Source: Candidatus Woesearchaeota archaeon (GTDB lineage Archaea > Nanobdellota > Nanobdellia > SCGC-AAA011-G17 > GW2011-AR18). Taken from it: a DNA stretch of 37,550 nucleotides. The position numbers were made by a program, and so were the translations under genes. Positions within the stretch are counted from its first letter, which is position 1. Every line of letters begins with the position of its first letter. Positions 1 through 37,550 of this stretch are shown here, piece by piece. A model generated the notes under the pieces. It was not told the origin of the DNA and searched no databases. It saw only the letters and a list, made by a program, of their open reading frames with translations. The DNA is taken from assembly GCA_016179945.1 (NCBI GenBank), contig JACPCE010000024.1:2600-40149 (forward strand), in the 5' to 3' direction.

Positions 1-1
1 A

Positions 2-682
2 TTATATATTCCTGAATTAGCAATGAACAGAGTTAACTCTGACAAAGGCTCCAGAATGTGGGAGGTTTGGTGGCTAGCTCCTAGTGTAAGAGCAACAGGT
101 ACAACAAAGCAAGGTGCTAAAGTTGTAGTTTATGCTCATGAAAATAATTATTTTAGCAATCCAGCAAATGTTAAGGATGCAGTAGATAATAAAAAATTAG
201 TTAATGGTGCTGGACCAATGCCACAAGATCAATTTTACTCTTTATTAGAAAGAGAAGGCAATGGAAGGGTATTTGTTGTAGATTATGATAAATTAAAGAG
301 ATCAAGTTCAAGTGTTATAAGTGTTGATGATGCTTTATATCATCCTCAGACTATTCCTTTTTTAGGCAGTAAAGATACAGCAGAAAGATATTTAGTTAAA
401 CATAGAAAAGTCTATGGTGACAAAATAGGCGTTTGGCATACTGATGATTTAGAAGATGAGCCAATGGCTCGTATGCTGTTCCTTGGCATCAGCGACGGCA
501 ACGGCTTGAGTGGCGACGACCTGGACTACAGTAGTCGTTTGCTTGGGGTTGCGCCAGAGGCGCAGAGTGCGCGTGAAAGAGAAGGCCTTGAAGGAACAGT
601 TGAAGTCTTAGGCGAAGGAAAATTCTTAAGACGTGGTGGAAGATTATATATGCCAGTCCCAGAAGGCTTAGATTTAAAATAA
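2..682 (+). CDS. DGR target (variable) protein, 5'-truncated by the window edge; VR lies near but not at the C-terminus
   Basis: Frame is open to base 2 (LYIPELAMNRVNSDKGS...). It contains ARMLFLGISDGNGLSGDDLDYSSRLLGVAPE, encoded by DNA repeated in adenine-rich form at 895-985. Confidence 0.85.
   Translation, partial: LYIPELAMNRVNSDKGSRMWEVWWLAPSVRATGTTKQGAKVVVYAHENNYFSNPANVKDAVDNKKLVNGAGPMPQDQFYSLLEREGNGRVFVVDYDKLKRSSSSVISVDDALYHPQTIPFLGSKDTAERYLVKHRKVYGDKIGVWHTDDLEDEPMARMLFLGISDGNGLSGDDLDYSSRLLGVAPEAQSAREREGLEGTVEVLGEGKFLRRGGRLYMPVPEGLDLK
465..552 (+). other. DGR variable region (VR)
   Basis: Near-identical to 895-985. All 14 substitutions are at A in the 895-985 copy (to G or T), plus one missing AAC codon. 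Confidence 0.95.
550..564 (+). promoter_or_regulatory. GC-rich hairpin abutting the 3' end of VR (candidate DGR target-site cruciform)
   Basis: tgcgcc-aga-ggcgca: perfect 6-bp stem with a 3-nt loop, starting at the last bases of VR. Confidence 0.7.
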
Positions 683-728
683 ATTCTTTTTCAAAACTTT
701 TTTATATTATTTCTTTTATTGATTTTAT

Positions 729-1008
729 TAGTCCCAGCTACTAACTTTACTTAAAAAGTGAAGTAGTAAATTGGAGTAGTTTGGACTACACGCATCTTCA
801 CTACGGTAGCTTGCTACTATAAAATACAGCCATGACTATCCGCGACTTGCGGCCTGAAATGGCAGTGAAATTCAAAAGTGAAGATGCTACTTGGTGGCTC
901 GTATGCTGTACCTTGGCAACAACGACAACAACGGCTTGAATGGCAACAACAACCTGAACAACAATAGTCGTTTGCTTGGAATAGCCAAACTAATTATTGC
1001 TGGGACTA
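729..1008 (+). ncRNA. Predicted DGR template RNA with closing stem 729-738/999-1008 and nested stem 792-802/877-887
   Basis: tagtcccagc/gctgggacta (10 bp) and gcatcttcact/agtgaagatgc (11 bp) inverted repeats. Local hairpins gtagt-ttgg-actac (776-789), gtagc/gctac (806-817, tight loop) and ccgc-gactt-gcgg (840-852). Ends 16 nt before the RT start. Confidence 0.6.
895..985 (+). repeat. DGR template repeat (TR)
   Basis: AAC/AAT-rich copy of VR in an intergenic position immediately upstream of the RT. Confidence 0.95.
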
Positions 1009-1024
1009 TTATCTTAAAGTTAAT

Positions 1025-2769
1025 ATGGGAAACAATTTGTTTAATCAGTTATGTTCTTATGAAAATCTTGAATTAGCTTTTGAGAAAGCAAGGAAAAGAA
1101 AAACTTTGAAAAAATATGTTATTGATTTTGAGAAGAATTTAAAGAATAATTTACTCAAGCTTCAATCTGAAATCATATTTCACATTTACAAGCCGAAACC
1201 TTTAGAGACTTTTATTATTAGGGATCCAAAGACGAGAAAAATAAGCAAGTCAGATTTTAGGGACAGAATAGTCCATCATGCCATATGTAATGTTATAGAA
1301 CCTATTTTTGACAATGGTTTTATCTATGATTCCTATGCTAACAGAAAATGGAAGGGATCATTAAAAGCCCTTGAAAGATTTGATTTTTTTAAAGGAAAAG
1401 TCTCGCAAAATAACACTAAAGATTGTTATATTCTTAAGGCAGATATAAAACATTATTTTGATGATGTTGATCATGACGTTCTTATTTCAATAATTAAAAA
1501 CAAAATAAAAGATTCCCGTGTGATGTGGTTGATAAATATTATTTTGAACAATCACTCAAGCGGGGGGGGGACGACGGTAGCGTAGGTATGCCTTTAGGGA
1601 ATCTGACCTCCCAATTCTTCGCTAATGTTTATCTAAATGAGCTTGACCAGTTTGTCAAGCATGAACTAAAAATAAAGTATTACATAAGATATGTTGATGA
1701 TTTTGTAATATTAGGTAGGAACAAACAAATTTTAGAATATTATAAGGAAGAAATAAATAATTTCCTAATAAACAAATTAAAAATTCAATTGCATCCAGAT
1801 AAGTCTGATATTTTTAAATTAAATAATGGCGTTAATTTTTTAGGATTTAGAGTGTTTTATTATCATAAATTATTAAGGGAGAAAAACATTAAGAAATTTG
1901 AAAGAAGATTCAATGAATTAAAAAAATTCTACAAAAAAGGATTTGTTGAAAGAGAAAACGTTGTAAATGTATTTGAAGGCTGGATTACATATGTAAGCCA
2001 TGCAAATACTTACAAACACAGGAGACATTTAACTAGATTATTTAACAAATACTTTCCTATAGAGATTAAAAAAGAAGTTGAGAATATTAAAAAACATGAG
2101 AATTTCATTGAAAGGTTAGAAGAAAGCAATTATCAGTTTACTTCACAAAAGACTTTGCAATTACTAAAGAAAGGACTAACAATTAAACAAATTGCAGAAC
2201 AAAGACAAATAAAAGAGTCAACAGTCTGGGAGCACATTGCCAAGTTGATTGAATATGGTCAGTTAAATGTCTGGAAATTATTGCCTAAGGATAAGATTCT
2301 AAAAATTTCTTATAAAATTCATAGTCAGGATGATAAATTAAAAGATATAAAACAAAGATTAAATGATAATTCTATAAGTTTTGATGAAATTAACTGTGTT
2401 CTTGCAAGCATTAAGCATGAAAACAAGAAGAAAAATATTATTCATCATGTTAGAAATTACAAAAGAATTAACTGCTTTAGAAAATGTTATTTCAATCCAA
2501 AACAAAGAGAAACATGTTCAGCTAAATTTGATGATCTCATTTCTAAAAATCCTAATCTGGAATTAACTAAAAAGGAATTTCTTGATTTATTCAATAATCA
2601 CATGAATATTTGTATTTTACCAGAAAAAGAAAAATTAGGATTTATCTCCTACAAAGAATTCATTGAAAGGATAAGAAATTACAAAAATAAATTAGTTAAA
2701 CACCCATTGCAACAGCCTGCCCAATTTCAACAATCTCAGAAGCTCCAGATTTATTCAAAACAAATTTAA
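1025..2769 (+). CDS. DGR-type reverse transcriptase, split by an apparent frameshift at the G9 tract (ORFs 1025..1585 and 1525..2769), with a C-terminal HTH extension
   Basis: Motif A YILKADIKHYFDDVDHDVL, then GMPLGNLTSQFFANVYLNELD, YIRYVDDFVILG and NGVNFLGFRVF. The two ORFs join at c-ggggggggg-acgac (1561-1571). Confidence 0.93.
2130..2280 (+). other. HTH_40-like domain within the RT C-terminal extension
   Basis: FTSQKTLQLLKKGLTIKQIAEQRQIKESTVWEHIAKLIEYGQL matches the RecQ C-terminal HTH_40 pattern (T..LL..G.t..qIA..R....sTv..Hi..li..G). Confidence 0.6.
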
Positions 2770-3592
2770 TCAATAAATAAAAGCTGAAATCTACAATCAA
2801 AAAACTAATTATATAAAACAAAATAGTAAAGTTCTCAAATACAGGGGTAGTGGAAAGCATAGAACTGCCCAATATTATAATAGAAGAAATAAATGAAATA
2901 AATATCAACAATATCAGAATATTAATTATCAGTTTCCCATAAGATCTAAGAAAAGGAACAAAATAAAGAAATATTCCTATAGGAAATAATATCACTCCAA
3001 AACTAATTAACAGCCATCTGATTCCAAACATTATAGCCGTTAATAATAAAACTATAATATAAGGAATAATAAGAAGTATCTGCATTATTGCATTTCCAAA
3101 GCTGTCAGAAGCTACTTTAAAGAAATCAGGATTAATATTGGCAAATATATAAGAAGTCAGGCTTGAATTAAATTCTATTAATAGGTTATATAGGTAATAA
3201 CTGGCAGATACTAGGATAATAGCTATTATCATATTCTTTATTGATTCCTTGGCTTTATGCCTTTTTACTATATTATTAGAATCTGTAATGAATATAATTC
3301 CTGAATACAATAAGAAGAATATATAGAAAGTGCTTATTAAAGAGATTATAGTTAACCATATTGTCTTGAATATTTCTATGTTTGGCTTTGCAGTCATTAA
3401 AGTTTCAACTAACTTGATTAAAGGCTGAGCTGGCAGTCCTAGAACATAACTTAGAAAGTAACCAGTATCTTTTAGGCATTCTATTAAAGAGAATATTGAA
3501 CAGCTTGACTCTTGCTTAGTTTCTTCTGCAAAAACTATTGGTGTGACTAATAGAAGAATTGCAATTAAGGTAAATAGTTTGGATTTTTTCAT
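2696..3592 (-). CDS. Polytopic membrane protein with signal peptide, TrbL/VirB6-like
   Basis: N-terminal signal MKKSKLFTLIAILLLVTPIVFA; multiple TM segments; GIIFITDSNN...KAKESIKNMIIAIILVSASYYLYNLL resembles archaeal TrbL/VirB6 proteins. Confidence 0.6.
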   Translation of the reverse strand: MKKSKLFTLIAILLLVTPIVFAEETKQESSCSIFSLIECLKDTGYFLSYVLGLPAQPLIKLVETLMTAKPNIEIFKTIWLTIISLISTFYIFFLLYSGIIFITDSNNIVKRHKAKESIKNMIIAIILVSASYYLYNLLIEFNSSLTSYIFANINPDFFKVASDSFGNAIMQILLIIPYIIVLLLTAIMFGIRWLLISFGVILFPIGIFLYFVPFLRSYGKLIINILILLIFISFISSIIILGSSMLSTTPVFENFTILFYIISFLIVDFSFYLLIKFVLNKSGASEIVEIGQAVAMGV

Positions 3593-3615
3593 AATAAGAA
3601 AGGTTTATATAGTAC

Positions 3616-3643
3616 TATTAACTATAAGTTAATAACTATTAAC
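3616..3643. promoter_or_regulatory. Triple half-site operator in the divergent promoter
   Basis: tattaact-ata-agttaata-ac-tattaac: perfect 8-bp inverted repeat overlapping a second 7-bp inverted repeat, 3 nt before the ATG at 3647. Confidence 0.5.
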
Positions 3644-3646
3644 AAA

Positions 3647-4246
3647 ATGGAAATAGAAGATAAATTAAAAAATAAAATATTATTAATTTTATTAAAGGAT
3701 ATTTCTATAAAACATACTATAACCTCCTTAGCCAAGGAGTTAAAAATAACAAGGGTTGGCATTTGGAAAATTCTCAAGAGGTTAGAGTCTCAGGAATTTA
3801 TAAAATTGGTACAAATTGGTAAAGGAAAAACAAGCACTTACTTAATAGAACTTAAATGGGATGTTCTTACAGAAAAGACTCTTGCACTTTATCTTACAGA
3901 AGAAGCTTTAAAACAATTAAGATGGAGAAGCAATTTTGAAGGGCTTGAAAATGATGTGGATTTTATTATTATTTATGGCAGTATACTTCAATCATTCAAA
4001 GAAGCTAATGATATTGATATATTATGTATTGCCAATAAAGACAAATTTATAAAAATACAAAATACAATCAATAAAATACAAAAAATGCAAATTAAAAAAA
4101 TTCATGATATTAGTTTTACCAAAGAAGAATTTGAATGGGAACTAACAAATTCAAATAAGGCTTTTATTGAAGCTGTTAAAAAAGGAGTAGTTTTATTCGG
4201 TCAAGAGAAATTTGTTAAATTTATGAAGGAAGTGAGCACGAAATGA
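3647..4246 (+). CDS. HTH plus minimal nucleotidyltransferase (MNT) fusion, antitoxin-like
   Basis: N-terminal wHTH (ITSLAKELKITRVGIWKILKRLESQEFI) and NTase motif YGSILQSFKEANDIDILCI; 4-bp overlap with the next ORF. Confidence 0.75.
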   Translation: MEIEDKLKNKILLILLKDISIKHTITSLAKELKITRVGIWKILKRLESQEFIKLVQIGKGKTSTYLIELKWDVLTEKTLALYLTEEALKQLRWRSNFEGLENDVDFIIIYGSILQSFKEANDIDILCIANKDKFIKIQNTINKIQKMQIKKIHDISFTKEEFEWELTNSNKAFIEAVKKGVVLFGQEKFVKFMKEVSTK

Positions 4247-4776
4247 ATAAAGTACATGACTGTTTTTCCAATGCAAAAAATGATGAAGAGAAAGGCAAGA
4301 AGCATAAAGGTTTATTATTTGTAGGAAAAGATAATAAGAAAGCTGAAGAATATATAAAAAAGGCAAAAGAAAATCTAGAGCTTTGTGAATTACTAAAAGA
4401 AAAGAGATTTGATTATAAAATACCAGAAGAGTGGTTCTATACTTTATATTATTGTGCAATGGCTATACTGACAAAATTTGGAGTTGAAAGCAGAAGCCAG
4501 CGCTGTACTGCTTTATTTTTAAGATATATAAAAGATAAAGGTTTAATAGAATATGATAATGATTTCATTGACAGGATAACTGTTTATAGCGAAAAAGAAG
4601 AAAGATCAGATGTTGATGAAAGAGAAAAGTCACGTTATGGTTCTTCTGTTAAAAGCGAAGAAATAATTCAGAAATATGAAACAATGATAAACACCTGCAA
4701 GAAAGCAATTTCTGAATGTGAAGAAATTGTATTTTCAAATAAAGAATTTACTTTGCCAAAAGAGTTATTAGAGTAA
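4243..4776 (+). CDS. HEPN domain protein, partner of MNT
   Basis: Helical protein starting KAEEYIKKAKENLELCELLKEKRFDYKIPEEWFYTLYYCAMAIL, with EREKSRYGSS; ATGA overlap with the MNT gene. Confidence 0.7.
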   Translation: MNKVHDCFSNAKNDEEKGKKHKGLLFVGKDNKKAEEYIKKAKENLELCELLKEKRFDYKIPEEWFYTLYYCAMAILTKFGVESRSQRCTALFLRYIKDKGLIEYDNDFIDRITVYSEKEERSDVDEREKSRYGSSVKSEEIIQKYETMINTCKKAISECEEIVFSNKEFTLPKELLE

Positions 4777-4953
4777 CGAAAATATTGATTTTTTCATGAG
4801 AAAAAAACTTTTTAAACTTTTAGAATAATAAAAAATTATGGAAAGTAACACACTAGAAAAAAGAGTAAATAAAGAAATGATAAAAACTTATTGGGATATA
4901 TTCTTATAAAAACTGCTACTTTTAAGCATCCAGATTAAATATAAATTAAAAAA

Positions 4954-5709
4954 TTATTTTTCAGATGCTTTCCATATAAGATTAAAATAATCAAGATAAC
5001 CTTTAGCTATATCTCTATCATATATTAAAAATAATATTGCATTATATTCTTTCATATGTCCAATTATAACATGGTCTTTAAATATTTCTATCCATATTGG
5101 ACTTACAATGTTTTTAGGTAAATATCTTACTTCAGTGTTTAACATTTCTTCTCGAACTGAGCCATAATCTCTAACATTAGAGTCATAAATATACTTGCAT
5201 TTCACTCCCTTTCTAATTCTTCTTTTGTGCCAGTCTATTAGATAACCTTCTATTTTTTCATTAATTATTCTTGGTGCGCCTATAATATATTGTATTTCTC
5301 CTTTACTTAATGTTGAAATTATTTTTTCATAAACAAATTTTATTCCTGATAAACCTTCGTAAATGCCAGCTTTTATCTCATAACTTTCGTTTTTTCTTAA
5401 TCTGTTTAATTCTGGAATTAACTTCAAAATATCTTGTTTTTGTTTTTTTAGTTTTATTTCCTTTTCTTTTAATAGTTCTTTTAGATAATTAGGTTCAGTT
5501 ATCGTGAAATACTTCTTATTTGATTTTATAACATAAGATACAAGTCCTTTGTGTACAAGTTTTTGAAGGAATTCATATACTTTTGAAGCATGTATCTGAG
5601 CTTCCTTTACTATTGGTGTTGTGGTTGTCTGGCCTAATTTTAATAATGCTAAATAAATCTTAATTTCTGTTTTTGTTAATCCTAAATCTTCTAAAGGTTT
5701 AGTATCCAT
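4954..5709 (-). CDS. TrmB-family transcriptional regulator
   Basis: LGLTKTEIKIYLALLKLGQTTTTPIVKEAQIHASKVYEFLQKLVHKGLV followed by coiled coil and sensor domain. Confidence 0.85.
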   Translation of the reverse strand: MDTKPLEDLGLTKTEIKIYLALLKLGQTTTTPIVKEAQIHASKVYEFLQKLVHKGLVSYVIKSNKKYFTITEPNYLKELLKEKEIKLKKQKQDILKLIPELNRLRKNESYEIKAGIYEGLSGIKFVYEKIISTLSKGEIQYIIGAPRIINEKIEGYLIDWHKRRIRKGVKCKYIYDSNVRDYGSVREEMLNTEVRYLPKNIVSPIWIEIFKDHVIIGHMKEYNAILFLIYDRDIAKGYLDYFNLIWKASEK

Positions 5710-5803
5710 AAATATTGTTATGTCTATTTTTATATAAACTTAACTATTATCACCCCATTAATAGGTGAAGAAAATTAATATTTTCCTTATTATTATAGTT
5801 TAT

Positions 5804-6493
5804 ATGGAAAACTTAAAGCAGTTTTTAGAACAATGGGATATGATGGTATCTAAAAATTATAAAGAAATAAAGCTATTTAATCCTGAATTTACAACCAATA
5901 TAACTATAGATCAAATGAAACATTTCTTTAAAGTTTTTTATCATTTAAGAGGACATTTCCATGATTTCTTATGGTATATGGGTAATAATGCTCCAGATGA
6001 AAATTCAAAAGATATTATTTTAGATAATCTCAAAGAAGAATTTGGTAAAAATAGGTCTCATGAACAATTATTTTGGCAATCTGCAGAGGTAATAAATATA
6101 GACCTCGCAGAAGAATTAATTTATCAGAAAAACTATATTGATTTTGCTAAAGATTTTAATAGGGGGCATTTATTATATCTTGTTTCACATGATTGGGAAA
6201 GAAATGTTGCAGCATTCGCAGCATATGAAAGACTAGACAATATAGATTATGCTAATTTACTTGAGTTCATAAAAAGCTTTAATGTTTTTAAGAATAATCC
6301 TAATGCTTTAGCCTTTTTTGTGATGCATAGTAAAGTTAAACATTATGAAATGATTGATGAGGGGTTTAATCTAGAAATGATATGGGCTAAAGATAAAAAT
6401 AAAATAATAGAATCATTTAATTTTATAGCAGAGCACCAAAATAAAATGTGGAAAAAATTAAGCAATGAAGTATTCAATTATGTAAGAAATTAA
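5804..6493 (+). CDS. Iron-containing redox enzyme (heme-oxygenase-like/PqqC-TenA fold)
   Basis: HLRGHFHDFLWYMGNNAPDENSKDIILDNLKEEFG...FFVMHSKVKHYEMI. The internal ATG at 5804 is preferred over GTG 5765. Confidence 0.6.
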   Translation: MENLKQFLEQWDMMVSKNYKEIKLFNPEFTTNITIDQMKHFFKVFYHLRGHFHDFLWYMGNNAPDENSKDIILDNLKEEFGKNRSHEQLFWQSAEVINIDLAEELIYQKNYIDFAKDFNRGHLLYLVSHDWERNVAAFAAYERLDNIDYANLLEFIKSFNVFKNNPNALAFFVMHSKVKHYEMIDEGFNLEMIWAKDKNKIIESFNFIAEHQNKMWKKLSNEVFNYVRN

Positions 6494-6534
6494 ATACCCA
6501 ATAACTATATAAATATATTTCACATATTAAAAAT

Positions 6535-6648
6535 ATGAAGAGAAATTTTAGTATTTTAATAGAAAAAGATGAAGATGGTTGGTTAGTTTCTAGTGTAGTA
6601 GGTCTTCAAGGATGTCATACACAAGCTAAAAATTTAGATCTAAATTAA
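6535..6648 (+). pseudogene. Truncated HicB-like antitoxin fragment (37 aa)
   Basis: MKRNFSILIEKDEDGWLVSSVVGLQGCHTQAKNLDLN*: HicB N-terminal signature then premature stop. Confidence 0.6.
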
Positions 6649-6701
6649 ATGAAAAAAGTAACTATAGTTAACTTTATAAAGATTCTCAATTTTAGAATTC
6701 T

Positions 6702-7079
6702 ATGGAATTAATACAAGAGCTAGAAGTATGGTATGTAATACCTGCAATAAGAAAAGAGATAACTATCGCTATGCAAAGTAATGGCTTAAAACAGGTAGAA
6801 ATAGCTAAAAGATTAGGCCTTACAAAAGCAGCTGTAAACCAATATTTATCTAATAAAAGAGGAAATGAATTAAAATTCAATAATAAAATAAAACAGCAGA
6901 TTATGGAATCTACTAAAAGAATTAATAATGAATTTGATTCTGTAAGAGAAATCCAATATTTGATAAATATTGCAAGAGAAGAAAAAATTGCATGCCAGGT
7001 TCATAGAAATTTAGATAATAGTTTTAAGTCTTGTAATATATGTTTTGAGCAGCCACTAATTCAATTAAGGAGTAAATAA
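6702..7079 (+). CDS. XRE-type regulator with Cys-containing C-terminus (COG2522-like)
   Basis: MQSNGLKQVEIAKRLGLTKAAVNQYLSNKRG and ACQVHRNLDNSFKSCNICFE; abuts iscS. Confidence 0.7.
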   Translation: MELIQELEVWYVIPAIRKEITIAMQSNGLKQVEIAKRLGLTKAAVNQYLSNKRGNELKFNNKIKQQIMESTKRINNEFDSVREIQYLINIAREEKIACQVHRNLDNSFKSCNICFEQPLIQLRSK

Positions 7080-8278
7080 TGAATGAAATATACTTAGATA
7101 ATGCAGCAACTACAAAAGTAAGAGAAGAAGTAAAAGAAGAAATGTTAAAATATCTTGATGTAGTTTATGGAAATCCGGGAAGTTTTCATGGAAAAGGTCT
7201 AGAAGCTAAAGATTCAATAGAAGATGCAAGAGAAATAATTGCTAAGTTAATAAATGCAAAACCTAAAGAAATAATTTTTACAGCTGGTGGAACAGAAAGC
7301 ATTAATCTAGCTCTAAAAGGTTTAGCTAAAGCAATGAAAGACAAAGGAAATCATATAATTACAACAAATATTGAACACCATGCAGTTCTTCATACATGTG
7401 AATATTTGGAAAAATATGAAGGTTGTGAAGTAACTTATTTAGAAGTTGATCAATATGGTATGGTAAATCCAAAAGATGTTGAAAATGCAATAAAACCAAA
7501 TACAATTTTAATTACAATTATGTATGCAAATAACGAGATAGGCACAATAAATCCAATAAAAGAAATAGGTTCTATTGCAAAAAAAAATAATATTTATTTT
7601 CACACAGATGCTTGTCAGGCAGCTGGTTATTGTAATTTAGATGTAGAAAATCTAAACGTAGACATGATGACAATAAACGGATCTAAAATTTACGGTCCAA
7701 AAGGTGTTGGAATTTTATATTTTAAGACAGGAATTCAATTAGTCCCTCTAATACATGGCGGTGGTCAAGAAAGAAATATAAGGAGCGGAACTGAAAATGT
7801 TTCAGGAATTATGGGTTTTGCTAAGGCTTTTGAATTGGCTCAAACTGAAAGAGACCCCGAAGTTCAAAGATTAACAAAATTAAGAGATAAATTAGTTAAT
7901 GGGATATTAGAAACTGTTCCAAAAACATTCTTAAATGGACATCCAACTGAAAGGCTTCCAAACAATGCTAATGTTTCCATTTTAGATATAGAAGGTGAAG
8001 CTTTAACACTTTATTTAAATGAGTATGGAATTTATACTTCAACAGGAAGTGCATGCACATCACAAACTTTAGATCCAAGCCATGTAGTATTGGCTACTGG
8101 CTTGCCTTATGAAGCAGCCCATGGCAGTATTAGATTTACTTTAGGAAAAGAAACAACTGAAGAAGACATTGATAAAGTTTTGGAAGTTTTGCCTGGTATT
8201 GTAAAAATTTTAAGACAGATCAGCCCTGTAAATGTTAATGCAGAACACATAATTGAAGCAAGGAGTTTAGGGAAATGA
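7079..8278 (+). CDS. iscS: Cysteine desulfurase (NifS/IscS)
   Basis: IYLDNAATTKVREEV...TNIEHHAVLHTCEYL...HTDACQAAGY...NGSKIYGPKGVG...STGSACTSQTLDPSHVV. Confidence 0.95.
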   Translation: MNEIYLDNAATTKVREEVKEEMLKYLDVVYGNPGSFHGKGLEAKDSIEDAREIIAKLINAKPKEIIFTAGGTESINLALKGLAKAMKDKGNHIITTNIEHHAVLHTCEYLEKYEGCEVTYLEVDQYGMVNPKDVENAIKPNTILITIMYANNEIGTINPIKEIGSIAKKNNIYFHTDACQAAGYCNLDVENLNVDMMTINGSKIYGPKGVGILYFKTGIQLVPLIHGGGQERNIRSGTENVSGIMGFAKAFELAQTERDPEVQRLTKLRDKLVNGILETVPKTFLNGHPTERLPNNANVSILDIEGEALTLYLNEYGIYTSTGSACTSQTLDPSHVVLATGLPYEAAHGSIRFTLGKETTEEDIDKVLEVLPGIVKILRQISPVNVNAEHIIEARSLGK

Positions 8279-8547
8279 ATGACGATTATAGAACTTTAGA
8301 TTATGAGAATCTTGTTGTAGGCAATATTCAAGTAGTCAATCAACAAAATAATGTTAAAAAATATTATTTTCCATATGTCTGTTTTACCATAGGTTTAATA
8401 TTATATGGTTTAGGTATTAAGGAGTTTTATCAAAAAGATTTTAGAGGAATTATTGGAATGCTTGGCGGCGCGACATTAATATCTGCAAGTAATGTGTTAA
8501 GAAAAAATAAAAAAAGCTTAGAATCAAGAATTCAAGGAGAAGTATAA
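8275..8547 (+). CDS. Small two-TM membrane protein in the isc-like operon
   Basis: ATGA overlap with iscS; hydrophobic YVCFTIGLILYGLGI and IIGMLGGATLISAS. Confidence 0.55.
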   Translation: MNDDYRTLDYENLVVGNIQVVNQQNNVKKYYFPYVCFTIGLILYGLGIKEFYQKDFRGIIGMLGGATLISASNVLRKNKKSLESRIQGEV

Positions 8548-8548
8548 A

Positions 8549-10324
8549 ATGGAAACACAAACAATTTCAAAATTAAACTTACATCCAGACGTTAAAGCCA
8601 AAGTAGAAAGCAAAAAATGGTTTTACACAGATACAGTTAAAGATCATTTCTTTAATCCTAGAAATATTTTAATAAATGAAAGTGAAAGTCATGAATATGA
8701 AAAAAATGCTGATGGTATTGGAATGGTCGGTTCCGCCGCCTGTGGAGATTCAATGAAGATGTGGATAAAGGTAGATAAAGAAAATGATAAAATAGAAGAA
8801 ATGAGATGGCAAACTTTTGGATGCTTAAAAGAAGGGGAACTTGTGTCCAGTAATCCAGACTTTATTAAGGTTGAAGATGTAAAGATGGGAGAAAAAATTT
8901 TTGATCATACAGGAAAAGAAGCTTATGTTGTAGAAACTTCAAAAAGAAAGATTAATGGTTTCTTATATAAGATAATTCCTTTAATATCAAAGTTTAATAC
9001 TTTAAATTTAACTGAAGAACATCCAATTTTAGCAATAAAAAGAAATGAATTAGTAGGTTCACGTAAACAGTCTCATACAAAGTATCTTCGTGTGGATAAT
9101 AATATTTTAATTAAAACTAAACCTAAATTTTGTTTAGCCAAATATCTAAACCCTGGTGATTATTTAGTATATAAATCTCCAGTAAAGATAAAAGATATAG
9201 AAGAAATAAGAGAAACTGAGTTAAAATTATTGGGATTTTATTTATCAGAAGGTTACTTTTCAGCAAAAGAGAAAAGTTCCGGCCAGTATGGGATTGTTGC
9301 TTTTGCTTTTAACAAAAATGAAACAAATTATATTAAAGAGCTTAAAAATTTATTAAAAAAGAAGTTTGGAAAAATGCCTTCAGAAAGAATTAGGGATAAT
9401 GTTTCAGAAACATATCTCTGCAGCAGGAAAGCGATTCGATTCTTTAATAGATATTGTGGCCATATGGCAAAGAATAAGAAACTTCATCCAGATTTAATAT
9501 ATTTACCATTGAATAAACAAAAAACTTTATTAAATTATTATTTTAAAGGGGATGGTCATTTATATAAGGATAAACGAAAAAATAGACAAGATCAACTTAT
9601 TATGAGTACTGCTTCTGAAAAACTATCCTTACAATTACAGCAACTAATAGCTAGACAAGGTTTTTTTGCAACTATCTCTAAAAGAAAAACAGTTCCTAGT
9701 AATATAAACGGTAGATTGATTCCGAGTAAAACTTGTTATGTTGTGAGCTATATAAAATCAAAAAAGAAAAAATCATTTGCTAAGAAATCAAGAAATTATT
9801 TCTTAGTTCCAATTCAAAGCATAATAAAAGAAAAATATAATGGTTATGTCTATAATTTTGAAGTTGGTGGAAAAAATAAATCTTATTTAATAAAGGGTTT
9901 TGCTGTGCATAACTGCGCTTCAGCTCTTGCTTCAACATCAATGCTTTCAGTCATGGTAACTGAAAATGGCGGAATGAAAATTGATGATGCATTAAAATTA
10001 AAACCTCAAGATATTATTGCAAGACTTGGAAATTTACCAAGCAGAAAATTCCATTGCTCTGTTCTAGGAGACAAAGCATTGAGAAGTGCAATTAACGATT
10101 ACTTTAGAAGATCAGGGCAAACAAATAGAATAATTGTTGAAGGAGCAAGAATTATAGATCCAGAAACTAAAACAACAGACAAAGACATAGAAGAAGCAAT
10201 CCTAGAAGGTGCTCTGACTTTAGAAGACGTTCAGAAAAAATTAAAGGTTGGGATTTCAAATAAAGCAGTAATTCCAGCAGTCGAAGAGCTTATAAGATTT
10301 TACAAAGAAAAATATTTCGGATAA
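8549..10324 (+). CDS. iscU: Fe-S scaffold protein IscU/NifU containing an intein
   Basis: Exteins HFFNPRNI...GMVGSAACGDSMKMWIKV...RWQTFG // CASALASTSMLS...KFHCSVLGDKALRSAI. Confidence 0.93.
   Translation: METQTISKLNLHPDVKAKVESKKWFYTDTVKDHFFNPRNILINESESHEYEKNADGIGMVGSAACGDSMKMWIKVDKENDKIEEMRWQTFGCLKEGELVSSNPDFIKVEDVKMGEKIFDHTGKEAYVVETSKRKINGFLYKIIPLISKFNTLNLTEEHPILAIKRNELVGSRKQSHTKYLRVDNNILIKTKPKFCLAKYLNPGDYLVYKSPVKIKDIEEIRETELKLLGFYLSEGYFSAKEKSSGQYGIVAFAFNKNETNYIKELKNLLKKKFGKMPSERIRDNVSETYLCSRKAIRFFNRYCGHMAKNKKLHPDLIYLPLNKQKTLLNYYFKGDGHLYKDKRKNRQDQLIMSTASEKLSLQLQQLIARQGFFATISKRKTVPSNINGRLIPSKTCYVVSYIKSKKKKSFAKKSRNYFLVPIQSIIKEKYNGYVYNFEVGGKNKSYLIKGFAVHNCASALASTSMLSVMVTENGGMKIDDALKLKPQDIIARLGNLPSRKFHCSVLGDKALRSAINDYFRRSGQTNRIIVEGARIIDPETKTTDKDIEEAILEGALTLEDVQKKLKVGISNKAVIPAVEELIRFYKEKYFG
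8822..9913 (+). mobile_element. Intein (364 aa) with LAGLIDADG endonuclease domain in IscU
   Basis: Starts CLKEGELVSS, ends YLIKGFAVHN before Cys+1. Block B-like LNLTEEHPIL; LAGLIDADG-like LLGFYLSEGYF and LLNYYFKGDGHLY. Confidence 0.92.
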
Positions 10325-10325
10325 A

Positions 10326-10571
10326 ATGGAAGAATATAATGCACCAAAAGATGAAGGATACAAAGTTTCTAATAGTTATAACTCTGTTAATCAACCTCAA
10401 AGTAATTCTTATGAAAGTTCTCAAGCAGTAACAGTTAGCTTGCCAATATATCAAGAAACACAACAACAATCTAGTTCTAGAAGAAGTAAATGTCCTAGAG
10501 GTGCTATTTTAAATAAAATTGGAAGTTGCTGCGGTGATCAGTGTACAAGAGCTTGCGCAATTGAGGGATAA
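10326..10571 (+). CDS. Small protein with Cys-rich C-terminus
   Basis: SKCPRGAILNKIGSCCGDQCTRACAIEG; immediately follows iscU. Confidence 0.55.
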   Translation: MEEYNAPKDEGYKVSNSYNSVNQPQSNSYESSQAVTVSLPIYQETQQQSSSRRSKCPRGAILNKIGSCCGDQCTRACAIEG

Positions 10572-10631
10572 AATTATTTTTACTTAGGAAGTTTAATAAA
10601 TATAAGAGCTTGGAAAACTTGAAGTAATAAA

Positions 10632-11405
10632 ATGAAAAAAATATTTTTAGTTTTAGTGCTAATAACTATTTTCCTAGTTAGCTGTACTAAAAATGTTCAG
10701 CACTCAAATATTTCTGAAAACTCAAATGAAAAACAAAATAAAACTTTATTAGTTAAAAAAACAATTAATGATAAATTTATTGTTGTAAATCCGTTTGATT
10801 TATCTCAAGTTTCTTCGATTTCCAAATTCAGAAGCTGTGTTGGCCATGATTACAGTGGTTATAATTCTAATAAAGAAATAGAAACGCAGCGCTCTATGAA
10901 GCATTATCTAAACGGAATAAGCTCGGCTGTAGGATATAACAATAAAATAAAAGTCTATGCTCCTTTTGATGGCAAGATTTCTTATATAGACGATGATTTT
11001 GCTAGTTTTGAAGGGAACCAAAGGGGACAGCAAATATGGATATCAGGTAGTTCTGCAGGTGATTGGGTATTTGTATTTTTTCACATCGATCTTTTACAAT
11101 CAATTAAAAGAAATACAGAAGTTAAATCAGGACAGCATATTGGTTATGCTAATTTAGATAACTCTCCAAACTTTGATATTGTACTAAAAAAGTTTGGCAT
11201 TTTCGGTCGAAATACAATTGAATCTCCTTTTATGCATATGAGTTTAGATGTAATTAATCAGTACAAAGGATTGAATTTAGACGATTTTATTATTTCTAAG
11301 TCTGTAAGAGATTCTAAGCCATGCCCATGTACTGGCGAATATTGTTCATTTCCTTCAAATAGTCCAGAAAATAATCCAGAAGATTGGGTTGTAATCGATA
11401 ATTAA
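10632..11405 (+). CDS. Lipoprotein with M23-peptidase-like beta fold
   Basis: Lipobox FLVSC; KVYAPFDGKISYI...QQIWISG...VFFHIDLL...EVKSGQHIGYAN. Confidence 0.5.
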   Translation: MKKIFLVLVLITIFLVSCTKNVQHSNISENSNEKQNKTLLVKKTINDKFIVVNPFDLSQVSSISKFRSCVGHDYSGYNSNKEIETQRSMKHYLNGISSAVGYNNKIKVYAPFDGKISYIDDDFASFEGNQRGQQIWISGSSAGDWVFVFFHIDLLQSIKRNTEVKSGQHIGYANLDNSPNFDIVLKKFGIFGRNTIESPFMHMSLDVINQYKGLNLDDFIISKSVRDSKPCPCTGEYCSFPSNSPENNPEDWVVIDN

Positions 11406-12283
11406 ATCTTGCTTATCAAAAATTTAGGCTTTACAAACTCGCTTCCAAAAGTAGCCTGCAAATTAAATCCGTCAAGACTTGCAGTCAAAAAAGGATTTTC
11501 TACAGAAATTTTTTGATTTACTTTATTGGCCAAATATAATATAAAATTATTTAACTCATCTTCACTTTTAAATTCTAAATTTGTAGAAACGTCTTGTTTG
11601 TCTTTATAATTTATAGTAATTGGCTTTCCAAAACCACTGCATATAATTTCCTTCACATCTTTGTCTTCAACTAAAGCAGATATTTTGCCAAATTTCTTTA
11701 AGTCTCTTACAACATAATATCTTATCTTATCAAAGTATTCGTCAGAATATTTAGTATTGTATTTGTCACAAATAATTCTTAGTTGTTTCAAAAATTTCTC
11801 TTTATCATCTAAATTCATGTTTTTAACATTTTCTTCAAATTCCTTCAATAATATAATATCGTTATTTGTTAATTTTGGTTCTATTACTTTATAGGAATTA
11901 CTGTCAAACTCAGTTTTAACTAATGTCATTCCTGTTTCTTTAGATAGAATAATTTCTTTGCTTTTGATATTGGGTAAGGCTTCAATAACAATTTTTTTCT
12001 CTTCTTCAAATTTCTTTAACTTCATCAATAAATCTTTTTTCTTTTTCAATAACAATTCCCTTTCCTTTCTTTTCATTTCTAATTCTTCATGTTTTTCAAC
12101 AACAATTCTAGTTTTCTTTGTTTTTCTGTAAGATCTGAAAATTTCATTGGTAAAATTTCTCAAAAAAACTGCTTTCTCATTTCTTCTCAAATTTTTAACA
12201 TTAAAAGAATCTATTACTAATTCAAGTTCTTTTCTTTCTTTTTCAAGAAATTCATTTATTAGAAAAAAAGGTTCCTCTTTCAT
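11402..12283 (-). CDS. Stand-alone N-terminal domain related to type II/IV secretion ATPases (no Walker A core)
   Basis: DKVRYY-like region then VEDKDVKEIICSGFGKPITINYKD...ENPFLTASLDGFNLQATFGSEFVKPKFLISKI*, ending where the ATPase core would start. Confidence 0.5.
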   Translation of the reverse strand: MKEEPFFLINEFLEKERKELELVIDSFNVKNLRRNEKAVFLRNFTNEIFRSYRKTKKTRIVVEKHEELEMKRKERELLLKKKKDLLMKLKKFEEEKKIVIEALPNIKSKEIILSKETGMTLVKTEFDSNSYKVIEPKLTNNDIILLKEFEENVKNMNLDDKEKFLKQLRIICDKYNTKYSDEYFDKIRYYVVRDLKKFGKISALVEDKDVKEIICSGFGKPITINYKDKQDVSTNLEFKSEDELNNFILYLANKVNQKISVENPFLTASLDGFNLQATFGSEFVKPKFLISKI

Positions 12284-12618
12284 GAGTATTCAGACATTGG
12301 AGCTGTTGGTTGTGACAATCCTGATTTGCCTCTTACGTATTTTTCAAGAAGCAATAAACCTTGTGCTATAGCCTTATTTTGTTCTAGCAAGGATTCCAAC
12401 TTTGAAGATAAAGCTGCTATTTTAGCTTCAGTACTTTCTACTTCACCAACATGCTTTGCTGCTTCATCAAATAATGAAACTAATTTGTCTATTCTTTGAA
12501 TTAATTTATTTGTAGATTCAATTAATTCTGTTACATGTTTAGAAGTTAATTCAGAAGTTTCTTTATGAACTGGTTTTTCTGCAGAATGAACAACCTCTTT
12601 ATGTTTTGTAAATGGCAT
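12280..12618 (-). CDS. Coiled-coil protein, operon partner of 11402..12283
   Basis: Heptad-rich VTELIESTNKLIQRIDKLVSLFDEAAKHVGEVESTEAKIAALSSKLESLLEQNKAIAQGLLLLEKYV; 4-bp overlap. Confidence 0.55.
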   Translation of the reverse strand: MPFTKHKEVVHSAEKPVHKETSELTSKHVTELIESTNKLIQRIDKLVSLFDEAAKHVGEVESTEAKIAALSSKLESLLEQNKAIAQGLLLLEKYVRGKSGLSQPTAPMSEYS

Positions 12619-12786
12619 AAGTTAATTCTTTAAAACTAATATAAAAAGGTTTCTTTTGACTATTCTGTTAGGCTATTATCCAGGAAAAACAAGTATAGGA
12701 AAACAGAAGTAAAATACTAATTTTCATAACTTCAGATAAAAACTTTTTAATGAAATTATTAAAAAATAAATTGACTGTATTATTTA

Positions 12787-12820
12787 AATTAGTAAAATTA
12801 ATAAAAAAATTTTACTAATT
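12787..12820. repeat. 13-bp perfect inverted repeat, intergenic
   Basis: aattagtaaaatt-aataaaaa-aattttactaatt. Confidence 0.4.
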
Positions 12821-12946
12821 ACTATATAGGCATCATCAATGTAATTGAAAATTTGGGGAGCATTTCAGATGTATTAAAAATATATAAATCTTTCTCAAAA
12901 TTGAAAATTTCAACAACTTTATAAATAAAACACTATTCATTCTGCG

Positions 12947-13966
12947 ATGCTAAGCGAAACATTCAAACAATTTAAGGGAAAAGACGCATTTGTAGATATA
13001 TATGGTCAAGAAGAAGCAAAAAGACAGATACTTTCAGCTTTGATTATGAATAGGCACATAGTATTAGTTGGCCCTCCAGGAATAGGAAAAACAACACTGG
13101 CAAGGAATATAACTAAATTGCTTCCAGAGATAAAGCTTAATGATTGTAATTTTCATTGCCTTCCAGATAAGCCATTTTGTCCAGAATGCAAAAAAGGAAT
13201 TACAACCAAAACAAAAATATTAAAAGGTGAAGGAAGATTTGTAAGAGTTCAAGGTTCTCCTGATTTAACTGTAGAAGATTTATTGGGAGATATTGACCCC
13301 ATAAAAGCAATGAAATTTGGGCCTTTGGCTGTAGAAAGTTTCACTCCAGGAAAAATATTCAAAGCAAATCAAGGAGTTTTATTCTTTGATGAGTTAAACA
13401 GAGCTCCTGAAAAAATACAAAATGCACTACTGCAGGTTTTAGAAGAAGGAAAAGCAACAATTGGAAGCTATGATTTAGATATAGAAGCTAATTTTATATT
13501 TCTTGCTACAATGAATCCAGAAGATTTCGCAGCTACAGAGAAATTATCAGAAGTACTTCTAGATAGGTTTGATTTTGTCTTTATAAAATATCCAGAAACT
13601 CTTGAGATAGAAAAAAAGATAGTTAAAATTAAATCAGAGACACTAAAAGAAATTGTTTTTCCTGAAAAATTACTAAATATTACTTTAGGTTTTATAAGAT
13701 CCTTAAGAAATAATGAAAATCTAGAAAGAGTTCCAAGTGTAAGAGCATCTATGGGTTTATATGAAAGAGCACAATCAAATGCTTTGCTATCAAATAGAAA
13801 AGAAGTTATTATGGAAGACATTTTAGAAGCATTTAATTCAGTAATATCTCATAGAATAAGACTAAAACCAAGTGTAAAATATATAATGAATTCTAAAGAT
13901 TTCTTGTCAAAAGAATTTAACAAATTTAAGGAAACTGCTGAAAAAGAAGGCAGTGATTACCCCTAA
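12947..13966 (+). CDS. MoxR/ChlI-type AAA+ ATPase with a four-Cys insertion
   Basis: GPPGIGKTTLARNI, CNFHCLPDKPFCPEC, GVLFFDELNRAPEKIQNALLQVLEEG, FLATMNPEDF. Confidence 0.88.
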   Translation: MLSETFKQFKGKDAFVDIYGQEEAKRQILSALIMNRHIVLVGPPGIGKTTLARNITKLLPEIKLNDCNFHCLPDKPFCPECKKGITTKTKILKGEGRFVRVQGSPDLTVEDLLGDIDPIKAMKFGPLAVESFTPGKIFKANQGVLFFDELNRAPEKIQNALLQVLEEGKATIGSYDLDIEANFIFLATMNPEDFAATEKLSEVLLDRFDFVFIKYPETLEIEKKIVKIKSETLKEIVFPEKLLNITLGFIRSLRNNENLERVPSVRASMGLYERAQSNALLSNRKEVIMEDILEAFNSVISHRIRLKPSVKYIMNSKDFLSKEFNKFKETAEKEGSDYP

Positions 13967-15119
13967 TTTAGATATAAAAGAACAGAAAAAAGGCTATGAA
14001 CAAAAAGGTTCTCTGGATATAGATGAAGATCTTAGTCATTCTATAGTTGAAGGAAATAAACAAAGAACGCAGCAGGGAATGATTTTAGATTCAGCATTAA
14101 ATCAAGGTTTATTTGCATTCAATGCAGACATGGTTTTTGAAAATATAGTAAAAGATTACAGCAATGCAGATAGAATTTATGGAGAAAACTTTCTAAGATT
14201 TGCTTCTGGATTTGATAATAATACAATAAAGAAAAATATCAGATTTCCTGAATTTCAAAGAGAATTAAAAAATAAATTAAAACAAACAGAGAATGAATTA
14301 AAAGATGATGATTTAATTGATGATAAAGGTTCAATAACTGATAAGGGTTTTAGTTTAGCTTCTATAGTTTTGTATATGCAGGAACTAGATGATTTAAGAG
14401 CAAAAGGTCTGGGAGAAAGAAAAACAAAGAAAGCAATGATTTATGGTGACAAGGAAAACACTAGAAACTTTAGGTCACATGACAGATACAAAGACATTGC
14501 AATAAAATCCTCTATAAGAAAAGCTCTTAGAAGAGGACATAAAGAACTAACTACAGAAGACTTGAAAGTATTTGAAAGAGATAGCAAAGGTAAAATTTGT
14601 GTTGTATATGGATTAGATGCTTCAGGAAGTATGCGCGGTAAAAAAATAGAGCTTTGCAAAAAAGCAGGAATTGCTCTTGCATTTAAAGCAATAGATGAAC
14701 AAGACAATGTTGGATTGATTGTATTTGGAAGTGAAATAGAAGAAGTAGTTTATCCAACAAAGGATTTTTCACAATTTATCAAGGCTATTGTAAAGATAAA
14801 AGCAAAAAAGCAAACAGATATAGCTTTGACAATAGAAAAAGCAATAGAAATGTTTCCAAAAGATAATGTTACAAAGCACTTGGTTTTAATAACAGATGCT
14901 GTTCCAACTGTAGGCTCTGATCCTAATAAAAATACATTAAACTTGGTTGAAAGAGCAGCTAATTTTGGGATAACTATTTCTGTAATTGGTATTGAATTAA
15001 ACAAAGAATCAACAGAGTTTGCTAAAAGAATTTCTGAGATAGGTAGGGGCAGATTATATGTAGTTAAGGATTTGGAAAATTTAGATAAGATTGTTCTGCA
15101 GGATTATTATAGTATATAG
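13953..15119 (+). CDS. VWA-domain protein (Mg-chelatase/CoxE-like partner of MoxR)
   Basis: MIDAS VVYGLDASGSMRGKK...; LVLITDAVPT; GTG start overlapping the AAA gene. Confidence 0.85.
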   Translation: MITPNLDIKEQKKGYEQKGSLDIDEDLSHSIVEGNKQRTQQGMILDSALNQGLFAFNADMVFENIVKDYSNADRIYGENFLRFASGFDNNTIKKNIRFPEFQRELKNKLKQTENELKDDDLIDDKGSITDKGFSLASIVLYMQELDDLRAKGLGERKTKKAMIYGDKENTRNFRSHDRYKDIAIKSSIRKALRRGHKELTTEDLKVFERDSKGKICVVYGLDASGSMRGKKIELCKKAGIALAFKAIDEQDNVGLIVFGSEIEEVVYPTKDFSQFIKAIVKIKAKKQTDIALTIEKAIEMFPKDNVTKHLVLITDAVPTVGSDPNKNTLNLVERAANFGITISVIGIELNKESTEFAKRISEIGRGRLYVVKDLENLDKIVLQDYYSI

Positions 15120-15181
15120 ATACTATTAATTAGTAATAACAATAGAAAGATTTATAAGTAAATTAACTTCACAAAAATTTT

Positions 15182-15850
15182 ATGGCGAAAACTAGAAAAG
15201 AATCAAGAAAACCTAGACCGTTTGGTGGTTCAAGAAAAATAGGAGATATAGAAAAGCTAGTTGTTAATTATTATAAAACTTTAGAAGCTTTAGGTGGTCC
15301 TAGTACTTATGATTATGGCGGTAGGACTTTATGTTTAGCACTCGGTCCTAATGTTTACAGGGTTACTTTAGATTCATTAGACAATATAAATACACCACAA
15401 ATAGCACAAGGATTAAGAAGTTTAACACTCAAAGCTGAATTAGAACATTTAGATTTTTCTTTTGATTTATTTAGAGCATTATGTGCTAAATATCATAACA
15501 GCCATGGCGGTGTTGGTTTTGATACAGAACCTTATAATCCAGCAGCAGGATCAGGAGAATATAAAAGAACAAAAATACCTACATTGGTTAGTAAGGGTTT
15601 TTGGCCAGCAGATCAATTGCCATTGCTAAGAGCAAAATTAGTTGATGAAGGACAGGAATTTGGACATATTTATGTTTTAAAGGGAGATAATAATGTTTCT
15701 GATCTTGTACTGCATACACCATTAAGCCAAAGCACTGGAAGAAAAACTGGCTATGTTTTAAGACATTCTTATATTGGGGATGGAGAAGGGGTTGTTGCCT
15801 ATGCAAGATTCCTTGATGATGCTCGTCTAGGAAAAAAATTAAAATTATAA
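15182..15850 (+). CDS. Uncharacterised basic protein
   Basis: Complete 222-aa ORF with TATA-like promoter aaagatttataag upstream. Confidence 0.6.
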   Translation: MAKTRKESRKPRPFGGSRKIGDIEKLVVNYYKTLEALGGPSTYDYGGRTLCLALGPNVYRVTLDSLDNINTPQIAQGLRSLTLKAELEHLDFSFDLFRALCAKYHNSHGGVGFDTEPYNPAAGSGEYKRTKIPTLVSKGFWPADQLPLLRAKLVDEGQEFGHIYVLKGDNNVSDLVLHTPLSQSTGRKTGYVLRHSYIGDGEGVVAYARFLDDARLGKKLKL

Positions 15851-16062
15851 TAAAAAAATAAAAGCCCAAGAAAGTTCAATTTGCCCAGATTTAAGATAAA
15901 AACTCTGCTTATAAACATTCTTGCATTATAACCATTAAAAGCCTTAATAATAATTTTATCAATAAGATTTTTATATATATTAGAGAATTTTCATATTATT
16001 ATGGATGTATTTGCACATGGATTATGGACTTATGCAATTTATTACAAAAAGAAATCTAAAGA

Positions 16063-16263
16063 TTAGTTTTTTTTATTGCTTAAAACCATAACAAATATTC
16101 CAACTATAGAAATTATAACACCTTGAAAAATATGTATAATATGTGAGGTCTCTTCTATTTGGCTAATTAGTCTTTCATGAAATGCATGCGGTAAAAACAT
16201 CCATAATAAACCAATAAACAAAATTAAAGCACCAACATTATACCAAGAAAATATGTTTTTCAT
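16063..16263 (-). CDS. Small two-TM membrane protein
   Basis: NVGALILFIGLLWMFLPHAFH...IFQGVIISIVGIFVMVLSN. Confidence 0.5.
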   Translation of the reverse strand: MKNIFSWYNVGALILFIGLLWMFLPHAFHERLISQIEETSHIIHIFQGVIISIVGIFVMVLSNKKN

Positions 16264-16285
16264 AAAAAAAGAAAAAATAAAGAAT

Positions 16286-16636
16286 TTATTCCTTAACTAG
16301 GTAAGCTACACCTAAAGACACAACACCAATTACAAGATGGAGTAATGTAGTTGCTGTGTTTATATTAAGCAAACTTAATAATAAGTCTTTTACTACAGGC
16401 ACAAATCCTAAAATACCTAGTGCAAGACCCACCCAGCCTAAAACCATATTAAATATTTTTCCTTCAGCCTTAATTCCAACATAGAGTCCAAATGCAGCAG
16501 CTATTAAGTGCAAAACACTTTGCAGGACATTTACTCCAAAAAAGCCCAAAAGACTCTGTGTAAATAATCCCCAAAGTCCAACAACTGCTAGAACTAAACC
16601 CAGAATTAGGGCATAAGTTTTTTGTACATTAGCCAT
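16286..16636 (-). CDS. Four-TM membrane protein, DUF4383-like
   Basis: YALILGLVLAVVGLWGLF...VLHLIAAAFGLYVGIKAEGKIFNMVLGWVGLALGILGF; ggaggt-like leader. Confidence 0.55.
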   Translation of the reverse strand: MANVQKTYALILGLVLAVVGLWGLFTQSLLGFFGVNVLQSVLHLIAAAFGLYVGIKAEGKIFNMVLGWVGLALGILGFVPVVKDLLLSLLNINTATTLLHLVIGVVSLGVAYLVKE

Positions 16637-16726
16637 TTACTCACCTCCATAAATAGCCTATAATTTTATTAAAACAGTTACTTATAAATTTTTTCTTTAT
16701 TGGTATTTTAGACAGAATAAATTATT

Positions 16727-17710
16727 TTACCTTTTTTTATTTTTTTTCTGTCTTGTAGGAGGATCAACACAAGGACTTGGACTTTTTCTAGAATAACCAA
16801 ATCTTATTTGCAATGTCCCTCCAGTTCTAAAATATTCTCCAGCGCCTATATCTTCTAATCCAGAAATTTCACGTGTTTTAACGTCAGGTATAGCTCTATA
16901 AAGCGCCTTTCCAGCATTATCAAACAAATGATATTTTCTAATAGATACACTACATTCTCTATTATATTTATAATTAAAAGCATTAACAACATCATCAGGA
17001 GTATCACCTTTTCTAACATTATAAGTAAAAACAGCCATGCCTTTTCTTTCTATTTGTCTAAAGTCATAAGTTTTTACTGCTGGTTTATTAGAAGTTAAAA
17101 TATATCCTAAACCTATAGCAGTCAAAAGACCAAGAACACTAAAAGCGCCTATAACTCTTCTTCTATGGGCTGCATTTTCATCAAGACCATATCCTAAATT
17201 TTCTTCTAAACCTTGGTCACCTATTTTAAACCATGCTGTCTCAAGACCCTCTTTTTTTAATTCAACAGGAATACCATCAACAAGAGTATCACGTCTTTGA
17301 TCTCTAGGACTATCTGTGCCACCAGCAGCATCACTACCAAAACCTAATCCAGTCTTAGTAGTGTCTTTAGGTTCTCTACAATGCTCTTCAACTTTAGGTA
17401 ATTCAAATACTGAATCATCACCAGAATTTCCAGAAGCTCTTCCTGCATCGTCACTAAAGGCTTCAGCTAATGATCCTGAAACAGGTGCTATTGATAAAGT
17501 CGGCAATGCACCAACTTCTCTTTCATTAAAAATATGAGTTTCTCTTTCTCCTAAAGGTGAACCCCCTATACCATCAAAAATACGTGTTTGAGCCTCTCCT
17601 AAATGAATTTCTTTTCTAACGCCAGTAGGTCTGTTTGCTAAACCTACTAAGGCTGCTGGAATTATTGCTGTGTCAATTCTTCCTTCTGGTTTTTCATCTT
17701 TGTCTGCCAT
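16727..17710 (-). CDS. Single-TM protein with long disordered N-terminus and possible LysM-like C-terminal domain
   Basis: TM VIGAFSVLGLLTAIGLGYILT; FTYNVRKGDTPDDVVNAFNYKY. Confidence 0.5.
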   Translation of the reverse strand: MADKDEKPEGRIDTAIIPAALVGLANRPTGVRKEIHLGEAQTRIFDGIGGSPLGERETHIFNEREVGALPTLSIAPVSGSLAEAFSDDAGRASGNSGDDSVFELPKVEEHCREPKDTTKTGLGFGSDAAGGTDSPRDQRRDTLVDGIPVELKKEGLETAWFKIGDQGLEENLGYGLDENAAHRRRVIGAFSVLGLLTAIGLGYILTSNKPAVKTYDFRQIERKGMAVFTYNVRKGDTPDDVVNAFNYKYNRECSVSIRKYHLFDNAGKALYRAIPDVKTREISGLEDIGAGEYFRTGGTLQIRFGYSRKSPSPCVDPPTRQKKNKKR

Positions 17711-17792
17711 TTTAAATAAGTAAATATTATATATTTAGTATGAACTAATTGTTTATATACTTTACGGAATTTAATTACTAGTTAGTGATAAA

Positions 17793-18476
17793 TTAAAAGG
17801 GTAATTTAGGTTCTGGGCCGCAATATCTGCATCCATCTACGTTATTATTCATATGATTAGCAGTATGCATTGGAAGTGTAAATCCAGATGTATTGCCAGA
17901 AACCCTGGCACCTAAACTGTTTGGTGGAACAGGAGAACTAGAATAAACACTTGCACTGCTATAAGGACTGGGATTTCCAAAAGCACCAGAACTTGCATAA
18001 GAAAATAAAACATTATTAACGCCTTGCTCTCCTACAGGTGCATAAGAAAAATTTCTTGAATTTTGTAATGTCACAGCTTGCCTATAAGGGTCATCTATAT
18101 TAGGTTTTAAAGCACTATTTGAACCTAAAGAATAAGCATTATCTTGTGTTTTTGAAACAGGAGCAAAACCATAACTAGTAACGTTTTTAATAACAAGTTT
18201 TTCAGAATCTTTATTGTCATTTCTATATTTTGTTTCCTCATCTATAATCACAAAATCACATAATTTTACAGCCTTTGGATTCTGCCAGTTTATCTTGAAT
18301 AATATAGAATTTGCTATTTTTACAGAGCTTAGAATCCCATCTCTTTCTAAAATTTTAAGTGTTTCGTGACACCAGCTTACACTAATATTAAGAATTCTAG
18401 CTATTTGATTAACATTATAGCCTTCTTTGCTTGTTAATAATAATCTTATAATCTGCTTTTGTTTTTCTGTTATCAT
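17793..18476 (-). CDS. HTH transcriptional regulator with low-complexity tail and terminal CRYCG
   Basis: KEGYNVNQIARILNISVSWCHETLKILERDGIL; Ser/Asn/Pro/Tyr-rich tail ending CRYCGPEPKLPF. Confidence 0.6.
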   Translation of the reverse strand: MITEKQKQIIRLLLTSKEGYNVNQIARILNISVSWCHETLKILERDGILSSVKIANSILFKINWQNPKAVKLCDFVIIDEETKYRNDNKDSEKLVIKNVTSYGFAPVSKTQDNAYSLGSNSALKPNIDDPYRQAVTLQNSRNFSYAPVGEQGVNNVLFSYASSGAFGNPSPYSSASVYSSSPVPPNSLGARVSGNTSGFTLPMHTANHMNNNVDGCRYCGPEPKLPF

Positions 18477-18493
18477 TCTTGTTTGCCTAATAA

Positions 18494-18514
18494 ATATTCG
18501 GTATTAACGAATAT
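18494..18514. promoter_or_regulatory. Operator-like inverted repeat in the promoter of the HTH gene
   Basis: atattcg-gtattaa-cgaatat, just downstream of the minus-strand TATA-like tttatata. Confidence 0.5.
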
Positions 18515-18588
18515 ATAAAGGTTTTTGCCAGATATTTTTCAAATATTTTATAGTAAATAATATAAATTAGTTATACATATAGTTATAC

Positions 18589-18816
18589 ATGGCAATACAA
18601 GTTAAGGCAAAGCAATGGGGAAATTCAATAGGCATAGTAATACCTAAAGAAGTAGTAGACAGTTTAAAAATAAAACCAGAAGAGGAAATATTAATTCAAG
18701 TAGAAAAAAAAGAAAACCCATTAAAAGAATTATTTGGATCTGGAAAACATAATCCAATTACAAGAGAAGATTTTTTAAAATTTAGAAAGGAGTTTAAAAT
18801 AAGCAAATGGTGGTAA
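18589..18816 (+). CDS. vapB: AbrB/MazE-type antitoxin (VapB)
   Basis: VKAKQWGNSIGIVIPKEVVDSLKIKPEEEILIQVEKK. Confidence 0.85.
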   Translation: MAIQVKAKQWGNSIGIVIPKEVVDSLKIKPEEEILIQVEKKENPLKELFGSGKHNPITREDFLKFRKEFKISKWW

Positions 18817-19172
18817 AATGTTTGGATACATATGCTTTAGTTGAAATATACCTTGGTAATCCTAATTTTACTCGGTTTTTTAATGAAGAAGTTATAATTT
18901 CTGATTTAACATTAGCAGAGTTTTATGGAGATTTATACAGAAAATACAATGAAAAGACAGCAGAATATTGGTTTAGAAAATTATCAAACATATCTCAAAT
19001 TGTCCCAAAAGAAATACTAATTAAAGCAATTAAATATAGGATTGACAACAAAAAACAAAACCTTTCATTTTTTGACTGTGTTGGCTACATTTTTGCATTA
19101 GAAAATGGAATTAAGTTTGTTACAGGCGATAAAGAATTCAAAGACAAAGAAGGAGTTGAATTTGTCAAGTAA
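18807..19172 (+). CDS. vapC: PIN-domain toxin (VapC)
   Basis: CLDTYALVEIYLGN...LTLAEFYGDL...FFDCVGYIFALENGIKFVTGDKEFKDKEGVEFV. Confidence 0.85.
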   Translation: MVVKCLDTYALVEIYLGNPNFTRFFNEEVIISDLTLAEFYGDLYRKYNEKTAEYWFRKLSNISQIVPKEILIKAIKYRIDNKKQNLSFFDCVGYIFALENGIKFVTGDKEFKDKEGVEFVK

Positions 19173-19293
19173 TTAATTTCTAAACTATTGAAAAATCATC
19201 ACAAATTACCAGAGTTTTTAATATAAATAACTTAAATTTAGTCTTATTTCAACAATAGAAATTTTTATTAACATTAAGATTTATAATAAACAC

Positions 19294-19845
19294 ATGAAAA
19301 AAATATTAGTAATATCTATTTTTATTTTAACTTTGCTTATTGCAGGCTGTTCTAAAGCAAATACAACAGGTTATGCAGTGTCAGATACTAATGATTTAAC
19401 ATCTGAGCAAGGCAGCAAAATAACAGTAAATAATTATAATACTTATATAAAACAGTATAATGCAGATTTAGCTGTAACTAATGATTTAAATAGCAAATGG
19501 GATGGTTTAGTAAAAAGCGTAGTTTACATAACCGATATTGAAAAAATTGCTCCACAATTAGAGCAGACTGCATCGCAAGCCAATGTTGGATTTAAGGATA
19601 TTAGAAAGCATATAGAAGGGTTTCAGAAATTTATAGCAGATAATAAGGAAGATCTAGGAAAAAACAACATTGATGTTTCTAGTATGAATAAAAAATTAGA
19701 CAGTTTTAAGGTTCATATTCAAAATAGAATTATATTTATGGACAGCAGTACAAAAAATTTTATTGCTCAATATGAATCTTTTGGAAAAGACCAAGAAACT
19801 TTAAATAAATTGCAAAACACTTTGGAATTGTTGAAAATTAACTAG
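19294..19845 (+). CDS. Lipoprotein, helical
   Basis: Lipobox LTLLIAGCSKANTTGYAV. Confidence 0.6.
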   Translation: MKKILVISIFILTLLIAGCSKANTTGYAVSDTNDLTSEQGSKITVNNYNTYIKQYNADLAVTNDLNSKWDGLVKSVVYITDIEKIAPQLEQTASQANVGFKDIRKHIEGFQKFIADNKEDLGKNNIDVSSMNKKLDSFKVHIQNRIIFMDSSTKNFIAQYESFGKDQETLNKLQNTLELLKIN

Positions 19846-19875
19846 TTTTGGAAAATTTTTAATAGATTTACAGTA

Positions 19876-19905
19876 AAGTTTATAAACTTGGTTATATCAA
19901 TATAA
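19876..19905. promoter_or_regulatory. VapBC2 promoter/operator palindromes
   Basis: aagtttataaactt (14-bp perfect palindrome) and ttatat-ca-atataa before the ATG at 19910. Confidence 0.45.
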
Positions 19906-19909
19906 TCAT

Positions 19910-20134
19910 ATGGCTGCAATCGAATCAAAGTTAAGAAAATGGGGAAGATCAATTGGTTTAGTTATACCAAAAGAAGCAGTTATCAAAGATAAGCTAAAAG
20001 AAGGTGATAATGTCAGCATTATTATAAGAAAAAATCAAAAAAATCTATTAAAAGAAACTTTTGGTATATTTAAATTTAAAAGATCAATAAAAGAAATATT
20101 GGCTGAAGGTAATAGGGAAAGTTGGGATGAGTAA
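19910..20134 (+). CDS. vapB: AbrB/MazE-type antitoxin (VapB), second copy
   Basis: ESKLRKWGRSIGLVIPKEAVIKDKLKEGDNVSIII. Confidence 0.83.
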   Translation: MAAIESKLRKWGRSIGLVIPKEAVIKDKLKEGDNVSIIIRKNQKNLLKETFGIFKFKRSIKEILAEGNRESWDE

Positions 20135-20501
20135 AATGCCAGACACATATTTTTTTGATACTTATGCCATTTTCGAAATAATAGGAGGAAATCCAAAATA
20201 TCATTTTTATATAAATTCTATACCAATTACAACAATATTTAATTTAGCTGAATTAAATTACAATCTAAAAAAAGAAATGGAAAAATATAAAGCAGATATT
20301 ATAACTGAAAAATACTGGGAATGTCTTGAAGAAGTCTATATTGAAGACATAAAAAAAGCAATGGATTTAAAAACAAAATACAGAAATTTATCAATTCCAG
20401 ATGTCATAGGCTATGTTGTTGCAAAAAGATTAGGAATAAAATTTTTAACTGGTGATGAAGCTTTTAGAAATATGGAAAATGTAGAATTTATAAAAAAATA
20501 A
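20127..20501 (+). CDS. vapC: PIN-domain toxin (VapC), second copy
   Basis: YFFDTYAIFEIIGGNPKY...SIPDVIGYVVAKRLGIKFLTGDEAFRNMENVEFI. Confidence 0.83.
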   Translation: MSKMPDTYFFDTYAIFEIIGGNPKYHFYINSIPITTIFNLAELNYNLKKEMEKYKADIITEKYWECLEEVYIEDIKKAMDLKTKYRNLSIPDVIGYVVAKRLGIKFLTGDEAFRNMENVEFIKK

Positions 20502-20596
20502 AGGGATTTAGAATACTGAAAGTGTAATCAAATATTAACTACTAATAAGTAATTACAAATAGAAAGATTTATATAATATAAACTGTTTCATTTTCT

Positions 20597-21085
20597 ATGA
20601 CAAAATCAAGAACAAGAGCAAAAAAAGAAAGTTTAGAACCAATAACTCCAGATTATAGGCCGCCTGTGTTTCATGAAACACCAAGTGGTTTATTAACCTT
20701 AGGTGCAATTGTTCCTCCAGGAGCTGGTGTCAGCAACAGAAAATATAGTTCTGCTTATCGTACATTAGCAGCAGGTCTTGTATTTTTAATGAGCGGAATG
20801 CCAGGATTAGTAGGTTATATAATCAAGGGAAGTAATAATGATACCCAAACTGAAGAAAAAATAGCACATAGTCCAATTAGACAACCTCGTCCACAATTTG
20901 GAGTTTTAGAAATCATTAGTGGTGTTACAAATAGGAATGTATTAGAAGATCTAACTATAAGAAACAAACATAGAAGGGAAGATTATCCTAGATATTATCT
21001 TGGAGATGATGAACTTGTAAGAGAAGTTTATTTAAATAGCACTAATAGTAAACCAAAAGAACTTTATTTTATAGATTCAAGATAA
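20597..21085 (+). CDS. Uncharacterised single-TM protein
   Basis: TM TLAAGLVFLMSGMPGLVGYII; promoter resembles that of 15182..15850. Confidence 0.5.
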   Translation: MTKSRTRAKKESLEPITPDYRPPVFHETPSGLLTLGAIVPPGAGVSNRKYSSAYRTLAAGLVFLMSGMPGLVGYIIKGSNNDTQTEEKIAHSPIRQPRPQFGVLEIISGVTNRNVLEDLTIRNKHRREDYPRYYLGDDELVREVYLNSTNSKPKELYFIDSR

Positions 21086-24000
21086 AATATTTTCTTTATT
21101 CTCAAAAAACTCTTTTATTCTTTTTATAGGTTCTTTTGTAATTCTTAAATTGCTGTCTTTTGGAAAACACTTAAAATAACTATCCCAGATATATCTCTGG
21201 TCTAAAAAGATAATAACCCCCCTGTCATTCTCAGATCTAATACACCTTCCAGCATTTTGCAGACATTTTATTATTGCAGGCATTATATATCCATAATCCC
21301 AGCCCTTGCCAAATTTATTATCATAATATCTAATTAATTCCTGTGTCTCTAGATCTGGTCTGTCCAAAGGAACGCCAACAACAATAACGCATTTCAAAAT
21401 ATTGTCTTCTATATCTATTCCCTCTCCAAAATTTCCGCTAGAAGCTCCAAGCAAAACTGCCCCGCTGTTTTTATAAGACTTAAATTTATCAATGAGTTCA
21501 CTTTTCTCATCTTTACTCATATTTGGAACTTCTAAAAAAGTTGTTTTAATGCATAAGTTTTGAATGTAAAAATTTATTCTGTCTCTTAATTCATAGCTTG
21601 GAAAAAATATTGCAGAATTTCCAGGAATTTCATTAACTATTGAAGAGCAATAAACTGCTATTTTTTTATACATATCTTGTGATCTGGCAGTAAACTTTGT
21701 TGTTGTATCTGGAACAATAATGCTTAGCTTATTAAAATGTGGAAAAGGATTCTTAAAATCAGCAGTTACTGCTTCAAAACCAAACAAATCTTTGTACATA
21801 TCTAAAGGAGTTAAAGTTCCAGACATGCAAATAATACTATGGCTCATTTCAGCTAAAATTTTTGTTATTAATGCAGGATCTAAGCAGTTATAATTTAGTG
21901 TCAAAAGTTCTTTGCCCCTGTCTGTCCTATTTAATTTTAAAATTCTGCTAAATCCTTCATCAGGTCCTTGCCAATTTATTAAAAAGTTTGCAATATGGGT
22001 GCATGCACTTCTTTTCTTTATTTCCTTTATTTTTTCTCCAATAAAAAATAAGTCATTGATTAATTGATCTGTATCAATAAATTTGCTGATTTCAACTAAT
22101 AAATCTGTTTTAGTTATTAAGCATTCTCTAGTGTCTTTGTTTAATTTCAAGTTTGATAGTTTTTCAAAAGCATCTTTAATATATTTTATTGATGATCCTA
22201 TGTCTTTAAATCCAGTAGATTCAGCCTCTTTTATTGCAATGTCAATACTTATTGTTGATAATTGTGTACTAAGAAGTTCCCTGCATCTGCTTGGTAAGTT
22301 ATGTGCTTCATCAATAATTATTATGCATTCAGATAAATCCTTGTTTATTCTCTCCATTAAATGTTCCCTTATGCTTGGGCTTAATATATGATGATAATCT
22401 GCTATTATAACAGAGGCTTTTTTTGCAACTAAACATGCAACCTCGAAAGGACAAAGTATATTTGATTTAGTGTATTCTTTAAATTCTTCTACATGCAGTA
22501 TTTTCTTGCTCAACTCGCTTAATGCTGCTTGTGTTTGTACAGATAATTTATCTTTATTTTTCACAAGTTCTTTTTTTCAACTGCATCCTTACAATAATCA
22601 TAAAATTCTCCAGTGCTTAAATCAGTAACTCCGTTTTGTGCACACATCCATTTTTTCCCTATTAAATCAACAACGCCAAAATCAAGATTATATTTCTGTT
22701 TTATCAATCTTAAAGTTTCTATAGCAATTCTGTGTTGTGTGTGCTTGGGTGTTATAAAAAATACGGTTAATTTGTTCTGTAAAGCATAACTTAAAGCAAC
22801 ACTTAGTGATGCAGCAGTATTATGTAATATTATACCATTACCTATGAAATTTTTAGTACCTGGAACTGTAGCATCATATACAAAAGCTCTTCTTGAATAA
22901 TTTATACTTTTAATTTCATCCCAAAATATATCTGAATTAGCTAACAATTGAAGAAGATTTTTATTGTCTAATTTTTTTGTTTTATTAAAATATTCAACTA
23001 TATTATTTAAGCCTTCCCTACTAGGATTTCTAAATTTATAAATATAAGACTCATAGATTCTATAATTGTGAGATCTATTGTATTTTAATTTTATGTCTTT
23101 ACCTGTATTTTTTATTAATGAGCTTATTTCCGGAATTAAGTCTATATTGGGATTTGATTTTTTGTCAATTATCTCTTTTAAAGCCTTTTGTTTTCTACTT
23201 AATCTGAAACCTATATTGTCATAAAATTTTTTATTATTTATTAAATCACATGTATATAATTTTTGGTATATTATATATCTATTTTTATATTTAACCTTCT
23301 TTTCTTTTATTATAGGATAGATATCAAAAACAAGTAAAGCATTGAGTAAACTTTCTTTTAAACTCTTACTTTTAGTAGTTAATTCAATAGATGAACCAGA
23401 AGCGTGCCCATCAGTGTCATATATACCACTAACAACATATTTTAATAATAATTTGTTTTTAAAGAAAATTCGTGGGATATCAACTATATGCGCTTTTTTT
23501 CCAGCAGGAATACCCAATAGGATAAGTAAATAGGATAAAGCTTTATAAGATATGATATATGTGCAATCATCACCATTTTTTTTCATAAAACTTCTCGGAG
23601 TTACAAACGTTTTACAAAATGATAATATTTCTTTATCTATATTACTTATTTCTATATCATTTCTATTATTATTAGTAAATTAAAATCCAATTTTAGTTTA
23701 CTAAATCTGTTCTTAGTTCCTATTTCAATAATCTCATTATTTTCATCTATATTAATTATATTTGACAATAATTTATAATTTTTATAACTAATAATTTTAT
23801 TATATTTAATTAATTCACTTAAATAATTATCATTAATTTTACTTTCTTTTGATAAAGATCTTATTGATTTATTATTTTTTATCAAATAATTTTTAATTAT
23901 ACATGAAATTCCAATTTTTATATTAAAAGCAAAATTATTTTTTATATTATTAGGTAACTTTTCGAGATCTTTTAAATAGATTTTAATCTTTCCTTCTATT

Positions 24001-24422
24001 AAATTTAATTTCCTAGAACAGGCTATAAAATCCCCAATTTTTAATTCTTTTAATTCTTTCCATAATAAATTACTAGAACTTATAGTTAAGAATTTATGAT
24101 CCCTTGTTACTTCAATTTCTCTACCTGTTCGAGAATTCAATTTATATAAACTACTTTTCTTTTTGCTTATTATAATACCACTTTCTAACTTTATCTTTAA
24201 TTTATTATCCAAAGTATTTACATTAATTTTATTAGAGTAAATTTCTTCTATTCTAACCAATCCTTCTTCAGTTAAAATCCTAGTATTGCCAGAAACACAT
24301 TTACCCAAACCAGTTGGAGCATGTGCAATTAAATTTGTTTTATTCTCTATTGTTTCTTGAATTTTTTCAATTAGTTCTTTCTGACCTTCTCTTATATTTT
24401 CATGAGGAAAAAATATATCCAT
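21077..24422 (-). CDS. XPD/DinG-type Fe-S superfamily 2 helicase, interrupted by an intein and two frameshifts (ORFs 23652..24422, 22561..23586, 21077..22564)
   Basis: NLIAHAPTGLGK // TAASLSVALSYALQ; Cys ligands in KKWMCAQN, DYCKDA, LCPFEVAC; IIIIDEAHNLPSR; ASSGNFGEGIDI; QNAGRCIRSENDRG. Confidence 0.88.
22819..24299 (-). mobile_element. Intein in the helicase Walker A motif, broken in its endonuclease region
   Basis: Starts CVSGNTRILTEEGLV..., ends KNFIGNGIILHN before T+1. DTDGHASG is LAGLIDADG-like. Length 1481 nt is not a multiple of 3. Confidence 0.88.
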
Positions 24423-24505
24423 ATATTATAAATGTTTTAAGTATTTTTAACCCTTTAGAAATCTATTTAAACTATATAATATAATGTTCATATAAAAGAG
24501 GGTTT

Positions 24506-26596
24506 ATGTTTGCAAGAAAAATTTCTAAAATAGTAAAGAGAGATGGAAGCGTAGTAAATTTTGATAGAAATAAAATAGTTGCAGCAATTGCAAAGTCAGC
24601 TCTTTCTGTAAGTGAAGATCCAAAAATAGGTAATAAATTAGTAGATAAGATAGAAAAAAAAGCATTTAAGAAATATAAAGGAAGGCTTCCAACAGTAGAA
24701 AATATACAAGATATAATAGAAGAAACTTTGATTAATGAAGACTATCAAAAAATAGCAAAATCTTATATTCTATACAGAGAAAAAAGGCAGGAATTAAGAG
24801 AATCTAAAAAATTATACGGTGTTTCTAAAGATGAGTTAAAATTAAGCATAAATGCAATAAAGGTTTTGCAAAGTAGATATCTTTTGAGAGATGAAGATGG
24901 AGAAATAATAGAAAATCCAATTGATATGTTTAGAAGAGTAGCAAAAGCAGTAGCTTCTGTAGGATCTAAATACAATGAAGATGTAAAAAAATCAGAGCAG
25001 GAATTTTTTGAAATTATGTCAAGACTTGAATTTCTGCCAAATTCTCCTTCTTTGATGAATGCAGGTACAAGATTTCAGCAGTTGTCTGCTTGCTTTGTTT
25101 TAACACCAAAGGACTCTTTATCAAACATTTTTGATACTTTAAAAATCGCAGCATTAATTCAAAAAACTGGCGGAGGAACAGGTTTTTCATTTTCAGAATT
25201 AAGACCAAGAGGATCAATTGTTGGAAGTACAAAAGGAATAGCTTCAGGTCCTGTTTCATTCATGTCTGTATTTGATAAAATGACAGATGTAATAAAGCAG
25301 GGATCAAAGCGAAGAGGAGCAAATATGGGCGTTTTAAGAGTAGATCATCCGGATATTTTGGAGTTTATTACCTGCAAAAATGACCAAAAGGCATTTACTA
25401 ATTTTAATATATCTGTATCTTTAACTGATAAATTTATGGAAGCAGTTATGAAAAACAAAGAGTATGGTTTGATTGATTTAAGAACAAAAAAGACAATTAA
25501 AAGAATAAACGCAAGAAGCATATTTGATTTAATTGTAACAAATGCATGGGCAGTAGGTGACCCGGGATTAATTTTTATAGATAGAATAAACAAACTAAAT
25601 CCATTAAATGAAGAAATAACTGCTACAAATACTTGCGGTGAACAGCCTTTATTGCCTTTTGAATCTTGTGTTTTAGGAAGCGTAAACCTGACAAAATATG
25701 TTAAAAATCAAGATGTGGATTGGAATAAATTAAAAAAAGCAGTAAATATAGGAGTAAGATTTCTTGATAATGTAATTGATACAAATGATTATGTTATAAA
25801 AGAGATTGAAGACATAACAAAATTTAACAGAAGAATTGGTCTTGGAGTAATGGGGTTTGCTGATATGTTAATAATGCTTAATATACCATACAACAGCAAT
25901 AAAGCATTAAAATTAGCTGATAAATTAATGAAATTTATTAATCATGAAGCAAGAAAAGTATCTGAGGAATTAGGAAGGCAGCGTGGAGACTTTCCAAAGT
26001 TCAAGGAAAGCAGATTATATGGTAAATATAAGCATGCAAGAAATGTTGCTGTAACAACAATAGCTCCCACAGGTTCTATAAGCATAATTGCTAATTCATG
26101 TTCAAGCGGAATTGAGCCTTTATTTGCTGTAAGTTATGTAAGAGAGATTTTGGAAGGAACTAAATTAGTCACAACAAATTCTATATTTAAAGAAATTGCA
26201 AGAAAAAGAGGATTTTACAGCCAGGAATTAATACATGAAATTTCAAAAGTAGGAAGTATACAACATCTAAAGCAAGTTCCAGATGATGTAAAAAAATTAT
26301 TTGTGACTGCAATGGATATTGATCCAGAGTGGCATGTTAAAATGCAGGCTGTATTTCAAAAGCATGTTGAGAATGGTGTTTCAAAAACAATAAACATGCC
26401 TGAAAGTGCTTCAAGAGAGGATGTTAAGAAAGCATATTTACTGGCTTACAAACTTGGGTGCAAAGGTATAACAATATTTAGATATGGAAGCAAAGGCGGA
26501 AAACAAGTTTTATACATAGGGGAAGGCTATGAAAAAAGAATAAAAGCACAGTCAGAATTCTCAGGTGGATGTCCGGGAGTTGAATGTGGGAACTAA
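24506..26596 (+). CDS. nrdJ: Class II (adenosylcobalamin-dependent) ribonucleoside-diphosphate reductase
   Basis: N-terminal ATP-cone-like; NSPSLMNAGTRFQQLSACFVL; KTGGGTGFSFSELRPRG; ATNTCGEQPLLPFESCVLGSVNL; APTGSISIIA; C-terminal CPGVEC. Confidence 0.92.
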   Translation: MFARKISKIVKRDGSVVNFDRNKIVAAIAKSALSVSEDPKIGNKLVDKIEKKAFKKYKGRLPTVENIQDIIEETLINEDYQKIAKSYILYREKRQELRESKKLYGVSKDELKLSINAIKVLQSRYLLRDEDGEIIENPIDMFRRVAKAVASVGSKYNEDVKKSEQEFFEIMSRLEFLPNSPSLMNAGTRFQQLSACFVLTPKDSLSNIFDTLKIAALIQKTGGGTGFSFSELRPRGSIVGSTKGIASGPVSFMSVFDKMTDVIKQGSKRRGANMGVLRVDHPDILEFITCKNDQKAFTNFNISVSLTDKFMEAVMKNKEYGLIDLRTKKTIKRINARSIFDLIVTNAWAVGDPGLIFIDRINKLNPLNEEITATNTCGEQPLLPFESCVLGSVNLTKYVKNQDVDWNKLKKAVNIGVRFLDNVIDTNDYVIKEIEDITKFNRRIGLGVMGFADMLIMLNIPYNSNKALKLADKLMKFINHEARKVSEELGRQRGDFPKFKESRLYGKYKHARNVAVTTIAPTGSISIIANSCSSGIEPLFAVSYVREILEGTKLVTTNSIFKEIARKRGFYSQELIHEISKVGSIQHLKQVPDDVKKLFVTAMDIDPEWHVKMQAVFQKHVENGVSKTINMPESASREDVKKAYLLAYKLGCKGITIFRYGSKGGKQVLYIGEGYEKRIKAQSEFSGGCPGVECGN

Positions 26597-26660
26597 AAAA
26601 ATAGAAAAAACAAAATTCTGGACAAGATTTATAGACGAGAATAAAATCAAGAAGTTACTC

Positions 26661-27182
26661 ATGAGAAAGCGTGGTTTAGTTTATATTTTTACAGGAGATG
26701 GAGAAGGAAAAACTACAGCAGCATTAGGTCTTGGATTAAGAGCAATAGGACATGGAAAAACAGTTGTTGTAATACAGTTTATGAAAGGAAGAAAGCACGT
26801 TGGTGAATATCAAGTACAAAAATTACTAAAAAACTATGAAGTTTATCAATTTGGAAAAGAACAGTTTGTCGATTTAAAACATCCTGATAAAGAAGACTTT
26901 GAATTGGCCAAGCAAGGCTTGGAGTTTGTCAAACAAATAATAAAAAAAAGACCAGATGTTTTAATATTAGATGAAATTAATATAGCTGTTGATACAGGGT
27001 TGTTAAAATTAGATGATGTTTTGGAAATAATTAGAAGCATTCCAAAAGAAATGGTAGTAATTTTAACTGGAAGAAACGCCTCTAAAAAATTAATAAAAGA
27101 AGCAGATGTAGTAAGTTATATTAAAGACATTAAACATATTTTTAATTATGGTGTTTTCGCCAGAAAATCAGAACAGTATTAA
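26661..27182 (+). CDS. cobA: Cob(I)alamin adenosyltransferase (CobA/BtuR type)
   Basis: GLVYIFTGDGEGKTTAALGLGLRAIGHGKTVVVIQFMKG...DVLILDEINIAVDTGLL...VVILTGRNA; ATG at 26661 preferred over the ORF-track start. Confidence 0.88.
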   Translation: MRKRGLVYIFTGDGEGKTTAALGLGLRAIGHGKTVVVIQFMKGRKHVGEYQVQKLLKNYEVYQFGKEQFVDLKHPDKEDFELAKQGLEFVKQIIKKRPDVLILDEINIAVDTGLLKLDDVLEIIRSIPKEMVVILTGRNASKKLIKEADVVSYIKDIKHIFNYGVFARKSEQY

Positions 27183-27193
27183 ATGGAGGTAAA

Positions 27194-27814
27194 ATGTTAA
27201 AGATAAATAAAAAATTTGGGAAAGTTTCAAGTGATAAAATAATTAAAAAAACAATTGAAGCACTTAAGAAAAATGGTATGAATGCAATTATGGTTGAGAA
27301 TAGTAATGAAGCCAAGATGAAGGTTCTTGAGTTAATTCCAAAAAATGCAGAAGTTATGAATATGACCTCTATGACTATAGATGCAATAAATATTTCAAAA
27401 GAGATTAATGAGTCTGGAAATTATAATTCTATAAGAAATATGTTTGCAAAAATAGACAGTAAAGACAAATCTGAGATGAGGAGATTAGGAGCAGTACATG
27501 ATTATGTTGTTGGAAGTGTGCATGCAATAACACAAAAAGGAAATGTTATGATAGCTTCAGCTACTGGAAGCCAATTGCCTTCTTATTCATATGGTGCAGG
27601 AAAAGTTATATGGGTTGTTGGAGCACAGAAAATTGTTAAGGACTTTGATGAAGGACTAAAAAGATTATATGAATACAGCTTTCCTCTTGAAGATGAAAGA
27701 GCTAGGAAAGCATATGGTATGGGAAGTGGGGTAAATAAAATATTAATAATAAACAAAGAATTCCAGCCGGATAGAATTACAATAATAATAGTCAAGGAAA
27801 AATTGGGTTTCTAG
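27194..27814 (+). CDS. LUD-domain (LutC-like) protein
   Basis: AEVMNMTSMTIDAINI...HDYVVGSVHAITQKGNVMIASATGSQLPSYSYGAGKVIWVVGAQKIV; ggaggt SD at 27185. Confidence 0.75.
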   Translation: MLKINKKFGKVSSDKIIKKTIEALKKNGMNAIMVENSNEAKMKVLELIPKNAEVMNMTSMTIDAINISKEINESGNYNSIRNMFAKIDSKDKSEMRRLGAVHDYVVGSVHAITQKGNVMIASATGSQLPSYSYGAGKVIWVVGAQKIVKDFDEGLKRLYEYSFPLEDERARKAYGMGSGVNKILIINKEFQPDRITIIIVKEKLGF

Positions 27815-27918
27815 TTAAGGCAATAAATTTATATCCAGCAGTCGTAAGAACACTCATTGCTTTAGCTCTGAGTGAATTGCGTGTAGAATAAGCTTTTTCT
27901 AGTTAAAAATTAAAGAAA

Positions 27919-27968
27919 ATAGCATAGCATTGACGCTATGCTATCGAAACTAATTCGCAGAATTAGTT
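27919..27968. repeat. Two tandem perfect hairpins upstream of IS200-like tnpA
   Basis: atagcatagc-attgac-gctatgctat (10 bp) and aactaattc-gca-gaattagtt (9 bp). Confidence 0.7.
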
Positions 27969-28010
27969 AGAACTTTCTTTCTTAAAAACTTTGCGTCAGG
28001 AGAATAAACA

Positions 28011-28463
28011 ATGAAAAACGGAATAGAACTAGTGAGAACAAGCAGTACTGTGGGTGAAATTAATTTGCACTTGCAATTGACTCCAGCATACAGAAGGGAT
28101 GTTTTCTTTGATGGCCAAGTCAAAGAATTAACAAAAATATATTTCCTTGAGAAAGCAAAGAAATTAGGCATAATAATTTCTGCAATGGATTTTGGTCCTG
28201 ACCATTTTCATGCTTTCATTAGCAACTGGAAGCATTATTCGGTTGAAAAATTAGCCCATGACCTAAAAGGATTCACAAGTTATGTGATGCGTAAGCATCA
28301 TTGGGACTTGATAAAAAATAAACTTTGGGGAGATAAATTCTGGAGTGAAGGTTACTTCTACAGAACTGTTGGAGTAGTAACTGCTGATGCAGTAAAATAT
28401 TACGTAGAAATATCCTTCACTCTACAAGTATCAATCTTCCACAAAATTTTTATACTATATTAA
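28011..28463 (+). mobile_element. tnpA: IS200/IS605-family Y1 transposase TnpA, C-terminus apparently decayed
   Basis: HUH motif DHFHAFIS; GDKFWSEGYFYRTVGVVTADAVKYYVE, then non-typical ISFTLQVSIFHKIFILY. Confidence 0.8.
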
Positions 28464-28469
28464 ATCAAT

Positions 28470-29006
28470 TTGTATATGAATAACAAAAAGATAGGGATTA
28501 CTTTGCTAATACTTAGTATTTTATTATTTTCAGTTTTGATATCTTATAATTATAAATTAAACCAGCAAAGTCAAATGAATGGCTGCAATCCTAATGCACA
28601 GTGTATGAAACTTTATTCTCTGCTTTCAATAACAAATATTTTTATAGGCATTATATTTTCCCTTATTAGTCTTGGATTTTATATAATATTTTTTAGCAAA
28701 GAAGAGGAAATTTTGTTAAAGAGATTAGAGGAAAATAAAAGACAGCTTACTAAAGAACAAAAATTTGAAATTATGTTAAAGGCTTTAAAACCTGAAGAAA
28801 GGCAGATAATACAAATTATCAGAGAAAATGAGGGAATAACACAAGTCGCATTAAGAATAAAAACTGATTTTTCTAAAACTAAGCTTAGTTTTGTTTTAGC
28901 TGACTTAGAAAAGAATGGATTAATTAAAAAAGAATTATTTGGAAAAACCAATAAGTTATATATAAAAGAAGGTATTTTAAGCCTCTCTAAACATATTCAA
29001 GGATAA
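28470..29006 (+). CDS. Membrane-anchored winged-helix regulator
   Basis: Two TM segments, then QIIRENEGITQVALRIKTDFSKTKLSFVLADLEKNGLIKKE. Confidence 0.65.
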   Translation: MYMNNKKIGITLLILSILLFSVLISYNYKLNQQSQMNGCNPNAQCMKLYSLLSITNIFIGIIFSLISLGFYIIFFSKEEEILLKRLEENKRQLTKEQKFEIMLKALKPEERQIIQIIRENEGITQVALRIKTDFSKTKLSFVLADLEKNGLIKKELFGKTNKLYIKEGILSLSKHIQG

Positions 29007-29093
29007 ATCATTCTTATTTTCTTATAAATAGGCAAAAACCATATACCGTTTAGAGAGTTAATTATATATATAAGATCAATATACAGAAAATTT

Positions 29094-29792
29094 ATGAGTA
29101 AAGAAATTAAAAAAGAACAAAGTATTTTTAAGAATAAAATTAATTTTTATATCTTTTTGATATTAGCAGCTTTCTTAATAATAAACTCATTTTTAATACC
29201 CAATGTTTTTGCAAGCATTATTTTTGGAGGAAGTAGCACTGGTTCAATAAATCTTGGCGATTTTCAATACGGGTCTAAAATAACTTTAAAACCTATGCCA
29301 CTAGCTTCAGGAGAACAGCCAGCAATTGCAGGATATAAAACTAAAGTGAAAAGCCTTCCTACTATAAGTGAAATTCAAATTAAGCCTTCTACAGGAGATC
29401 CTGCAAAAGATTTGATTAATAATATTATACCTAGTGGAACTCCATGGTATGGAGCAGAAGCAGGTGTAAGTTTTGACGACCCTAAAACTGCCCAGCAATT
29501 ATGGATTAGGGGTGGAGCCATACAACTAAGTACTGAAGAACAGAATAGGTGGGCAAGAATAGTTAATTCTTTTACATGTGATTATTGCTGTGGCAGTCCA
29601 AAAGACCCAACAATAATAACACAGTGTGGGTGTGCTCATTCAAAGGCTGCACAGGGAATGTCAAAGTGGTTTATTAAAAACTATGGCAATAAATATTCAG
29701 ATGAAGAAATTTATGGTGAGATGGCAAGATGGTATGCTGTATGGTATCCAGGACCAACAGTTAAAAGAATACTAGAAGAATCACAAAACTAA
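29094..29792 (+). CDS. Exported/membrane-anchored Cys/His protein resembling PCYCGC-motif proteins
   Basis: TM then CDYCCGSPKDPTIITQCGCAHSKAAQGMSKWFIKNYGNKYSDEEIYGEMARW. Confidence 0.55.
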   Translation: MSKEIKKEQSIFKNKINFYIFLILAAFLIINSFLIPNVFASIIFGGSSTGSINLGDFQYGSKITLKPMPLASGEQPAIAGYKTKVKSLPTISEIQIKPSTGDPAKDLINNIIPSGTPWYGAEAGVSFDDPKTAQQLWIRGGAIQLSTEEQNRWARIVNSFTCDYCCGSPKDPTIITQCGCAHSKAAQGMSKWFIKNYGNKYSDEEIYGEMARWYAVWYPGPTVKRILEESQN

Positions 29793-29808
29793 ATATGGGG
29801 GTAAAAAA

Positions 29809-30018
29809 ATGAATAAAAACTTAATCGTTGTTTTGGTTTTAGTTGTTTTAGTTGTAGTATCAGCTATTCAAGCAGTACAACTAATGGGACTAAAAGAGAA
29901 GGTTAGTACAAGCACATCAGGTATTAGTACTAAAACCAGTAGTGCGCCGCATGTAACCACTACAGATAGCAGTTCATCTAGCTTACAAAACCTAGATTCA
30001 ATGGTTGGAGGCTGCTAA
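29809..30018 (+). CDS. Small membrane-anchored Ser/Thr-rich protein ending GGC
   Basis: TM LIVVLVLVVLVVVSAIQAVQ; Ser/Thr linker; MVGGC terminus; gggggt leader. Confidence 0.5.
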   Translation: MNKNLIVVLVLVVLVVVSAIQAVQLMGLKEKVSTSTSGISTKTSSAPHVTTTDSSSSSLQNLDSMVGGC

Positions 30019-30043
30019 TTTTTTTCTTTTTTTGGAATTACAA

Positions 30044-31180
30044 ATGACTAAAACAAAAATTTATAAAAAATTAAATACTTTAAATTACGAGCCAGTTATT
30101 AATATATTAAGTATAGTTATAGTAGTATTATTTATATTAAACTTATTTTTTATAACCTCATTAACTTCATCTTTAAAGGAAAAATTATTAGAAACAAAAG
30201 AAGCTGCAAGACCTGCAGTATTACAACTAACAGTAATTCAAGCTTCAAATTGCAATGGTTGTTTTGATATTCAGCAAATTGTTGATAAAATTAAATCTTC
30301 AAATGTAAATATAACGCAAGTAGAAACCATAGATTTTGTAAGTGCATTTCCTATTGTATCAGAACTAATTAGAAAATATGATATAAAAAAATTACCTACT
30401 GTTATAGTAAAAGGTGAAATAGTTAAAAGCGGTTTGAATGGTACTCTGACAGGTGCTGGTGATGCTCTTGTATTTACAAATCCAAACCCTCCTTATTTTG
30501 ATTTAGAATCTGATAGTATAAAAGGCATAGTTGCTGCTACAATAATAAATCCAGATAATTGCCAGAATTGTAGTGATGTCAGTCCAGTTTTAAAAGAACT
30601 TAAATCAGGCGGTGTTGTTATAAAAGTGGTAAACTCATTAAGTGAAAAAGAGGCAAAGGAAATAATTGAGAAATATGATATAAAAACATTACCAAGCATA
30701 GTATTAACAAGAGATGCAATGGAATATAGTATAGTTAAGGATAATTGGAGAAATATTGGAACGCAAGAATCTGATGGAAACTTGGTATTAAGATATATTT
30801 TACCTCCATATAAAAATTTGGCAACTGGAAAAATTGACGGATTAGTATCTGTAATTTATATAACTGATTCTTCTTGTAAAGATTGCTATAATGTTAGTAT
30901 ACATAAAAGAATACTGGAAGGGTATGATCTTGTAATAGTAGATGAAAAAACATTTGATGTCTCTACATCAGAAGGGTTTGATTTTGCTCAAAAAAATAAT
31001 ATAACATTAGTACCAACATTTGTGCTTTCTAAAGATGCAAAATATTACCCTGCATTTTATAATGTATTTATTAGGGTTTCAAAAGAATTTAATGAAAATC
31101 TGATATTTAATGCAGTTGAGCTCATGGGTAAATATAAAGACTTAGAAACTGGCAATGTTGTAGAACCTAAGCAAGGATAA
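30044..31180 (+). CDS. Membrane-anchored protein with three thioredoxin-like CxxC repeats
   Basis: SNCNGCFD, DNCQNCSD, SSCKDCYN, the first two followed by KYDIKKLPT / KYDIKTLPS cis-Pro motifs; ATG at 30044 preferred. Confidence 0.7.
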   Translation: MTKTKIYKKLNTLNYEPVINILSIVIVVLFILNLFFITSLTSSLKEKLLETKEAARPAVLQLTVIQASNCNGCFDIQQIVDKIKSSNVNITQVETIDFVSAFPIVSELIRKYDIKKLPTVIVKGEIVKSGLNGTLTGAGDALVFTNPNPPYFDLESDSIKGIVAATIINPDNCQNCSDVSPVLKELKSGGVVIKVVNSLSEKEAKEIIEKYDIKTLPSIVLTRDAMEYSIVKDNWRNIGTQESDGNLVLRYILPPYKNLATGKIDGLVSVIYITDSSCKDCYNVSIHKRILEGYDLVIVDEKTFDVSTSEGFDFAQKNNITLVPTFVLSKDAKYYPAFYNVFIRVSKEFNENLIFNAVELMGKYKDLETGNVVEPKQG

Positions 31181-31185
31181 TAAAA

Positions 31186-31800
31186 ATGGAAGAACAACAA
31201 GATAATAAAAACTTTGAAGAGCTTACTAAGCACGAGAAAAAACATTTAAAAAAAGAGCAGAGAGAAGAAGAACAAAAACAACATGAAGAAAAAAAATCAA
31301 AAAAAGAATTAAAATCTAAAACAACAAAGTATGTTATTACAGCTGCAGTAATACTATTAATTGTTTTTGGGGGTTATTATTTTATTATAAAACCTATAAC
31401 ATCTTTTAAGCCATATTATTCTGGCTTTTATCACTGGCATGCAAATTTTGAAGCATCAATTTGTGGTGAACCAGCACAAGTAAGATGTGGTGCAGGGATG
31501 TGTGGTCCTATGAATATGCACCATCATAACGATAATATAATTCACATAGAAGGAAATACAATAGCTAAGCAACAAGATTTGCAATTAGGTAATTTTTTCC
31601 ATGGTTTAGGACTGGACTTTTCAAATCAAAGCCTATTAGGTAAGAAAAATGGAGACTTATGTCCAAATGGAAAACTGGGAACTGTAAACATGTATGTAAA
31701 TGGCCAGCAAAATTATGAATTTGATAAATATATGCTAAAAAGATGTGATTCATCAAATATAAAAGAAGATTGCGAAAAAATAGATTTAAGGTTTGAATAA
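31186..31800 (+). CDS. Membrane-anchored His/Cys/Met-rich protein (HWHA-type)
   Basis: YHWHANFEASICGE...CGAGMCGPMNMHHHNDNIIHIEG; related to 34385..35158. Confidence 0.55.
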   Translation: MEEQQDNKNFEELTKHEKKHLKKEQREEEQKQHEEKKSKKELKSKTTKYVITAAVILLIVFGGYYFIIKPITSFKPYYSGFYHWHANFEASICGEPAQVRCGAGMCGPMNMHHHNDNIIHIEGNTIAKQQDLQLGNFFHGLGLDFSNQSLLGKKNGDLCPNGKLGTVNMYVNGQQNYEFDKYMLKRCDSSNIKEDCEKIDLRFE

Positions 31801-31802
31801 AA

Positions 31803-32330
31803 ATGAAGAATAGTATAACTAAGAAAAATATATTTACTTATAGTTTTGAAATAGTAAGTAACAGTAAAAATTATAAAATCTTTTTACTAGTTTTTGCGAT
31901 TGCATTGATAATTTATTCTTTCCTTTATGGTGTATGGAAAATACCTGTAGTTGATTTTGGTATTAATAGGATGTCTCCAATCACACTTTGGGACTATTTG
32001 TTTATATTTACTACATCATTAATAATTGCTACTATGATTATTTTAATAAGGCATGAAAAAATATCACAAGTAAAATCAAGCTTGGCATTTTCAAACACAC
32101 CTACTGCTATCGCAGGAGTTGTAGCAGCAGTATGTCCAACTTGTCAAGGCATAGCTATAATTGCATTAGGTAGCACTGTATTCAACATCCCTTTTGGTCC
32201 TTTAATACCTTATCTTGGAATAATAAAATTAGTATCATTTGGGTTACTTTTGTTGGTTTTATATCTAAAAATGGATAGTATTTACAATGATACATGTATT
32301 AGTTGTAAAATCACTAAGAAAGGAAAATGA
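31803..32330 (+). CDS. Polytopic membrane protein with CPTC in a TM region
   Basis: VAAVCPTCQGIAIIALGST; related to 32950..33381. Confidence 0.6.
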   Translation: MKNSITKKNIFTYSFEIVSNSKNYKIFLLVFAIALIIYSFLYGVWKIPVVDFGINRMSPITLWDYLFIFTTSLIIATMIILIRHEKISQVKSSLAFSNTPTAIAGVVAAVCPTCQGIAIIALGSTVFNIPFGPLIPYLGIIKLVSFGLLLLVLYLKMDSIYNDTCISCKITKKGK

Positions 32331-32803
32331 AAAAAACAAACAATAAAAAAATATTAATTATGGGAATTGGAGTTATTGCGTTGGTAGCAATAATTGGAAT
32401 ATTTATAGTAAATAATACAAGGACAGGGGATTCAATTTACACAACTCCCAGTCCAGAAGAGGTAGTAAGGCAATATTTCATATCATGGAACAATAAAAAT
32501 TACCCAGATATGTACGCTACAATTTCAGATGGCTTTAAAAGGATTGATTCAAATACTAAGGATCTAGCAACTTTTAGAAATTTTGCAAGTTCTCAAGGCA
32601 TAGAAGGAGTTAACATAATAAATATAGAAGAAAAATCAAATGATGGAACAACTTCGCAAGTAGACTATTCAGTAGAATTTACCCTCTCTGATGGAAAAAA
32701 ACAAAACTTTAGTGATAAATTTACATTAAAATATAGAAAAGGAGATATAATACCTGGCTGGAAGTTAGTACATCCTTATGGAAAAAATATAGATACTTTA
32801 TAA
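32327..32803 (+). CDS. Membrane-anchored NTF2-like protein
   Basis: SPEEVVRQYFISWNNKNYPDMYATISDGFK...FTLKYRKGDIIPGWKLV. Confidence 0.5.
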   Translation: MKKTNNKKILIMGIGVIALVAIIGIFIVNNTRTGDSIYTTPSPEEVVRQYFISWNNKNYPDMYATISDGFKRIDSNTKDLATFRNFASSQGIEGVNIINIEEKSNDGTTSQVDYSVEFTLSDGKKQNFSDKFTLKYRKGDIIPGWKLVHPYGKNIDTL

Positions 32804-32815
32804 GAAATAAAAACT

Positions 32816-32953
32816 ATGCTTATCTGCCTAATATGCAAAAGCAGTTATTTAGACTTGTATATGGGTGGCCAATTTGGTAAGTATCAATGTAAAAATTGTG
32901 GTTATGTTGGGAACTTAGTATTGGATAAATACAAGAAAACTAAGAAAAAATGA
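32816..32953 (+). CDS. 45-aa zinc-ribbon miniprotein (not in ORF track)
   Basis: MLICLICKSSYLDLYMGGQFGKYQCKNCGYVGNLVLDKYKKTKKK*; ATGA overlap with the next gene. Confidence 0.6.
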   Translation: MLICLICKSSYLDLYMGGQFGKYQCKNCGYVGNLVLDKYKKTKKK

Positions 32954-33381
32954 AAAATAAACGAAAAATAAAATCTATAGTTATTGGTATTATTGCAGCA
33001 TTAGCTATTTTTATTATATTAGGTGCAGTTACAGTACTAATCCCAAACAAATTTTACATTAGAATGACCCCAATTCATTTCTATGACTATATCTTTCTTG
33101 TTTTTACTTCAATATTAAGCGGTGTATATATCGGCTTATGGCATTACACTAGAAATACTGTTTCAAAATGTAGTTATGCAGCAACTGGCGGGGCCATTGG
33201 AGGATTTTTCTCTTTCGGTTGTGCTTTATGCAACAAGCTTTTAATCTTTATATTGGGAACAAGCGCTGTTGCATTATATTTTATACCAATACAGCTCTAT
33301 CTTGGTGTATTAAGTATGATTTTATTAGGATATGCTGTTTATAAACAGCATAAATTTTTATCTATGGGTGCTCTGGGATGA
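32950..33381 (+). CDS. Polytopic membrane protein with CALC in a TM region
   Basis: RMTPIHFYDYIFLVFTSIL...GCALCNKLLIFILGTSAV. Confidence 0.6.
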   Translation: MKNKRKIKSIVIGIIAALAIFIILGAVTVLIPNKFYIRMTPIHFYDYIFLVFTSILSGVYIGLWHYTRNTVSKCSYAATGGAIGGFFSFGCALCNKLLIFILGTSAVALYFIPIQLYLGVLSMILLGYAVYKQHKFLSMGALG

Positions 33382-34382
33382 AAAAGACATTTATGGCTTT
33401 TTTATTTTTATTAATAATTTTATTAGCTGCTTGTAGTAAGCAGAGGTCAACTGATATTGGAAATAGGCCTTATAAACAACTGTGTAAAAGCAATGGCGAT
33501 GTATGGATGGAAATGAAACCAATGATTAAAGGAGAAATGATTTCTGATCAAGAATGTTTTGGTTGCATGATAGAAAATAATCATTTTTGTAAAGTTGATG
33601 AGTATACTAATTACATAAATGGTTTACAGTTTTCTGAAATGGAGCATGAAACAAGTATGAATATGAATGACGATAGTATTATAACATCGCATGCAGGCAA
33701 AGAAAGTTATGTAGAAGTTCATAAATATTTTATAGGTTTTATATCCAATGATTTAATATCAGGTTCCAGTTCTGAGTTAACATTTAATATAAGGGATAAA
33801 ACTTCTGGTTTGCCAGTTCCAGAACTTGATATTGTTCACGATAAGATAATGCACGTTGTACTAGTAAGGAATGACCTAGAGTATTTCGATCATATACATC
33901 CAAAGCAAAAAGAAACAGGATTATTTTCTGTTCCTTACAAATTTTATGCACAAGGTGAATATAGAGTTTGGATAGATTTCACTGTAGATGGAATACAGCA
34001 CATTGTTGATTTTGATGTGATGGTTACTGGAAATAGTGAAGATCAACCAGCACCTGACAATATGGAAAACTTAAATATAGAAATTAAATTGCCATCTGAA
34101 ATAAAAGTAAATGAACCAGCAAAATTAGATTTTATTGTTAGAGACAACAATAATAACCCTATTTTTATAAAAGAGAAGTTCTTGGGAGCAAATGCCCATC
34201 TTATTGTTATAGACAAAACACTTTCTGAGTTTGGGCATTCTCATGATGAAAAATTTGATGGGGATAACAATATTCCGTTTGAATATAGTTTTAAAAACAC
34301 TGGACAGCACAAATTATGGTTACAGTTCTCAATTGATAAAGTTATTAGAACAGCAGAATTTGAATTAAATTTAAGCACATAA
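33378..34382 (+). CDS. Lipoprotein with two YtkA/FixH-like domains
   Basis: Lipobox LLAACS; IMHVVLVRNDLEYFDHIHPKQKETGLFSVPYKFYAQGEYRVWIDF; second copy AHLIVIDKTLSEFGHSH...NTGQHKLWLQF. Confidence 0.6.
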   Translation: MKKTFMAFLFLLIILLAACSKQRSTDIGNRPYKQLCKSNGDVWMEMKPMIKGEMISDQECFGCMIENNHFCKVDEYTNYINGLQFSEMEHETSMNMNDDSIITSHAGKESYVEVHKYFIGFISNDLISGSSSELTFNIRDKTSGLPVPELDIVHDKIMHVVLVRNDLEYFDHIHPKQKETGLFSVPYKFYAQGEYRVWIDFTVDGIQHIVDFDVMVTGNSEDQPAPDNMENLNIEIKLPSEIKVNEPAKLDFIVRDNNNNPIFIKEKFLGANAHLIVIDKTLSEFGHSHDEKFDGDNNIPFEYSFKNTGQHKLWLQFSIDKVIRTAEFELNLST

Positions 34383-34384
34383 AA

Positions 34385-35158
34385 ATGACAAAGAAAAAAA
34401 ATAAAAGCAGAAAAAATGAGAGAATTATTAATGGTATTCTTGCGGCAGTAGTTATATTTTCAATATTAATTTTAGGTTATTCTATAAAGTCCTTGTTTTT
34501 AACAGAAGATAGTAATAGATTAACCTCACAAACTTCAACTAATCAAGCACCAGCTATAGGCAGGATGAGTTTCACTTCTTTTGATAAAGAACTTGCCAGA
34601 GGATTTATGGACAAAAATAACGATGGTAAATGTGATTCGTGTGGCATGCCTGTAGACATGTGCATAGATTCAGGGCAAATGCAATGCAATATGGATTCAA
34701 AGTCAACAATTGGGGATTTAGGCTCTCAACACATTCACGCAGACTGGAAAATTTATATAAACGGACAACAATTAGATTTTACTGGAAAAGACCATATGAC
34801 TAGGATGAAGTCTGGTTCTTCTGTGAGCAGTTTTATACATGTAGATTCTGGTGCTCCTGCTCCTGAAAAAACAGGAGATGTAATTCATATGCATGCAAAA
34901 GGTATACCTTTATGGATATTCTTTGAAAGCCTAGGGATGAAATTTAATAACGATTGTTTAGTTTTAGATACAGGAGAAAAGTATTGTAACAATAAAGAAA
35001 AGTCTCTTAAATTTTATGTTAATAGTCAATCAAATAATCAATACGAAAACTATGTATTTAATGACTTAGATAAAATATTGATAAGTTATGGAGATGAAAC
35101 TGAGGAAGAGATACAACAGCAATTAAGTGCTATAACGGATTATGCGAAAAGCCACTAA
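34385..35158 (+). CDS. Membrane-anchored metal-binding-like protein (DxNxDGxCDxCGM plus HIHADWKIYING)
   Basis: FMDKNNDGKCDSCGMPVDMC; QHIHADWKIYINGQ...VIHMHAKGIPLWIFFESLGMKF. Confidence 0.55.
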   Translation: MTKKKNKSRKNERIINGILAAVVIFSILILGYSIKSLFLTEDSNRLTSQTSTNQAPAIGRMSFTSFDKELARGFMDKNNDGKCDSCGMPVDMCIDSGQMQCNMDSKSTIGDLGSQHIHADWKIYINGQQLDFTGKDHMTRMKSGSSVSSFIHVDSGAPAPEKTGDVIHMHAKGIPLWIFFESLGMKFNNDCLVLDTGEKYCNNKEKSLKFYVNSQSNNQYENYVFNDLDKILISYGDETEEEIQQQLSAITDYAKSH

Positions 35159-35251
35159 AACCTCTTTAAAATATGTAATAACTGTAATTTTACTTTTTAT
35201 AATAAGTGTCCAATTTTATTTTACGTAATAAAGGAGAAATAAGTAATTATT

Positions 35252-35452
35252 ATGAAATTTTGCAATAGTAAATGGATGTGGGTATTGTGTTTAGTACCTA
35301 TTTTATTATTTGTAGGCTTAAAGCTATTTTATCCTCAACTGGCTTATTTATCCTTTCTTGGTTTATTAATATGCCCCATTTCCATGATAATAATGATGTA
35401 CTTTATGAATAAAGAAGAAACAAATTCAAAAGTAATAAAAAATGAAAAGTAA
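35252..35452 (+). CDS. Small two-TM protein, DUF2933-like
   Basis: VLCLVPILLFVGLKLF...LLICPISMIIMMYFMNKE. Confidence 0.5.
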   Translation: MKFCNSKWMWVLCLVPILLFVGLKLFYPQLAYLSFLGLLICPISMIIMMYFMNKEETNSKVIKNEK

Positions 35453-35867
35453 GAGTAATAAAACTAAATTGATAGAAAAAACTGGAGGAATATCTAGCGC
35501 TTTATCTGGAAGTATGAGTTTTCTAGGTAGTTATCAAGTATGTCATAATCTTTGTTTAGGTGTTATTGCTTTATTATCTATCATTGGTATAACTGTAGCA
35601 GGCATGCCTTTGCTTTTCTTAACAAAAATAGCAATTCCTTTCTGGATAGCCGCTGTAATCTTATTTACAATTACTTTATTTTTTTATTTAAAGAAAAAAT
35701 GTATATCTAGAAATTTGATAATTTTTAATTTAGGAATTTTAATAGCAGGAATTCCATTTCCAAAACTACAGAATTATTCTGTTATATTTTGGATTATGGG
35801 TGGAACATTAATTTTAGTAAGTCTTTTATTATGTATTAAAAATAAATTAGTGTCCAATGCAATATAA
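35442..35867 (+). CDS. Polytopic membrane protein (MerC/MerT-like topology, tentative)
   Basis: YQVCHNLCLGVIALLSIIGITVAGMPLLFLTKIAIPFW. Confidence 0.5.
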   Translation: MKSKSNKTKLIEKTGGISSALSGSMSFLGSYQVCHNLCLGVIALLSIIGITVAGMPLLFLTKIAIPFWIAAVILFTITLFFYLKKKCISRNLIIFNLGILIAGIPFPKLQNYSVIFWIMGGTLILVSLLLCIKNKLVSNAI

Positions 35868-35868
35868 A

Positions 35869-36045
35869 ATGGTAAAATTAACTAATAAGAATATTAATTA
35901 ATATAGATGTAAAGAATGCAGTCTTTATTACCGACATAGAAAAATAGATAAAAAATGTGAATCATGGTTTAAAAAATATAGAAGTTTTAATTTAAATATA
36001 ATAAAAAGCTTTATCAATATAATGGAAGAAAACAAAAAATTATAA
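35869..36045 (+). pseudogene. Degenerate zinc-finger miniprotein with in-frame TAA
   Basis: MVKLTNKNIN*YRCKECSLYYRHRKIDKKCESWFKKYRSFNLNIIKSFINIMEENKKL*. Confidence 0.5.
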
Positions 36046-36081
36046 ATACTAATATGAATTTATTTTTACAGGTGAAAAGAG

Positions 36082-36651
36082 GTGGACGAGCACTTAAAGC
36101 AAAATATAATTAGAGTTCTTGACAAGGCAATAAAAGCTATCAAAGAAGAAAATATAATATATCTTAAAAATATAAGCAATGAAACAGTGCATGATGCAAC
36201 AGTGTATCAAGATGAATATTCAATAGCAGTTGCAGTATTAATATATTCTTTAAGTAAAATACATGAGAGAGAAGAGCACTATGGTAAGTTTAAAGGCTGG
36301 AAAATGTTTTGCTCTGATTGTTTTAAAGGTCTTGAAACAGCAAAAGAAAGATTAATTTCAAATGATATTCAAGGTTTTGAGAAAATAATAAAACAATATA
36401 CAATAAATCTTGAAAAAACAGATAGAAAATTAAAAGTTCATATTCAAGATGTATTTAGAAAAGCAAGAATAAACAAAGCTTCTAGATTATATGAGCATGG
36501 TTTGTCAATGGGAAGGACTGCTGAGCTTTTAGGAATAACAAAATTTGAATTAATGGATTATATAGGAAAAACATACATAGCAGATGTAAGAGAAAACATT
36601 ACTATAAATCCTGTAGAAAGATTGAAATTTGCAAGAGGTTTATTTAAATGA
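36082..36651 (+). CDS. Helical protein with C-terminal HTH, antitoxin-like partner of the PIN gene
   Basis: ASRLYEHGLSMGRTAELLGITKFELMDYIGKT; ATGA overlap with next ORF. The start may be GTG. Confidence 0.6.
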   Translation: MDEHLKQNIIRVLDKAIKAIKEENIIYLKNISNETVHDATVYQDEYSIAVAVLIYSLSKIHEREEHYGKFKGWKMFCSDCFKGLETAKERLISNDIQGFEKIIKQYTINLEKTDRKLKVHIQDVFRKARINKASRLYEHGLSMGRTAELLGITKFELMDYIGKTYIADVRENITINPVERLKFARGLFK

Positions 36652-37322
36652 AAGTACTGGTATTTGATACAAGCAGTATTATAACTATCGTAACAAATGA
36701 TTTGTTATGGGTATTGAAACCGTTAAAAGAATTATTTAAGGGAGAATTTTACATTCCAAACTCAGTAAAAATAGAATTGGTAGACAAGCCATTTAATACT
36801 AAAATGTTCAAGCTTGAGTCAATTATGATAAATAAATCAATAACAGATGGGGAGTTAATTATACATAATTCATTAAATGTTGACAATTTATTATTGCATT
36901 TAAATACAATATATAGTGTAAGGGGTAATCCATTGCATATTCTTGATAAGGGGGAGGTAGAGGCATTGGCATTGACTTTAAGATTGCAGGCAGAAGCTTA
37001 TGTTGTAGATGAAAGAACAATGCGTTTATTAATAGAAAATCCCTATTTATTAAAAAAACTTCTTGAGAAAAAATTACATACAAGAGTTGATATAAATAAA
37101 AACTTGCTCAAGGAATTTAGTGATATAGTAAAAGGCATAAAAGTAATAAGAAGTACAGAATTATTAATAATAGCATATGAAAAAGCATTATTAAATAAGT
37201 TTATTACAGTAGGAAACACAGAAATAGATTTATTAGACGGTTTATTATGGGGTTTAAGATTAAGAGGATGCTCCATATCAACAGAAGAAATTGATGAAAT
37301 AATTAAATTTGAAAATAAATAA
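36648..37322 (+). CDS. PIN-domain protein
   Basis: VLVFDTSSIITIV...YIPNSVKIELVDKP...LDKGEVEALALTLRLQAEAYVVDERTMRLL. Confidence 0.7.
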   Translation: MKVLVFDTSSIITIVTNDLLWVLKPLKELFKGEFYIPNSVKIELVDKPFNTKMFKLESIMINKSITDGELIIHNSLNVDNLLLHLNTIYSVRGNPLHILDKGEVEALALTLRLQAEAYVVDERTMRLLIENPYLLKKLLEKKLHTRVDINKNLLKEFSDIVKGIKVIRSTELLIIAYEKALLNKFITVGNTEIDLLDGLLWGLRLRGCSISTEEIDEIIKFENK

Positions 37323-37503
37323 ATCATCAGAAAGTATTTCTTCCAGTAAGAGTATATTGTCCTAATTTATATGCAAGATAAATAGCTCCACTACTACCGA
37401 AACTAGATATATAAATTGCTAACCCCATACCAATATGTGGATTTTGATCTTTAGAGAAGTTTGCAAAATTAGTTAGTGCAGTTGCATAATCTATTTATTC
37501 TAG

Positions 37504-37530
37504 TTTCACCTATCAGTTGTAGAGGTGAAA
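37504..37530. repeat. 8-bp inverted repeat near the window end
   Basis: tttcacct ... aggtgaaa. Confidence 0.4.
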
Positions 37531-37550
37531 TTCTATGGAAAATCTAATTG

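Follow-up and report, generated by a model that had tools for sequence, protein, structure and literature searches.

Long-range helices predicted to close the template RNA of RT-16-type diversity-generating retroelements in DPANN archaea

The window analysed here, a whole stretch of 37,550 nucleotides from a Woesearchaeales-type DPANN archaeon, carries an element that is, judged by its sequence, a diversity-generating retroelement (DGR). The assignment of the host to a DPANN group comes from its relatives, and the closest hit that bears a name is a Candidatus Woesearchaeota archaeon. The layout is that of a complete DGR, with all features on the forward strand. A target ORF (2-682) contains the variable repeat (VR, 465-552), a stem-loop (GCGCC-AGA-GGCGC, 550-564; DNA fold -7 kcal/mol, z -2.5) lies directly 3' of the VR, and the template repeat (TR, 895-985) stands next to a reverse transcriptase (RT) gene that begins at 1025. 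Alignment of the TR to the VR revealed that all 14 substitutions (14/14) fall at TR adenines and that one 3-nt unit (CAA/AAC) of the TR is missing from the VR, an indel of the kind for which AAC-repeat slippage has been proposed (PMC12875486). We further found a second, remote VR of the same TR on another contig of this genome (L077 465-543, G000:C9), which sits in a near-identical paralogous target protein and is followed by the same stem-loop. Avd is an accessory protein present in many DGRs, not all, and no ORF for it was found between VR, TR and RT. A search of the genome with PF05635 gave no match, yet its controls matched nowhere either.

The RT gene (1025-2769) is covered by two frames, 1025-1585 and 1525-2769, with RVT_1 matched on both halves, and its translation shows the LGNLTSQ and YVDD motifs. 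It is split at a run of nine G (1562-1570), which is the only G/C run of at least 7 in the window, and this copy is out of frame. At its C terminus the RT is fused to an HTH_40 domain (2140-2403 of the window, E 2.9e-21); the RT frames of many relatives are shorter than this HTH_40-fused RT.

The initial annotation had proposed that the template RNA is closed by inverted repeats around the TR, and both pairs of arms proved to be exact. The outer arm TAGTCCCAGC (729-738, strand X) recurs as its perfect reverse complement at 999-1008 (strand Z), between the TR and the RT start codon, and the inner arm GCATCTTCACT (792-802) is complementary to AGTGAAGATGC (877-887). Within 683-1024, no other perfect inverted repeat exceeds these two in length. 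Among 300 dinucleotide shuffles, an arm of at least 11 appeared in 2.3%, an arm of at least 10 in 9.3% and two arms of at least 10 in 0.3%. The RNA spanning 729-1008 is predicted to fold at -86.1 kcal/mol (z = -5.0), which none of the shuffles equalled, and the segment 720-1024 folds with z = -4.5. The two small hairpins (806-817 and 840-852) that had been placed within the inner stem are both present in the minimum-energy fold. Strand Z ends (1008) 16 nt before the RT ATG (1025).

The 5' part of this RNA belongs to a known family, which had gone unnoticed in the initial annotation. Positions 732-895 match the Rfam RT-16 RNA (RF03019) over its full length (model positions 1-158 of 158) at 71.7 bits against a gathering cut-off of 50, and hold the conserved RT-16 segments CUACACGC and AUAAAAU. 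The inner 11-bp stem is the second stem (P2) of RT-16, and P3 (829-833/859-863) with its inner hairpin (840-843/849-852) occupies 829-863 and likewise appears in the minimum-energy fold. The Rfam model stops at the first base of the TR and has no stem closing around it; its first hairpin is a local one, in which X pairs with a strand that we call Y. The second RT-16 copy of the same genome (L002, G000:C17) scored 64.1 bits. This second RT-16 DGR has an intact RT of 354 aa and an internal hairpin in its TR, and no VR was found for it in the incomplete assembly. Matches to RT-11 (RF03106) and RUF1 lay far below their cut-offs and were disregarded.

RT-16 is carried by 46 of 147 relative genomes, by 112 of the 380 genomes of a phylum sample and by none of 14 control genomes; among the matches listed, those outside the order are all in the same class. 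An RT-based search of genome contigs yielded two loci only, and the search with the Rfam family found far more. We collected 72 loci; 67 loci entered the pairing tests, and 28 further loci were held out. At more than 50 of the 72, a TR begins close to the end of RT-16, and its differences from a nearby VR are biased to adenines. Because RT-16 adjoins adenine-biased TRs in so many loci, comparison indicates that it is the 5' half of DGR template RNA, and the DGR nature of the family has been worked out here from such TR/VR pairs. An orphan RNA family would thereby gain a role. RT-16 was reportedly first described by Weinberg in 2017. A literature search found no paper mentioning RT-16 RNA, and another on DGRs with Rfam found none bearing on RT-16.

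To compare the long-range pairings among loci, four strands (X, Y, W and Z) were defined by anchors, namely the RT-16 start, CUACACG and the GGAAUA at the TR end. In the window, Y (777-788) precedes the conserved CACGC and is complementary to W (982-992), which contains the 3' end of the TR (GGAATAGC); the Y:W helix, likewise missed by the initial annotation, has 11 pairs and one bulged A (A785). Each locus's own strands were then tested against strands taken from the loci of other genomes. Over the 67 loci, own strands paired better than cross-locus ones for X:Z (p 1.2e-10), Y:W (p 7.3e-13) and X:Y (p 1.3e-11), whereas W:Z, the control pairing, did far worse, with a median rank of 0.42. For these loci W had been picked by eye among GAATA-type motifs; for the 28 held-out loci, which come from other genomes of the class, it was taken from the TR/VR alignment alone. 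The held-out loci again favoured X:Z (p 1.7e-4), Y:W (p 3.4e-5) and X:Y (p 6.1e-6), with the W:Z control at 0.06. A W:Z hairpin, considered as a fourth pairing, received little support in the cross-locus and held-out tests.

The Y:W helix was further examined by column. Anchored pairing joined 565 of 670 cells, compared with 468 in the null (maximum 490). For a tree-aware null, the observed substitutions were placed on the RT tree independently of pairing in 500 simulations. The paired fraction of Y:W was 0.877 (87.7% of cells) against a null maximum of 0.714, its covariation score was 8900 against a maximum of 5992, and P2, included as a positive control, behaved in the same way. Compensated examples of Y:W include GGGCUA/UAGCCC, GGACUA/UAGUCC, AAACCA/UGGUUU, AGACCA/UGGUCU and AGGGUUA/UAGCCCU. 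Consistent with these tests, RNAalifold on the 67 loci recovered P2, P3 and Y:W unprompted, with P2 comprising exactly the pairs 792-802/877-887 and up to six pair types per position. X:Z was not recovered by RNAalifold on MAFFT alignments, in which about 74% of cells are paired along its best anchored diagonal, because Z lies at a variable distance and aligns poorly. Support for X:Z comes from the helix search with its cross-locus and held-out controls, in which Z is handled without column-by-column alignment. A good X:Z or Y:W is absent from some loci (for example, L029 and L062). Taken together, the comparison of loci identifies X:Z and Y:W as two covarying long-range helices that appear to be new to the RT-16 family, and both the closure of the RNA and the identity of the strands are well supported by it. 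The earlier proposal of a structure enclosing the TR is thus upheld for the outer stem by the own versus cross-locus and held-out tests, and the covariation that it called for at both stems is seen in homologues, through these tests (67 loci and 28 held-out) and, for P2, through RNAalifold.

Strand X can pair with either Y or Z, and which pairing is predicted depends on the length of the RNA. In full-length predictions, X:Z and Y:W each appear at 56 of 67 loci and X:Y at 7 of 67; when the 5' fragment is folded alone, X:Y is predicted at 55 of 67. The RNA of the window is predicted to behave in the same way, with X:Y in the 5' fragment and the closed form in the full RNA. The local first hairpin X:Y of the Rfam model thus covaries and is predicted in the 5' fragment, and is replaced by X:Z and Y:W in most full-length predictions. 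These predictions would fit a strand exchange that can finish only after the TR and the spacer have been transcribed. Alternative folds had indeed been suggested for this RNA, in the form of a GTGAAG at 758-763 competing with that at 878 for the CTTCAC at 796. Comparative support exists for X:Y against X:Z plus Y:W as candidate alternatives; the GTGAAG version is not supported, as it has no counterpart in the relatives L004, L022 and L054. It is unlikely to matter, because 758-763 sits in the variable X-Y loop, and several relatives have no more than a few nucleotides there. In the window this interval is predicted to form a local hairpin (739-767) that differs among relatives and could coexist with the closed form.

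A TATA-like box (TTTATATT, 701-708) precedes the RT-16 start by about 30 nt. When 105 loci were scored, TATA-like octamers (at least 7 of 8 positions) peaked 28-32 nt upstream of that start, with 24% of the loci having one at -30 and 0-6% at sampled positions outside the peak. This peak supports a discrete RNA that would begin at X, with a predicted start near 729. Scans for sigma-70 promoters and intrinsic terminators gave nothing beyond chance, as is expected since the host is an archaeon.

The RNA resembles known systems in part. In retrons, the a1/a2 inverted repeats of the ncRNA close the msr-msd, and here too the ends of an RNA are paired around a template beside an RT gene. Unlike in retrons, the product here is, by the TR/VR data, a mutagenised copy placed in the VR; no msr/msd organisation was found at the locus, and A/N-diversified VRs are present. 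With the DGR of the Bordetella phage BPP-1 (avd - TR - spacer - brt) the element shares adenine-specific transfer from TR to VR, the stem-loop after the VR and a structured RNA flanking the TR that is expected to load the RT. In BPP-1, however, structure and priming both belong to the 3' spacer, and avd coding sequence forms the 5' flank (PMC12875486). Here the structured part is the 5' leader, no ORF for an avd-like gene was found between VR, TR and RT, and the spacer is only about 40 nt (TR end 985, RT start 1025) and consists mainly of W and Z rather than of a long structured segment. The initial annotation had likewise placed most of the structure 5' of the TR, unlike the BPP-1 spacer, and the RT-16 domain at 732-895 bears this out. 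Archaeal DGRs described from Nanoarchaeota and an archaeal virus are similar in their DPANN host, the presence of several DGRs per genome and their orphan target genes, and the abstract and section list of that report mention no template RNA structure (PMC4372165).

We consider it probable that the template RNA of this DGR is circularised by base pairing and that Y:W positions the initiation of cDNA synthesis. The template RNA would consist of the RT-16 5' domain followed by the TR and the short spacer. By sequence comparison, X:Z joins its 5' start to the spacer beside the RT start codon, where it would hold the two ends together, and Y:W links the stretch immediately preceding P2 with the 3' end of the TR, which is thereby enclosed as a loop with P2 on one side and Y:W on the other. 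Transcription would start at X, and the local hairpin X:Y would be the first to form. Synthesis of the TR and the spacer would then let W capture Y and Z capture X, so that the closed form, the one recognised by the RT, would be attained by complete templates only. In Y:W, the 3' side of Y (A788) is placed as that of a primer would be. Y may therefore be a primer-like strand on the 3' boundary of the TR, in which A788-U982 is the terminal pair and A981, inside the GGAA of the TR, is the next template base, from which copying would go on through the TR. Synthesis of TR cDNA might thus begin at Y:W, perhaps with a nucleotide of the conserved CUACACGC segment that follows Y, which is proposed as the primer because the spacer has only about 40 nt and is mostly W and Z. 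The 5'-side segment Y/CACGC would then do what the 3' spacer does in BPP-1, and P2, which bounds the TR on its 5' side, may stop the RT. Priming at Y, the order of refolding and termination are what we infer from this arrangement. A paired strand exactly at the TR boundary makes the start of cDNA in archaeal DGRs with almost no 3' spacer accessible to testing, and a compact (~280 nt), self-contained template might be used in DGR engineering.

It is less likely, although a serious contender, that closure serves as a scaffold only, with Y:W merely holding the 3' end of the TR and priming proceeding as in BPP-1 from a spacer adenine or from a nicked template. BPP-1 does prime from an internal spacer adenine at the TR 3' junction (PMC12875486), and W and Z also lie in the spacer here. 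However, little of this short spacer is left free by the two strands, and at the TR boundary the partner strand of the covarying duplex comes from the 5' side of the TR. We regard it as improbable that RT-16 and its alternative pairings act mainly as a cis-regulatory switch, in which X:Z near the start codon tunes RT translation independently of template use. The 16-nt distance between Z and the ATG and the mutual exclusion of X:Y and X:Z would suit such a switch, but in one locus after another the TR has RT-16 directly at its 5' end and W across its 3' end, and a pure leader switch needs no tie to both TR boundaries. That the stems are chance inverted repeats, or a promoter or terminator dyad in an A+T-rich intergenic stretch, has almost nothing to recommend it beyond the 10-bp perfect arm seen in 9% of shuffles, and is contradicted by the fold z of -5.0, by the cross-locus, held-out and tree-aware tests and by the scan, which found no terminator-like site.

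Some templates carry a further structure that does not reach the VR. At 22 of the 72 first loci, the TR contains a small hairpin of the form CUCG-AAA-stem-loop-CGAG (CUCGAAAU...ACGAG) just upstream of its last ~17 nt, and covariation is seen in the inner stem among the sequences listed (UCUAA/UUAGA, UUUAC/GUAAA, UUUAU/AUAAA and UUUUC/GAAAA). At all 17 hairpin loci with a clean TR/VR alignment (L008, L010, L012, L013, L015, L017, L026, L027, L029, L037, L038, L050, L053, L054, L061, L062 and L072), the VR lacks the hairpin, leaving a gap of 18-25 nt with adenine substitutions on both sides. The held-out loci L099-L101 have longer TR hairpins of 30-39 nt, also absent from the VR. These alignments suggest that the hairpin is either skipped or removed as the template sequence passes into the VR.

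The run of nine G that splits the RT gene also has counterparts elsewhere. Runs of at least 7 G occur in the RT region at 9 of 71 loci and at 7 of 40 loci, many of them at one and the same site just before GMPLGNLTSQ, and runs of 7-12 G are found in L015, L020, L031, L035, L048, L050, L057, L072, L079, L080, L084, L097, L108, L111 and L114; roughly one half of the runs leave the gene in frame and the other half do not. The RT frames of L004 and L059 are open. In the DNA flanking these loci, 2 such runs were counted in 173 kb and 0 in 54 kb. The tracts have the appearance of an on/off switch of the RT by slippage (phase variation), although homopolymer assembly error may account for them instead; the copy in the window may accordingly be switched off, or its tract mis-assembled. 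A literature search found no primary paper joining DGRs and phase variation. We would put forward only tentatively, as something short of likely, the wider picture in which DPANN DGRs use a permuted template RNA with a 5' primer-like strand, the change from X:Y to X:Z plus Y:W licenses complete templates, poly-G slippage switches the RT, and some template hairpins are skipped en route to the VR.

In one relative, a decayed RT gene beside a MoxR-like ATPase (L034, 2826-4094), at a site without RT-16, has nine G at the same RT position. Elsewhere in the window, judged by the ORF list, the translations of 8549-10324 and 22561-24422 resemble intein-interrupted forms of an IscU/NifU-type protein and of an XPD-like helicase, respectively, and an ORF at 28011-28463 resembles an IS200/IS605-type transposase.
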